A stretch of 64,000 nt of DNA from an uncultured Eubacteriales bacterium. GTDB taxonomy: Bacteria > Bacillota > Clostridia > Oscillospirales > Acutalibacteraceae. Positions within the stretch are counted from its first letter, which is position 1, and the number at the start of each line of letters is the position of its first letter. Where the stretch lies: positions 1-64,000 of the forward strand of contig CATONX010000003.1 of assembly GCA_951801675.1 (NCBI GenBank). The letters are read 5' to 3'. Shown piece after piece: positions 1 to 64,000 of this stretch. Below the pieces are notes generated by a model. That model saw only the letters and a list, made by a program, of their open reading frames with translations. It searched no databases and was not told the origin of the DNA. The position numbers and the translations under genes are program-made.

Positions 1-5
1 CCTAA

Positions 6-2489
6 TTATACCGCAGCATCCGCCTTGGCGTCAAACTGGAATTTCTCCTCCCGGTAGTCGCACACCACCGTCTGCCCCGCCTTGAACCTGCCTTCCAAAA
101 TGTGTTCGGAAAGCGGGTCCTCAATGCGGCTGACAATGGCCCGGCGCAGAGGCCGCGCGCCGTAGACCGGGTCGAAGCCTTCCTTGGAGATTTCGTCCAC
201 CGCCGCGTCGGTGAATTCGATGGAAATGTCCATCCCCTTGACGCGGGCCTGCAGATTTTTGAGCATCCGCTTGGCGATGTCGTGGATGTCGTCGTTGGTC
301 AGCTGGTTGAAGACGATGATGTCGTCCACCCGGTTTAAGAACTCCGGTTTAAAGGCTTTTTTGAGCTCCGCCATCACGTCCTCACGGATGCGCTCGGCGT
401 TGCGGGCCGCGTCGGCGGTCCCGTCGGAGAAGCCTAAGGCACGCTGCTTGTCGGTGATCTTGCGGGCACCCACGTTGGAGGTCATGATGATCACACAGTT
501 GCGAAAATCCACCCGTCGCCCCTGAGCGTCGGTGAGGATGCCGTCCTCCAGGATCTGCAAAAGCATGTTGAACACGTCCGGATGGGCCTTCTCGATCTCG
601 TCGAAGAGGACCACGCTGTACGGGTGGCGGCGGACCTTTTCGGTCAGCTGGCCGCCTTCATCGTAGCCCACGTAGCCGGGAGGAGACCCCACCAGGCGGG
701 AAACCGTGTGCTTCTCCATGTATTCGGACATGTCCAGACGGATCATGTTGTTCTCGTCGCCGAACATGGCCTGGGCCAGCGCCTTGCAAAGCTCCGTCTT
801 GCCCACGCCCGTGGGACCCAAGAAGATGAAGGAACCGATGGGACGGCGTGGGTCTTTTAACCCCACACGGCCCCGGCGGATGGCCCTGGCGATGGAAGAG
901 ACCGCTTCGTTCTGGCCCACGATCCGCTCGTGCAGAATCTGCTCCATGTTCAAAAGCCGCTGGCTTTCCTCCTCGGTCAGTTGGGCCACCGGCACGCCGG
1001 TCCAGGAGGACACGATCTCCGCGATCTCCTTTTCGGTCACCTGACCGTCAATATGGGCGTTTTTTTCGCTCCAATGCTGCTTTTCCTCTTCGAGCTTTGT
1101 AGAGAGCTCCTTTTCCTCGTCCCGCAGATGGGCGGCCCGTTCGAAATCCTGGGAGTTGACCGCTGCCTGCTTTTCCTCGCCCAGCTCCTTGAGCCGGTTC
1201 TCCAGCTCCTTGAGGTCCGGGGGTGCGGTAAAGGCGCGCAGGCGTACCTTGGAGGCCGCCTCGTCGATTAAGTCGATGGCCTTGTCGGGCAGGTACCGGT
1301 CGGGGATATAGCGCACCGACAGCTTGACAGCCGCTTCGATGGCCTCGTCGGTGATCTTCACCTTGTGATGAGCCTCGTATTTGTCCCGCAGCCCCGTAAG
1401 AATCTGGACGGCTTCTTCCTGAGTGGGTTCTCCTACCATCACCGGCTGGAACCGGCGTTCCAAAGCCGCGTCCTTCTCAATGTGCTTGCGGTATTCCTCC
1501 AGGGTAGTGGCGCCGATGACCTGCAGCTCACCCCTTGCCAGGGAGGGCTTTAGAATGTTCGCCGCGTCTACCGCGCCCTCCGCGGCGCCCGCGCCGATGA
1601 GGGTGTGCAGCTCGTCGATGAACAAAATCACGTCGCCCGACTTGATGACCTCGTCGATGGCGTTTTTGATGCGCTCTTCAAAGTCCCCGCGGTACTTGGT
1701 GCCTGCCACCATGCCGGTCAGGTCGAGAGCGACCACCCGCTTGCCGGTCAGGGTTTCGGGAACTTCGCCGGCGGCGATCTTCTGGGCCAGGCCCTCGGCA
1801 ACCGCCGTCTTGCCCACGCCCGGCTCGCCGATGAGGACCGGGTTATTCTTGGTACGCCGGGAGAGAATCTGAATGACCCGCTCGATTTCCTTTGCGCGGC
1901 CGATGATGGGATCCATCCCCCCGTCCTTGGCGGTCTTGGTCAAATCCCGGCCGAACTGATCGAGGGTGGGAGTCTTGCTGTTTTTATTGGCGCTGCCCGG
2001 ACGGGCCGCCGCCGAACCCCGGGGCGCCCTGGCCGCCGGTTCGGGCGGCTCCGCGCCCACCGCGCGGGCGGTGTCATTGAAAATAGCCTGCGGGTCGGCG
2101 CCCAGGTCGGACAAGAACCGCACTGCATAGCTGTCCCCCTCCTGAATGATGGCCATCAGGATGTGCTCGGTGCCCACGTAATTGTGGCCCATGCTCCGGG
2201 CGGCCGCAATGGCCATTTCCAGAATCCGCTTGCACCGGGGGGTAAAGTCGTTGGGGGATAGGGAGGTGGGCTGGCCCTGGCCGATGACCGTCTGCAGCCG
2301 CTCCACCACCTGTTCGGCGGTAATCCCCTTCTCCGCCAGCACGGAGGCGGCCACGCCGGTGCCCTCCTCCAGAATGCCCAGGAGCAGATGCTCGCTGCCG
2401 ATGTAGGTATGCCCCAGCTGCTGGGCCGAAGCCACCGCCAGGTTAAGCACCTTATTGGCTTTTTCCGTAAATCCGTTGAATTTGAACAT
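6..2489 (-). CDS. clpC: ATP-dependent Clp protease ATP-binding subunit ClpC
   Basis: 827 aa; Clp N-domain repeats, two AAA+ modules ([30 protein letters not shown]), UVR-like linker; last gene of ctsR-mcsA-mcsB-clpC order. Confidence 0.97.
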
Positions 2490-2528
2490 ATCGGTAACCC
2501 TCCTTTGTGGTTGGGATGAAGGTATGGT

Positions 2529-3581
2529 TTAAAACTGCGTTTCCTGCGGCCGGTTCGGCCCGAGTGCGTCCCGTACCAGCCGTGCCCGCTCCAGATCGGC
2601 CTTGGCCGCGTCCAAGTCCTGTTCGCTGCGGCTGATCATGGTGCCGGGCATGGCGTCGATCAGTAGCCGGCTGATCACGTCCATGGGAATGTCCAGAATC
2701 CCGGTGGCCGCACCCAGGCGGACGTTGGAGATAAGCCCGGTAAATTCCTTGACGGTCAGCGTCCTTGCCGTGGTCAGGATTCCATAGGAGCGCCAGATCC
2801 GGTCCTGCACCCGCACGTCCGCACACAGCTGCTTGCGGGCGTTTCGCTCCTGGGCGATGACCTGCTGGGCAATGGAACGCAGGTTCTCAATAGCCGCCTG
2901 CTCGGAGATTCCTAAGGTTACTTGGTTGGAAAGCTGGTAGACGGCGCCCTTGGCGTCGCTGCCCTCTCCATACGTACCCCGAATGGTAAGCCCCAGCTTT
3001 GCCACGGTGTTTGCTAGCTGGTTCATGCTCCCGAGCTCCTGCAAAGCCGGCAGATGGAGCATCACCGAGGCGCGCATCCCGGTGCCTAAGTTCGTAGGAC
3101 ACTGGGTGAGGTACCCCAGCCGGTCGTGAAAAGCAAAATTGAGCTTTTCGTCGAGCAGGGTGTCGATTTTGTCCGCCGTGTCATACGCCCCGTTTAAGTC
3201 GAGCCCCGGACGCATCACCTGGACGCGCAGGTGGTCTTCTTCATTGACCATGATGGAAACCGATTCATCCTCCAAAAGCAGCAGCGCCGTGCCCGCCGCC
3301 CCCTGGGAAAACTCGGGGCTGATCAAATGCCGTTCCGCCAAGGATACCGCCTGCACGTGAGGGCAATGCTCCATATCTATGTAATGGAAGCTGCCCGCCA
3401 GGGTGGAGTTCCCGTTTAAAACCGCGTCGCGCACCCGCTCCTCCACCTGTGCCTTCTGGGCGTCGGTCATGCGCCCGACAAAGGGAATGTCGGAAAAGTT
3501 GCGGGCCAGCCGGATGCGGGTGGACAAAACCACGTCCCCGTCTGGGCCCGACTGGGTATACCATTTCTTCGAATCTGTCAT
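2529..3581 (-). CDS. mcsB: Protein arginine kinase McsB
   Basis: 350 aa; ATP:guanido phosphotransferase motifs (STRIRLARNF, GTYGEGS); between mcsA and clpC. Confidence 0.96.
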   Translation of the reverse strand: MTDSKKWYTQSGPDGDVVLSTRIRLARNFSDIPFVGRMTDAQKAQVEERVRDAVLNGNSTLAGSFHYIDMEHCPHVQAVSLAERHLISPEFSQGAAGTALLLLEDESVSIMVNEEDHLRVQVMRPGLDLNGAYDTADKIDTLLDEKLNFAFHDRLGYLTQCPTNLGTGMRASVMLHLPALQELGSMNQLANTVAKLGLTIRGTYGEGSDAKGAVYQLSNQVTLGISEQAAIENLRSIAQQVIAQERNARKQLCADVRVQDRIWRSYGILTTARTLTVKEFTGLISNVRLGAATGILDIPMDVISRLLIDAMPGTMISRSEQDLDAAKADLERARLVRDALGPNRPQETQF

Positions 3582-3612
3582 ACGTTATCCCACCTTTTTT
3601 ACCGCATGGGCG

Positions 3613-4140
3613 TTATTGGTTAAGCCCTTGCTCAAGGGCCTTGATCTCATCGCGCAGAGCCGCCGCGTTCTCGAATTCCTGCTTTTCCACCGCCAGCGAC
3701 AACGCCTTTCGCAGCTCGTCGAGCTGCCGGCGCTGCTTTGCCTCAACCCCGGCGGAGGCCGGGAGCTTGCCTGCGTGGCGTGTCTTTCCGTGCAGGCGCT
3801 GGAGGCTGGGAAGCAGCTGGTCGTAAAAAGTGTCGTAGCATTTCGCGCAGCCTGCCCGCCCGGTGGCGGCAATGTCCTGGAGTGTGGAGCCGCAGCCGGA
3901 ACACCGAACTTCGTCGCCTCCTGCCGGAATTGCCTTGGGATGGGCGGCCTCACCGAACACGCTGCCCAACAGATCATTTAACCCCAGGGAGAAGGGGGAA
4001 TGGATGGAGCCGAACCCGGCCTTGGCCGCGCAGTCGGCACATAAGTACACTTCGGACGCCTGTCCGTTGATTACCCGCTTGATGTGGGTGGTTGCTTCAT
4101 TTTTATGGCATTTTTCACAGAGCATATCGTTCACTCCCAT
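3613..4140 (-). CDS. mcsA: McsA, activator of protein arginine kinase (zinc fingers + UVR motif)
   Basis: CxxC pairs (CEKCHKNEATTHIK, CADC, CSGCGST, CAKCYDTF) and C-terminal UVR motif; operon context. Confidence 0.93.
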   Translation of the reverse strand: MGVNDMLCEKCHKNEATTHIKRVINGQASEVYLCADCAAKAGFGSIHSPFSLGLNDLLGSVFGEAAHPKAIPAGGDEVRCSGCGSTLQDIAATGRAGCAKCYDTFYDQLLPSLQRLHGKTRHAGKLPASAGVEAKQRRQLDELRKALSLAVEKQEFENAAALRDEIKALEQGLNQ

Positions 4141-4178
4141 CGGTAAGATGCAATAAAATAGGGTGTAATAACCCGGCG

Positions 4179-4637
4179 CTAATCAAACATAGCTGCCTGT
4201 AGCAGCATGCTTTTGAGCACTGCCGCGCGCACCGCGTCCCGGTTTTGCGGTGGCACGCTGTGATAGCAGTTATCGGACACGGCCGCCGCCATCAGCTTGG
4301 CGGCCTTGGGGGCCAGCTGCCGGTTGTGCGTCAGGTTTTCCAGAATGATGCGGGCGGTGGAGGCGTCCAAGGTGTCGCCGATGCTGTTGACCACATGCAT
4401 GATTGCCGCGCCCCGTCCGGAGTTGATGCGGGTGATGCGGATGTATCCGCCCCCGCCCCGCCGGCTCTCCACCAGATACCCCTGCTCCGGGGTGAAGCGG
4501 GAGGTCAGCACGTAATTGATCTGGCTGGGCACACATCCAATGGAACCGGCCAGTTCATTTCTCTGGATTTCCGCGACTCCCTGCGCCGCTTCCAGCATGG
4601 AAAGGATCTGCTGGGCAATCTGGTCACTCAACCGCAT
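4179..4637 (-). CDS. ctsR: CtsR family transcriptional repressor of class III heat-shock genes
   Basis: 152 aa; MRLSDQIAQQILSML...RNELAGSIGCVPSQINYVLTSRFTPEQGYLVESRRGGGGYIRI. Confidence 0.96.
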   Translation of the reverse strand: MRLSDQIAQQILSMLEAAQGVAEIQRNELAGSIGCVPSQINYVLTSRFTPEQGYLVESRRGGGGYIRITRINSGRGAAIMHVVNSIGDTLDASTARIILENLTHNRQLAPKAAKLMAAAVSDNCYHSVPPQNRDAVRAAVLKSMLLQAAMFD

Positions 4638-4708
4638 GGTATCACCTCCGCTTTCAACAATTTGTCTTTTTCTGACCTTTCAAGCGGACCCATCCGCTTT
4701 TGTCTTCC

Positions 4709-4753
4709 ATTATACCCGATTACCATGAAAGATCAAAGTCAGTTAAAGTCAAA
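4709..4753 (-). promoter_or_regulatory. Candidate ctsR operon promoter with near-consensus CtsR operator
   Basis: AGTCAGTTAAAGTCAAA at 4737-4753 vs CtsR consensus RGTCAAANANRGTCAAA (2 mismatches); minus-strand -35 TTGATC (4731-4736), 16 nt spacer, -10 TATAAT (4709-4714). Confidence 0.7.
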
Positions 4754-4772
4754 ATCATGTGCTTGTTTCGGG

Positions 4773-4973
4773 TTATCTGGGATTTTCTTCGATTTTCTCC
4801 GGATTTCTCACTTTATTGACTTTTCCTGATTTTTTGTTCTGCGCACCGGTACGCGTTGCATGAGGTGCCGAGTGAGGCAGAGGCTCCTCGGAAAAGGGAT
4901 CGGGCGTCAGATCGTCCGCCAGCTCAAAATCCGCGTGGTAACTTGGTCTCCCGCCATAGCTTGTACGTGACAC
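4773..4973 (-). CDS. Small (66 aa) predicted disordered protein, GTG start
   Basis: GTG at 4971-4973 preceded by GAGGAGGG; MSRTSYGGRPSYHADFELADDLTPDPFSEEPLPHSAPHATRTGAQNKKSGKVNKVRNPEKIEENPR; lies within the longer ORF 4773-5243. Confidence 0.5.
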   Translation of the reverse strand: MSRTSYGGRPSYHADFELADDLTPDPFSEEPLPHSAPHATRTGAQNKKSGKVNKVRNPEKIEENPR

Positions 4974-5278
4974 ATTTAGCCCTCCTCGTTTGCTGATATG
5001 GATAGTGTATGCCAAAAACGAGGTGGTTATACGAAGAGGACGGGAAAAGCGCAATCCCGCCCTCAAAAAGCGACTTGCATCGCCCAAGACGGCCAAAGAA
5101 GAAAATCGAGGGGAATTTTGTAACCAACTACCCGCCCCCGCCATAGTATGGGTTGAAAGCCAACACGGAACGGCACAGAGTAAGAAATCAACGCTTTGAG
5201 CCATCCTCGTGGCGGGCTTATCACCGGCGCGGTGCGCCGACATTACGCAGGCAAAGCCTGCTCAAGGAGGAAATTTGT

Positions 5279-5434
5279 ATGTGTTGTGGTAATGGTTTTG
5301 GTGGCGGCTGCTCTTGGATCATCATTCTGATCATCCTCTTCCTCTGCTGCGGCAATGGCTGGAGCAGTTTCAACAACGGCTGTGGCTGCGGCTGCAACGA
5401 CGGCTGCGGTTGCAACAACGGCTGCGGTTGCTAG
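5279..5434 (+). CDS. Cys/Gly-rich single-TM microprotein (51 aa)
   Basis: AAGGAGG SD; MCCGNGFGGGCSWIIILIILFLCCGNGWSSFNNGCGCGCNDGCGCNNGCGC; resembles proteins usually labelled chorion class high-cysteine HCB protein 13. Confidence 0.8.
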   Translation: MCCGNGFGGGCSWIIILIILFLCCGNGWSSFNNGCGCGCNDGCGCNNGCGC

Positions 5435-5466
5435 TTTAACACACATAGCACGTAGGTCGTATGGAC

Positions 5467-5492
5467 GGGGCGCAGGACGTCTCCTGCGCCCC
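5467..5492 (+). terminator. GC-rich hairpin between the two Cys-rich genes (possible partial terminator)
   Basis: GGGGCGCAGGA-CGTC-TCCTGCGCCCC; T-run ATTTTTCT about 15 nt downstream. Confidence 0.5.
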
Positions 5493-5568
5493 GCCGGCAC
5501 CCCAAAATTTTTCTAAGCTCATGCGCCCAAAGCGCTTTTGATCACGTACGGACAAGGAGGAAACACTC

Positions 5569-5706
5569 ATGTGTTGTGGTAACAATTTCGGCTTCGGTAA
5601 CTGTTCCTGGATCATCATCCTGATCATCATCCTGCTGTTCTTCGGCAACAATGGGAACTGCGGCTGCGGTCGTGACGATGGCTGCGGCTGCGGTTGTGGC
5701 TGCTAG
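5569..5706 (+). CDS. Cys/Gly-rich single-TM microprotein (45 aa), paralogue of 5279-5434
   Basis: AAGGAGG SD; MCCGNNFGFGNCSWIIILIIILLFFGNNGNCGCGRDDGCGCGCGC; below the ORF-track length cut-off. Confidence 0.78.
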   Translation: MCCGNNFGFGNCSWIIILIIILLFFGNNGNCGCGRDDGCGCGCGC

Positions 5707-5768
5707 TCTCATCGGCAAACAAAAAGGAGCCGGGCGTGCGCCCCGGCTCCAGATCCGTATGAGAGAAG

Positions 5769-5796
5769 AAGGGCGGCGCTTTTAGCGCCGCCCTTT
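5769..5796. terminator. Rho-independent terminator, likely bidirectional
   Basis: AAGGGCGGCGCTTTTAGCGCCGCCCTTTC between convergent genes. Confidence 0.8.
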
Positions 5797-5799
5797 CGT

Positions 5800-6309
5800 T
5801 TATCCAATTCCGATGGACTTAAGTAGCCCGTAGCTGAGCAGAGTCATAATAAACCCGGCCACCAAAACGCCTACCGCCACCACCGGCAGCGCGTTTTTCA
5901 GGCGCATGTCCATAATGGCTGCCACCAGCGAACCGGTCCACGCGCCGGTACCCGGCAGCGGGATGGCCACGAACAAAAACAGGCCCAGCATTTTGTACTT
6001 CTGCATGGATTTTGCCTGGCTCTTCTTCTTCGCCCGGTCCTCAAACTTGTGTCCAAGCTTATGGAAGAGCTTCGTTCCCTTCATCCAGTTGATGATTTTA
6101 CGCCCGAAAATCAGGATGAAGGGCACGGGGATAATGTTCGCAATAAAGCAGATCAAAAATGCGCTTTGCCAGGGAATCTGCAACAGATAGGCTGCCAACA
6201 GCCCGCCGCGCAGCTCCAAAATCGGCATCAGGGAAATGACGAACACCACAAGCTCCCTGGACAGATACTGGTCTAAGAATTGGATTAGGTTCTCAACGAT
6301 ACCATCCAA
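5800..6309 (-). CDS. Small multi-drug export-like membrane protein (COG2426 family)
   Basis: MPILELRGGLLAAYLL, PVPFILIFGRKIINWMK, LFVAIPLPGTGAWTGSLVA motifs; multiple TM segments. Confidence 0.85.
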   Translation of the reverse strand: MDGIVENLIQFLDQYLSRELVVFVISLMPILELRGGLLAAYLLQIPWQSAFLICFIANIIPVPFILIFGRKIINWMKGTKLFHKLGHKFEDRAKKKSQAKSMQKYKMLGLFLFVAIPLPGTGAWTGSLVAAIMDMRLKNALPVVAVGVLVAGFIMTLLSYGLLKSIGIG

Positions 6310-6632
6310 ACACCGATCACCTCAATCTCTACAATGCTTCCCTCTTGTCCCCAAAAAACGGGACGAGCCCCTATGGCCGAAGGAATAAAAAATTAGCTAT
6401 ATCATACCGTATTTTCCCTTGCACCGCAAGTCGTTTTCCATATAATTTTCAATTTGGATACAAGGGGCGCCAATAAAAAAGACGCAGCAAAAGCCAGAAC
6501 CACCGCAAGGCGGCGGGAAATGCAAAAAAATTGGTTTTCCCCTTTTCAATTTGGTAAAATCTATGCTAAGATAGAAAAATGAAAATGTGCGTCGGGTTTT
6601 TTGAAACCCGGCTGGAATAGGGGAAATGAAAC

Positions 6633-7409
6633 ATGTTCGATTCCGTCGCTAACGTTTTGGCCATCGCTCTGCCGGTGCTGGTCGCCGTGGTCGCCCTCGC
6701 CGCCTTTATCCGGATTCTGACCCACGCCTCTGCTGACAGCAAGGGCCGGCGCATCAACGACGTGCAGATGAACCCGCCGGTGCTCACCCATCACAGTGAG
6801 CAGGACGATGTGGATTACATGGGCGTGGATACCTATGATAACAGCATTACCCTGTCCCAGGAGGAATATCCTTACCGGGTGCTCGACGAGGAGCCGCAGC
6901 CGCCCGAGCCTCAAGGAACCGGCCCGTCCGTCTTTGCCGATCTGTTGGCGAACGTGGAGGACATCAAGGAGTTTTACGAGCAAAACCGCAAGCAGGCCAA
7001 GGACGTTATGCTCATGGCCGCCGTCTCCTGTTTCTGCGGCATCTGCTTTCTGGCTTTCGGAGTCATCTGGTCGGTGATTCGGCCCGATGGGCTGACGGTG
7101 GGAATCTGTTCCATGGCCTGCGGCCTGGTGATGGAGCTGGCGGCCGCGCTGTTTTACTGGATGCGGCTGAAAACCGCCCGGCAGGTCAACCGGTATTACC
7201 AGCGGGTGTTGGGAGACGCGAAGCTGATGAGCGCGGTGGAGCTGGTAGAGCGCATGAGCGAGAAGAAGCGGGACGATGCTTACGACGCCATCATTACTTC
7301 CTTGGTGGAAGCCTCTTTGAAAGGAAAAGCGAGCCCCGCCTCCGACGAGCTTCTCAAAGCCCTCGCAGGAAGCAAGGAAAAAAGGCAGTCCCGTGCGGCA
7401 CAGCAATAA
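6633..7409 (+). CDS. Membrane protein; C-terminal region resembles the TRADD-N-associated 2-TM domain
   Basis: 258 aa; N-terminal TM, acidic linker, then EFYEQNRKQAKD-TM-TM-KTARQVNRYYQRVLGDAKLMSAVELVERM; family call by eye only. Confidence 0.6.
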   Translation: MFDSVANVLAIALPVLVAVVALAAFIRILTHASADSKGRRINDVQMNPPVLTHHSEQDDVDYMGVDTYDNSITLSQEEYPYRVLDEEPQPPEPQGTGPSVFADLLANVEDIKEFYEQNRKQAKDVMLMAAVSCFCGICFLAFGVIWSVIRPDGLTVGICSMACGLVMELAAALFYWMRLKTARQVNRYYQRVLGDAKLMSAVELVERMSEKKRDDAYDAIITSLVEASLKGKASPASDELLKALAGSKEKRQSRAAQQ

Positions 7410-7414
7410 AAACC

Positions 7415-7451
7415 AAAAGCGGGCCGGTGCTTTCTGCACCGGCCCGCTTTT
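7415..7451 (+). terminator. Rho-independent terminator
   Basis: AAAAGCGGGCCGGTGCTTTCTGCACCGGCCCGCTTTT. Confidence 0.9.
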
Positions 7452-7514
7452 CTGCCAATCTGCGCTGCTTGAAAAAACGCGCCTATAAAGAATGGACCAG
7501 GGTATCTCTTCTGC

Positions 7515-7543
7515 TTGAAGAAGACGGAAAACCCTGCTATAAT
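7515..7543 (+). promoter_or_regulatory. Candidate sigma-A promoter for phosphomannomutase
   Basis: TTGAAG - 17 nt - TATAAT. Confidence 0.6.
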
Positions 7544-7605
7544 CTTAGATATATTGCTAAAAATCAGCCGCACAGTTGCGGATCGTCTTGAAGGAGGAAA
7601 CAAGC

Positions 7606-9129
7606 ATGGCAGCAATCGAGTTCAAAAAGCTGCAAAACGGCAGCGATATTCGCGGCGTCGCCCTGGAGGGGATCGAGGGTCAGCCGGTCAACCTGACGGA
7701 GGAAGCGGTTACCACCATTGCCAAGGCCTTCGGCGCCTGGCTTTCCAACAAGACCGGCAAGGACGCCGGACAGCTAAAGGTGGCAATCGGCCGGGATTCC
7801 CGCATTTCCGGACCCGCTCTGCTGGCGGCGGCGGCCAAGGGCCTGTGCGCGGCGGGCGTTTCGGTGACCGACTGCGGCCTGGCTTCCACCCCCGCCATGT
7901 TTATGACGCTGGTGACCGAAGGCTTCTCCTTCGACGGCTCGATCATGATTACCGCCAGCCACCTGCCCTTCAACCGCAACGGCATGAAGTTCTTTGTGGC
8001 GGGCGGCGGCCTGGAAAAGACGGACATCGCCGAAATTCTTGCCCTTGCCGAGGCCGGGGTCTTTTTAGCGCCTCAAAACGCCGGCAAAATGGACACCTGT
8101 GACTTTATCTCGGTATATGCAAAAGGCCTGGTGGAGAAAATCCGCGCGGCCTCCGGCAGCGAGAAGCCCTTAGAAGGGTTTCACATCATCGTGGACGCCG
8201 GCAACGGCGGCGGCGGCTTCTTTGTGGACAAGGTGCTCGCGCCCCTGGGAGCGGATACCTCCGGCAGCCAGTTTTTAGAGCCGGACGGCTCCTTCCCCAA
8301 CCACATTCCAAACCCCGAGGACAAAACGGCCATGGAGTCCATCCGTGGGGCGGTTTTGGAAAATCAAGCGGATCTCGGCATCATCTTCGACACCGACGTG
8401 GACCGGGCGGGCGCTGTGGACAAAAACGGCCGGGAAATCAACCGCAACCGCATCATCGCCCTGATTTCCGCCATCCTGCTCCACGAGCACCCGGGCACCG
8501 CCATTGTGACCGACTCGATTACCTCCAGCGGCCTGAAAACCTTTATTGAAGAGAAGGGCGGCATCCATCACCGGTTTAAGCGCGGCTATAAAAACGTCAT
8601 CAACGAGGCCATCCGTTTGAACACGGAAGGCACCGACTGCCAGGTGGCCATTGAGACCTCCGGCCACGGCGCGCTCAAAGAAAATTACTTTTTGGACGAT
8701 GGGGCTTACCTGATTGCGAAAATCCTCGTTCAGATGGCCCGGCTCAAAAAAGAAGGCAAGACCATCGACGAACTGATTGCCGACCTTCAGGAACCCCTGG
8801 AGGCCAAAGAATACCGCATGAAGATTCTGGCGGAGGACTTTCAGGCATACGGCAACCGGCTGATTGAAGCGCTCAAGGAATATGCCCAAAAGCAGCCGGG
8901 CTGGCAGATCGAGCCCAACAACTACGAAGGCATCCGGGTGAAGTTCGCCCAAGGGGATGGGGACGGCTGGTTCTTGCTGCGCTTGTCCCTGCACGACCCC
9001 ATTATTCCGCTCAACATCGAGTCCAATGCCCAGGGCGGGGTCAAACACATCGCCGGCAAGCTCTACCCGTTCGTGGCGCAGTACAACGAAATCGACAGCG
9101 CCTGCCTCCAAGAAGAAGTACAGGGATAA
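7606..9129 (+). CDS. Phosphomannomutase/phosphoglucomutase
   Basis: ATG at 7606 after AAGGAGGAAACAAGC; GSDIRGVALEG, TASHLPFNRNGMKFF, DTDVDRAGAVD motifs. Confidence 0.92.
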   Translation: MAAIEFKKLQNGSDIRGVALEGIEGQPVNLTEEAVTTIAKAFGAWLSNKTGKDAGQLKVAIGRDSRISGPALLAAAAKGLCAAGVSVTDCGLASTPAMFMTLVTEGFSFDGSIMITASHLPFNRNGMKFFVAGGGLEKTDIAEILALAEAGVFLAPQNAGKMDTCDFISVYAKGLVEKIRAASGSEKPLEGFHIIVDAGNGGGGFFVDKVLAPLGADTSGSQFLEPDGSFPNHIPNPEDKTAMESIRGAVLENQADLGIIFDTDVDRAGAVDKNGREINRNRIIALISAILLHEHPGTAIVTDSITSSGLKTFIEEKGGIHHRFKRGYKNVINEAIRLNTEGTDCQVAIETSGHGALKENYFLDDGAYLIAKILVQMARLKKEGKTIDELIADLQEPLEAKEYRMKILAEDFQAYGNRLIEALKEYAQKQPGWQIEPNNYEGIRVKFAQGDGDGWFLLRLSLHDPIIPLNIESNAQGGVKHIAGKLYPFVAQYNEIDSACLQEEVQG

Positions 9130-9134
9130 CCGGC

Positions 9135-10184
9135 ATGGAGCAGAAAACGCCGAAGGTCAGCGTCGTTGTGCCCATGTACCGCTGTGAGGATACCCTGGAG
9201 CGCTGTGTGGACTCGGTTCTTACCCAGACCTGCCCGGACTTCGAGCTGCTGCTTATCAACGACGGGTCGCCGGACCGGGCTCCTGGAATTGCCGCCGAGT
9301 ATGTGCAAAAGGACCCCCGGGTGCGCCTGCTTTCCCAGGAGAACCGTGGGGTCAGTGCCGCGCGCAACGCGGGCATCGACGCGGCGAAGGGGAAATACCT
9401 TCTCTTTGTGGACGCGGATGACCGGCTGTGCAAGGACGCGGTGGAAACCCTGCTTTCCGCCGCCAAGGGCGGGGCCCAGGTGATACACTTTGCCTACATC
9501 CGGCAAAAAGGGGCGCTGTCTCAGGTGGTACCGTCCCCGGTGAATACCGAAGGGGTGCTTGGACGGGAGGACATCCGTCAAACCGTGCTGCCCCTGCTTC
9601 TCTCCGGCTGGAGCCTCAATGCCTGCTGGAACAATTTTTATGAGACCCGGCTTTTACAGGAAAACGGCATCCGGTTCCCGGAGGGAATGGCGCTCGACGA
9701 GGATTTTGCTTTTGTCTGCGACGTGTTCGCAGCTGCTTCCTCCGCCCAGTTTCTGCAAAAGCCCCTGTATCGCTACCTGCTCAATCCCAAAAGCGCGGTG
9801 CGGCGTATGGACGAGCGGCATATCCGTGCGTCGATGGACATCCAGTTCGGCCTCTTTGACAAGCTGTATGACTGGGATGTGGATACGCCCCAAAACCGGC
9901 AGCTGGTATGGGAGAAGCTGGTGCGGGCGGCGCTGATTTTGCTCGACGGGGTGGCGGTCAACGACCGCAATCCCGACCGTAAGTCTCTCTTTTGGGCAGT
10001 GGCACTGGACGGACGGGTGCAGGATGCCCTTCACCACGCCGAGCGCTTGCCCGGCACGGGGATTTACCGTAAACAGGCAAAATTGTTGCAGAAGGGTCGA
10101 ATCGGCGCGGCCTATGCACTGGTGCGCGGCGTCATCGGGGCAAAGGGCGCAAGAGATTGGATTGCCCAGCGAATTGGAAAATAA
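9135..10184 (+). CDS. Glycosyltransferase family 2
   Basis: VSVVVPMYRCEDTLERCVDSVLTQTCPDFELLLINDGSPD ... ENRGVSAARNAGIDAAKGKYLLFVDADD. Confidence 0.93.
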   Translation: MEQKTPKVSVVVPMYRCEDTLERCVDSVLTQTCPDFELLLINDGSPDRAPGIAAEYVQKDPRVRLLSQENRGVSAARNAGIDAAKGKYLLFVDADDRLCKDAVETLLSAAKGGAQVIHFAYIRQKGALSQVVPSPVNTEGVLGREDIRQTVLPLLLSGWSLNACWNNFYETRLLQENGIRFPEGMALDEDFAFVCDVFAAASSAQFLQKPLYRYLLNPKSAVRRMDERHIRASMDIQFGLFDKLYDWDVDTPQNRQLVWEKLVRAALILLDGVAVNDRNPDRKSLFWAVALDGRVQDALHHAERLPGTGIYRKQAKLLQKGRIGAAYALVRGVIGAKGARDWIAQRIGK

Positions 10185-10232
10185 TTCGGTTATCGTTTAT
10201 AGAATATTCATATATCAACCAGGTTTTATGAC

Positions 10233-10261
10233 TTGTTTTGTTCACTTTGTCATGCTATAAT
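10233..10261 (+). promoter_or_regulatory. Candidate sigma-A promoter
   Basis: TTGTTT - 17 nt - TATAAT upstream of the 10317 CDS. Confidence 0.5.
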
Positions 10262-10316
10262 GCCGTAGTAATCCCACGGGGAGAATGAAAAACGCGTTCA
10301 AGGAGGAAAAAACAAT

Positions 10317-11231
10317 ATGAAAAAAGTAATCACATTGCTGTGCGTCCTTGCAATGGCCACCGCAGTTTTAACGGCATGTAATACAGAATCAGGCGGTTCC
10401 GGAACGGATGGCTCCGGTCTCAACAGCGCCGCATCCAATGTGTCTGGCACCGGGGACGGCTCGGGAACGGGTGACGGCACGGCCTCGAACGGCCAGGACA
10501 ACTCCAATGGCAACGGCGGCGGTATTCTCGGCGGCGGAGAGATCTCCGGCGAAATCATCGTAGCCCCTGAGGATAAGGATCAGCCGGTCATCGGCCCGAC
10601 CATCGAGCGGGTGCTGGCGGTTTCCACCCTGTATGTGGCGGTGGATAACGACTACATCTATTACATCAACGACAGCGACGAGCACATTTACCGGGTCAAG
10701 CACGACGGCTCGGGCGAGCAGAAGCTGACCGACGATAAGGTGAGCTGGATGCGGCTTACCGAAAACGGCAAGCTGGATTACGCCACCAACATCGAGTCCG
10801 GCGGCGCTTACTATACCATGAATACCGACGGCACCGGCAAGGTGGACAACAACCGCCAGCTGATCGACTATTATGTGGACGACGTCAAGGGCCCGGACGG
10901 CATGGTGTATTACTTTATGACCGAGTTTGAACAGGGCGCCACCAAGTCGGGCATTTACAAGAGAAGCGCGGGCGCGGACGAATCCACGGGTACCCTTGTT
11001 TTCGAGGGCAACATTCACTCCTTCTGCATTGTGGACAATTACATTGTCGCATCCCTCAACCGCAGCCAGTCCCAGGCGCTCTTCCGCATCAACCTGGACG
11101 GCTCCAATGCAAAGAAGATCACCGAGTATAACGGCGTTTCCCCGGTGTTAAACGGTGACTATGTCTACTTTGTCAACCAGAGCGACGGATACACCATTTA
11201 CCGCATGAACAAGGCTGCCATCGAGAAATAA
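10317..11231 (+). CDS. Lipoprotein with DUF5050-like beta-propeller repeats
   Basis: Lipobox AVLTAC; low-complexity GSG linker; repeats such as YVAVDNDYIYYINDSDEHIYRVKHDGSGEQKLTDD. Confidence 0.8.
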   Translation: MKKVITLLCVLAMATAVLTACNTESGGSGTDGSGLNSAASNVSGTGDGSGTGDGTASNGQDNSNGNGGGILGGGEISGEIIVAPEDKDQPVIGPTIERVLAVSTLYVAVDNDYIYYINDSDEHIYRVKHDGSGEQKLTDDKVSWMRLTENGKLDYATNIESGGAYYTMNTDGTGKVDNNRQLIDYYVDDVKGPDGMVYYFMTEFEQGATKSGIYKRSAGADESTGTLVFEGNIHSFCIVDNYIVASLNRSQSQALFRINLDGSNAKKITEYNGVSPVLNGDYVYFVNQSDGYTIYRMNKAAIEK

Positions 11232-11244
11232 GAAAACAACGACG

Positions 11245-11279
11245 AAGGCCCGCTGCCAAAAAACAGCGGGCCTTTTTTT
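11245..11279 (+). terminator. Rho-independent terminator
   Basis: AAGGCCCGCTGCCAAAAAACAGCGGGCCTTTTTTT. Confidence 0.9.
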
Positions 11280-11331
11280 GCCGGCGGGAATGAAAATCGG
11301 AAAATTCGGGACAAACAGCGCAGACAGATGC

Positions 11332-12444
11332 TCACGGCTGGATGAAAGCGGTTTTGCAGCCCGGCAAATGCCGCGTCTGGGCGAAGTACCGGCGGTTTGC
11401 AAGGCAGGCATCGGAATCCGGCTTGCAGGCGGCGGCCTTTTCGTTGTAGGCACAGGCGGTTTGGTAATCCCCAAGCCGGTCAAAGCAGACGCAAAGCTGC
11501 AAATAGGGAATGTAATCGTAGCAGTCGGGCTGGACGAAGCCGCCCGACGCGTCGTTGCGGGTCCGGCTGGCAGCAAGGATATACCAGAAAATGGCCGTCT
11601 GGTAGCGTTCCCGGTCCAGAAAATGCTTGCCGATGTCACAGCAAAGCTCGGCCCGGGGCTCGTCGTAGGCAAAGCTGCGAAGAAGGGCCTGCAGAGCTGC
11701 GTCCGGCTTTCCAAGAGCGTAGTGGCACAGAGAAAGCTGCTTGCAGCCTTCGATCTGGTTTTCCACCCAACCCTGGTCTTCGTCGAGGAACCTGGTCAGC
11801 CTCTCGGCGGCTTCCTCGTACCGCCCATGGTAGAGAAGCTCCCGGGCAAAATAGAACTGCTGGCGTGGATCCAGGGAAACGCCTTCTTGGACCAGCTTTT
11901 CAAAGATGCGCAGGTTTCGGTCCGGGTCGCTGGGCCGGGTCTTTTGATGGGTAACGGCAATGTCGGAATAGAGCAGGCTGCCGCTGGGGGGAATGACCTC
12001 ATGGACCGCTCCTTCCCACCGGTATCCGGCATGGTTGCGCAGCAGCCGCTCCCGGTAATAAGAAAAGGTGGGCTTGCCCGCTTGGTCAAACCCGGTGTGG
12101 TACTTCATCATCACCACGTCGGTCTGCGGGGAGAGGGTCTCCTTAAGCGTGAGAAAGGCGTCCCGGTCGGCGGGCAGCAGGACGTCGTCGGCGTCCAGCC
12201 ACATGCAGTACTCCATGGTCGCCTTGGAGAAGGAAAAGTTGCGGGCGGCGGCAAAGTCGTCAACCCAGGGGAATTCGTACACGTTCTCGGTAAATTCCCG
12301 GGCGATTTCCCGGGTACGATCGGTGGAGCCGGTGTCCACGATGACGATTTCATCGGCCACCGGTTTGGCGCTTTCCAGGCAGCGGGCCAGAACGTCTTCC
12401 TCGTTTTTGACGATCATGCATAAGCTGACGGTAATCATCGGCAA
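11332..12444 (-). CDS. Glycosyltransferase family 2 with TPR-like C-terminus
   Basis: ITVSLCMIVKNEEDVLARCLESAKPVADEIVIVDTGSTDRTREIA; C-terminal helical repeats. Confidence 0.9.
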   Translation of the reverse strand: MPMITVSLCMIVKNEEDVLARCLESAKPVADEIVIVDTGSTDRTREIAREFTENVYEFPWVDDFAAARNFSFSKATMEYCMWLDADDVLLPADRDAFLTLKETLSPQTDVVMMKYHTGFDQAGKPTFSYYRERLLRNHAGYRWEGAVHEVIPPSGSLLYSDIAVTHQKTRPSDPDRNLRIFEKLVQEGVSLDPRQQFYFARELLYHGRYEEAAERLTRFLDEDQGWVENQIEGCKQLSLCHYALGKPDAALQALLRSFAYDEPRAELCCDIGKHFLDRERYQTAIFWYILAASRTRNDASGGFVQPDCYDYIPYLQLCVCFDRLGDYQTACAYNEKAAACKPDSDACLANRRYFAQTRHLPGCKTAFIQP

Positions 12445-12663
12445 GCCTCCCTAATGTGGCGGGGATGGATGCCGGGCGGGATGAGCGCCCGGCGGGGTTC
12501 CTTTCAGTCTATGCAAAACAGGGAAGATGGGTGCTTATTTGATGAAAAAATCAAGGAAACGGACAGAGAAAACGCCGTCCTGCAAAGAAATCCTTGCAGC
12601 CGCGCAGGGCGCATCCTTGAAACCGAAAGAAGTTATTTATTCGCTACAAAAACTTCAGGAGAA

Positions 12664-12710
12664 AAAGAAAGGCAGGGACGGTTTTTTAAAACCGTTCCTG
12701 CCTTTCTTTT
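12664..12710. terminator. Rho-independent terminator
   Basis: AAAGAAAGGCAGGGACGGTTTTTTAAAACCGTTCCTGCCTTTCTTT. Confidence 0.85.
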
Positions 12711-12716
12711 TGTATG

Positions 12717-14165
12717 CTAGCTGTTTTGCTCCGCCAGCTCCTGAGGCTGTGACTCCAAAGCGGCGTCTCTTTCCTGTTCGAGCTGGATGCGCCGTCCCAG
12801 TTTCTTCATCTCCGGAACGATGAACAAAAATACAATGACCGCAGACCCGATGTCCGCCACCGGCCCGGCATAGAGCACCCCGTCGAGCCCGAAGAACAAG
12901 GGGAGAATCAAGAGCAGCGGGATCAAGAGCAGCAGCTGGCGCAGCATAGAAAGAACCGATGCTTTGAGCGGCTGCCCGGTGGCCTGAAAATAGTTGGTGG
13001 ACACGATCTGAAAGCCCGCGCAGAAAATTCCGCCCAGGAAAATCCGCATACAGCGCACGGCAAAGACATTGAAGGAGTCGCTGCCGCCGCCGAAGAGCTG
13101 CAAAATCAGATGCGGGCAGGTCTGGCAGAAAACCCATCCCGCCAGAATGGCGATGGTGGAGGACACTACCGCCAGCAGATAGGTTCTGCGGATACGCACA
13201 TTGTGCTGTGCCCCATAGTTAAAGCCCAGGATGGGTTGGGACCCGACACCGATGCCGATACAAACCGAGCCTAGAATCATGGCGATCTTCATGACGATCC
13301 CCATAGCGCTCAGCGCCACCTCGCCGCCTACCTCGCTTAAGTTCCCGTAATAAACCAGGGAATTGTTCATGACTACCTGCATGATGCAGGCTACCACCTG
13401 GGTAATGCCGGCGGAAGCGCCAAGCGTCACGGTTTTCCCTACCACCCGGCCCACCGGCTTCATCGCCTGGCGGTCAAACCGCATGTGTCCCCGCTTCCAG
13501 AAGTAAACAAGCAGGATGACGGCGGAGAGAATCTGGGAGGTAATGGTGGCCAGCGCCGCCCCCTTTACGCCCCAACCCAGGGTAAAGATGTAGATGGGAT
13601 CCAAAATGGTGTTGAGCACCGCGCCGATTAAAATGCCGTACATGGACAGGCGGGGACTGCCGTCGGTGCGGGCCATGTTGGAAAGGGAGACGCCGAGAAT
13701 GCTGAACGGGACGCCCAGCAGAATGATGGAGGTATAGTCCTTCGCATAAGGCATTACCGCCCCGGTGGCGCCGAATAAAGATAGAAGCGGCTCCAGGAAA
13801 ATAAGCCCCAGCGCCATGATCCCTACTCCCACGATCACCGACAAAGTCAGCAGATTGTTTAGCGTGAGCTTTGCTTCGCCGTCCTGCTTTTCGCCCAGCT
13901 TGATGGCGGCGTAGGCGCTGCCGCCCGAGCCGATCAGGGTGGCGAAGGCCATGACGATGGTCATCACCGGGAAGGCCACCGTGGTCGCGGCGTTCCCTAG
14001 GTAACCGACTCCCTGGCCGATGAAGATCTGGTCAACGATGTTATAAATCGAGTTCACCAGACAGGATATGATAGACGGCACCGAAAAGGAAAACAGAAGC
14101 TTTCCCACCGGCTGGTATCCCAAAGGATTCCCTTTTTGCGCGACTGCGGTGTTATTCATGGGCAT
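12717..14165 (-). CDS. MATE family efflux transporter
   Basis: ~480 aa, 12-TM-like; PVGKLLFSFSVPSIISCLVNSIYNIVDQIFIGQGVG; internal start MPMNNTAVAQKG preferred over the ORF-track start at 14180. Confidence 0.92.
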   Translation of the reverse strand: MPMNNTAVAQKGNPLGYQPVGKLLFSFSVPSIISCLVNSIYNIVDQIFIGQGVGYLGNAATTVAFPVMTIVMAFATLIGSGGSAYAAIKLGEKQDGEAKLTLNNLLTLSVIVGVGIMALGLIFLEPLLSLFGATGAVMPYAKDYTSIILLGVPFSILGVSLSNMARTDGSPRLSMYGILIGAVLNTILDPIYIFTLGWGVKGAALATITSQILSAVILLVYFWKRGHMRFDRQAMKPVGRVVGKTVTLGASAGITQVVACIMQVVMNNSLVYYGNLSEVGGEVALSAMGIVMKIAMILGSVCIGIGVGSQPILGFNYGAQHNVRIRRTYLLAVVSSTIAILAGWVFCQTCPHLILQLFGGGSDSFNVFAVRCMRIFLGGIFCAGFQIVSTNYFQATGQPLKASVLSMLRQLLLLIPLLLILPLFFGLDGVLYAGPVADIGSAVIVFLFIVPEMKKLGRRIQLEQERDAALESQPQELAEQNS

Positions 14166-14625
14166 GCTCCTCCTGACCATAGATATAGTTGTAAGCGTTT
14201 CCCGCCATTTTCCCCAGCAGCCGCTGGGCTTCGTCGGCCTCCTGCTCGGTCATGCCGGCGGTCAAGATCCGGTTCCATTTTTGCCGGGTCTCGTAAAGAT
14301 TCTCCACAGTCGGACGTGCCTCCGGTGTGGTGTACAGATGCCGGATGCGCCGGTCGGCCTCATCCACCTGACAGCGGATGAGAGAAAGCTCCTCCAGCTT
14401 CTGGATCGCCCGGGTCACCGTCCCTTTGTCGTAATACCCGGTCTTCGCCAGGTCGTACATGCTGATGCCTTCGTTTTCATAAATGCGCAGCAAAAAAAAC
14501 TGCTGGCCGCACCCGATCTGGTGACGGGCTAGCTCCCGGTCGTAATACCGGTTGCCCAGGCGATAGATGATGGACGTAAATTTCGTAAAAAAGTAGGTGG
14601 ACGAAGGCATACGGAATTCCTCCAA
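14152..14625 (-). CDS. MarR family transcriptional regulator
   Basis: ISMYDLAKTGYYDKGTVTRAIQKLEELSLIRCQVDEADRRIRHLYTT; overlaps the MATE gene start. Confidence 0.88.
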   Translation of the reverse strand: MEEFRMPSSTYFFTKFTSIIYRLGNRYYDRELARHQIGCGQQFFLLRIYENEGISMYDLAKTGYYDKGTVTRAIQKLEELSLIRCQVDEADRRIRHLYTTPEARPTVENLYETRQKWNRILTAGMTEQEADEAQRLLGKMAGNAYNYIYGQEEHAHE

Positions 14626-14744
14626 TCAATTGAGCAATCAACTATTTAGAGTATAACGCCAGATGGTTGAGCTGTCAACTATTGTGAAAAAAGTAACAGC
14701 CCCGCGTGGCTGGACGCCGCCGCGGAGCTGTTGAAGCATCCTTC

Positions 14745-15062
14745 TTATGCGTTTTCGAGCAGCTGCAAAATCGCGCTTTTGGGACGGACCCCGACACTGG
14801 AAGCCACGGTTTCGCCGTTTTTGAGCACCACCAAGGTGGGAATGCTCATAACGCCGAACCGGTCCGCCAGCCCCGGCTGCTCGTCGATGTTGACCTTGCA
14901 GACCTTCAGTCCCGGCCGCCCCTCCTCGGCGATTTCGTCCACCGTAGGGGAGAGCATCTGACAGGGGACGCACCAGGCCGCCCAGAAGTCAATGAGTACC
15001 GTTTCCTTGGCCTGTAACACTTCTTTGTCGAAATTGGCTGTCGTCAGTTCCAAAACTGCCAT
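14745..15062 (-). CDS. trxA: Thioredoxin (variant active site WCVPC)
   Basis: MAVLELTTANFDKEVLQAKETVLIDFWAAWCVPCQML...GVMSIPTLVVLKNGE. Confidence 0.92.
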   Translation of the reverse strand: MAVLELTTANFDKEVLQAKETVLIDFWAAWCVPCQMLSPTVDEIAEEGRPGLKVCKVNIDEQPGLADRFGVMSIPTLVVLKNGETVASSVGVRPKSAILQLLENA

Positions 15063-15201
15063 ACAAAAAACCTCCTGATTTTCATTTACTAGAGTGGGAT
15101 GGGGAATAAGCGCCGTTTAAATGAACCGAAGCCGTTTACCTAGACACCGTCGAGCTGTTTTACGGGGAACCGGTTGCTCTCGTCAGCGAAACATCACCCG
15201 G

Positions 15202-15645
15202 TCAGGCGCAGGGAGGAGCTGTCCCGCCGTCCTCCCGGTGAAAAATTCGCCGGTCGATATGGCCGATGGTGATTTCTTCGAGCGTTTCTCTGCACCTGGC
15301 GTCCAGCCTTGCGAAAATGTCGTCCATGATTCCCCCCATGCCCGAAGCCACCAGACATTTCTTATCGGCGTCTCCGCTGTGCCACGAGGCGCTGACAAAG
15401 GAAAGATCCAGCGCGTCGGCCACCTGCCGCAGGGTAACGCCGTCCGGGGAAAGGAGAAATTGATAGCCCCCGTCCGCTCCTTCCTTGGTGTGTACCAGCC
15501 CCGCCTTTTTTAGCCGGGCCATCACCCGCCTTACCCGGGCGGGATGAGTGCAGATGTTTTGCGCCAAGGTCTCGCTGGACAGGGTGGACGCTTTGTGGTT
15601 GAGAAAGACCAGGGCGTGGACCGCCACGCAGAAATCGCTGTTCAC
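15202..15645 (-). CDS. Rrf2 family transcriptional regulator
   Basis: MNSDFCVAVHALVFLNHKASTLSSETLAQNICTHPARVRRVMARLKKAGLVHTKEGADGGYQFLLSPDGVTLRQV. Confidence 0.9.
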   Translation of the reverse strand: MNSDFCVAVHALVFLNHKASTLSSETLAQNICTHPARVRRVMARLKKAGLVHTKEGADGGYQFLLSPDGVTLRQVADALDLSFVSASWHSGDADKKCLVASGMGGIMDDIFARLDARCRETLEEITIGHIDRRIFHREDGGTAPPCA

Positions 15646-15734
15646 AAAAGGACCTCCTTGGAGTTCGGTTCGCCGTCTTTGTCTCCTTCCTGCAGCGCCG
15701 AAGGAGACAAGCAGGAACTGTAAAGATATTGAGT

Positions 15735-15779
15735 ACAGTTTCTATCTGTAATTATATAAGTAACAGATTGGCTTGTCAA
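15735..15779 (-). promoter_or_regulatory. Promoter of the Rrf2 gene with overlapping dyad (candidate operator)
   Basis: Minus strand TTGACA - 17 nt - TATAAT (15774-15779 / 15751-15756); imperfect 25-bp dyad ATCTGTAATTATATAAGTAACAGAT at 15744-15768; second ACAG-n7-CTGT dyad at 15735-15749. Confidence 0.7.
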
Positions 15780-15957
15780 GAGGAAATTTTCATACATCCG
15801 CAGGGAGAGAAATTGGTATTTTGCTGGAAAAAAGCTTTACGAAGAATGGCCAAATAGAGTATAATACATTTATCTATACAAAGCCGGCCCCGCCATTGGA
15901 AGGACACACAGGGGTTGGATGGATAAAACCGGAAAGACAGAAACGGAGGGCGAATCG

Positions 15958-17262
15958 ATGGGTATTATCAAAGCTGCAATCCATGCCGTGGGCGGCGCGC
16001 TGGCCGACCAGTGGCTGGAGGTTCTCGAACCGGATGAAATGGACGATTCCACCGTCTTTACCCGCGGGGTCACGGTGCGCAAGAACGACAAGCGGGGGCA
16101 AAACCGCAAGGGTACGGCGGACACCGTTTCCAACGGCTCCATTGTGCACGTCTATCCCAACCAGTTCATGCTGCTGGTGGACGGGGGCAAGGTGGTGGAT
16201 TTCACCGCCGAGGAAGGCTATTACCAGGTGGACAATTCCTCCATGCCTTCCTTGTTCAGCGGCTCGTTTGGGGACGCGCTCAAGGATTCCTTTGACCGCA
16301 TCCGCTTCGGCGGCGTCAACCCCACCGCGCAGAAGGTCTATTACATCAACCTGCAGGAGATCAAGGGCATCCGGTTTGGTACCCGTTCGCCCATCAATTA
16401 CTTTGACACCTTCTATAACGCGGAGCTTTTCCTGCGGGCCCACGGCACCTATTCCGTCAAAATCACCGATCCGCTTCGATTTTACGCCGAGGCTATCCCC
16501 CGCAACAAGGACCGGGTGAAGATCGACGACATCAACGAGCAGTATCTCGCCGAATTTTTGGAGGCCCTCCAGTCCGCCATCAACCAGATGTCGGTGGACG
16601 GGGTGCGCATTTCCTTTGTTTCCTCTAAAGGGCGGGAGCTGAGCAAATACATGTCCGCCATTCTCGACGAGGACTGGAACCGGATGCGCGGAATGGAAAT
16701 TCAGTCGGTGGGCATCGCCAGCATTTCCTATGACGAGGAGTCTCAGAAGCTTATCAACATGCGAAACCAGGGCGCCATGCTGGGCGACCCTACTGTGCGG
16801 GAAGGTTATGTCCAGGGTTCCATTGCCCGAGGTCTGGAAGCCGCCGGCTCCAATGCCAACGGAAGCATGGCGGGCTTTATGGGCATGGGTGTGGGCATGC
16901 AGGGAGCCGGCGGCTTTATGGGCGCCGCGTCCCAGACGAACCTGCAGCAGATGCAGGCCCAGCAGGCCGCACAGCAGGCGGCCAAGGAAACGGCGGTCAA
17001 CGGATGGACCTGCTCCTGCGGGGCGAAAAACACGGGAAAATTCTGTTCCCAGTGCGGCAAGCCGAAGCCGGAGCGGGACGAATGGGTATGCGCCTGCGGC
17101 GTGAAAAACACAGGAAAATTCTGTTCGGAATGCGGCAAACCCCGCCCGATGAGCGGGAAATTCCGCTGTGATAAATGCGGCTATGAGCCGGACCCCAGCA
17201 AACCGCTCCCTAAGTTCTGCCCGGAATGCGGCGACCCCTTCAATGAGGAAGACCGGGCGTAA
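15958..17262 (+). CDS. SPFH/band-7 domain protein with C-terminal zinc ribbons (YdjI-like)
   Basis: MGIIKAAIHAVGGALADQWLEVLEPDEM...; C-terminal CSCGAKNTGKFCSQCGKPKP, CACGVKNTGKFCSECGKPRP, CDKCGYEPD...CPECG; ORF-track start 15919 is upstream. Confidence 0.88.
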   Translation: MGIIKAAIHAVGGALADQWLEVLEPDEMDDSTVFTRGVTVRKNDKRGQNRKGTADTVSNGSIVHVYPNQFMLLVDGGKVVDFTAEEGYYQVDNSSMPSLFSGSFGDALKDSFDRIRFGGVNPTAQKVYYINLQEIKGIRFGTRSPINYFDTFYNAELFLRAHGTYSVKITDPLRFYAEAIPRNKDRVKIDDINEQYLAEFLEALQSAINQMSVDGVRISFVSSKGRELSKYMSAILDEDWNRMRGMEIQSVGIASISYDEESQKLINMRNQGAMLGDPTVREGYVQGSIARGLEAAGSNANGSMAGFMGMGVGMQGAGGFMGAASQTNLQQMQAQQAAQQAAKETAVNGWTCSCGAKNTGKFCSQCGKPKPERDEWVCACGVKNTGKFCSECGKPRPMSGKFRCDKCGYEPDPSKPLPKFCPECGDPFNEEDRA

Positions 17263-17297
17263 CCATTCGTCATTTGGCTCCATAAGGAGGATCATTC

Positions 17298-18341
17298 ATG
17301 CCATCGGTTACCTATAAATGCCCCAACTGCGATGCGCCTCTTTTGTTTACGCCCGGTACCCAGGGCTTCTACTGTGACTTCTGCAAAAGCGCCTTTACCA
17401 AAGAGGAGCTGGACAGCAAGGCGGGCACCGAGACCCAGTCGGAAACCACCGCCCCAAAGGAAGAAGGGGGCCACGCGGTCTGCTATTCCTGCCCCAGCTG
17501 CGGCGCCCAGATCGTCACCGATGAAACCACCGCCGCAACCACTTGCTACTACTGCCACAATCCCGTCATCCTGTCGGGAAGGCTTCAGGGGGAGATGGAG
17601 CCGGACCTGGTGATTCCCTTTTCCATTGAAAGGGAAGAGGCCCAGGAGAGCTTCTCCAAGTGGCTCAAAAAGAAATGGTTCATTCCCACTGCGTTTCGGC
17701 AGGAGAGCCGGGTGGAGGAGCTTCGCGGCGTTTACTTCCCTTACTGGCTGGCGGACTGCAAGGTAGAAGGCGAGCTTCATGCCAACGCCACCAAGGTGAG
17801 CAGCTGGCGGGCGGGGGATTACGTGTATACGAAAACCCAGCGTTTCGCGGTGCGCCGGGCGGGATCGGTGCTGTTTGACAATCTGGTGAAAAACGCGCTC
17901 CAAAAGGCCAACCGGCAGCTGATCGAAGGGGTCCAGCCCTTTGAGATCGGAAAAACGCAGGTGTTTTCCCTGCCGTATCTCGCCGGGTTTCAGGCACAGG
18001 CGCGGGACATTGACGCCGCGCAGGTGATGCCCGAGATTGAAAGTGAAGCCAGGGAAGGGGCGCAGGCTTTGATGCGGGACACCATCGTGGGATATACCAC
18101 GGTGCAGACCGTGTCCAATTCCCTGCACCTGACCGATTCGCGTATGCGTTACGCGCTGTTCCCGGTCTGGACCTTGACCTATCGCAGCGCAAAAGGGGAA
18201 CTTTATTACTATGCCCTCAACGGGCAGACGGGAAATGTGTGCGGCAAGCTGCCGATTTCCTATGCAAAGCTGGGCATTCTCCTGGCCGCGGTGGCGGTAC
18301 CGGTGTTTCTGCTCGGGCTGTTGGGAGGGCTTTGGCTATGA
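17298..18341 (+). CDS. TFIIB-type zinc-ribbon membrane protein (YdjG-like)
   Basis: YKCPNCDAPLLFTPGTQGFYCDFC, CPSCGAQIVTDETTAATTCYYCHNPVI; C-terminal TM. Confidence 0.85.
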   Translation: MPSVTYKCPNCDAPLLFTPGTQGFYCDFCKSAFTKEELDSKAGTETQSETTAPKEEGGHAVCYSCPSCGAQIVTDETTAATTCYYCHNPVILSGRLQGEMEPDLVIPFSIEREEAQESFSKWLKKKWFIPTAFRQESRVEELRGVYFPYWLADCKVEGELHANATKVSSWRAGDYVYTKTQRFAVRRAGSVLFDNLVKNALQKANRQLIEGVQPFEIGKTQVFSLPYLAGFQAQARDIDAAQVMPEIESEAREGAQALMRDTIVGYTTVQTVSNSLHLTDSRMRYALFPVWTLTYRSAKGELYYYALNGQTGNVCGKLPISYAKLGILLAAVAVPVFLLGLLGGLWL

Positions 18342-19135
18342 AGAAAGGGGTATTCCGCGCTTCTCTGTTGCTGATGCTTCTTCTTGCTCTGCTTCCCTGT
18401 ATGTCTGCTCTGGGAGCGGACGACCGACAGCGGGTCTTTGACGAGGCCGGGCTTCTGACCTCGTCCCAGGTAAACGCGCTTGAGCAGCGCATCGCCGAAA
18501 TCAGCGGCGACATCGACATGGATCTGGCCGTCGTCACCACCGATACCAATCCCAAATCGGCTGAGGATTATGCGGATGAATTTTATTATGACCATGGCAT
18601 CGGCTTCGGTGCCGATCAACGCGGCGCGCTGTTATTGATTGACATGGACAACCGGGAATACTACATTTATACCCAGGGCGCCATGATCAACGTGGTCACA
18701 GACCGCCGCCTAAACGACCTGCGCGCGCAGGTGAAGGACCGGCTGTCCGCCCAGGATTATGCGGGCGCGGCAGATGTGTTTTTAACCCGGATACACGGCT
18801 ACGCCGCGGGCGGGAAAGAATCCCGCTCCAATCCGGTAAGCCCGATGCGCCTTGTGATTTATACGGTTTGCGGCTTGGGTGTGGGTGCGATCGTCTGCCT
18901 GATTGTCCTGGCAAAGTATCGGTTTCATGGCAAAGGGTACCGGTATCCCTTCCGGGAAAACGGCACTCTGCGCCTTACCGGGAAAGAAGACGTCTTCCTC
19001 AACGAAACCATCAACCGGCGGTATTCTCCGCCGCCCCCGCCTCCTTCCTCGGGCGGCGGGTCTGGCGGGGGAAGGAGTACGACCCACACCGCCAGCAGCG
19101 GCCGCAGTCATGGCGGCGGAGGCGGAAAGTTTTAG
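18338..19135 (+). CDS. TPM domain protein (YgcG/YdjH-like) with Gly/Ser-rich tail
   Basis: ATGA overlap with upstream gene; signal peptide; RVFDEAGLLTSSQVNALEQRIAEISGDIDMDLAVVTTDTN; TM; GGGSGGGRSTTHTASSGRSHGGGGGKF tail. Confidence 0.87.
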   Translation: MKKGVFRASLLLMLLLALLPCMSALGADDRQRVFDEAGLLTSSQVNALEQRIAEISGDIDMDLAVVTTDTNPKSAEDYADEFYYDHGIGFGADQRGALLLIDMDNREYYIYTQGAMINVVTDRRLNDLRAQVKDRLSAQDYAGAADVFLTRIHGYAAGGKESRSNPVSPMRLVIYTVCGLGVGAIVCLIVLAKYRFHGKGYRYPFRENGTLRLTGKEDVFLNETINRRYSPPPPPPSSGGGSGGGRSTTHTASSGRSHGGGGGKF

Positions 19136-19163
19136 AATACCGCCGCTCATCCAGAGCAAAAGG

Positions 19164-19193
19164 AAGGCCGGGAACCATTTGGTTCCCGGCCTT
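19164..19193. terminator. Rho-independent terminator
   Basis: AAGGCCGGGAACCATTTGGTTCCCGGCCTT between convergent genes. Confidence 0.75.
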
Positions 19194-19215
19194 CTCGGCG
19201 TCGTTTGTGTTCGAA

Positions 19216-20388
19216 CTAGGAATGGGATTCTCCCAGGCAGCCGGCTAGAATATCCATGGCTTTCTCCACCAGCGTTCGGGGACAGGCCAGATTGATGCGC
19301 ACAAAGCCTTCGCCGTTTGCCACGAATTCGTCCCCAAACTCGATAAAGAGCCCCGCCCTGGAAATGCACTCCTTGAGCTGCCGGTCGGTGAGACCAAAAC
19401 CGCGCAGGTCAATCCAGGCAAGATAAGTCCCCTGACCGATGGAAAATCTCGCTTTGGGCAGATCGTCGCGCAAACGCCGTTTGACCAGGGCAAAATTTTC
19501 GTCCACATATTCGTTCATCTGCGCCACCCAATCGTCGCACTGCGTGTACGCTGCCTTGCAGGCGGCGATGGACAGCGGGTTTGGAAACCCGCAGGCCTGC
19601 ATGCCCCGCCATTCCCTGGCGAGGGCTTTGTCCGCCACCACCAGGTTTGCCAGCTGGTTGCCCGCCAAGTTAAAGGTCTTGCTGGGAGAGGTGCAGGTGA
19701 TGATCCGTGTTTCCTCGGGGTAGAGCTTTGCCAAGGGAATGTGGGTTTCCCCTTTGCGCACAATGTCGCTGTGGATTTCATCGCATACCATGAACACCCC
19801 GTTTGCAAAGCACAGCTGGGCCACCCGCCGCAGCTCCTCCTCCCGCCAGACCCGGCCGGTGGGATTGTGGGGGCTGCAAAAGAAGAAAAGGGTGTTGCGC
19901 GGGTCCTTTGCCTTTCGCTCCAAGTCCTCATAGTCGATGGTATAGGTCCCGTCTTCGTAGAGAAGGGGAGAGTAGACCGGAGTGCGGCCGAAGCGCTTGA
20001 TGGTGTCGTCAAAGGGGTGATAGGCCGGGGTGTTGAGAAGGACGCCGTCGCCGGGCTTCGTCAGCCGCTCCACCGCCGTATGCATGGCGCTTGCCACCCC
20101 AGAGCTGAACACAATGCTATCCGCATCCACCCGCCAGCCGTGCCGCCGCCAAAGCCACCCGGTCACAATCTCAAAATACCCCGGATCCAGCAGCATGCTG
20201 TACCCCAAAATCCGCCGGTCCAGCCGCTCTCTCATGGCGTCGAGCACCGGTTGCGGGCAGGCGAAATCCATGTCCGCCACCCACATGGGCAGGTATTCGT
20301 CCGGAAGATACGGGTTCATCATCGGGCCGCCGTCGTATTTAAGGCTGTCGGTTCCCTTGCGGTCGATAATTTCGTCAAAGTTAACCAT
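19216..20388 (-). CDS. MalY/PatB family PLP-dependent aminotransferase / cystathionine beta-lyase
   Basis: MVNFDEIIDRKGTDSLKYDG; CSPHNPTGRVWREEEL; TSPSKTFNLAGNQLANLVV. Confidence 0.93.
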   Translation of the reverse strand: MVNFDEIIDRKGTDSLKYDGGPMMNPYLPDEYLPMWVADMDFACPQPVLDAMRERLDRRILGYSMLLDPGYFEIVTGWLWRRHGWRVDADSIVFSSGVASAMHTAVERLTKPGDGVLLNTPAYHPFDDTIKRFGRTPVYSPLLYEDGTYTIDYEDLERKAKDPRNTLFFFCSPHNPTGRVWREEELRRVAQLCFANGVFMVCDEIHSDIVRKGETHIPLAKLYPEETRIITCTSPSKTFNLAGNQLANLVVADKALAREWRGMQACGFPNPLSIAACKAAYTQCDDWVAQMNEYVDENFALVKRRLRDDLPKARFSIGQGTYLAWIDLRGFGLTDRQLKECISRAGLFIEFGDEFVANGEGFVRINLACPRTLVEKAMDILAGCLGESHS

Positions 20389-20427
20389 GAACGTGTTTGC
20401 TCCTTTCCCACGCCTTTTCAATAGAGA

Positions 20428-21204
20428 TTAGTCCCACCAGAAGTACCATACGGTGGATTTGGTCAGAGAATCGGCCAGCTTTCCCACGCTGCCGTCCTCT
20501 TCACACTGCTCCACCCGGTCCGGGCAAAAGGCGTACTGCTCCAGCGCAAGTTCCTGGGCGGCATTTGGGTCCGCCACCGGCGCAGGCAGCAGGAACTCCA
20601 GCTCGTCGTGGCTGATACAGGCAGGGACCGCCCCGAAATGTTCCTGCCACCGTTTGGCTACCGCCATCAGCGCGGGCGTGTCGGGGCAGTCGTTCCAGTT
20701 GCCCATGGGCAGCCAGGCGAACACCTGCCAGGCCTTGTCGGTGGGGACCTTTGCCAGAATCACCTCATCCGTGAAAGAAGTCTCGTAATTCCAATAGGCG
20801 GAAAACCGGTCGTTTGGTTCGCCCCCGGTCCTCTCACCGAGCACGTCGTCCCAGGAAAATCCGTCCTCCTGGGCCTCCTCCCGGCGCTGCGTCTCCCATT
20901 CCCCTAGGCAGTCCTTTCCTTCGGGCAGAGCTTCGCTTAAAAGCCGGGCCCGATAGGCACGCACAGCGGACAGCGTAAAGTCCGGCTCGTTTTCCTCGTC
21001 CGCGTTCATAACCAGGCATTCCATCAGCGTATCGTCCACCTTCACGAGCACCGGGGTAAACCCTTCCCGCAGCCCCTCCTGCCGGGCATCCTCATAGGCA
21101 GCCAGGAGCGGGTCATCGTCCTCCATGGGGGCGAACACCTTGCAAGGGCAGTCGAAATACCGCATCATCTCTTTGGCAAGAGCACTGGGTTGATAGTCGG
21201 TCAT
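20428..21204 (-). CDS. DUF4253 domain-containing protein
   Basis: C-terminal AKRWQEHFGAVPACISHDELEFLLPAPV...AFCPDRVEQ...LADSLTKSTVWYFWWD pattern. Confidence 0.78.
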   Translation of the reverse strand: MTDYQPSALAKEMMRYFDCPCKVFAPMEDDDPLLAAYEDARQEGLREGFTPVLVKVDDTLMECLVMNADEENEPDFTLSAVRAYRARLLSEALPEGKDCLGEWETQRREEAQEDGFSWDDVLGERTGGEPNDRFSAYWNYETSFTDEVILAKVPTDKAWQVFAWLPMGNWNDCPDTPALMAVAKRWQEHFGAVPACISHDELEFLLPAPVADPNAAQELALEQYAFCPDRVEQCEEDGSVGKLADSLTKSTVWYFWWD

Positions 21205-21266
21205 TGGGTTCCATCCTTTCTAAGTACATCCGGTTTTGCACGGCAGCGCACAGGGAAGCGGCGCCG

Positions 21267-21989
21267 CTATTCCGATCCGGGCTTTCCCAAAATCTCGTCT
21301 TTTGCTGGAAGAACATCACAGACGGTAAGCCGTCCATCCGCTGCAGTAAAATGCACCTCTACCCCGGCGAACTCCATTTTGTATATCCGCCCGGGTGTAT
21401 CCTGATAGCCGGGACGTGGGTCTTGGGCCAGCACGTGTAACAGGGCATCCCGGCGGCTCGGGTGAACGCGTTCGAGCAGCTCGGGCGGGACATCCACCTG
21501 CAGCACATCTTCTTTGGAAGAAAAGGCAAAGCCGCCTGTGGCCTGGGGATGGGCGTCGGTGTAGGCGAGGTAAGGCTTGATGTCGAAGATGGGGGTGCCG
21601 TCCATCAAATCCGCGCCCAACACGTGCAGCACAGGGCCCAGCTTTCTGTCTATCGCGATTTCCCGAAGCTGTACCGAAGACAAGCCGATGGGGTTGGGCC
21701 GGAAGGGCGAACGGGTGGCGAATACGCCCATGCGCGTGTTGCCGCCCAGGCGGGGCGGACGCACGGTGGGAGACCAGCCGTCCCGCACCGCTGCGGAAAA
21801 CTGCCACAGCAGCCAAATGTGGGAATACCCCTCCAGGCCGCGCAGGGCGTCGGGATTGCGGTAGTCCGGCTCAAATACGATGGTGGACGCCAGAGCGTCA
21901 ACCAAACCGCTTTGGCGGGGAATGCCGAATTTCGAGGGGAAATCGCTGTGAATGTGGGCGATGACTCGCATCTCAACCGGTTGCAGCAT
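21267..21989 (-). CDS. trmO: tRNA (N6-threonylcarbamoyladenosine(37)-N6)-methyltransferase TrmO (TsaA family)
   Basis: MLQPVEMRVIAHIHSDFPSKFGIPRQSGLV...YSHIWLLWQF...ATRSPFRPNPIGLSSVQL...LMDGTPIFDIKPYL; upstream part of ORF lacks homology. Confidence 0.9.
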   Translation of the reverse strand: MLQPVEMRVIAHIHSDFPSKFGIPRQSGLVDALASTIVFEPDYRNPDALRGLEGYSHIWLLWQFSAAVRDGWSPTVRPPRLGGNTRMGVFATRSPFRPNPIGLSSVQLREIAIDRKLGPVLHVLGADLMDGTPIFDIKPYLAYTDAHPQATGGFAFSSKEDVLQVDVPPELLERVHPSRRDALLHVLAQDPRPGYQDTPGRIYKMEFAGVEVHFTAADGRLTVCDVLPAKDEILGKPGSE

Positions 21990-22192
21990 TGTTTCACCTC
22001 CAATTTCATCGATATCTTTCAGTATAAAAGGAGAGTAGGCGGCGGTCAAGCCCGGGTACGTATAGAGCCTCAAGCTCGTTCCAATGGGACAAACAAAGAA
22101 TTTCCTCACGGAAAAGGCACATTGTTTGTTGAAAAAGCGCGAAAAATGTGCTATGTTGAAATCAAAGAACATAAGAAAAAGGAGAGAATGAT

Positions 22193-22606
22193 GTGAAAAA
22201 GTTTATCGAAGAGTTTAAAACCTTTGCTTTGCGCGGCAACATGATGGATATGGCGGTCGGTATTCTCATCGGCGGCGCTTTTTCCGGAATCGTTACGTCC
22301 TTGACCGATAATTTTATCACGCCGGTTTTGAAGTTCATTACCGGAGCGGAAACCTACAATTTGCAGGATGTGGCGGGCTTCGCCTCGTCGTTTGTGTCTG
22401 CTCTGGTGAATTTCTTTATTATGGCGCTGGTGCTCTTCTGCCTGCTCAAAGTCATCAATAAGCTTTTGAAGCTGGGCCGGAAAAAGGAAGAGGCTGCGGC
22501 ACCGGTCACCAAAAAGTGTCCGTATTGCATGAGCGAAATTGCCATCGAAGCGACGCGCTGCCCTCACTGCACGTCTAAACTGCAGATGGAAGTGGAGAAA
22601 GAGTAA
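22193..22606 (+). CDS. mscL: Large-conductance mechanosensitive channel MscL with C-terminal zinc ribbon
   Basis: KKFIEEFKTFALRGNMMDMAVGILIGGAFSGIVTSLTDNFITPVL; C-terminal CPYCMSEIAIEATRCPHCTSKL. Confidence 0.95.
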   Translation: MKKFIEEFKTFALRGNMMDMAVGILIGGAFSGIVTSLTDNFITPVLKFITGAETYNLQDVAGFASSFVSALVNFFIMALVLFCLLKVINKLLKLGRKKEEAAAPVTKKCPYCMSEIAIEATRCPHCTSKLQMEVEKE

Positions 22607-22622
22607 GCCGGTTTTGGCGGTT

Positions 22623-22663
22623 GAAAGAAAGAGCCCGGTCATTTGACCGGGCTCTCTTTCTTT
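22623..22663 (+). terminator. Rho-independent terminator of mscL
   Basis: GAAAGAAAGAGCCCGGTCATTTGACCGGGCTCTCTTTCTTT. Confidence 0.85.
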
Positions 22664-22720
22664 ACTTATAGACATAATCCATTGTCATAGCTTACGCGTG
22701 CCGAGCCGGCTTGACTTTTA

Positions 22721-22924
22721 TCAGGTTTCCGGGATAAACGCAGCGATATCTTCCAGCTTGCAGTCCAAAGCAATGCAGATTTTATTCAAAGTTTTGGTCT
22801 CCACATTTTCGTTGGCTTTCAGCCGCCTGATGGTTTTGCTGTCGATCCCGCATTTTTCGCGCAGCTAATAAGTGGAAACGTTCTTTTCCTTCATAACATC
22901 CCACAGCTTATTAAAAACGATCAT
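22721..22924 (-). pseudogene. XRE/Cro-like HTH regulator interrupted by in-frame TAG
   Basis: Translation MIVFNKLWDVMKEKNVSTY*LREKCGIDSKTIRRLKANENVETKTLNKICIALDCKLEDIAAFIPET; amber codon at 22865-22867. Confidence 0.75.
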
Positions 22925-22938
22925 ATGACACTCCCACC

Positions 22939-22970
22939 TTGACATTTGCTATTAAGGGGATATAATCCCC
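22939..22970 (+). promoter_or_regulatory. Operator-like palindrome overlapping a plus-strand promoter-like element
   Basis: TTGACA - 16 nt - TATAAT; GGGGATATAATCCCC (6-bp arms) at 22956-22970 overlaps the -10. Confidence 0.5.
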
Positions 22971-22993
22971 ATCTGCGCTTGTCAGAGGCATCC

Positions 22994-23037
22994 TGCAATC
23001 CGACTGCGTCCAGCGTTACGCTGGTGCATGGATTGCA
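22994..23037 (+). other. Structured intergenic hairpin (possible small RNA/leader element)
   Basis: Outer arms TGCAATCC / GGATTGCA, inner arms CCAGCG / CGCTGG. Confidence 0.4.
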
Positions 23038-23057
23038 CCAAAAGTCGAACCGATCTG

Positions 23058-23267
23058 TTATTCCAATAAAAAGTCTGCACTTACGCAAAATAGTTCCGAA
23101 AAAGCTTTCAGTTCAATATCGGTAACATATCTCTCGCCATTTTCAATTCTCTTGATTGCGGTCTTATCCATGTCAATCCCTTTTATCTGCATTTTTTCCG
23201 CAAGCAATCTCTGTGATGTTTTTTCGGGTAAATTTTTTCTCAATGCAGCGATCTTTTTACCACACAA
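23058..23267 (-). CDS. XRE family HTH transcriptional regulator
   Basis: MCGKKIAALRKNLPEKTSQRLLAEKMQIKGIDMDKTAIKRIENGERYVTDIELKAFSELFCVSADFLLE. Confidence 0.85.
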   Translation of the reverse strand: MCGKKIAALRKNLPEKTSQRLLAEKMQIKGIDMDKTAIKRIENGERYVTDIELKAFSELFCVSADFLLE

Positions 23268-23343
23268 ATTCGGGTGCCGTCACTTGCTTTGTGCTTAAAC
23301 ATGCCATTCTCCGTATCATCCATATGAGTATTTGCAAGTACAA

Positions 23344-23374
23344 AAAATCACGCACTTATTACCATGCGCGATTT
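23344..23374 (-). terminator. Terminator-like hairpin downstream of the Arc-like gene
   Basis: Minus strand AAATCGCGCATGGTAATAAGTGCGTGATTTTTT; closely resembles the hairpin below tRNA-Leu. Confidence 0.6.
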
Positions 23375-23420
23375 TTCCGAGAGGATTTGCCTCGGTGCGT
23401 CGATAGCACTCAAATCCAAA

Positions 23421-23618
23421 TTATTTTCTATATTTCAGCCTGTCTGTTTCAGACAACACGATTTCGCCTTTTTCCGACTCGAATTCCTCGATGCAATTCT
23501 GTGCAAGGTATTCCAATTGTGCATTTAAAGAGCGATGATTCTTCTTTGCAATATAAGTGATTTTTAAAAGCATATCCTCTGTAAAACGAATCCCCGTTTG
23601 AATTTTCTCAGTAGCCAC
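23421..23618 (-). CDS. Arc-like ribbon-helix-helix DNA-binding protein
   Basis: MATEKIQTGIRFTEDMLLKITYIAKKNHRSLNAQLEYLAQNCIEEFESEKGEI. Confidence 0.72.
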   Translation of the reverse strand: MATEKIQTGIRFTEDMLLKITYIAKKNHRSLNAQLEYLAQNCIEEFESEKGEIVLSETDRLKYRK

Positions 23619-23741
23619 AAAAACACCTCATTATCAATATGATAACATTTTAATGGCTATTAACTTGCGCTGATACAAACACTATGTTATCATATGCGAG
23701 GATATTCTATTTATACGAAAGAAAAGATAGGAAATGAATAG

Positions 23742-23927
23742 ATGATTCTTGATGTAACGGGAATTCCTCTCACACCTGGGAATAACGGAGACGATTGCCT
23801 TGGTAACGGTGAGCATACCGATGAAAATGGGCTTCCCATCGAATGCTGTTGCGACGAATGCGACTATTATTTGGAGTGCTTTCCTGCGTTTATCAAAGAA
23901 GAGCACAAGATTGATATTGTTGATTAG
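23742..23927 (+). CDS. Cys-rich small protein (61 aa), function unknown
   Basis: MILDVTGIPLTPGNNGDDCLGNGEHTDENGLPIECCCDECDYYLECFPAFIKEEHKIDIVD. Confidence 0.6.
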   Translation: MILDVTGIPLTPGNNGDDCLGNGEHTDENGLPIECCCDECDYYLECFPAFIKEEHKIDIVD

Positions 23928-24010
23928 CCCTGCATCCTTGGCCGATGTGCAAAAAAACATCAAAAGCGAGGGATCAAACGAGACGCTGTGTATTTGCGGG
24001 TATAAAAAAC

Positions 24011-24040
24011 AAATCGCGCACTTGTCTGAGTGCGCGATTT
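24011..24040 (-). terminator. Terminator downstream of tRNA-Leu
   Basis: Minus strand AAATCGCGCACTCAGACAAGTGCGCGATTTGTTTTTTATA. Confidence 0.7.
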
Positions 24041-24053
24041 GTCTGCGACGACT

Positions 24054-24138
24054 TGGTGCGGGTAACAGGGGTCGAACCTGCACGCCTTACGGCACAGGAT
24101 CCTAAATCCTGCGCGTCTGCCAATTCCGCCATACCCGC
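24054..24138 (-). tRNA. tRNA-Leu (UAG)
   Basis: GCGGGTATGGCGGAATTGGCAGACGCGCAGGATTTAGGATCCTGTGCCGTAAGGCGTGCAGGTTCGACCCCTGTTACCCGCACCA; anticodon TAG, long variable arm, encoded CCA. Confidence 0.95.
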
Positions 24139-24209
24139 CGATTGATAAGGAGACTGCTTTGGCAGCCTCCTTATTTTACCGGATTTTCCGCGAGAACGCA
24201 AGGGTGAAA

Positions 24210-24569
24210 TCAGGCTTTGTTGTATACTTCCAAAAGAAGCATGGTTAGGTTGGTCTCTCCGGTGTTGTAAAGTGCGTGGGTGCCGTAGGGCGGATTGACG
24301 ATGATATCGCCCACTGTGACCTCCCTCTTTTCCCCATTGACTTCGGAAATCCCGCTGCCCTCCAGGATGATGTACAGCTCCTGGTCGTTGCCATGGGTGT
24401 GCAGCCCTACGCCGGAACCGGGCGGATAGGTGGAGAAGCGGACAAAGCGGATGGGCACCTCAAAGTCCGACTCTTCGAAAACAAAACCGGAAAGGCTCTT
24501 TGCCTGGCTTCCGTGCGAGTGGTTCCATTTCCGGTCGCATTCCAAGAAGTTGCGTACCAGCATGGGCAA
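24210..24569 (-). CDS. Cupin domain-containing protein
   Basis: FSTYPPGSGVGLHTHGNDQELYIILEGSGISEVNGEKREVTVGDIIVNPPYGTHALYN. Confidence 0.9.
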   Translation of the reverse strand: MPMLVRNFLECDRKWNHSHGSQAKSLSGFVFEESDFEVPIRFVRFSTYPPGSGVGLHTHGNDQELYIILEGSGISEVNGEKREVTVGDIIVNPPYGTHALYNTGETNLTMLLLEVYNKA

Positions 24570-24644
24570 AACCCCCTTTTTCTCTTTCTGTCCTTATTCT
24601 ACTCGCTTGCCCCCAAAATTACAAGGAAAACCAATGCCCGGCGG

Positions 24645-24673
24645 TTGACAAGCGGGGAAAATTCCTCCATAAT
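24645..24673 (+). promoter_or_regulatory. Candidate sigma-A promoter of cimA
   Basis: TTGACA - 17 nt - CATAAT. Confidence 0.6.
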
Positions 24674-24705
24674 GAAAGGCAAATCAAAATTTGGGGGTGT
24701 CGGTT

Positions 24706-26286
24706 ATGCAGCGCGCAATCGAACTGTTCGATTCCACCTTGCGCGACGGTGCGCAGGGAGAAGGAATCTCCCTGTCGGTGGAGGATAAGCTGGCGATTAC
24801 CAGGTTGTTGGATTCCTTGGGGGTCGCCTACATTGAAGCGGGCAACCCGGCCTCCAATCCAAAGGACATGGAATATTTCCAGCAGATTGAGAAAATGACG
24901 TTTGCCCACGCGACCATTGTCGCCTTCGGTTCCACCCGGCGAAAAGGGATAAAAGCGGCGCAGGACGCGAACGTGCAGGCTCTTTTGCAGGCAAACGCGC
25001 CGGTGTGCTGCATTTTCGGAAAGAGCTGGAAGCTGCATGTGACGGAAATCCTGGGGACCACCCCTCAGGAAAACTTCGCCATGATCGGGGATACGGTTCG
25101 TTACCTCAAGGAGCATGGAAAACGGGTCTTTTTTGACGCGGAGCATTTCTTCGACGGCTACAAGGACGACCCGGCGTTCGCCTTGGCAGCGTTGCAGGCA
25201 GCGGCGGACGCGGGCGCAGAACGCTTGATTTTGTGCGACACCAACGGCGGAACCTTCCCTGACGAGATCGGGAAAATCACCGGCGAGGTGGCGAAGCGGT
25301 TCCCAGAAGGGACGGTAGGGATTCACTGCCACAACGACTGCGGCATGGCGGTCGCGGGAACGGTGGCCGCGGTGCAGGCGGGAGCCGGGCAGGTGCAGGG
25401 CACCTGGCTTGGCTTTGGCGAGCGGTGCGGCAATGCGAACCTTTCCACCATTGCGGCCAATTTGCAGCTCAAGCGGGGAATCCTGTGCATCCCGCCGGAG
25501 AACCTGATGAGCCTAACGCCGGTTTCCAGGGAAATCGCGGAAATCGCCAACGTGCGCATTCCCCATACCCAGCCATTTATCGGCGCTTCCGCCTTTGCCC
25601 ATAAGGCGGGGATGCACGCGGACGGGGTGCTGAAATTATCCCGGTCCTTTGAGCAGGTAAGCCCGGAATCGGTGGGCAACGAGCGGCGGTTCCTCATGTC
25701 TGAGCAGACGGGGCGGGCGGCTGTTTTGCAGCGGGTGCAGCGGGTCTGCCCGGAGCTTACCAGGGAATCACGAGAGACCCAGGTGATTCTCGACCGGTTA
25801 AAGCAGCTCGAGCACGACGGCTATCAGTTTGAAGGGGCGGAGCCCAGCTTTGAACTGGTGGTGCGCAAGGCGCTGGGAATGTATGAGCCCTTCTTTGAGC
25901 TGGTCAGCTATAAGGTGCTCGACGAGGAGCCCAGGGACGACACCGGCAATTCCGCCACCGCCACCATCAAAATCCGGGTGGGCGGCGAGCTTTGCATCGC
26001 GGCGGCGGAAGGGGACGGCCCGGTTCACGCACTGGACCTGGCGCTGCGGGAGGCGCTGGCCCATTTCTACCGGTCCATGGGCCGATGCCGGCTGATTGAC
26101 TATAAGGTGCGCGTGATGGACTCTAAGCAGGCCACCGCCGCCAACGTCCGGGTCCTCATCACCTCCACCGACGGCAAGGACGTGTGGACCACGGTAGGCG
26201 TTTCCACCGACGTTATTCAGGCAAGCTGGCTTGCCCTGGTGGATTCCTTCGAATATCGATTGACCCGGGACCATGCGGCGCGATAA
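24706..26286 (+). CDS. cimA: (R)-citramalate synthase (isopropylmalate/homocitrate synthase family)
   Basis: IELFDSTLRDGAQGEGISLSVEDKLAITRLLDSLGVAYIEAGNPASNPKD; C-terminal regulatory domain. Confidence 0.9.
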   Translation: MQRAIELFDSTLRDGAQGEGISLSVEDKLAITRLLDSLGVAYIEAGNPASNPKDMEYFQQIEKMTFAHATIVAFGSTRRKGIKAAQDANVQALLQANAPVCCIFGKSWKLHVTEILGTTPQENFAMIGDTVRYLKEHGKRVFFDAEHFFDGYKDDPAFALAALQAAADAGAERLILCDTNGGTFPDEIGKITGEVAKRFPEGTVGIHCHNDCGMAVAGTVAAVQAGAGQVQGTWLGFGERCGNANLSTIAANLQLKRGILCIPPENLMSLTPVSREIAEIANVRIPHTQPFIGASAFAHKAGMHADGVLKLSRSFEQVSPESVGNERRFLMSEQTGRAAVLQRVQRVCPELTRESRETQVILDRLKQLEHDGYQFEGAEPSFELVVRKALGMYEPFFELVSYKVLDEEPRDDTGNSATATIKIRVGGELCIAAAEGDGPVHALDLALREALAHFYRSMGRCRLIDYKVRVMDSKQATAANVRVLITSTDGKDVWTTVGVSTDVIQASWLALVDSFEYRLTRDHAAR

Positions 26287-26370
26287 AAGCGGCAGGACCG
26301 GTTTATACTAAGCATAGGAAGCAAGGCCGCCGGATGTGCGGCCTATAAAAAAGGATGTCCCACAGAATAG

Positions 26371-27648
<1,278 letters not shown>

Positions 27649-27667
27649 GGAAGGGGAAGGAAAGGGA

Positions 27668-28069
27668 ATGCAGCAGTTTTTCCCCTTTGCAGGAGATTTG
27701 AAAACCATTAGCCCGCTGTCTCTGGCCTATGTGGGCGACGGGGTTTATGAGCTGATGATCCGGCAGCGGCTGATCGGAGCGGGAAACTGCCCGCCCAAAA
27801 AGCTGCACACGGCGGCGGTGGCTCTGGCGAAGGCACCTGCCCAGGCTTCTGCCGCCGCCCGGATTCTTCCCCTGCTCACCGAAGAGGAGCAGGCCGTTTT
27901 CCGCCGGGGGCGCAACGCCCACCCTGCCAGGCGGGTGCCGCAGAACGCGTCGGTGGAGGAATACCACCAGGCGACGGCCCTGGAATGCCTGTTCGGCTGG
28001 CTCTACCTGAAAGGGGACGGCGAACGGCTTCGGGTACTCTTTGAAGAAGCCGTGAAAGAAGAGGCATAG
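27668..28069 (+). CDS. mrnC: Mini-ribonuclease III
   Basis: LSLAYVGDGVYELMIRQRLI...KKLHTAAVALAKAPAQA...RRGRNAHPARRVPQNASVEEYHQATALECLFGWLYL. Confidence 0.92.
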   Translation: MQQFFPFAGDLKTISPLSLAYVGDGVYELMIRQRLIGAGNCPPKKLHTAAVALAKAPAQASAAARILPLLTEEEQAVFRRGRNAHPARRVPQNASVEEYHQATALECLFGWLYLKGDGERLRVLFEEAVKEEA

Positions 28070-28071
28070 AC

Positions 28072-28113
28072 ATAAGAAAAGAAGGAGGCCTTCTAGCCTC
28101 CTTCTTTTCTTAT
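28072..28113. terminator. Bidirectional rho-independent terminator
   Basis: ATAAGAAAAGAAGGAGGCCTTCTAGCCTCCTTCTTTTCTTAT between convergent genes. Confidence 0.9.
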
Positions 28114-28114
28114 G

Positions 28115-28942
28115 TTATCCCTTTGCGCTGTGAACCCATGTTGAGGTATATACACCCACACTGGAATGGCAGGTGAACCGATTGCTCATTTCGGTTGTAC
28201 AGTTTCCTTCAAAATAGCTGACTCCTACCACAAATTCGTAGTCCCATGTTTCCCAGCCGTCGCGATTCAAAATGTCATATACGTTGGAGCCGCCGTTCCA
28301 ATCTTCATCCAGATTGGGGACATCGGGAAAAACATAACCGAAAATTTCCGGCTTGAGATCGACGCGGATCATGTAGTATCCTTTTTCTCCGCCGGGAAAG
28401 CTGCTCGTAAAGGTGTTTTCTCCTGTGCGTGTCAACGTTATGGGAATCCAGCTATACAAATAGGTGTTATTGCTGTCAACTGCAGAATAAGCGTTCCATT
28501 TAAACATCTCTCTTATCGATTGTTTTACAGCGGGATTTTCCCCAATATAGACGTAGCTCACCTGTACACAGTCGTCCACGGGCACCGAGGCATCAATACC
28601 GTTTACCGTCAAATTGATATGAATCCGGTTACCCCAGTGAAGATACTGATAATAGAAATTCTGGTTATAATGGAAGAAGACCGATACGCTCCCGCAGACC
28701 AGCACCACCGCCATAATCAGAGACAGCACCCGGTTGCGCAGCTTCTGGAAGGGTCGTTTCTTTTTGATGTTTTGGGCTGGGTCTGGCAGCTCATACTCCT
28801 TTGCCTGCATGGCGTCGAGTATCTGCCGGCAGGGCTCGCACCCGCGCACATGCTCCTCCACAGCTCGCTGACTTTCTGCGCTGCAAAGGCCGTCCACATA
28901 GCTTGGCAGTAAATCCTGAATGATGTTGCATGGATAACTCAT
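28115..28942 (-). CDS. Membrane-anchored anti-sigma factor (zf-HC2 N-terminus)
   Basis: MSYPCNIIQDLLPSYVDGLCSAESQRAVEEHVRGCEPCRQILDAM; single TM; overlaps sigma gene stop. Confidence 0.85.
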   Translation of the reverse strand: MSYPCNIIQDLLPSYVDGLCSAESQRAVEEHVRGCEPCRQILDAMQAKEYELPDPAQNIKKKRPFQKLRNRVLSLIMAVVLVCGSVSVFFHYNQNFYYQYLHWGNRIHINLTVNGIDASVPVDDCVQVSYVYIGENPAVKQSIREMFKWNAYSAVDSNNTYLYSWIPITLTRTGENTFTSSFPGGEKGYYMIRVDLKPEIFGYVFPDVPNLDEDWNGGSNVYDILNRDGWETWDYEFVVGVSYFEGNCTTEMSNRFTCHSSVGVYTSTWVHSAKG

Positions 28943-29433
28943 TCGTTTATACCCTCCTTCAGATGAGCCTGAATTTTCAGTTTCGCCCGGTAAAAGGTGG
29001 TCCGAGCCCAGTTTTCACTTTTGCCGAACAGTTCCCCAATCTGCGCAAATTTTAGATTGCCGAAAAGACGCAGATTCGCCACTTCATTGTAAGGCTGCTC
29101 GAGCCGGTGAATGGCCCGGTAGATTTCCATGGCCCCTTGTGCCGCCAGAAACGCTTCGTCCACAACAAAGGGGGAAAGGAGCTCGTCCTTCGGAAAGGCT
29201 ACTTCTGCATGCCGTTTCTTTTTGCGCAGGTATTTATAAAACTGATGCTTTGCAATTTGACACAGCCACACATACAGAGTGCACTCTCCGCGAAACCGGT
29301 CGATGGATACCACCGCCTGATAAAAGGTCTCCTGGGTCAGGTCTTCGGCCAGCGCGGCGTTTTTGGTCAAGGAAACCAGATAGTGGTAGACTTGCGGATA
29401 GTATTGCTGCGCGATGTCATCCATCTGTCCCAT
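28939..29433 (-). CDS. ECF-type RNA polymerase sigma factor
   Basis: MGQMDDIAQQYYPQVYHYLVSLTKNAALAEDLTQETFYQAVVSIDRFRGECTLYVWLCQIAKHQFYKYLRKKKRH; HTH KFAQIGELFGKSENWARTTFYRAKLKIQ. Confidence 0.9.
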   Translation of the reverse strand: MGQMDDIAQQYYPQVYHYLVSLTKNAALAEDLTQETFYQAVVSIDRFRGECTLYVWLCQIAKHQFYKYLRKKKRHAEVAFPKDELLSPFVVDEAFLAAQGAMEIYRAIHRLEQPYNEVANLRLFGNLKFAQIGELFGKSENWARTTFYRAKLKIQAHLKEGINE

Positions 29434-29595
29434 CCTATTCCCCCCTTTTCCGATGATAAGTACCCAAAAGATGCGCAATGTCACAAATGAATTGTTTTGT
29501 GAGCAGATATCACAGCAATGAAAATGCCCAGACCAGATCGTTTGATTGACCACGGTCCGGGCAATCTTCTTTTATCCTCACGACGAGGATTGAAT

Positions 29596-30411
29596 TTAGA
29601 TGCCAACGCTCAGGTAGGCGCTAAGATGCATCACATCCTGAGTCCGGCAGGTGACGGAAGACTGCATCTGAAGCGGGAATCCATACGCTTGGCTTTGAAC
29701 GGTAAGGTCAAAGTCCAGATCCCAGAGGTCCCAGGATTCCAGGTTATAGATGGGATAGGTCCCTCCGACTTCATAGGCGCTGAAATCCCGGCCGGGGAAC
29801 AGTTGGTCATAGAGTTCATGCTTTACCCGCAAATCCAAAAGGTAATACCCCTTCTGTCCGCCCGGAAGGCTGGCGGTTAAGGTGCTTCCCTGGTCGGTGC
29901 GTTCCCAGGATAAGGGGGTCCCGCCGCTGAAGTCAGAGAATTCTTGGGAGAAAAGAGAATACGAGTACAGCATGCTCGCTACCTCTCTGAAGCTTGTCTG
30001 GTCCTCGCCCGCATAATAGGCGTTAGTTTGGATATAGTCTTCAATGGGAAAAGAGGGGTCCAAGTTATGGAGATGGATGTTCACAAAGATCCGGTCGCCT
30101 CGGTAGAGATACCGATAATACAGGTTCGGCTGATAGGCAAAGGCGACGGCAACCACAGCGAAAACCAGAACCACCGCCATAATCGATGCGAGAATCCGGT
30201 TGCGCCGCCTCTTGGGTGACGTTTTCTCCCTGGCCGCAGGCGACCGGTCGGTAATCTCGACCTCGTTTGCCTCCATGGCGTCGAGGAACTCGCGGCATTC
30301 CCCGCAGCCGCGCACATGTTTCTCCACCGTCTGGCGCTCCTCTTCGCTGCAAAGCCCCTCCACATACTCGGTCAGCAGATTCTGTACCTGTTTGCAATCC
30401 GGCATCATCAA
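29596..30411 (-). CDS. Second membrane-anchored anti-sigma factor (zf-HC2), paralogue of 28115-28942
   Basis: DCKQVQNLLTEYVEGLCSEEERQTVEKHVRGCGECREFLDAMEANEVEITDRSPAAREKTSPKRRRNRILASIMAVVLV. Confidence 0.85.
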   Translation of the reverse strand: MMMPDCKQVQNLLTEYVEGLCSEEERQTVEKHVRGCGECREFLDAMEANEVEITDRSPAAREKTSPKRRRNRILASIMAVVLVFAVVAVAFAYQPNLYYRYLYRGDRIFVNIHLHNLDPSFPIEDYIQTNAYYAGEDQTSFREVASMLYSYSLFSQEFSDFSGGTPLSWERTDQGSTLTASLPGGQKGYYLLDLRVKHELYDQLFPGRDFSAYEVGGTYPIYNLESWDLWDLDFDLTVQSQAYGFPLQMQSSVTCRTQDVMHLSAYLSVGI

Positions 30412-30710
30412 AATTTCCCTCCCTTGTTTTCTGAGCGCCGGCCTTATTCAAAACCGGGCGCTGGTTTTCTTCTTCTGTGCATGGCCTCCATGTTCCGAAA
30501 TTCCCGCTGATTCCCCTGTCGGAGGGGACATCCAAACCTAGTGGAGCGCCCTCTTGCCGAGCCTTATAACTTGCCGTACAGGCAAGAGCGCTGGGCAGGG
30601 AAGAGCGGGCTGTCGTAACCGCAGCATGACCGGATTTTCACAAACGGTTCGCCTATCTGGCGCGGGAGGCAGCCAGTTTTGCCGCTAAAAAACGGGAATT
30701 TGTATCACAA

Positions 30711-30758
30711 CAGAAAGCCCGGACTACCGTCCTTTTTCAAGGCGGCTGTCCGGGCTTC
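30711..30758 (-). terminator. Hairpin terminator downstream of histidine kinase
   Basis: AGAAGCCCGGACAGCC...GTAGTCCGGGCTTTCTG on minus strand. Confidence 0.65.
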
Positions 30759-30761
30759 TGT

Positions 30762-32249
30762 CTATTGCAATTCCTGCGGGGGATCTTCCTCGCCGCCCTC
30801 CGGCGCGCTGGCCACGGGCAAAGTAATGATGACGTCGGTGCCGGAGCTCTCCACCGACCGGAGCTCCAGACTGCCGCCGTGCATACGGATGATTTCATCC
30901 GCCACCGCTAAGCCGATTCCCGAACCGCGGCGGGTGTGGTTTGCTTTGTAGAACTTCTCCTTTACCTTGGATAAGTCTTCTGCGGAAATGCCGCAGCCGG
31001 TGTCGCTGATGACGACGCGGATTTCCCCGTCGCCTTCCTCCGCTTCCACCCGGACCCGGCCTCCTGCGTCAGAATATTTGAAAGCATTGTCCAGAATGTT
31101 GACAAACACCTGCTTGAGCCGGTTACGGTCGCCCATTACAACCGGAAGCAGCTCTGGCTCGTAATAGATGAGCTCGATGTTTTCCCGTTTGGACCGTTCC
31201 TGGAACATGAACACCGCTTCGCCCAACTCAGCAAGAATGTCGATTTTCTCCATCTTCATGGTCAGCCGTCCGCTTTGCAGCCTGGAAAAATCCAAAAGCT
31301 CCTCCACGATTCCGGACAGCCGCTCCGATTCGCCGATGATGACATCCATGCCCTTCTCCATCATTTCCCGGTCCTTGACCGGATCGAGAGCCATCAGCGT
31401 CTCGCCCCAGCCCTTGATGGCGGTCAGGGGAGTACGCAGCTCGTGGGAAACGGAGGAGATGAAGTCGTTCTTCATTTTCTCGGTGGTACCCAGCTCTCCC
31501 GCCATGTAGTTGATGGTGTCACACAGGTCACCGATTTCATCGTTATACTTTTTCTCCAAACGGGCGTCAAAATCGCCCAGGGCGATTTTGCGGGCCGTTA
31601 CACCGATTTCCTTGACTGGAATGACAATGGAATTGATAAAATAAGACCCGGACATGATGACAAACAGGATCACCGCAATTCCGATCACCAGCAGCACCGA
31701 AACAATGATGAAAATCTGCCGGTCCGCCCCGGAAAGGGACACCACCAGCCGCACAGCGCCCGTCATTTCCTCGGCGTTGGTCAGGATATAGGTATACGCC
31801 ATGACGTTTTCTCCGCTGGAGAGGTGATAGGAGGCAACCCCGATGCGCTGCCCCGACTTTACGCCCAGCGCCATGTCGTAGTCCGGCCGTTCCGTCAGCT
31901 CCGGGGTAAAGCCGGCGGAGGAAAGGATAAAGTCGCCGTTTTGGTCAAAGACCTGCAGCTCCACCTGCTCTTTGAGGCTGAAATTTTCCACGGCGTTGAT
32001 GGAGCGGGACGCGAATTCCGATTGGCTTTGGTTGGCGTACCTCGAAAAGCTTTCCTGAGTGGTGGTCATGATGTTCCCCAGCTGCCAGCGGATGCCGCTG
32101 TAATAATAGTCCTGCACAATAAAGGCCATGGCCAGCTCAATGACGATCAGAATGGCCAGGATCAACCCTAGGCTGTTAAAAAGCCATCGCTGGGTGATCC
32201 CCTTGGAAGACATGTGTTCCACGCCCGGCAACGATAATTTCTTTCGCAT
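30762..32249 (-). CDS. Sensor histidine kinase
   Basis: Two TM, HAMP-like segment, SSVSHELRTPLTAIKGWGETLMALDPVKDREM, GRIGIGLA-type ATPase box (RRGSGIGLAVADEIIRMHGG). Confidence 0.93.
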   Translation of the reverse strand: MRKKLSLPGVEHMSSKGITQRWLFNSLGLILAILIVIELAMAFIVQDYYYSGIRWQLGNIMTTTQESFSRYANQSQSEFASRSINAVENFSLKEQVELQVFDQNGDFILSSAGFTPELTERPDYDMALGVKSGQRIGVASYHLSSGENVMAYTYILTNAEEMTGAVRLVVSLSGADRQIFIIVSVLLVIGIAVILFVIMSGSYFINSIVIPVKEIGVTARKIALGDFDARLEKKYNDEIGDLCDTINYMAGELGTTEKMKNDFISSVSHELRTPLTAIKGWGETLMALDPVKDREMMEKGMDVIIGESERLSGIVEELLDFSRLQSGRLTMKMEKIDILAELGEAVFMFQERSKRENIELIYYEPELLPVVMGDRNRLKQVFVNILDNAFKYSDAGGRVRVEAEEGDGEIRVVISDTGCGISAEDLSKVKEKFYKANHTRRGSGIGLAVADEIIRMHGGSLELRSVESSGTDVIITLPVASAPEGGEEDPPQELQ

Positions 32250-32251
32250 GG

Positions 32252-32953
32252 TTACGCCTGCCATTTATATCCCAAGCCCCAGACAGTAATGATGTGCTTG
32301 GGGGCCGATGGCTCCTCCTCGATCTTCATTCGCAGCCGCCGCACATTGACGTCTACGATTTTTTCTTCGCCGAAGTACCCTTCGCCCCAGACCTTGTTGA
32401 GAATATCCGTGCGCCCCAGTGCTTTGCCCGGATTGGTCATGAAGCACTCCATGAACTGGTATTCCACATGGGTTAATTCGATCATTTTTCCCTTATGGGA
32501 AAGGGTGCGGTTTCGCACGTTGAGAACAAAGTCGCCCGAGACGATTTCCTCCGACGCGGCCTTTTTTGGCTTGTTGCCGTTCATCTCCACCCGGCGGTAA
32601 AGAGCGTCTACCCGCGCCACAAGCTCCGAGGGAGAAAAAGGTTTTGTCACATAGTCGTCCGCCCCGATCATTAAGCCGCTGACCCGGTCCATTTCCTGGG
32701 ACCGGGCGGTGAGCATGATGATCCCCAGGTTCGGGCTTTTCTGCCTCAATTCCCGGCAGGCGGCCAGACCGTCCATCTCCGGCATCATGATGTCCAGAAG
32801 GGCAATGTCCACGTCACCTTGGAGACTGTCAAACAGTTCCAGCGCCTTCTTCCCGTTTTCCGCCTCGTAGACGGTGTAACCCGCCCGTTTCAAATTGATG
32901 ACTACAAATTCGCGGATGGCGCTTTCGTCCTCCGCCACCAAAATGCTTTTCAT
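32252..32953 (-). CDS. OmpR/PhoB-family response regulator
   Basis: KSILVAEDESAIREFVVINLKRAGYTVYEAENG...DIALLDIMMPEMDGL; winged-helix C-terminus. Confidence 0.95.
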   Translation of the reverse strand: MKSILVAEDESAIREFVVINLKRAGYTVYEAENGKKALELFDSLQGDVDIALLDIMMPEMDGLAACRELRQKSPNLGIIMLTARSQEMDRVSGLMIGADDYVTKPFSPSELVARVDALYRRVEMNGNKPKKAASEEIVSGDFVLNVRNRTLSHKGKMIELTHVEYQFMECFMTNPGKALGRTDILNKVWGEGYFGEEKIVDVNVRRLRMKIEEEPSAPKHIITVWGLGYKWQA

Positions 32954-32990
32954 CGTGTTCCCTCACTTCCAAGTGGTAGTAAAGCCTTAA

Positions 32991-34397
32991 TCAGAGATCC
33001 GCCATAATGACGAAATTATCCTTGACAAACTCCAGGTCAATACCAAAATTGATCCCGCTTCGCGAAATCTTCACCCCATATACAATGCTGCCGTGTTCGC
33101 CCAGATATTGATAACCCGCGTTCGAGCCGCTGTTTTCCCATACGGCGCTGGTAAAGGTGCGCAGGGTCATTAGCAGATCGGTGCGGCGGAAGCTTTCCCC
33201 GTCCCATTCGTACGCGTAAAAGCTGGAGGTCCGGTCGGTGGAATTGCGGTCGATGGTGACCGACTGCTTGGATACCCACTCGTCCGGAAAACTGAAATAG
33301 TACCCGTCGGTGCTGTTGATGCTGCAGGAGAGCACCTTCTGCGCATCCTTCCCGGTGCTTTCGTCCACCCGCCCGTCGTACCGGTACCAGGTGGTCAGCC
33401 ACAGCTTTTCCGACGCTTTCTTGTCAAAATAGCCGGGCAGCTCCGACACCTGCGGAATTTCGATCCAGCCGTCTTTGTTGATGTCCATGGATAACATGGA
33501 GCTGGGACGCATGGTTTCCACCACGCTGTCGGTGTCATTGTTGTAAAACAGATTGCTTAAGCCTGACCCGTCCCAATAGAGAACCTCGGTAATGGTATAC
33601 TCCGTTCCCTTCGCGCCGTCCACAAATACCGCGTTGATGCCGCTGCGCAGCTGGGCGGTTTTGATGTCCAGATAAGGGGAGGCGCCGGTGGAACGGGGAG
33701 AGACATTGCCGTCCATCATCGTTTTGTAGAGATGCTTGTAGTCGATTCCCTCCTGGGTCAGCCGGTACAACGTGGCCGTGGCGGTTTTGTTGGTGGAATC
33801 CACCTGCATCAGCAGCAATTCATCCTGCGAATCCCCGTCCAGGTCCACAATCTGCATGCCGGTAAAGCCGGCCTCCATTTTCAGGGAAAGGGCGTGTTCG
33901 CTCCCCTCATCACCAAAACTATAGACGGTGAGCCATTTGTCCGAGGAACTAGCGGTCAGCCAGCTGATGATGACCTCCACGCTCCCGTCCCCATCCAGGT
34001 CTGCGGTCTGCACCGCGTATACCTCGCTGTCCGCTCCCTCGATGTCGTCGATGGAGCGGTAGGTCCCATCTTGCTCGACAATGACATTGATGCGGATTTT
34101 TGCCCCGTCCTGTTTATAAAGAGCGAGCACCGCCGCGCCTTTTCGCCCGAAATCCACCGGGATAAAGGCGGAACGCTCCTTTCCGCTTTTCGGATATTTG
34201 AGGGTGTAGCTTTTGTTGTTTAAGAATTGCTCCAGCGCCTGCTGGACGCCGGCCTGGCTTCCGGTCAGCTTGGGCGGCTTCATCAAATTGTTCATATCGA
34301 AACCGGCGAATAAGCCGCCCCCCGAACAGCCGGTCAGCATCACCGAAACGGCCGCCAAAAGCGAGAGGAGAAGCTTCACTTTCCTTGGGTATTTCAT
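32991..34397 (-). CDS. Lipoprotein with VCBS/FG-GAP-like repeats
   Basis: Lipobox VMLTGC; ADLDGDGSVEVIISW, VDLDGDSQDELLLMQ, MDINKDGWIEIP. Confidence 0.8.
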   Translation of the reverse strand: MKYPRKVKLLLSLLAAVSVMLTGCSGGGLFAGFDMNNLMKPPKLTGSQAGVQQALEQFLNNKSYTLKYPKSGKERSAFIPVDFGRKGAAVLALYKQDGAKIRINVIVEQDGTYRSIDDIEGADSEVYAVQTADLDGDGSVEVIISWLTASSSDKWLTVYSFGDEGSEHALSLKMEAGFTGMQIVDLDGDSQDELLLMQVDSTNKTATATLYRLTQEGIDYKHLYKTMMDGNVSPRSTGASPYLDIKTAQLRSGINAVFVDGAKGTEYTITEVLYWDGSGLSNLFYNNDTDSVVETMRPSSMLSMDINKDGWIEIPQVSELPGYFDKKASEKLWLTTWYRYDGRVDESTGKDAQKVLSCSINSTDGYYFSFPDEWVSKQSVTIDRNSTDRTSSFYAYEWDGESFRRTDLLMTLRTFTSAVWENSGSNAGYQYLGEHGSIVYGVKISRSGINFGIDLEFVKDNFVIMADL

Positions 34398-34588
34398 TCG
34401 TTTTCGGCTCCTTTGGTTTACTTATTGCCGCTTCTATTGTATCATTGCGCGAAGGGGAAATCTGTATCAAAACGGTTACAAATTTGACTGTTTTTCCGTG
34501 AAACATCAGAACACATAAAAATTAGCCGCGGATAGAGATAGAAGGGATAGAAATAATGGAAAAAAGCGGCCTGTGTGCATGGAGCCAG

Positions 34589-34616
34589 TTGACAAACGGG
34601 CATAATTCGTTATACT
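34589..34616 (+). promoter_or_regulatory. Candidate sigma-A promoter of sortase locus
   Basis: TTGACA - 16 nt - TATACT. Confidence 0.55.
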
Positions 34617-34659
34617 TATAGGTAACCAACAAATTTTATCATTTTGAGAGAGGTGTACT

Positions 34660-35238
34660 ATGAGAAAACATGGGAAATGCTTCGCCGCTTTTCTGGCTGT
34701 GATGTTGTTTGCAACGGCATCCTTTAGCGCGGCAGCTTACAACGAACAGGATATTCTTAATTTTGTCAAGGGCAAGTATACCGTGGGCAACGAGGTGTTC
34801 TCTTTTAAGGACGACCAGATCGTGCGCGTTGAGCGGTATCTCAGCGAATATGACGTCAGCGACGAAGCTTGTGATGTCGTAATGGCGAACTTCCAGAAGA
34901 TCAAGGCCATCTTTGAAAAGAATGGCTCCACCAATCTGCAGACCTTAAGCGCGCAGGACAAGACGGACATTATTTCCGCCATTGAAAACAGCGCGAAGGC
35001 GGTTGGCCTGGAGGTCGTGATCGACCGGACCGCCGGCACCTATGGCTCCTTTATTTTCTATAAGGATGGCAAGGTTTACGACAAGGTGGATCCTGCCACC
35101 GTATTCGCCGTGACGGCTGCCGACCCGTCGGCGGATCTCTTTACCATGCTGGCTGGTTTTGGCCTGGCCGGTCTGCTGCTTCTCGCGGCCGGTTTTGGCG
35201 GCGCGGCGCTTTACAAGCGTAAAAAGGCGCTTGCATAA
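34660..35238 (+). CDS. Exported protein with C-terminal TM and basic tail (candidate sortase-locus substrate)
   Basis: Signal peptide MRKHGKCFAAFLAVMLFATASFSAAAY; C-terminal LFTMLAGFGLAGLLLLAAGFGGAALYKRKKALA. Confidence 0.65.
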   Translation: MRKHGKCFAAFLAVMLFATASFSAAAYNEQDILNFVKGKYTVGNEVFSFKDDQIVRVERYLSEYDVSDEACDVVMANFQKIKAIFEKNGSTNLQTLSAQDKTDIISAIENSAKAVGLEVVIDRTAGTYGSFIFYKDGKVYDKVDPATVFAVTAADPSADLFTMLAGFGLAGLLLLAAGFGGAALYKRKKALA

Positions 35239-35240
35239 GA

Positions 35241-35921
35241 ATGAATTTGAACAAAAAGAAAGTGGCGGCAGTAATTGCAAGGAACGTTGCGATTACTGCT
35301 TCCCTTTTTCTCATCGGTTTTTTGCTGATTGGGATGGGCGGCAACATCCTGATCCCCCTCTATTCTTCCGCCGATTATTTTCTGACGGAGCCCGAGCAGG
35401 GGTTTTCCTCGAAAGAGAGCCCTGCCTCGTCTGCCTCCTCGCCTTCGTCCGGCACGCCGGAGGGGGAGGGCCAGGTGACTGCCAGCGGAATGGAATACCC
35501 GGAATACGGGGAGGTATACGCCACCCTGGAGCTGCCCGCGCTGGGGCTGACGCTGGATGTGACCTTTGGCGACGATCTTAAGCTGATTAAGGACAAGGTA
35601 GGCCAGTTCACCGGCAGCTATATGCCTGGAGAGGGCGGCACCATTTTATATGCCGGCCACAATGCCCGCAAGATTTTCGGGCGGCTGGGGGAACTGCAGC
35701 CGGGCGACGAGGTGATCGTCAAGACCGGTTATGGTACCTTCACCTATCGGGTGGCTTTGGGAGAAGTGGTGGATATTATCAACGAACCTCCCATCAACCG
35801 GGAACGGGAAGAGCTGATTTTGTATACCTGCTACCCATTTAATGCCGCCGGCTTCCCCAGCACCCGTTATTTGGTTCACTGCGATCCGGTGGAAGCGTCA
35901 AGCGGCGGGCAGGAGAGTTGA
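35241..35921 (+). CDS. Class D-like sortase
   Basis: N-terminal TM; LPALGLTLDVTFG, ILYAGHNARKIFGRLGEL (catalytic His), EELILYTCYPFNAAGFPSTRYLV (Cys and Arg). Confidence 0.88.
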   Translation: MNLNKKKVAAVIARNVAITASLFLIGFLLIGMGGNILIPLYSSADYFLTEPEQGFSSKESPASSASSPSSGTPEGEGQVTASGMEYPEYGEVYATLELPALGLTLDVTFGDDLKLIKDKVGQFTGSYMPGEGGTILYAGHNARKIFGRLGELQPGDEVIVKTGYGTFTYRVALGEVVDIINEPPINREREELILYTCYPFNAAGFPSTRYLVHCDPVEASSGGQES

Positions 35922-35922
35922 T

Positions 35923-36813
35923 ATGAACAAGATACATTACATACGCAGTGTGGTCTGCTACCTGCTCGCCCTTTTGCTGATGCTGCTGATGGCGGGAATT
36001 CAGTTGGGTTCCACGTATTTGCTGACGGTGGAAAACAAAGACGCAATTATGCATTCCTTCGCGGAAATGGACTATTTTGAAAAGGCGGCGCAGAAGGCCC
36101 AGGAGGATTTTGGGGATTATATTGTGCAGTCCGGCTTTGAAGAAGATCTGTTCGAAGGATTGGCCACACCCCAAATGGTGGAAGAGGATTTGTCCGCGTT
36201 CATCGACGGGTTCTATGCATACATCCGGGGAGAGGCCAATGAGGTGGACATGGAGGTTCCTTCGCCGCTCTTGCAGCAGAAGCTGCAAGAGCGCATCGAT
36301 GCCTCGGTTGCAGCGAAGGGGCTGGAGGATTCCCAGGCCCTGCGGGACAATATCACCGTTTTCAAACGTCGGATCATGACCACCTATGCCTCCAACATCC
36401 TTCCGCTGATCTCTTTTGACAGTTTGGCGGCGGTGATCCGTAGTTTTCACCTAAAGGTGCCGATGGTGTTCGGCATTGCTGCAGGCGCGGCGGTCCTTCT
36501 ATTGATAGGTCTGTTTTTCGCGGCGGGCAAGCGGCGGTTTTTGCCCTGGCTTTCCCGTACCCTGTTTGCCAGCGGCTTTTTTGTTCTGATTCCCACGGTG
36601 TTTTTGATTACCTCTCATCTGGTCAATAAATTCTTTTTCTCGATGGACTATTTCTCGATCTTCGCCCGGGAGTTCGTACAAAACGCGCTGTTCCAGCTTC
36701 TTCTCTTGTCCATTGTAACTCTGGCGCTGGGCCTTATTGCGGCGCTAGGCGCTGGCCTATATGCGAAAAAGAGAAAAAAGGCGGAATCCGTGACGGAGCT
36801 GACTGATAATTGA
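35923..36813 (+). CDS. Multi-TM membrane protein in sortase locus
   Basis: MNKIHYIRSVVCYLLALLLMLLMAGIQLGSTYLLTVENKDA; one N-terminal and several C-terminal TM segments around an extracytoplasmic domain. Confidence 0.75.
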   Translation: MNKIHYIRSVVCYLLALLLMLLMAGIQLGSTYLLTVENKDAIMHSFAEMDYFEKAAQKAQEDFGDYIVQSGFEEDLFEGLATPQMVEEDLSAFIDGFYAYIRGEANEVDMEVPSPLLQQKLQERIDASVAAKGLEDSQALRDNITVFKRRIMTTYASNILPLISFDSLAAVIRSFHLKVPMVFGIAAGAAVLLLIGLFFAAGKRRFLPWLSRTLFASGFFVLIPTVFLITSHLVNKFFFSMDYFSIFAREFVQNALFQLLLLSIVTLALGLIAALGAGLYAKKRKKAESVTELTDN

Positions 36814-36924
36814 TTTGATTTTATCGAAGAATGGTATTATAATGATAGGCGGCAGATGGTGACATCTGCCGCCTTTTTGTCGAGAAAAGTGCGTGCCCAA
36901 AAGGGTGCGCAGAAAGGGGCAGCT

Positions 36925-38448
36925 ATGTTTGCACGGCTTTCCAGCATGGGCCTTTTCGGGATGCAGGCCTTCGAGGTGGAAGTGGAAGCGGATATTTCCA
37001 CGGGGTTACCCGGTTTCGACGTGGTGGGCCTGCCCGATACAGCCGTCAAGGAAGCGCGGGAGCGGGTGCGTTCCTCTTTACGAAACTGCGGTATGGAAGT
37101 GCCGCTGGGGCGGATTGTAGCGAATCTGGCCCCCGGCGACATCCGAAAGGAAGGCCCTCTTTACGATCTGCCCCTATTTTTGTCCATCGCCCTTGCCTCC
37201 AACCAGCTGGACTTTGATCCTACCGGCATGGCGTTTACCGGCGAGCTTTCCCTGACCGGAGAGGTGCGGCATGTAAACGGCGTGCTCCCTATGGTGATGG
37301 AGGCCAAACGGGCGGGATTTCAGAGCATTTTCATTCCCGCCGACAACGCGGCGGAGGGCTCGGTGGTGGACGGCATCGAGGTTTATCCGGTCAAGTCGGT
37401 CACCCAGCTGCTCTCTCATCTCAAGGGGAAAGAATTGATTGAGTCGGTGCATATGGAGAAGCTGCCCCAGGCGTCCTTTTTCGGCGTGCCGGATTTTGCG
37501 GACGTAAAAGGGCAGCTGGAAGCAAGACGAGCAATGGAAATCGCCGCCGCCGGGGGACACAATGTTTTATTGATTGGCCCGCCCGGTTCCGGCAAGTCTA
37601 TGCTCGCAAAGCGCCTGCCCTCCATCCTTCCGGAAATGACCTTTGAGGAGGAGCTGGAGGTCACGAAGGTGCATTCCATTGCCGGTTGTCTGCCGCAGGA
37701 TGTGCCGCTCATTACCATCCGTCCCTTCCGCGCGCCTCATCATACCGTGTCGCCTGCGGCGCTGGCAGGCGGCGGTTCCCTGCCTCATCCGGGAGAGCTG
37801 TCTCTGGCCCACAACGGGGTTCTTTTTTTGGACGAGCTGCCCGAATTTCCCCGCAATACGCTGGAGGTGCTGCGTCAACCCATTGAGGACGGACAGGCCA
37901 CCATTTCCCGGGTCAGCGGCACGCTTACCTATCCCTGTTCGGTGATGCTGGTGTGTGCCATGAACCCATGTCCCTGCGGCTATTACGGCCATCCCACCCG
38001 GCCGTGCACCTGCAAAAAAGGAGCGGCGGCCAATTACCTGGCGAAAGTGTCCGGCCCGCTGCTGGACCGGCTGGATCTGCATGTGGAGGTGCCGCCGGTG
38101 GAGTTTTCCGAGCTTTCGTCGCAGGAAAAATCCGAATGCTCTAAGGACATCCGCCGCCGGGTCAACGCGGCAAGACGGCTTCAGTTGGAGCGGTATGAGG
38201 GATCCGGCGTGTCCTGCAACGCTCGGCTGACCCCCGCCCTTGTGCAGGAGCACTGCCGCATGACGCTGGACGCGAAGCGCCTTCTAGAGCGGGCGTTCGT
38301 GCAGATGGGTCTGTCCGCCCGGGCTTACGACCGGCTTATCAAGGTGGCCCGCACCATCGCGGACTTGGATGCCGCCGAGCAAATCCAGTCGCCCCATATC
38401 GCCGAGGCGGTGCAGTTTCGAAGCCTGGACCGCAAATATTGGAGATAG
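36925..38448 (+). CDS. YifB family Mg chelatase-like AAA ATPase (ComM)
   Basis: MFARLSSMGLFGMQAFEVEVEADISTGLPGFDVVGLPDTAVKEARERVRSSL; GPPGSGKSMLAKRLPSILP. Confidence 0.95.
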   Translation: MFARLSSMGLFGMQAFEVEVEADISTGLPGFDVVGLPDTAVKEARERVRSSLRNCGMEVPLGRIVANLAPGDIRKEGPLYDLPLFLSIALASNQLDFDPTGMAFTGELSLTGEVRHVNGVLPMVMEAKRAGFQSIFIPADNAAEGSVVDGIEVYPVKSVTQLLSHLKGKELIESVHMEKLPQASFFGVPDFADVKGQLEARRAMEIAAAGGHNVLLIGPPGSGKSMLAKRLPSILPEMTFEEELEVTKVHSIAGCLPQDVPLITIRPFRAPHHTVSPAALAGGGSLPHPGELSLAHNGVLFLDELPEFPRNTLEVLRQPIEDGQATISRVSGTLTYPCSVMLVCAMNPCPCGYYGHPTRPCTCKKGAAANYLAKVSGPLLDRLDLHVEVPPVEFSELSSQEKSECSKDIRRRVNAARRLQLERYEGSGVSCNARLTPALVQEHCRMTLDAKRLLERAFVQMGLSARAYDRLIKVARTIADLDAAEQIQSPHIAEAVQFRSLDRKYWR

Positions 38449-38476
38449 AAAAGCGCCGTTTTTGCGGCGCTTTTTT
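38449..38476 (+). terminator. Rho-independent terminator
   Basis: AAAAGCGCCGTTTTTGCGGCGCTTTTTT. Confidence 0.9.
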
Positions 38477-38637
38477 CTGTATGCGCGAAAAGCCATCGCC
38501 GCCTTGCCTAGAAATAAAAGGTGGGGAATGGCCGATTCTTAGAAAAACGATGAAAATACATGCAAGCCATTCCCTTTTCGGGCACATACTAGTATAATGT
38601 GAGGAAACCTTTGTGCAGAAAGAGGAGGCCGGTTTTT

Positions 38638-39117
38638 ATGGAAGAACGCAGAGCAAAACGGGTGAGCGAATCGCGCACCGAGCAGATTCAGATTTTGATG
38701 CCCGAGCATATCAACGGGTATGACCGACTGTTCGGCGGCCGGCTGATGGAATGGATTGACGTGGTGGCGGCGGTGGTCGCCAGGCGGCATTCCGGCTGCA
38801 ATGTGACCACCGCCTCCATCGACAATCTGCAATTCAAGGCGGCGGCCCATGTCAACAGCACGCTGTTCCTGATCGGGCAGATCACGTACGTGGGAAACAC
38901 CTCCATGGAAGTGCGGGTGGATACCTATGTGGAGAAACTGACGGGCGAGCGCAAAATGATCAACCGGGCTTATCTGGTGCTGGTGGCTCTGGATAAGGAG
39001 GAAAAGGCTGTTCCCGTACCCCGCCTGATTCTGGAAACAGATGAGGAAAAGGCGGAATGGGAAGCGGGTGCGCGCCGCAACCAGCTGAGAAAGCAGCGCC
39101 GGGCAGAGGCCTTCTAA
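38638..39117 (+). CDS. Acyl-CoA thioesterase (hotdog fold)
   Basis: NGYDRLFGGRLMEWIDVVAAVVARRHSGCNVTTASIDNLQFKAAAHVN. Confidence 0.88.
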   Translation: MEERRAKRVSESRTEQIQILMPEHINGYDRLFGGRLMEWIDVVAAVVARRHSGCNVTTASIDNLQFKAAAHVNSTLFLIGQITYVGNTSMEVRVDTYVEKLTGERKMINRAYLVLVALDKEEKAVPVPRLILETDEEKAEWEAGARRNQLRKQRRAEAF

Positions 39118-39127
39118 AAAACGAATG

Positions 39128-39170
39128 ACAGCGCCGGACCGCGACTTTTTGTCGCAGTCCGGCGCTGTTT
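39128..39170. terminator. Rho-independent terminator
   Basis: ACAGCGCCGGACCGCGACTTTTTGTCGCAGTCCGGCGCTGTTT. Confidence 0.85.
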
Positions 39171-39188
39171 GTTTTCAAAAGAAGGCGT

Positions 39189-39500
39189 TTACAGCTGAGT
39201 GGTGAGCATCTGAATCAAGGCGCCGCCGGAGATCAGATACAAGAAGAGGGCCAGGCCCACCAGGCCGATACAGACCCAAGGATGCTTTCCCCGGAAGGAG
39301 AGGCCGAAGATCAAAATACCGGTGAAGCTCACAACCTCCAGCACAAAAGCCAAAAGCCCATAGCCGACAACGGAGATCAGGGAGACAATGGGATCCCTGA
39401 AAAACAGGTTCATGCAGGTGTTCAGCGTAAAGCCAATCAAAAAGATCAGAAGGCCCAGCATCCATTTCTTGACGGGCTTTTTTTCGGTTGTCTGTTTCAA
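39189..39500 (-). CDS. Small 3-TM membrane protein, unknown function
   Basis: 103 aa; MKQTTEKKPVKKWMLGLLIFLIGFTLNTCMNLFFRDPIVSLISVVGYGLLAFVLEVVSFTGI. Confidence 0.65.
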   Translation of the reverse strand: MKQTTEKKPVKKWMLGLLIFLIGFTLNTCMNLFFRDPIVSLISVVGYGLLAFVLEVVSFTGILIFGLSFRGKHPWVCIGLVGLALFLYLISGGALIQMLTTQL

Positions 39501-39537
39501 AGCAGCGCGTCCTCCTTGTTCTAGTTCCTTTGTTTGG

Positions 39538-41241
39538 TCAGCGGGTCGCCATCATTTTGCGCAGGTACCCCGCGGCCTGAGCGCGGGTGACCGGACTTTT
39601 CGGCGCAAATGCGCCCGCTTCATCCGCCGGGCCCATGAACTTCATTTCGTCCGCCGCCCGCACAAAATCGAGAGCCCAGGGCGAAATCTGCGCCCGGTCG
39701 GGATAATGGGCCACGCTGCCGATGATGGCCTTGTCCGGCGCGCGGAAGTTATAGGTAGAGACCAGCAGGGCCGCCAGCTGTTCGCGGGTAACCGGGTCCG
39801 AATTTTCCCCGTCAAAGGGAAGGAGGCCCCGGGCCTTCGCGTCGTCTGCGCCTTCACCGGGAAAGCCCAATGAACGAAGCATGGCGGTGGCGGCGTCCTT
39901 AAGAGAAAACAAGGTATCCGGAGAGAAGACGCCGGGGGAAACCGGGCTTAGGACGCCTTTTGCCAACAGCTCGAGCACGGCCGCCTTCTGCGGGCAGCCG
40001 GTCAGGTCGGTGACGGTAGCGGTGTTGATCTTGATTTGGTCGTTAAGCAGGAAGCTGGTGGATCCTTTTGCACGCGGGACTGGCCGGATTTTGCATGCGG
40101 GCACCTCATAGGGCACGAAGTCCTCCCGAATGAAGCCGCACAAAGGGGCAATGCCCTGGCGGACGATTTCGCTTGCCACCAGACGGGAAATCAGCGCGCC
40201 GCCCAAATCGTTGGGATGGGTGCGGTCCACCGAGCTGCCGTCGTTCCAGAAGTAGGAGGGGGCCTTTTCGGGGCCGAAATCGGTGAAAATGGCGGTGGTC
40301 TGCGAAAGCAGGTCGATAAACGGGACCCCTTCCTCCTGTGCCACCGTTTGCACCGCTTCGCCGTACTCGCCCAGCAGGTCGCGCAAAGCCCCGTTTTCCT
40401 CGAACAGAATGCGGTTGATGGGGGAGCAGAGGATGGGCTGCACCCCGCGCTCCCGGCATTCGGCCACGTACCGGCGCAGGTTGTCCAGATATCCGCCGAA
40501 GGCCTGTAGCTCGTCGCATTTCTGGTCGTTATGGCCGAACTGGAAGAGACAGAAGTCCCCGGGCTTCATGTTCGCAAGCGCCACCTTCCAGTGCAAGTCG
40601 TTTCGAAAGGTGTCGGTGGTCAGGCCGGACTGGGCATGGTTGGAGATGGCCACGCCGGGCAAAAACCACTGGGACAGCATCTGCCCCCAGCCGCAGTAGC
40701 TGGTTTTGGGGCAATAGGGGTAGTTGGCACTCTGGTCGGTTACGGTGGAATCCCCCGCCACAAAGACGGTCACGCCCGCCGCTTTTTCGATCTCCACCGC
40801 CGACAGCACCGCGTTCTCGCCCAGAACGCCAATGCACACCCGATCTCCCTTTACCAAGGGGAGCTCGTTTGGCTGCACGTCGCAGACGTTTACCGAGAAG
40901 GAAACCGTCTTTTGTTCGTCCGGCTTTACCGGGCAGTCAATGAGATGAAACCGCCGGTGGGTGGAGAAGAGGGTGACTTTGCCGTCTGCGCCGCCCCCTT
41001 GCAGCGTTACCGTCACCCGGTATACCCCCGGCTCCTTCACCAGCGCTTCAAACTGCAAAGGTACGTCCGTCCGGCTGGAACAAACGCCGGTGGCACCTGC
41101 CTGGATTTGAGACAAAGGACGGTTATCCGCGTCCAAGAACAGGCGAAAGCCGTATGCGCCCGCCTCGATGAAACGGCTGGCCTCCACGAAAATAAAGCCG
41201 TCCCGGGGCGCGCCGAAGCAATACCGCTGTATCTGGTCCAT
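39538..41241 (-). CDS. SGNH/GDSL-type esterase with C-terminal SLH-like repeats
   Basis: FVAGDSTVTDQSANYPYCPKTSYCGWGQMLSQWF; FGHNDQK; DRTHPNDLGG; SLH-like YPDRAQISPWALDFVRAADEMKFMGPADEAGAFAPKSPVTRAQAAGYLRKMM. Confidence 0.85.
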   Translation of the reverse strand: MDQIQRYCFGAPRDGFIFVEASRFIEAGAYGFRLFLDADNRPLSQIQAGATGVCSSRTDVPLQFEALVKEPGVYRVTVTLQGGGADGKVTLFSTHRRFHLIDCPVKPDEQKTVSFSVNVCDVQPNELPLVKGDRVCIGVLGENAVLSAVEIEKAAGVTVFVAGDSTVTDQSANYPYCPKTSYCGWGQMLSQWFLPGVAISNHAQSGLTTDTFRNDLHWKVALANMKPGDFCLFQFGHNDQKCDELQAFGGYLDNLRRYVAECRERGVQPILCSPINRILFEENGALRDLLGEYGEAVQTVAQEEGVPFIDLLSQTTAIFTDFGPEKAPSYFWNDGSSVDRTHPNDLGGALISRLVASEIVRQGIAPLCGFIREDFVPYEVPACKIRPVPRAKGSTSFLLNDQIKINTATVTDLTGCPQKAAVLELLAKGVLSPVSPGVFSPDTLFSLKDAATAMLRSLGFPGEGADDAKARGLLPFDGENSDPVTREQLAALLVSTYNFRAPDKAIIGSVAHYPDRAQISPWALDFVRAADEMKFMGPADEAGAFAPKSPVTRAQAAGYLRKMMATR

Positions 41242-41425
41242 TTCCTTCACATCCTTGCAAAAGTCACGGGGCCTCGATCCACCCTGGCTGAAAGGGCCGG
41301 GCCCCTGCAAAAAGACGGACGGCGGAAGAGAAACCGCCGTGCGCGCATTATTTTTAAGTATACCACACCCGTGTCCGGATGGGAACCGTCCGTTTCAATT
41401 TCCAGCGGGTTTGCCATAGCAGATT

Positions 41426-42115
41426 CTATGCCGCCGCAAGCCCCGTAATGCGGTAGGACCCGCCTTGGGCGGCCAGGGTGTATTTCATCGTTTTCTGCGC
41501 TGCGGGGGGAATGGTGTTTCCCTCACTGTCCCGCTGGTACCCGCCCGCGGCGGTGGAAATGCAGGCGACCTCGGCTGTCACCACGCCGCTTTTGGACGTG
41601 ACCCGGGTGACCTTCGGAATAAAATAGCCCGTCTGGGCCACATGGGGGACATGGTAGCAGTTTTCCGCTTCCACGTATTCAAAGGTAGTGGAGCCGCTTT
41701 GGATGGTGACGGGAGTCAGCGTCACACCGTCCCCGAATAAGGCCGCGCCTTTTTGCCGAACCAGGTCAAAGGACACGATAATCCGGCCGCTGTCGTCGGT
41801 CAGGGGAGAGGAGGCGGATTCATAGGAGGAAAGCAGAGCAGACCGCAGGGCGATTTCCGTCAATTGTATAGGGTTTGCCTGGGATAGATCGGAAAAGGGC
41901 GCCGGGTCCACCATGACAGCGGGAGCGAGCAGGGCTTCGATCTGAGCGCGCTGCTCAGAATTGTCGAAGAGCCCGCCGATGCCGGAAAAGACCGGCGAAA
42001 GAACATATAGCAACGCCGCAGCCGCCGAAAGCAAGAGAAAAAGCCCCGCGATTCGCGGAGCTTTTGAACGTCTTGGTTTCGGAAGGCCGCAGCGGACAAA
42101 AGGATGTGCCGCCAT
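41426..42115 (-). CDS. Membrane-anchored protein of unknown function
   Basis: N-terminal TM IAGLFLLLSAAAALLYVLSPVFSGIGGLF; 229 aa. Confidence 0.6.
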   Translation of the reverse strand: MAAHPFVRCGLPKPRRSKAPRIAGLFLLLSAAAALLYVLSPVFSGIGGLFDNSEQRAQIEALLAPAVMVDPAPFSDLSQANPIQLTEIALRSALLSSYESASSPLTDDSGRIIVSFDLVRQKGAALFGDGVTLTPVTIQSGSTTFEYVEAENCYHVPHVAQTGYFIPKVTRVTSKSGVVTAEVACISTAAGGYQRDSEGNTIPPAAQKTMKYTLAAQGGSYRITGLAAA

Positions 42116-42146
42116 GTGGATCCCTCCTGACTGAGAAAGGTCGAGG

Positions 42147-43391
42147 TCAGCGGATTTGCCCGCTGCCCCGTAAAATATATTTGGTTGAGGTCAGCTCCAA
42201 AAGGCCCATGGGCCCTCTGGCGTGCAGCTTCTGGGTGGAGATGCCGATTTCGGCACCCAGGCCGAATTCCTCCCCGTCGGTAAACCGGGTGGAGGCGTTG
42301 ACATACACCGCCGCCGCGTCCACCCCGTCGGTAAACCGCTGGGCGGCCTCGTAGCTGCCGGTGACGATGCATTCGCTGTGGCCGGTGCCGTGGGCATTGA
42401 TATGCGCCACCGCTTCCTCCACCCCGGACACCACCTTAACCGACAGGATGTAATCGAGAAACTCGGTGTCGTAGTCTTCTTCGCAAGCGGGAACCGCGCC
42501 CGGCAAAATCCGGCAGGTTTCCGGGCAGCCGCGCAGCTCGACCTTCTTCGCGGAAAGCCTTTCGGCAATCACCGGCAGAGCCTTCTCTGCAATGGCCGCG
42601 TCTACCAGCAGGCTTTCCGCGGCGTTGCACACGGAGGGACGCTGGGTCTTCGCGTTAAAGACGATGTTAGCCGCCATTTGCACGTCGGCGCTTTGCTCCA
42701 CGTACACGTGGCAGTTGCCCACGCCTGTTTCAATGACCGGCACTGTGGCGTTCTCCACCACCGAGCGGATGAGCCCGCCGCCGCCCCGGGGGATGAGCAC
42801 GTCTAAGTATGCGTTTAACCGCATCAGAGCGGTGGCCGTTTCCCTGGAAGTGTCCTCCACGAGCGCCACGCAGTCCTCCGGCAGTCCTGCCCCGGCCAGC
42901 GCTTCCCGCATGACCTTGGTAACCGCCTTGTTGGACTCGAAGGCTTCCTTGCCGCCCCGCAGGATGACCGCGTTGCCCGCTTTTAAGCACAGGGCCGCCG
43001 CGTCGGAGGTCACATTGGGCCGCGCTTCGTAGATGATACCGATGACCCCCATGGGAACCCGTACCTTGGAAAGCTGAATGCCGTTTGGCAGGGTATGGCC
43101 TTCCACCAGCTGGCCCACCGGGTCGGGCAGCGCCGCTACCTTCCGGATCCCGCCGGCCATGCCGGCGATCCGCTCAGGACTCAGCGCCAACCGGTCTAAA
43201 AGCGATTCCCGCAGCCCTGCGGCCTTTCCCGCTTCCAGGTCCCGGGTGTTCGCGGCGAGGATTTCGTCCGTATGAGCGAGCAAGGCATCGGCGGCGGCGA
43301 GCAGCGCGGCGTTTTTTGCCGCAGTCCCGGTTACCGCCAGAATGCGGGAGGCGGACTTGGCCTTCTTTCCTAAGGTGTTCAAATCATACAT
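42147..43391 (-). CDS. proA: Glutamate-5-semialdehyde dehydrogenase (gamma-glutamyl phosphate reductase)
   Basis: MYDLNTLGKKAKSASRILA...VPMGVIGIIYEARPNVTSDAAALCLKAGNAVILRGGKEA. Confidence 0.97.
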   Translation of the reverse strand: MYDLNTLGKKAKSASRILAVTGTAAKNAALLAAADALLAHTDEILAANTRDLEAGKAAGLRESLLDRLALSPERIAGMAGGIRKVAALPDPVGQLVEGHTLPNGIQLSKVRVPMGVIGIIYEARPNVTSDAAALCLKAGNAVILRGGKEAFESNKAVTKVMREALAGAGLPEDCVALVEDTSRETATALMRLNAYLDVLIPRGGGGLIRSVVENATVPVIETGVGNCHVYVEQSADVQMAANIVFNAKTQRPSVCNAAESLLVDAAIAEKALPVIAERLSAKKVELRGCPETCRILPGAVPACEEDYDTEFLDYILSVKVVSGVEEAVAHINAHGTGHSECIVTGSYEAAQRFTDGVDAAAVYVNASTRFTDGEEFGLGAEIGISTQKLHARGPMGLLELTSTKYILRGSGQIR

Positions 43392-43419
43392 ATGGTTCCC
43401 CCCTAAAAATTAGTACAAG

Positions 43420-44217
43420 TTACTGGGCGCAAAAAATCGTCCCGACTTCTTTTCCTTCAAACAGGTCGTACAAAAGCTGAGGCGTTTCCCCGGCGATAAT
43501 CACCGTGGGAATGCCGGCGCCTGTGGCGATTTCGGCGGCACTGATTTTGGTGATCATCCCGCCCGTGCCGCGGGAAGAGCCAACGCCGCCGGCCAGCGCT
43601 TTGACCGAATCGTCGATGTGCTCCACCCGGGAAATGCGTTTCGCGTCCGGGTGCTTGTGGGGATCGGCGGTGTAAAGCCCGTCGATGTCGGTGAGAATCA
43701 CCAGCGCGTCGGCCCGCATCAATTTGGCAACGATGGCGGACAAGGAATCGTTGTCCCCGAAATTGATACCGATGAGTTCGTCCACCGCCACCGTGTCGTT
43801 TTCGTTGACAATCGGAACCGCTCCCATGTCCAAAAGCCTTGCAAAGGTGTTGACCACGTTGTGGCAGCGTTCCTTGTCGTCAATGTCGTCCCGGGTCAGC
43901 AGAACCTGGGAAACGATCTGCCCGTATTCCGAAAACAGCTTATCGTATGTAAACATCAGCTCACATTGGCCCACCGCCGCGGCCGCCTGCCGGCCGCCCA
44001 CGTCGGAGGGGCGCCTCGATAGCCCCAGCTTTCCGACGCCGACGCCGATGGCGCCCGAAGTGACCAGAATAATTTCCCGGTCTGCGTTCTTTAGGTCGGA
44101 CAGCACCCGCACAATCCGTTCAATCTGGCGGAAGTTGAGCTTTCCGCTTTCGTGGGTGAGGGTGGAGGTCCCCACCTTCACCACAATGCGCCGCGCGTCC
44201 TGTAAATCCTGTCCCAT
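43420..44217 (-). CDS. proB: Glutamate 5-kinase
   Basis: RRIVVKVGTSTLTHESGKLNF; IVLVTSGAIGVG-type motif; FGDNDSLSAIVAKLMRADALVILTDIDGLY. Confidence 0.95.
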   Translation of the reverse strand: MGQDLQDARRIVVKVGTSTLTHESGKLNFRQIERIVRVLSDLKNADREIILVTSGAIGVGVGKLGLSRRPSDVGGRQAAAAVGQCELMFTYDKLFSEYGQIVSQVLLTRDDIDDKERCHNVVNTFARLLDMGAVPIVNENDTVAVDELIGINFGDNDSLSAIVAKLMRADALVILTDIDGLYTADPHKHPDAKRISRVEHIDDSVKALAGGVGSSRGTGGMITKISAAEIATGAGIPTVIIAGETPQLLYDLFEGKEVGTIFCAQ

Positions 44218-44248
44218 GCTTTGTTTCCGTTCCCTTCCAAAAAGAATT

Positions 44249-45529
44249 CTATTGTTGTTTAGTATACCCTTCCTTTTCCCCCGCGTCAATCAGCCTTTGG
44301 TAGGCTTCCTTTGCTTTTACCCGCCCGGCCGCCGCCAGCGCCAGCTTTTCAAAGCGTAGCGCGTATTTTGCCGCATTCATTACCTGCTCAAGGGTCATCC
44401 GGTCCACAATGTCCAAAAGCTCATCCTCCGTGCGCACCCGGCCTTCCAGGAGAACCCCCCTGGCCGCGTTGCCGCACCTGGCGGAAATGCCTTCCCCGTT
44501 CATCACGAGCCCCGCCTTGAGCTGCTCTTTGCTGCGGGTCAGTTCCTCCTGGGTCATGGAAGTTCGCATGGACCGAAGCACGCGAAACGTCTCTTCCAGC
44601 GCCTGTTCCTCGCAGTCGGGCGTCACCGTCAGCGCTACCCCGAAAAGCCCCGCCTTCGCGTGGGCCACGTGATAGGAATACACCGAGTAAACAAGCCCCA
44701 GCTCTTCCCGCAACCGCTGAAAAAGCCGGGAAGAAGCGTTGGCGCCCGCCATGTTGGAAAACACGGCTAAGGCATAACGCCGTTCATCCTGCGAAGGCAG
44801 GCCGGGCAGGCCCAGAAGGAGGGCCGTCTGCTCAAAGTCCTTTTCCCGCAGGGAAAGGCAGGGAGTCCACAGGCCGCATTCCGGCGCCTTCGCCTCCTGG
44901 CCCCGAAGCGCGTCCCCGAAATACCGGCCGATGCAGTCCCAGAACGCGTCCTTGTCAAAATTGCCGCAGACGGAGATGACCAGGTTGTTGGGGGTATAGT
45001 GCCGGGCGTGAAAGGCCCGCAGGCTTTCGGCGGTCAGCGCCCCTACCGTCTCGGCGGTGCCGAGAATCGGGCGGCTCAGCGGCTTCCCAGGCCATACGCC
45101 CGCGTACAATAGGTCCGCCGCCACGTCGTCGGCGCTGTCCTCATACATGGCGATCTCGTCTAAGATCACACCCCGTTCGGTTTCCACGTCCTTTTCGTCG
45201 AAACGGGGATTGGCCACCATGTCGCACAGCATTTCGAAGGCCTCGGGCGCATGGGTGCTCAACGTGTGGGCGTAAAAGCAGGTGTATTCCTTGGTGGTGT
45301 AGGCGTTAACCTGGCCGCCGAACAGATCGGTTTTCACCGCAATGTCCATGGCGGACAGGCGCTTCGTCCCCTTAAACGCCATGTGCTCGATAAAGTGGGA
45401 GGCCCCGTTTTCCCCCGCCGTCTCGTACTGGGAGCCGCAACGCACCCAGATGCCGAAGGAGGCCGAACGGAAAAAGGAAATGGGCTCGAATACCACCGTC
45501 AGTCCATTTTGCAACGTCTTTTGTTCCAT
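44249..45529 (-). CDS. M16 family zinc peptidase (insulinase-like)
   Basis: MEQKTLQNGLTVVFEPISFFRSASFGIWVRCGSQYETAGENGASHFIEHMAFKGTKR (HxxEH motif). Confidence 0.93.
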   Translation of the reverse strand: MEQKTLQNGLTVVFEPISFFRSASFGIWVRCGSQYETAGENGASHFIEHMAFKGTKRLSAMDIAVKTDLFGGQVNAYTTKEYTCFYAHTLSTHAPEAFEMLCDMVANPRFDEKDVETERGVILDEIAMYEDSADDVAADLLYAGVWPGKPLSRPILGTAETVGALTAESLRAFHARHYTPNNLVISVCGNFDKDAFWDCIGRYFGDALRGQEAKAPECGLWTPCLSLREKDFEQTALLLGLPGLPSQDERRYALAVFSNMAGANASSRLFQRLREELGLVYSVYSYHVAHAKAGLFGVALTVTPDCEEQALEETFRVLRSMRTSMTQEELTRSKEQLKAGLVMNGEGISARCGNAARGVLLEGRVRTEDELLDIVDRMTLEQVMNAAKYALRFEKLALAAAGRVKAKEAYQRLIDAGEKEGYTKQQ

Positions 45530-45649
45530 CGTAATCCGCCGTTTCTCCGGTGATGAACTGGGAGCGCTGGCCGTCACCGGTCGGCCTTTGCCGGTACGCT
45601 CTGTCTCTAGCCTTCCCGCCGCCGGGGGCAGACATGCGCCAAAAAACAA

Positions 45650-45689
45650 AAGGGCCGGATGCCAGAAGCGTTTCTGACATCCGGCCCTT
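45650..45689 (-). terminator. Terminator downstream of pnp
   Basis: AAGGGCCGGATGTCAGAAACGCTTCTGGCATCCGGCCCTT on minus strand. Confidence 0.75.
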
Positions 45690-45711
45690 GTAACGTTTAC
45701 AAACCGAATCC

Positions 45712-47898
<2,187 letters not shown>

Positions 47899-48060
47899 AG
47901 ATGCAATTCCTCCAAAGTAAGAATTTTAGTCGTGGAGGCCGGCGCGCATTTAGCAATGAAACCAGCGTTCGACAAGGATTCCGAGCGCTCGTTTTACTGC
48001 TAAAATCGCTTCCGTACTCCGGTGAACAGGCGGACAAGGGAAAGAACAAAAGCAACATGA

Positions 48061-48087
48061 GGCAGGCGCAATGCGCGCCTGCCTCCC
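48061..48087 (-). other. GC-rich hairpin in rpsO-pnp spacer
   Basis: GAGGCAGGCGCAATGCGCGCCTGCCTC; minus strand followed by T-rich tract. Confidence 0.6.
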
Positions 48088-48096
48088 AAAGCTACT

Positions 48097-48363
48097 TTAC
48101 TTGCGGATGCCCAGCTTCTCGATGACGGCGCGGTACCGTTCGATATCCTTCTTCATCAGGTAGTTGAGCAGGTTGCGGCGATGGCCGACCATCTTCAGAA
48201 GGCCGCGGCGGGAATGATGGTCCTTCTTGTGCACCTTCAGGTGTTCGGTCAGGTCGTTGATTCTCTTGGTGAGAATGGCAATCTGAACCTCGGGAGAACC
48301 GGTGTCCCCTTCGTGGCGGGCATTGTTGACGATGACGGCTTGCTTTTCTTCTTTGAGCATCAT
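48097..48363 (-). CDS. rpsO: 30S ribosomal protein S15
   Basis: [69 protein letters not shown]. Confidence 0.97.
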
Positions 48364-48481
48364 AGCGCAGATACACCTCTTTCTAAGATTCGCCCGAAAT
48401 CGAAGCGCGCGGTAGGTGAAATTCCCCGAAAACGGGGCGCAAAACCCGACGGCTGCGAAATGGGTCAAAAGTAACCGTCTC

Positions 48482-48510
48482 ATTATAGCATCGGCGTTTA
48501 CAAAAGTAAA
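48482..48510 (-). promoter_or_regulatory. Candidate sigma-A promoter of rpsO-pnp
   Basis: Minus strand TTTACT - 17 nt - TATAAT. Confidence 0.65.
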
Positions 48511-48535
48511 GGGCTCAAATGGAAATTTACACGTT

Positions 48536-50512
48536 TTAGTCTTCCTTAATGACGCCGAGCATATACGCGGCCAGCAGCCGCTTTAAATCCGCGATTTTTG
48601 CCAGAAGCTTGGCGCCGGTATCCGTTTGACGCACCAGGATGCGGTGCTGCGCGGTTTCATAGACCACCGAGGTGGAGATGATGTCTTTATTCTGCTGAAT
48701 GGCGGATACGGTAGAGTCAAAAGGCTCGTGGGAAGCGAGGCGGATGCCGTAGGAATTGTAAAACAGCGTATATCCGGCGATGCCGGTGGCCTTTTGGTAG
48801 GCTTTGCAGAAGCCGCCGTCGATGACGATGAGCTTGCCGTCCGCCCGCACCGGGTCCTCTCCGTCCCGGGAGCGCACCGGGATGTGGCCGTTGATGATGT
48901 GGGAATAGGGTTTGTCTCCCAGGCCGAATTCGCTTAAAATCTTCTCGCAGGTTTCCTTGTGCTGGGTTAAGGTGTAATACGCGTTTTTCGGCTCCACCCA
49001 AGTGGACTCGTCCTCAATCAGCATCCGCTCAAAGGTAGCCATACGCAGCCGGCCGAACAAAGGCGAGTTCTTCCCGCACCACAAAAACCAGAGAAAATCC
49101 TCCCCGTACTGCTTCTGAGAGCTGCCGGGGCGGCTGTAATACCCCTGCCGGGCCACTTCCTCCGCATAATCCACCAGCCGCTTGCCACAAAGGCGCTCCC
49201 CGCCGAAGGAGAACTCCATAAAGCTGCCGTCCTCCTGAAAGGGGATGCAGCCGTGATAAAGCAGGTTTCCGTTGAAGCATTTGTAAAGCCCGCCCTCGGA
49301 ATAGAGGAACCGGGTATGCCGCTGGAGCTTTTCGCTGCCCTTGAAGGAGGAAATGAGCTGCTCGACCACGCTTTCCTCTTCTTCGGTCAGCGCGTAAGGA
49401 TCCTTGGGGTCGATGGTGGGGAACTGGAAGTCCTTGAGCGGGTAGGTCTTTTCCCCGATGGTTACCGTGCCGTTCTGGTAATCCACCTTGTCGAGCAGAA
49501 GCCGCTCCTCCATCTGGAATTCCGGATGCCGCTTGATGATCTGCCCCTCCAGCTTGAACTGGATGACCAATATCGCCTTGTGCATCTTGGACACCAGCCG
49601 CAAATCCTTGGGCCCGTACTTCTTCTCGTCCTTGGCGTTCTTGGGCGCAAAGCAGGAGGAATAATGATAGGTCTCCTGGGCGAACACCGCCAGCGGCCGC
49701 AGATTGATGCCGTAGGCGTTCTCGATCACGTCTAAGTTGCTGTACTGCATGGAATTGTTGAGCACGTTTGCAATGCAGGCGGGGCTTCCTGCCGCCGCGC
49801 CCATCCAGAGAATGTCGTGGTTGCCCCACTGAATGTCCACGCAGTGGTGGCTCATCAGCCGTTCCATGATGATGTCCGGCCTGGGACCCCGGTCGTAGAT
49901 ATCGCCTACAATGTGCAGCCGGTCCACCACCAGGCGCTTGATGAGCCCGGCCAGTGCCTCGATAAAAGCGTCCGCCCGGTCCAGGTCCACAATGCTTTGA
50001 ATGATGCTCTCGTAATATTGCTCTTTGTTTTTAATTTCGTAGTTCGTATGCAAAAGCTCGTCGATGATAAACTGAAAGTCCGGCGGCAGCAGCTTTCGCA
50101 CCTTGGAGCGGGTATATTTAGACGCCACCAGCCGGCACACTTCAATCATCCGGTGGAGGGTCAGCCGGTACCATTCGTTCATGTCGGTCACGGCCTTTTT
50201 GACCTCGTCGAGCTTTTGATGGGGGTAATAAATCAAAGTGGACAGCACTGCCCGGTCCCGCTTTGACATGGAATTGCCGTAGAGGATGTCCACCTTTTCC
50301 CGGATCACCCCGGAGCAGTTGTTGAGAATATGCTCAAAGGCTTCGTATTCCCCGTGCAGGTCGCTCATGAAATGCTCGGTGCCCTTGGGAAGGCCCAGAA
50401 TGGCCTGGAGGTTGATGATCTCGGTGGAGGCCGACTGGATGGAAGGATATTCCTTTGCCAGCAGCTTTAGATAGCGCAAATCGCCCAATACCTCGGCTTT
50501 GTCACAGTTCAT
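48536..50512 (-). CDS. fbp: Fructose-1,6-bisphosphatase, class III
   Basis: [89 protein letters not shown]. Confidence 0.96.
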
Positions 50513-51044
50513 GCTTTTTCCTCCCAGCGTGAGATGAATCAGGCAGCGGCTCTGAAAGAGCCAGCCTGTGCCCTGTTTTGCGTACTCCGCTTTGCCCCAT
50601 TTTGTCCAGCGTTTCCCGGAAAGGAAGGGACAGGGCGGTTCCCTCCGGGTAAAGCTCCAAAAGCGGGACGAGCACAAAGGCTCTCTCCAGCATCCGCGGA
50701 TGGGGAAGGGTCAGCTCCGCGTCGTCACACATGGCCCCGTCGTACAAAAGCAGGTCCAAATCCAGCGTGCGCGGCCCGTTTTGCATCCGCCGCACCCGGC
50801 CCGCCGCCGCCTCAATCCCCAGAAGCGCACCCAAAAGCGCATGAGGGGACAGGGCAGTGGACAGCACCGCCGCGCCGTTATAGAAGTTCGGCTGCGCAGC
50901 ATAGCCCACCGGGTCGGTTTCGTACACCCCCGAAACCTTCGTCACCTTCGTGCCTGGCAAAAGAGAAAGCGCATCCACCGCCCCCTGCAGGGCGGCCAGC
51001 CGGTCGCCTAAGTTGGCGCCCAGGCCGATGACCGCGTCCGCCAT
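50502..51044 (-). CDS. folK: 2-amino-4-hydroxy-6-hydroxymethyldihydropteridine diphosphokinase
   Basis: MADAVIGLGANLGDRLAALQGAVDAL...VYETDPVGYAAQPNFYNGA...RTLDLDLLLYD...LTLPHPRMLERAFVLVPL. Confidence 0.96.
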   Translation of the reverse strand: MADAVIGLGANLGDRLAALQGAVDALSLLPGTKVTKVSGVYETDPVGYAAQPNFYNGAAVLSTALSPHALLGALLGIEAAAGRVRRMQNGPRTLDLDLLLYDGAMCDDAELTLPHPRMLERAFVLVPLLELYPEGTALSLPFRETLDKMGQSGVRKTGHRLALSEPLPDSSHAGRKKHEL

Positions 51045-51048
51045 TCTC

Positions 51049-51417
51049 TCACACTCCCGTCCGTTTGCGTTTGAGCTGTACCGCCACCGTCTCAAAGTCC
51101 GCCGCGATGGGGGCCCGTGGCTTATAAAGAGTCAAACCCACTTCCCGGATTTCCGGGAAGCGTTCCAGCAGCGCGTCGCACACCGCTTGTCCCGCCCGTT
51201 CCAGCAGGTTAAAGCAGCTTCCCTGCATGGTGCTCACCGCCACCTTCGCCACCTCGGCGTAATTGATGGTGTCCTCCACATTGTCGCTGCGGCAGGGCTT
51301 GGAAAGGTTCACCTTCAGCGTAAGATCCAGCACAAAGGGCTGCCCCGCCTGCTTTTCGCTGTGAAAAACCCCGTGGTTGGCGAAAACGCGAAGTCCTTTT
51401 AGTATAATTTTATCCAT
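51049..51417 (-). CDS. folB: Dihydroneopterin aldolase
   Basis: MDKIILKGLRVFANHGVFHSEKQAGQPFVLDLTLKVNLSKPCRSDNVEDTINYAEV. Confidence 0.95.
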   Translation of the reverse strand: MDKIILKGLRVFANHGVFHSEKQAGQPFVLDLTLKVNLSKPCRSDNVEDTINYAEVAKVAVSTMQGSCFNLLERAGQAVCDALLERFPEIREVGLTLYKPRAPIAADFETVAVQLKRKRTGV

Positions 51418-51485
51418 AGGTTCCTCCAAGTAAACATCCAAACGAAAATTTAAGCGGCGAAAATATCGCCTTATCCCAGGGGCCG

Positions 51486-52328
51486 TTACCGAGAAAATCC
51501 CGTCTCCCGTAACACCGCGTCGGTCAGCCGTGCCGCCTGCACCGCTTCGAACACGTCGTGCACCCGCAGAATGTCCGCCCCGGCAAGCTGGGCGAGCGTA
51601 TGGGCCGCCACCGTGCCTCCCACACGCTGGTCGGGCAAAGCTGGGCAGGCGTCCACCGTCACTCGTTTGCGGGAGGCTCCCACCAGATATGCGTAGCCCT
51701 CCACCCGGGCGGTTTTGGAAAGAAGAAGCGCCCGGTTTTGCTCCATGGTTTTGCCAAACCCAATCCCCGGGTCCAGGCAGATCTGCTGCGCCTTTACCCC
51801 CGCGGCCAGCGCCTTTTCTGCCGCGGCAAGCAGGAAGTCATGCACCGCCTGCCCGATGTCCCCGGAGCCAGCGTACTGGGCTGTGTTGGCCGCGTCGCCC
51901 GGGTGCATCAGAATCAGACCCGCCTGGCAGCGGGCCGCAATCGTGAACATAGCTTCCTCTTTGCCGCCGGTGATGTCGTTTATGATGTGCGCCCCGGCCT
52001 TGAGGGCCCGCTCGGCCACATCGGGGTAAAAGGTATCGATGGAAATGGGGACGGAAAGCTTACCCGCAAGCCCTTCGAGCACCGGGCGCAGCCGTTCCCA
52101 TTCCTCGGAAGAAGACACCGGGGTAAACCCCGGCCGGGTGGACTGGGCGCCGATGTCAATCAGATCCGCGCCTTCCTGTTGCAGGCGCAGAGCGTGGGCC
52201 ACCGCCCGGTCGGGGTCGAGATACCGGCCCCCGTCCGAAAAGGAATCGGGAGTCACGTTTACAATGCCCATGATATAGGTCTTTTCCCCTAAAGGAAGGG
52301 AAAACCCGTTGCCGGAAAACTGCATGCG
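51486..52328 (-). CDS. folP: Dihydropteroate synthase
   Basis: YIMGIVNVTPDSFSDGGRYLDPDRAV...LIDIGAQSTRPG...SIDTFYPDVAERAL. Confidence 0.95.
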   Translation of the reverse strand, partial: RMQFSGNGFSLPLGEKTYIMGIVNVTPDSFSDGGRYLDPDRAVAHALRLQQEGADLIDIGAQSTRPGFTPVSSSEEWERLRPVLEGLAGKLSVPISIDTFYPDVAERALKAGAHIINDITGGKEEAMFTIAARCQAGLILMHPGDAANTAQYAGSGDIGQAVHDFLLAAAEKALAAGVKAQQICLDPGIGFGKTMEQNRALLLSKTARVEGYAYLVGASRKRVTVDACPALPDQRVGGTVAAHTLAQLAGADILRVHDVFEAVQAARLTDAVLRETGFSR

Positions 52329-52339
52329 CATCCCTCCTG

Positions 52340-52942
52340 TTATTTGCCGCTGAGCAGGGCCATAACCTCCGCCCTGGCCCGCGCGTCCGACCGCATCAGC
52401 CCCCGCAGGGCGGAGGTCTGGGTGCTGGCCCCGGCAGCCCGGGCGCCCCGCATGGTCATGCACAGGTGTTCGGCGTTGATCACCACCGCCACCCCATAAG
52501 GGTCCAGCTCGTCCATCAGAAAGTTGGCAATCTGGGAGGTAAGCCGCTCCTGCAGCTGGGGGCGGCGGGCAAAGCTGTCCACAATCCGCGCAAGCTTGGA
52601 AAGGCCCAGCACGTTTCCGCCCCGGGGGATGTAAGCAATGTTCGCCTTGCCGATGAACGGGAGCAGGTGATGCTCGCAGACGGAATAGAGCGGAATGTCC
52701 CGCACCAGCACCATCTCGTCATGCTGGGTGTCGGTAAACACCTTCAGGTGCCGCTTGGGGTCGTCGTTTAAGCCGGAGAAAATCTCCTCGTACATCCGGG
52801 CCACCCGCTCTGGGGTCTCCACAAGGCCTTCCCGGTCCGGGTTTTCGCCCACGGCCAGCAGGATTTCCCGCACCGCCGCTTCAATTCGTTTCTTATCCAC
52901 CAATTTGATCGTCACCGCCGTTTCTCCAGCGGCACACACCAC
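52340..52942 (-). CDS. folE: GTP cyclohydrolase I (FolE)
   Basis: GTG start after [65 protein letters not shown]. Confidence 0.96.
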
Positions 52943-53030
52943 GTTCCGCCTCCGCCGCTGGGAGGATGCGGACCTTATGACAACGCGAAGGAGCGCCGTT
53001 TTCGAAAAAACGGCGCCGGAAGGGGGAAGC

Positions 53031-53234
53031 TTACCCCTTTTTCTTTTGCATCAAATACACGGGCCAAAGCAGGATAATGAACACCGCAGTGCCAAGCGAA
53101 ACACTGCCCGGTTTTCCGTCCACCTGCTCCTGTGCCGCCGCCGACTGGGCCTTCAGATAAAAGAAAAATCCGAAAACCAGATAAATGGCCAGCAAAATCC
53201 GCGCCACGACCCAAACGATATCCCAAACATCCAA
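53031..53234 (-). CDS. Small two-TM protein, unknown function
   Basis: [67 protein letters not shown]. Confidence 0.6.
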
Positions 53235-53248
53235 GGGAAAACCCTCCT

Positions 53249-54451
53249 TTATCCAGCGCTTGCAAAGTGCAGCAGAATGGTGATTACGTGCAGGTTTTCG
53301 TCCGCCGTACCGAAGCCCACATTGGTGTCGTCCAAAAGCGGGCTCTCCAGCGAAGCGTTTGCCTGAGTCAGCAGGGAAAAGATCTCATTGCCCCGCACGA
53401 TGGCATCATACGCGGCGTTTGCCGCCTCCGCAGAGGAAAAACGCAGCTCCAGAGTGGATTCTCCGCTCATGGCGCTCATGGCAATGGCGGAAACAATGGC
53501 CGCCCTGGTATCGTCGTCAAAAGCGTCGAACATCCGCCCCATCCGGGCAAAGTAATTGTTGTCCCCAGCCGTGCAGCCGGGAGCATCAAAGTCGGAATGG
53601 GTGGCGGCAATTTCTTCGTCGGTCAGGTTAAAGTAGAGGTGGCTGATTTCCTGGCCGCCCTCGGTCATGATGGAATCGTCCCAGGTGGCGTCCAGATGGT
53701 ACAAAGCCCCGTCCACCTTCACCAGGTTCCACATGTGCTCGTCACCGCCCGCCTTGCCGGAAATGAGGCTGCACCCCATCCCCGCCTTGCGAAGCAGCAG
53801 CTGCATGGCTCTGGCGTACCCTTCGCACACCGCCTTGCCTTCCACCAGCGCCCCGTACACCGTGTAGGCCTGGGGATACTCGCCGGTCTGGTCGGCTGCG
53901 GCGGCGCTGTCGTATTCCACCCGGCGTACCACCCAATCGTGTAAGAGAAGCTCCCGGTTGAATTCGTCCGCCCCTTCCGGCAGGACCGCCATGGCTTCGG
54001 CTACCGCTTCTTCCAGCTTTAATTGCTTTTCTTGCAGTTCTTCTTCCGAATCCACCGAATAGTCCAGATAAATGCGCACTTCCCCGTTGTCGGTGATCAT
54101 CTTTAAGGATTTGTGCAGCCAGAAAAGCTCCGGCATGTCCGCCATCACCGCGTTAAACGCATCGTCGATGTCCGCCATCACCGCTTCGGCCGGCAGCACC
54201 ACCGCCGAGCGGTTGAGGGAGTTGGCCGCGTAAACGATGCGCCGGTAAATGGTCTGGCCCAGTTCGCCGAGCCCCCGGTACTGGTCCGCCGTGTCCACAG
54301 CGATCTCCGCCTCCAGCGTGGCGGGATCGGAGGGGGAAGACTGGGAGGAAAGGGCAAAGTTCCCGCTTTGGGAGGGGCCGCCCCCGGTGGAACAGGCCGT
54401 AAGCGAAAAAGCCAGCAGCAAAGCAAGCGCAGCAGTATATCGTCTCTTCAA
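53249..54451 (-). CDS. Lipoprotein with transglutaminase-like domain
   Basis: Lipobox FSLTAC; ELLLHDWVVRRVEYD, GALVEGKAVCEGYARAMQLLLRKAGMGCSLISG, EHMWNLVKVDGALYHLDATWDDS. Confidence 0.88.
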   Translation of the reverse strand: MKRRYTAALALLLAFSLTACSTGGGPSQSGNFALSSQSSPSDPATLEAEIAVDTADQYRGLGELGQTIYRRIVYAANSLNRSAVVLPAEAVMADIDDAFNAVMADMPELFWLHKSLKMITDNGEVRIYLDYSVDSEEELQEKQLKLEEAVAEAMAVLPEGADEFNRELLLHDWVVRRVEYDSAAAADQTGEYPQAYTVYGALVEGKAVCEGYARAMQLLLRKAGMGCSLISGKAGGDEHMWNLVKVDGALYHLDATWDDSIMTEGGQEISHLYFNLTDEEIAATHSDFDAPGCTAGDNNYFARMGRMFDAFDDDTRAAIVSAIAMSAMSGESTLELRFSSAEAANAAYDAIVRGNEIFSLLTQANASLESPLLDDTNVGFGTADENLHVITILLHFASAG

Positions 54452-54469
54452 AAATCCGATCCTCCGTTC

Positions 54470-55399
54470 TTATCCTAAGGTTCTTCCGTAGGCGTCGGCG
54501 ATGGCGTGCACCGTTTCATCCGACAGGATGAACACCTGCTGCGCTGTGATTTCGCCGGTTACCTTGATCTGCTGGGCCACCGCCCCTTCCGTATTGAGAG
54601 ATACCAGCCGCTCCAGAGCGGGGGTCATCTTCAAAAGATCCAGCGCGCTGATGTCGGTGCGGCTTTCATTGAAGGCCAGGGAAAAGAGCGCGTCCTTGTT
54701 TTCCAGGTTGTTTTCGGTCATGTATTCGTTGAGCATGGAGCACAGCGCATAACCGGAGAAATCCCAGCTGCCGTGAAATTCCGCCCATCCGGAATACTTT
54801 GACAGGCTCACGAGCTGCCGCCCGTTTAATGACTGCTTGCCCTTGACCACGTTCACCGACTCGCCGTTTTCATCCGTGAAATTTACCGATTCCGGCAGAT
54901 CCAGCGTAGCCCCGCCGAACTTATTGATCACCGCCTGGGCGCCGGAAGCAGGTATGGAAACATATTTGTCAATCTCCACTCCAAGAAGCTGTTCGGTGGC
55001 CTCCTTCGCCAAAAGTATCCCGCCGTAGGAAAAGTACCCCGACAGGGTGTCGGTGCGGTCCTCCAGCGTCACCTGGGCAATGGGAGGTAGGGAAGTCACA
55101 TAGACCGCCCCCCGCTCCGGGTCGAGCCGGACCAGGGCGAAGAGGCCCGCGGAAGTTTTGTCGTTGCTGGTGCCCACCAGAAAAATATTGGTGCAGTCCT
55201 CTGCGGAAAAAACCAGTTCGTCGGACAGCTCCGAGGTGTTGAGCCGGTCAGGCTGCTTGGGCGGCGCGATTACCAGGAAATAAACCCCGGCAATGGCCAC
55301 AAGGGCCACGCATATGATGAGCAGCGTGGCGGTAAACAAAGCGATGTTCCCGAATACGCTGCGTTCCTTTTTCTTTTTAGCCGGTTGGCGGGATGGCAT
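54470..55399 (-). CDS. Divergent LytR-CpsA-Psr (LCP)-like membrane protein
   Basis: N-terminal TM; NIFLVGTSNDKTSAGLFALVRLDPERGAVYVTSLPP; INKFGGATLDLPESVNF; LNGRQLVSLSKYSG. Confidence 0.65.
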   Translation of the reverse strand: MPSRQPAKKKKERSVFGNIALFTATLLIICVALVAIAGVYFLVIAPPKQPDRLNTSELSDELVFSAEDCTNIFLVGTSNDKTSAGLFALVRLDPERGAVYVTSLPPIAQVTLEDRTDTLSGYFSYGGILLAKEATEQLLGVEIDKYVSIPASGAQAVINKFGGATLDLPESVNFTDENGESVNVVKGKQSLNGRQLVSLSKYSGWAEFHGSWDFSGYALCSMLNEYMTENNLENKDALFSLAFNESRTDISALDLLKMTPALERLVSLNTEGAVAQQIKVTGEITAQQVFILSDETVHAIADAYGRTLG

Positions 55400-55571
55400 A
55401 GCGTCCACTCCTGTTACCTTTATTTGTTTTGGTTTTGCCTGGCTTACTCGTTTGGGCGTACCGCCCACCTTTTCTATTATATACGGATATTCTGTCAAAG
55501 AAAAGCCTTTTCCCATTTGGGCAAGAAAACCCGTATGGGAAAAGGACAATTTTTCGATCAAGCCAAGGAGA

Positions 55572-57362
55572 TTACGCCCGGCGGCGCCGGCCAAGAAGGC
55601 CGAAAGCCGCGGCCCCGAAGAAGAGCACCGCCAGGGCCGGCGCGGTTTGGGCAAGACCAGTGTCGGGAGAAGGTTCCTCGCCGGGGGTGACGGGGGGCTG
55701 TGCTGTTTTGGCCGTCAGGTTGGGGGTATTGGCTGCCGCCGCTAAGGCGCCGCTGTCCTTTACAAAGGCCAGAATGGCTTCCTCGCAGGTGCCGTACTCG
55801 TTGACCGTCGGGGAGGCCGCCAGATCGGGATAATCAGAGCTGGTTGCCACGTAGTTATTGGTAGCCACCCGGTAAAGGGCGTTTGGATCCAGCTCCCTGC
55901 CGCCGATTTTTGCCGACACCACCCGGCTTCCCGCCTCTTTGGCCGGATCGTATTCCACCGTGATGCCGCCAAACTGCAGATAGCTGCCGGAATTGTCCGG
56001 CCAGGTGTACTGCATGGGATCTTCGCCGGATTCCACCGCTGCCAGCTGCTTATCGTATACCGCCTTGCTCTGAAGCCCAATTTCAATGGAGGTTTCCAGC
56101 GTTTTCAGCAAAGTAGCGCCGGTCACTTCTTTGACCACAATGTAGTTGCCGTAAGGAGAAATGCTGATGATGTTCTGATAGAGAATGTCCCCTTCATCCA
56201 TGCCGCCGCGGATACCGCCCGCGTTTTCCATGGCCACGTCCGCTCCGGTCTGGGCCAGATAGGAGGCGGTCACCACTCGGCCTATCTTCTGCTCGGCCAC
56301 CCGGATGTCTTCCCAGGAATAGGGCATGGCTTCCTCGCTGTGCCCCACTACCTTCTTGAGAATCCCAGCTTGGCGGGCTTTGATTTCGTCGATCTTCTCC
56401 TGTACCGCCGGGTCGTCGGGCAGAGCCTGACTGTCGGCGGCGGAAATGAGCTGTTCCTGGGTCAGTTCCGGGACCAGCTGGCCCTTCTGCGTGTCATATA
56501 CCAGCGAGAGCACGCCCACGTTTGCAAAATGCGAGCCGGTTTCCACAATGCGCACGGGCTTTCCGTCCAGGTCGGCGGCGTCCTCGTTGATTACCTTATG
56601 TTCATGGCCGGCGATCAGCAGGTCAATGCCTCGGGTCTGGGCGACAAACGCAGCACAGTCGAGATGATGGGAGAGCAGGATTACCAGATCGCAGCCCTCC
56701 TGGGTTTTCAGCCGTGCGGCCAGGTCATTTGCTGTCTGTACGTCGTCGAGAAATACCAATCCTTCCACGTTCCCGGGCGCAGTGGAAGAAGAAAGCTTGG
56801 GATCGTATACGCCGAACACGCCCACCCGGATGGTGGAGCCGTCCTCAGCCGGGATTTCCTTAATCAGATACGGGGTATCAAAAAAGGCGGAGCCGTCCTT
56901 TTCGGCCACGTTGGCGGCCAGAATCACGCCGCCGTTTTTCGCCTGTATAGAGGCGCCCAAGGCCTTGAGAGCCTCCTTGCCGTAGCTCCAATCGTGGTTG
57001 CCTGGTGTCATCGCGTCGTACCCCACCGCTTCCATCAGCTCTAGGATGCTCTGTCCCTTCTCCACCGTGGCGAAGGCTTGTCCGTGGAAGGTATCGCCCG
57101 CGTCCAAAACCAGGTCCGCGTCCGCCTGGTCGACGATGGTTTTGAGCTTTTCAAAGCCTACCGTAGTAGGTGCGCGGCCGCTGGAATCCGGCTGCTCGTA
57201 ATAGCCGTGGATATCGTTGGTGTGTACGATCTGAATGGTGGTCCGAGAGTCAGACCCACCGGCCGGCGCGGCGGCAGCGCAAACCGCACAGCCAAAGAAT
57301 AACGCGGCGCAGGTCAGCACCGCAAGAATCTGTTTTTTCAAGAAAGCGCACCTCGTTTCCAT
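55572..57362 (-). CDS. Bifunctional metallophosphatase/5'-nucleotidase with C-terminal sorting-signal-like tail
   Basis: QIVHTNDIHGYYEQ, DLVLDAGDTFHGQ, MTPGNHDWSYGKEAL; C-terminal SPDTG-TM-RRRR. Confidence 0.92.
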   Translation of the reverse strand: METRCAFLKKQILAVLTCAALFFGCAVCAAAAPAGGSDSRTTIQIVHTNDIHGYYEQPDSSGRAPTTVGFEKLKTIVDQADADLVLDAGDTFHGQAFATVEKGQSILELMEAVGYDAMTPGNHDWSYGKEALKALGASIQAKNGGVILAANVAEKDGSAFFDTPYLIKEIPAEDGSTIRVGVFGVYDPKLSSSTAPGNVEGLVFLDDVQTANDLAARLKTQEGCDLVILLSHHLDCAAFVAQTRGIDLLIAGHEHKVINEDAADLDGKPVRIVETGSHFANVGVLSLVYDTQKGQLVPELTQEQLISAADSQALPDDPAVQEKIDEIKARQAGILKKVVGHSEEAMPYSWEDIRVAEQKIGRVVTASYLAQTGADVAMENAGGIRGGMDEGDILYQNIISISPYGNYIVVKEVTGATLLKTLETSIEIGLQSKAVYDKQLAAVESGEDPMQYTWPDNSGSYLQFGGITVEYDPAKEAGSRVVSAKIGGRELDPNALYRVATNNYVATSSDYPDLAASPTVNEYGTCEEAILAFVKDSGALAAAANTPNLTAKTAQPPVTPGEEPSPDTGLAQTAPALAVLFFGAAAFGLLGRRRRA

Positions 57363-57417
57363 AGATTTTTGGTTCTTTCAGTATACTGGCATTTGAATTG
57401 AATAGCAAGGAGAAAAG

Positions 57418-57458
57418 GCACCCAAGCGCCGTTTGTAGCCCGAACGGCGCTTGGGTGC
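57418..57458 (-). terminator. Strong hairpin terminator
   Basis: GCACCCAAGCGCCGTTCGGGCTACAAACGGCGCTTGGGTGC followed by CTTTTCT on minus strand. Confidence 0.75.
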
Positions 57459-57537
57459 AAGCAGTGGAGAGAGCTCTCTTATAAAGGAAAAAATGCCGCA
57501 AAGCGTCTCCGATTTTTCCGCGCATCGGTCGAGCGTA

Positions 57538-58425
57538 TTATGCCAGCGGGACAATCATCGCCCGTCCCTCCTTTCTTTTATAAGAGAGAGCTCGGGCCTG
57601 AATGGAGAACTCAAAGAGCCGGCCGTTTTGGCCTTCTAGAAGCGCCTCAAACCGATACCCGTTTTCAGCGGGATAAATTTCGTCGTAAAGCCACCATCCT
57701 CCGTGCAGTGCCCGCTCCTTATTCAGCACCTGTGCGTCGTGAAAGAGGATCTCCACGATATTGGTAAAGCCGCCGGTATTGTTGAGCGTGATACGAAAAT
57801 CCGGTCCTGCCTTTCGGGCAGAGAGAACAATGCAATCGTGAAAATGAAAATCATCGACGAAGTCTGGATAGCCGTTTGGAAAGTTTTTTTGAAATTCCTC
57901 ATTGTATGCCGGAAAAGCCTGGTCTGTCTTTTCTTCGTTTGCCTGGCAGAAGGCCGTGATCTGTTCTTTGACCCTGGGCGACGCCACATCTAACGTCAAA
58001 ACGCGGATGTCCGCGACCTGGTCGAGAATCTCCTTGGGCAAAACCCTTTTCAGCTGCCGGATAAAACTTTGCTGCCTGCCCCGAAAGACCCTGCGCTCCT
58101 TTTCCAGATCAAAGGGCGGCTGGGCCGCCTGTTCTTCCAGGTATCGCCGCCGCTTTTCCATGTATTCGGCGACTGCGCGTTCCTTTTCTTCCTGAGTCGG
58201 TTCCACGCCGTCGAAGGATTCGATGCGAAACTCGGTGGGAAGGATTTCGTCAACGTTCATTTTGTAGCAATTTTTCTGAAGATTTACCCATTCCGCTTCC
58301 TTTTCCCGGTAGAGCTCCTGGTAAAGAGTCTCGGAAAAGGTCTCTGCCTGTTCAGCCGCATGAAGCAAAAGGTGCTGGCTGGTTTTTTGGCACAAGCCGA
58401 ACCATTCTTTCGTAAAATACTTCAC
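57538..58425 (-). CDS. DUF4085-like protein
   Basis: MKYFTKEWFGLCQKTSQHLLLHAAEQAETFSETLYQELYREKEAEWVNLQKN...; recognised by eye. Confidence 0.7.
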   Translation of the reverse strand: MKYFTKEWFGLCQKTSQHLLLHAAEQAETFSETLYQELYREKEAEWVNLQKNCYKMNVDEILPTEFRIESFDGVEPTQEEKERAVAEYMEKRRRYLEEQAAQPPFDLEKERRVFRGRQQSFIRQLKRVLPKEILDQVADIRVLTLDVASPRVKEQITAFCQANEEKTDQAFPAYNEEFQKNFPNGYPDFVDDFHFHDCIVLSARKAGPDFRITLNNTGGFTNIVEILFHDAQVLNKERALHGGWWLYDEIYPAENGYRFEALLEGQNGRLFEFSIQARALSYKRKEGRAMIVPLA

Positions 58426-58498
58426 AGGATATGCTCCTTTCTTAAAGAACCTGGTTTTGTAGCAGTTCGTGTATCATTCGGATGGCGCACGTTTTCAC

Positions 58499-59395
58499 TT
58501 AATCGTGGGGCCTTTGGTAGAAGTTTCCCGCTACCTGGTCCGTCTTTAAAATGTTGATGAATGCCTTGGGATCCACCTTGCGAACCTCTTTGGTCACCTT
58601 CTTGACCTGGTCGCCGGAAATGACCGAGTAGATCATCGACCGGTCCTCTCCGTTATAAAGCCCGGTTCCCCGAAACAGGGTGGCACCGTGGTGGGTGGAC
58701 TCCCGGATGTGTTCGTAAATTTTCTCCGACTGGTCGGAAATAATAAACAGGGTGGTGCGTTTGTAGCGAGGATCGAGCATTTTTACAATCTGCGTGGACG
58801 CGAACTGGAAAACAATGGAGTAAAGCGCCTTGTCCCAGCCGAATAACAGCCCCGCCACCACCAGCATGGCCGCGTTGCCCAGGAAAATATAGTTCCAGGA
58901 ATCCACATTGAGCCGCTCAGACAGCGCCACGGCGATAAAGTCGGTGCCGCCGCTGGTGGCGTGGCCCCAAAGACACAGGCTGATGGCAAACCCGTTGATG
59001 ATCCCGCCGAAGATGCAGATGAGCAAAACGTCGTTGGTCAGAGGCATGGAGGGAATCAAGTCGGTAAGAACGCTGGTCAGCACGATCATCAGGCAGGAGT
59101 ACAGGGTGAACCGTTTGCCGATGAAGCGAAAGCTGATCACGGCGGGAACAGCGTTGAGCAGGAAGTTGATAAGCGAGAAGGGAAGGGACAGGCCCAGATA
59201 TTGCTGCGCGCTTCTTTGGATGAGAAGGGTCAGGCCGTTGAACCCGCCCGGGAACAGGCCTCCTGCGTTTACGAAGCTTTTGATGTTGACGGCCATGATA
59301 ACCGAGGCCAAAACGATGAGGCCCATCCGCAGGGCATGCTCCCGGACCAAAGCAAGCGTTGGGTGAAAAGGATGACCAAGACGGTTCTTTTTCAT
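58499..59395 (-). CDS. YitT family membrane protein (DUF161/DUF2179)
   Basis: MAVNIKSFVNAGGLFPGGFNGLTLLIQRSAQQYLGLSLPFSLINFLLNAVPAVISFRFIGKRFTLYS; C-terminal DUF2179-like domain. Confidence 0.92.
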   Translation of the reverse strand: MKKNRLGHPFHPTLALVREHALRMGLIVLASVIMAVNIKSFVNAGGLFPGGFNGLTLLIQRSAQQYLGLSLPFSLINFLLNAVPAVISFRFIGKRFTLYSCLMIVLTSVLTDLIPSMPLTNDVLLICIFGGIINGFAISLCLWGHATSGGTDFIAVALSERLNVDSWNYIFLGNAAMLVVAGLLFGWDKALYSIVFQFASTQIVKMLDPRYKRTTLFIISDQSEKIYEHIRESTHHGATLFRGTGLYNGEDRSMIYSVISGDQVKKVTKEVRKVDPKAFINILKTDQVAGNFYQRPHD

Positions 59396-59586
59396 TCGGC
59401 AACCCTCCCGATTATGAAAGAAAATGGATAGCTTTATTTTACCATCAAACCGGGAAAAAGCCAGAACAGAATTGGAAAGCGGCAAAGAATATGGCGTGCC
59501 TGGCCGGATGTGGGGCGCTGAGGATTCTCAAAGGCTGGAGAAGCAGGATGCCTTTTATGGGGTTGGGTTTCAGGCCCATTGTCTAG

Positions 59587-59622
59587 AAAAGCCCTGCCTG
59601 TTTTGAAACAGGCAGGGCTTTT
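59587..59622. terminator. Rho-independent terminator
   Basis: AAAAGCCCTGCCTGTTTTGAAACAGGCAGGGCTTTT. Confidence 0.85.
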
Positions 59623-59707
59623 CCTTTTGCATACCGTACACAACGAAACGCCGCGAGCACCTGATCGTAGTTCAGGCCGAGGCTCGCTGAGGGCCGGAAG
59701 AAAGCAG

Positions 59708-59947
59708 CTAATCGTCAAGATTTTCCCGCATAAACAAAGCAGAATCAAAAAATTCTTCCAGGCTGATGTCAAAACCTTCGCAGATTTCATAGATGACGCG
59801 CAGCTTCATGCTCGGATAGGTGCAGCTGAGGATGGTGCTCAGCGTGGATTGAGGAACGCCGCTCTTCTTATATAACTGATATTGTGTCAGATTGCGCTCT
59901 TTGCAAAGCTCGACTATGCGCTTTGCAACCGCTTCATTTAATTGCAT
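59708..59947 (-). CDS. XRE family HTH transcriptional regulator
   Basis: MQLNEAVAKRIVELCKERNLTQYQLYKKSGVPQSTLSTILSCTYPSMKLRVIYEICEGFDISLEEFFDSALF. Confidence 0.88.
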   Translation of the reverse strand: MQLNEAVAKRIVELCKERNLTQYQLYKKSGVPQSTLSTILSCTYPSMKLRVIYEICEGFDISLEEFFDSALFMRENLDD

Positions 59948-60147
59948 GGAGTCCACCCTTCCATTGCTATTTGTTTGATCTGATAACATTATGGAAGGTT
60001 GAATTCTAAAAATACTTCGGGTACTTGATATTCGTATGAATATCTATTATACTAAATCCTATATTGAAATAGTTTTATAAAAGTTATTAAAAAATTTTAT
60101 CTTGGAAAGGTTACAGTCTAAGAAATTTAAATCTATGGGGTGTATTG

Positions 60148-60333
60148 ATGAAAAGCTATACAGTTGAATTAACCGATGAATTATCCTATATTTACGAAGA
60201 TATTGCGAAAATAAATAAAAAGAAAGTTGAAGAGTGTATCGCAATTATATTGGATCGGGTTATTCGTACCATGGTTAATCAAACAGGTAATGACAAAAAT
60301 ACGGAAACGGATACTTACAAGACAAGAAGCTGA
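60148..60333 (+). CDS. Small protein of unknown function (61 aa)
   Basis: MKSYTVELTDELSYIYEDIAKINKKKVEECIAIILDRVIRTMVNQTGNDKNTETDTYKTRS; followed by terminator. Confidence 0.55.
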   Translation: MKSYTVELTDELSYIYEDIAKINKKKVEECIAIILDRVIRTMVNQTGNDKNTETDTYKTRS

Positions 60334-60339
60334 GTCAAA

Positions 60340-60377
60340 CAAAGAAGCCGATCGCTCTACAGCAATCGGCTTCTTTG
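60340..60377 (+). terminator. Rho-independent terminator
   Basis: CAAAGAAGCCGATCGCTCTACAGCAATCGGCTTCTTTG. Confidence 0.8.
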
Positions 60378-60442
60378 TCTTGGAAAGGGCGGACACTTTA
60401 GATGCCGCCTCTTCGCGAGGGCCCCGCTCGGACAAATGAAAA

Positions 60443-60469
60443 GAGTCTGAACGCGTCTTGCGTCCAGAC
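60443..60469 (-). terminator. Terminator-like hairpin downstream of tRNA-Tyr
   Basis: AGTCTGGACGCAAGACGCGTTCAGACT then CTTTTCATTTGT on minus strand. Confidence 0.6.
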
Positions 60470-60475
60470 TCAGTC

Positions 60476-60560
60476 TGGTGGGGAGAGATGGATTCGAACC
60501 ATCGAAGTCACTGACAACAGATTTACAGTCTGCCCCCTTTGGCCACTCGGGAATCTCCCC
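60476..60560 (-). tRNA. tRNA-Tyr (GUA)
   Basis: Acceptor GGGGAGA/TCTCCCC-ACCA, anticodon loop CTGTAAA, long variable arm, GGTTCGAATCC T-arm. Confidence 0.95.
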
Positions 60561-60599
60561 ATATTCATTTGTTTCGCGCGCCTGGTTTTGAAAAGCAGG

Positions 60600-60675
60600 T
60601 GGAGCTGGTGGACGGACTTGAACCCCCGACCTGCTGATTACAAATCAGCTGCTCTACCAACTGAGCTACACCAGC
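60600..60675 (-). tRNA. tRNA-Thr (UGU)
   Basis: GCTGGTGTAGCTCAGTTGGTAGAGCAGCTGATTTGTAATCAGCAGGTCGGGGGTTCAAGTCCGTCCACCAGCTCCA. Confidence 0.95.
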
Positions 60676-60774
60676 ACAATGGCGACGTGTCATAATATAG
60701 CATATGGGACGCGCCTTTGTCAACACCTTTTGATAAAAATATGCAGTTTTTGTCTACGCTTTTCCACGCGCAAC

Positions 60775-61638
60775 TTATTCCTTTGGCGCAGCGGGCTCAG
60801 GCTCTTCCTTGCGGATTTTCCCCCGTCCGTCCTTGATGATCTTCACGTCCTTGCGGGAATAAGCATGGGGCAGCGCTTCCCGCTGCTGGTCTAAGCGCAC
60901 CTTCAGCTGGCCAGTGAGAAGGCTGACCTCCTCCACCATCCCCCTGCCGTCCGGCGTGGTGACGATGGCGCCCACCCGGGGCGTAATGCGCAGCAGGTCG
61001 TCGTAAGCGTTCTGCTCGTATTTCAGGCAGCACATCAGCCGCCCGCAGGTTCCCGAAATCTTCACCGGGTTAAGGCTCAACCCCTGTTCCTTTGCCATCT
61101 TGATGGACACCGGCTGGAACTCTCCCAAAAAAGAAGAGCAGCAGAAAGGCCGCCCGCAGATGCCCATGCCGCCGAGCATTTTCGACTCGTCGCGTACGCC
61201 GATCTGGCGCAGCTCGATACGGGTACGGAAAACCGAAGCTAAATCCTTTACCAGCTCCCGGAAATCCACTCGGCCGTCCGCGGTAAAATAGAAAAGAATC
61301 TTAGAATTATCGAAGGTGTATTCCACGTCGATGAGCTTCATGCCCAGCTTGTGGTCCGCGATTTTTTTCAGGCAGATGCGAAACGCTTCCTTTTCCTTGC
61401 GGGAATTTTCCGCCACCCGTTTGAGGTCCTCCTCCGTGGCGGCCCGCATCACGGGCTTTAAGGGCTTAACGATGGTGGCGTCGTCCACCTCGCGGTTGGG
61501 CATAGCGACCTCGCCGCACTCCACTCCCCGAGCCGTTTCCACAATCACCCGCTGAGACAGGGAAAACGTCTCCCCGTTGGGATCAAAATAATAAATCTTG
61601 CCGACGGTTTTGAACCGGACACCGATCACTTCAGCCAT
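60775..61638 (-). CDS. PSP1 domain protein (RicT/YaaT-like)
   Basis: VIGVRFKTVGKIYYFDPNGETFSLSQRVIVETARGVECGEVAMPNREV; MLGGMGICGRPFCCSSFLGEFQPVSIKMAKEQGLSLNPVKISGTCGRLMCCLKYEQ. Confidence 0.95.
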   Translation of the reverse strand: MAEVIGVRFKTVGKIYYFDPNGETFSLSQRVIVETARGVECGEVAMPNREVDDATIVKPLKPVMRAATEEDLKRVAENSRKEKEAFRICLKKIADHKLGMKLIDVEYTFDNSKILFYFTADGRVDFRELVKDLASVFRTRIELRQIGVRDESKMLGGMGICGRPFCCSSFLGEFQPVSIKMAKEQGLSLNPVKISGTCGRLMCCLKYEQNAYDDLLRITPRVGAIVTTPDGRGMVEEVSLLTGQLKVRLDQQREALPHAYSRKDVKIIKDGRGKIRKEEPEPAAPKE

Positions 61639-61777
61639 TTGTTCCTCCAGACTGTTTATCCATCGCGTCTTTTATAAACGCGCACATGAAAGCGAAAAAA
61701 CTGCCCGTTTTGGGCCGCGTCTTATTATACCGGATTCCTCCGTTTTTTACAAGGAGGATTTTGCCGGAAAACAAAGG

Positions 61778-62755
61778 CTACCCCCGCAGCCGGGCGCACA
61801 TGAGAGTGATGAGCAGGGTCTGATTTATATTCCCGTCGAGCAGGTGCATCAGCTCCTCCACTTTGCCGATCAAAGAGAGGAGGCGTTCGCTGGTCAGCGT
61901 CTGGGCCAGAACCGCCGCGGCCGCCGGGTCGGGAGAGATGGGCTTGCCGCCCCCCAGGCGCAGAGACAGCCCGTCCCGCAAAAGCAGCAGTAGCTCCGAC
62001 AAGGTGGCCCTGGTCAAGGGCTTGTCCCGTTCCAGCTTGCCCGTGAGCTTTAAAAGAGGAAGCTCTGCCGGAGCGCAGAGGGCCCGGGCCATTTTTCCCG
62101 CAAGCTGAGCCGCTTCGGAAAGCTTCCCGTCCTCCAGCGCTTCCATCGCCCGGCCGATGACGCCGCCGCACAGGCCTGCCGCCCGATGAAGTTCGTCTTC
62201 CGGCCGGTCAGGGAAGGCGGCGCGCAGAGCCGTGACCGTTTCCTCCTCGCTTACCGGAGACAAAGGAATGGTTACGCACCGGGAGAGAATGGTGGGCAGC
62301 ATGGATTCCCGGCTCTCGGCGGTGAGCAGAAAGACCGCGTAGGAAGGCGGCTCTTCCAGAATCTTTAAAAGAGCGTTTTGCGCCTGCACGGTCATGGCCT
62401 GGGCATTCTCCAGAAGATAAATTTTGTATTTCCCCTCGTTGGGGGTAATGAACACATCCGCCTTGATGGCACGGATTACGTCTAAGTGAAAAGACCGGGC
62501 CCCGCCGTCCGACCCGTATTCCCGGATATCCGGATGAATGCTACAAAGAGACTTGCGGCAGGCGGCGCATTCCCCGCAGGGGACCTCACCGGTCCCTTCG
62601 CATTGATAAGCGGCGGCAATCAGGCGCGCCAAAGTGCGCCGCCCACAACCGGCCGGGCCGGTGAGCAGATAAGCATGGGGCAGCCTTCCCGAGGAGAACA
62701 CCCGGGAAAGCTGCTCCTTTGCCGTTTCATTTCCAAGAAAGGTCCCAAATTTCAT
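61778..62755 (-). CDS. holB: DNA polymerase III subunit delta'
   Basis: LPHAYLLTGPAGCGRRTLARLIAAAYQCEGTGEVPCGECAACRKSLCSIHPDIREYG; NALLKILEEPPSYAVFLL. Confidence 0.94.
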   Translation of the reverse strand: MKFGTFLGNETAKEQLSRVFSSGRLPHAYLLTGPAGCGRRTLARLIAAAYQCEGTGEVPCGECAACRKSLCSIHPDIREYGSDGGARSFHLDVIRAIKADVFITPNEGKYKIYLLENAQAMTVQAQNALLKILEEPPSYAVFLLTAESRESMLPTILSRCVTIPLSPVSEEETVTALRAAFPDRPEDELHRAAGLCGGVIGRAMEALEDGKLSEAAQLAGKMARALCAPAELPLLKLTGKLERDKPLTRATLSELLLLLRDGLSLRLGGGKPISPDPAAAAVLAQTLTSERLLSLIGKVEELMHLLDGNINQTLLITLMCARLRG

Positions 62756-62764
62756 AAAACGTCC

Positions 62765-63088
62765 TTACAGTTTGATAAACTGATCCACGTTGACTACGAA
62801 CACCGTAGCGCCGCCCACCGTAACCTCCACCGGATAAGAGGCGTATACCTCCATGCCGTAGGCGGAACTGGCCGGGGCGATCTGCGTGCGCTTTTTGCAG
62901 CATTTGGATATAATATCCAGCACATCGTCTACCTTTTCGTCGTCCACGCCCACAAGCAGCGTGGTGTTACCCGCCCGCAGGAAACCGCCGGTGGTGGCGA
63001 GCTTGGTGGCCGAGTAACCCGAGGTGGTCAGAGTAGAGGAAAGCATGGAGCTGTCGTCGTTGTTGACGACCGCGAGAATCAACTTCAT
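62765..63088 (-). CDS. darA: PII-like cyclic-di-AMP receptor protein (DarA/PstA family)
   Basis: MKLILAVVNNDDSSMLSSTLTTSGYSATKLATTGGFLRAGNTTLLVGVDDEKVDDVLDIISKCCKKR. Confidence 0.93.
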   Translation of the reverse strand: MKLILAVVNNDDSSMLSSTLTTSGYSATKLATTGGFLRAGNTTLLVGVDDEKVDDVLDIISKCCKKRTQIAPASSAYGMEVYASYPVEVTVGGATVFVVNVDQFIKL

Positions 63089-63166
63089 AGAGGGTACCCC
63101 CTTTGATCGGTCATAAAACCGCCCCGCTTTGTACATTCTGTTTTAAAAGAGGCGGATTTTCTCTTT

Positions 63167-64000
63167 CTATTTTATCACTTTGATCTCACAAATACCATAG
63201 CTTTTGAGAATTTTTGCGGCCGCCTCGTCGATGATTTCCCCCGGCGCCACCACTGGCACACCGGGCGGGCAGGGGCAGGAAGCTTCCGCCGCGATCCGTC
63301 CGACGCTGTCGTCGATAAAAATGCGCTCTCCAGGGGCCAGCAGCGCCTGGCGGGGAGAGACTGCAGCCTTGGGCAGAGTGGTCACCGTCCCGGCCTTCGG
63401 CAGGGGTGCGCGGCGCCCCTGCAGGGCGGACAGGGCGTTTTTCAGCCGCACGTAGTCCTTTTCCGGGTTGAACGGGGATGGGATGAGGACCACATGCAGC
63501 CCGTCGGCGTATTCCGGTTCCACCCCCTGCTGGCGCAGAAGCCCCGCCGCCGCATGTCCGGTAAGCCCCAACGGGCCTGTGCCGATGGTGATGCGCACCG
63601 GGTCCCATTCCCCCTGGGGCAGCGTCATCCCCAGAGCCAGGGCGTGCCGGCGCACATCCTCCACCTGCTCCTTGAGCTTCGAAAAGGCCGCGGCCCCTTC
63701 CTCCTCTAGCCAGGCCCGGCAAAGGTCCAAAGATACCATGATGGGATAGGAGGGGCTTGTGGAGCCGAACAGGGCCATGGCGGAGGGGGCCTCCGCGCAG
63801 TAGGCATCCTCGGCAATGTGCAGCCAGGCGCCGCCGGTCATCACCGGCAGGGTTTTGTGGGCGGAGTCGCAGGTGATGGAGGCGCCGCGCTCCAAAGGAT
63901 GGGCGCCGGGCGCTGCGAATTTCAGGTGGGCGCCGTGGGCGTTGTCCACTAGGAGCGGCACCCCGTGGGCTCGACAGACCGTAGAGATACCTCTTATGTC
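63167..64000 (-). CDS. Orn/Lys/Arg decarboxylase-family PLP enzyme, partial (5' part beyond window end)
   Basis: Frame stays open to 64000 (DIRGISTVCRAHGVPLLVDNAHGAHLKF); SITCDSAHKTLPVMTGGAWLHI PLP-lysine motif. Confidence 0.9.
   Translation of the reverse strand, partial: DIRGISTVCRAHGVPLLVDNAHGAHLKFAAPGAHPLERGASITCDSAHKTLPVMTGGAWLHIAEDAYCAEAPSAMALFGSTSPSYPIMVSLDLCRAWLEEEGAAAFSKLKEQVEDVRRHALALGMTLPQGEWDPVRITIGTGPLGLTGHAAAGLLRQQGVEPEYADGLHVVLIPSPFNPEKDYVRLKNALSALQGRRAPLPKAGTVTTLPKAAVSPRQALLAPGERIFIDDSVGRIAAEASCPCPPGVPVVAPGEIIDEAAAKILKSYGICEIKVIK

Follow-up and report, generated by a model that had tools for sequence, protein, structure and literature searches.

The two tandem cysteine-rich genes at 5279-5706 of the window (the whole 64,000-nucleotide stretch of DNA analyzed here) probably encode late mother-cell components of the spore envelope that are anchored in a membrane and form disulfides. 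The family to which they belong would constitute a kind of small Cys-rich spore-envelope protein, and comparison of related sequences supports its membership in the sigma-K regulon. Sigma-K-dependent expression of the pair during sporulation is very likely, as predicted from its promoter; given such expression, a structural role in the spore envelope would be likely. The assignment to sporulation is strong, and by analogy we infer the crosslinking of coat or exosporium. The family itself, its putative promoter type, its operon layout and its restriction to SigE/SigK-bearing genomes were established by comparative sequence analysis. The genes and their promoter are as follows.

5119-5151, + strand: sigma-K-type promoter of the pair (-35 TGTAACCA at 5119-5126, 15-nt spacer, -10 CATAGTATGG at 5142-5151; score 24.3)
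5279-5434, + strand: microprotein 1, 51 aa, with a Cys/Gly/Asn head, a C-S-W motif plus Ile/Leu-rich core, and a CGC tail
5569-5706, + strand: microprotein 2, 45 aa, a paralogue of microprotein 1 without a strong promoter of its own

Both paralogous reading frames of 51 and 45 aa were found in the place and on the strand given in the initial annotation, and alignment of the two proteins bears out the shared MCCGN, CSWIIILII and GCGCGC ends described there. Each frame is preceded by the expected AAGGAGG Shine-Dalgarno (SD) sequence (5264-5270 for gene 1 and 5554-5560 for gene 2), but the conserved promoter is present only at the first gene. An apparent 93-aa ORF (5153-5434) represents the frame of microprotein 1 extended to an upstream TTG; the start was set at 5279 because the SD sequence and the alignment place it there. 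In same-genus comparisons, most substitutions affect the third codon position (0, 1 and 10, and 6, 6 and 15 at the three positions, G000 vs G002), as expected for coding sequence, with the exception of one copy-1 pair (4, 3 and 4, G000 vs G001), which lacks the third-position bias. Single-sequence AlphaFold places a helix at residues 12-26 of microprotein 2 with low confidence (pLDDT 53). A profile search of the window genome found no copies above noise besides the tandem pair.

Lack of conservation beyond this strain, named at the outset as grounds for dismissing the pair, is refuted by the profile search, which detects the family in 63 of 80 related genomes (E<=0.1); a single-sequence search gave matches in 49 of 98 relatives (E<=1). 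A degenerate DNA pattern requiring the SD sequence, ATG-Cys and the C-[S/T]-W-core matched at least 120 stretches in genome contigs, whose record titles are of the Ruminococcaceae/Oscillospiraceae type (Oscillospirales-type Clostridia); Clostridium viride, Oscillibacter valericigenes, Anaeromassilibacillus and Neglectibacter are among the matches listed. The 144 distinct members have a median length of 43 aa and contain 22% Cys, 20% Gly and 17% Asn; with a mean of 9.6 Cys in a protein of about 43 aa, they show the high Cys content of spore coat and exosporium proteins. Trp is invariant across the 144 members, a [CNS]-x-W motif precedes the core in 98%, and Cys occurs within the last two residues, likewise in 98%. 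The hydrophobic core is 46% Ile and 32% Leu. Neither window protein has a Pfam match above the cut-off (TatA_B_E is the sole Pfam match), none of the 32 members compared with NCBIfam exceeds a cut-off, and a profile search of the PDB returned nothing relevant to the microproteins. The sequence comparisons place the pair in a widespread Clostridia family that is not represented by a curated model in Pfam or NCBIfam. Two members (L303 position 7128 and L295 position 7220) contain two hydrophobic segments and are possibly fused tandem copies.

The promoter region, like the clpC-operon synteny described below absent from the initial annotation, is conserved together with the family. Its layout corresponds to TGTAAC(A/C)(C/A)-N14/15-CATAGTATG, and when 21 compact intergenic regions are aligned, TGTAACAC-N14/15-CATAGTATG stands out as the main conserved element ahead of the gene. 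The distance from promoter to start codon is usually about 55-65 nt and is longer in the window (160 nt). Sigma-E and sigma-K share a common -10 element and differ in the -35 element, ATA vs AC (PMC3789822); by this consensus rule, the microprotein promoter combines a -35 AC with a -10 CATAnnnT at the sigma-K spacing. The assignment to sigma-K follows the consensus; expression may also depend in part on sigma-E or on an accessory regulator. A two-block matrix was trained on the loci linked to the clpC operon, a pass being defined as a score above the 99% shuffle level. It passes 64 of 66 training loci and, as a held-out test, 65 of 69 copies at loci unlinked to clpC, against a background of 11/501 upstream regions of other genes in the same loci (about 2%), one of the 11 preceding a collagen-repeat protein gene. 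The sigma-E-type control spoIVA never passes (0/26), and (G)TCATA...CATA is seen in several of its loci. For dpaA, which is sigma-K-controlled in C. difficile (PMC3789822), 9/26 upstream regions pass the strict matrix, with AC...CATAnnnT visible below the threshold in most others. A strict pattern scan of the window genome gave three matches vs two for a control pattern, counts that are uninformative alone. One of the three matches, in locus L220 (G000:C26:26974-26946, - strand), is a microprotein-type promoter motif that precedes a 108-aa ORF with a BofC_C domain; this ORF lies directly upstream of the best SigK match of the genome, an arrangement that would fit sigK autoregulation.

Second copies of tandem pairs pass the matrix in three of seven cases, and that of the window scores a weak 9.0; at least seven further Clostridia families, more distant ones, show this promoter at first copies but not at second ones. 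Since the second gene of tandem pairs is usually without this promoter, the pair probably constitutes one operon, with the following putative RNA elements.

5158-5278, + strand: 5' leader containing three short hairpins, its folding only slightly out of the ordinary (z = -2.0)
5463-5496, + strand: strong GC hairpin between the genes, not predicted as a terminator (z = -2.8 for 5435-5568)
5726-5800: two strong hairpins (z = -6.7) that separate the microprotein genes from the convergent Sm_multidrug_ex gene, terminator-like on the - strand

The hairpin between the genes is a possible attenuator or an element of mRNA processing or stability, and those at 5726-5800 likely mark the end of transcription.

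The distribution of the family stays within that of the mother-cell sigma factors. Five of the 80 genomes lack a SigE/SigK-grade match, and the microproteins are absent from all five, while 49 of the 55 SigE/SigK-positive genomes of the same taxonomic family carry them (Fisher p = 8.5e-5, or 0.0011 at a stricter profile cut-off, both statistics ignoring phylogeny). Six sporulating genomes of that family are without a microprotein match, two of them less than 75% complete; possession of the protein is hence not universal. In the window genome, matches were obtained for SigK-like, SpoIVA and DpaA proteins. The BclA C-terminal domain represents a family of exosporium nap proteins, and a BclA_C gene adjoins the microprotein in six loci (L053, L060, L074, L091, L119 and L149), the window not being among them. 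All six BclA_C neighbors are convergent with the microprotein gene, and the one in L074 lacks a collagen repeat but is rich in Cys at its head. Of the three roles proposed initially, the one in the spore gains support from the sigma-K-type promoter, the absence from genomes without SigE/SigK and, more tentatively, the BclA_C genes in six loci; the metal/redox and amyloid-like roles gain no specific support, although the Cys comb would be compatible with metal binding.

According to the mechanism proposed here, RNA polymerase with sigma-K would start from the promoter at 5119-5151 and both microproteins would be read. The short Ile/Leu core (about 10-15 residues) would insert the product into a membrane accessible from the mother-cell side, the outer forespore membrane being the most plausible one; alternatively, the core might self-associate. 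It is shorter than a typical membrane-spanning helix and very Ile-rich, and it could form a self-associating beta-type structure instead of a membrane helix. Through disulfides, the many cysteines on either side of the core would link the microproteins to one another and to proteins of the coat or exosporium; by analogy with Cys-rich spore surface proteins, these bonds might help to hold the spore envelope in place and make it harder.

Several known spore proteins resemble the microproteins in part. YjcZ (TIGR01732, tiny_TM_bacill) is tiny, with a small-residue head and a short Ile/Val/Leu hydrophobic core, and the microproteins are similar to it in size, layout and the sigma-K control predicted here. 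None of 32 members matches the YjcZ profile; TIGR01732 gave no match at E<=0.1 in the genomes of 30 relatives (the B. subtilis control matched), and plasmid sequences searched by tblastn with a YjcZ-like core gave no match. To our knowledge, the C-S/T-W motif and the Cys comb are not part of YjcZ. The yjcZ gene belongs to the sigma-K regulon in B. subtilis (PMC517825). CdeC and CdeM from the C. difficile exosporium, compared by description, are likewise Cys-rich spore surface proteins. However, they are much larger than the microproteins and are not known to have a short Ile/Leu core. Self-assembly of CdeC is sensitive to redox conditions (PMC7677010). The Cys-rich CsxA from the C. sporogenes exosporium self-assembles into a hexagonal two-dimensional lattice that yields under harsh reducing conditions, and its gene shares a cluster with BclA-like genes (PMC7333573); Cys-rich and collagen-like genes are often colocated. 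The microproteins resemble CsxA in being Cys-rich and perhaps in gene context, a BclA_C gene being adjacent to them in six loci; they differ from it in size and core.

CotY, CotZ and ExsY (PF10612) are similar to the microproteins as Cys-rich coat or exosporium proteins of Bacillus. The two window proteins have no PF10612 match, and a search of 30 relatives detected no CotY/CotZ-type protein; genomes without them may therefore need another Cys-rich component. It is possible, though still a tentative proposal, that in Oscillospirales and other Clostridia the microproteins provide the spore envelope with a membrane-tethered Cys-comb scaffold, a spore-shell polymer replacing the missing CotY/CotZ-type proteins, with a conserved genomic tie to McsB/ClpC. 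The spore shells of gut Oscillospirales are little characterized, and spores are the means by which many such anaerobes survive outside the host. The microproteins, mostly below ORF cut-offs, offer a small marker family that can be found in genomes, carries its own predicted sigma-K promoter and spans at least eight Clostridia families. The question of what crosslinks the shell in Oscillospirales thereby becomes testable, and the promoter matrix could be used to seek other late sporulation genes in uncultured Clostridia.

The genomic neighborhood raises another reading. Neighbor clustering around 41 microproteins yielded clpC, mcsB, mcsA and ctsR, nearly always divergent from the microprotein; in the window these features are arranged as follows.

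6-2489, - strand: clpC
2529-3581, - strand: mcsB (ATP-gua_Ptrans)
3613-4140, - strand: mcsA (UVR)
4179-4637, - strand: ctsR (PF05848, PF17727), the divergent neighbor of the pair
4661-4677 and 4737-4753: two CtsR-box-like sites (two mismatches each) flanking the ctsR promoter, at least 526 nt from microprotein 1
4736-4709, - strand: predicted sigma-70-like promoter of ctsR

Linkage to clpC could point to a role of the microproteins in protein quality control: a membrane microprotein of heat-shock or thiol stress that works with ClpC/McsAB as an adaptor, redox sensor or substrate, with a control region shared with the divergent ctsR operon. In favor of such a role, the microprotein is divergent from the operon in 25 of 41 loci of the relatives (18 beside ctsR, three beside mcsA and four beside clpC) and in 31 of 68 loci on named contigs that extend 2 kb or more upstream, two sets that overlap in some genomes. 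The divergent address is retained where ctsR is missing and mcsA comes first (L059, L184, L200, L218 and L285), and where ctsR and mcsAB are both missing and clpC comes first (L096, L180, L209, L211 and L212); none of these loci has clear CtsR boxes. CtsR-box-like sites occur in nearly all intergenic regions of ctsR-bearing loci; where ctsR is absent, no match is better than a weak one with three mismatches. Yet the boxes flank the ctsR promoter, upstream of the separate microprotein promoter and without overlapping it, rather than lying over the microprotein promoter as in a CtsR regulon. The same promoter is found at loci without the clpC operon, roughly half of the named loci lie away from clpC, loci outside the operon context have varied neighbors, and the microproteins are absent in non-sporulators. 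Control by CtsR, the first idea suggested by the synteny, is rejected on the box positions and the loci without clpC, and a partnership with ClpC/McsAB is unlikely. Because CtsR boxes lie on the ctsR side only, the clpC-operon position is best explained as a conserved address and not as the source of microprotein regulation.

The composition that fits a spore-envelope component could also be that of a metallothionein-like peptide of the mother cell or spore, which would store or buffer metal and not build the shell. About 22% Cys and the CGC combs are as such a peptide might have; nonetheless, no metal transporters or metal regulators were seen among the recurrent neighbors, and the variable tail length and Cys spacing, with an odd number of Cys in half of the members, are unlike a fixed metal site, which makes metal binding as the main function rather improbable. 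A TatA-like or holin-like peptide that thins or perforates membranes (e.g., in mother-cell lysis) is very unlikely. The short hydrophobic core is bounded by Gly, and weak TatA/E profile matches over the FG...W-I/L-FG stretch were obtained for 12 of 32 members (best E 6e-6), but every match is far below the curated cut-offs (22 bits vs 53.9 for TIGR01411, 17.1 vs 21 for PF02416) and confined to the hydrophobic stretch. Moreover, Lys and Arg are nearly absent (mean 0.27 per protein), so the charged amphipathic helix of TatA/TatE is lacking; no TatC neighbor was seen, and the Cys comb would be left unexplained. Chance ORFs, to which the low-complexity Cys/Gly tails might be attributed, are refuted by the comparative data: family-wide conservation, SD sequences, mostly third-position substitutions and a conserved promoter leave them next to no probability.

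Two other genes of the window were noted. Between ctsR and the microprotein pair, a 66-aa gene (4773-4973, - strand, GTG start, good SD sequence; MSRTSYGGRPSYHADFELADDLTPDPFSEEP...), whose product has no Pfam match, has clear homologues in at least four other genomes (L183, L188, L186 and L211) and weaker ones in L203 and L187. It is accompanied by a conserved ATA-N16-CATACACTA element of the sigma-E type, with a promoter-like site at about 5003-5031 (- strand) in the window, and it is likely an unnamed sporulation gene. Downstream of the pair, 6633-7409 (+ strand) encodes a 258-aa protein with a match to CyanoTRADDas_TM (PF20712), a domain of two transmembrane segments that is associated with TRADD-N proteins.
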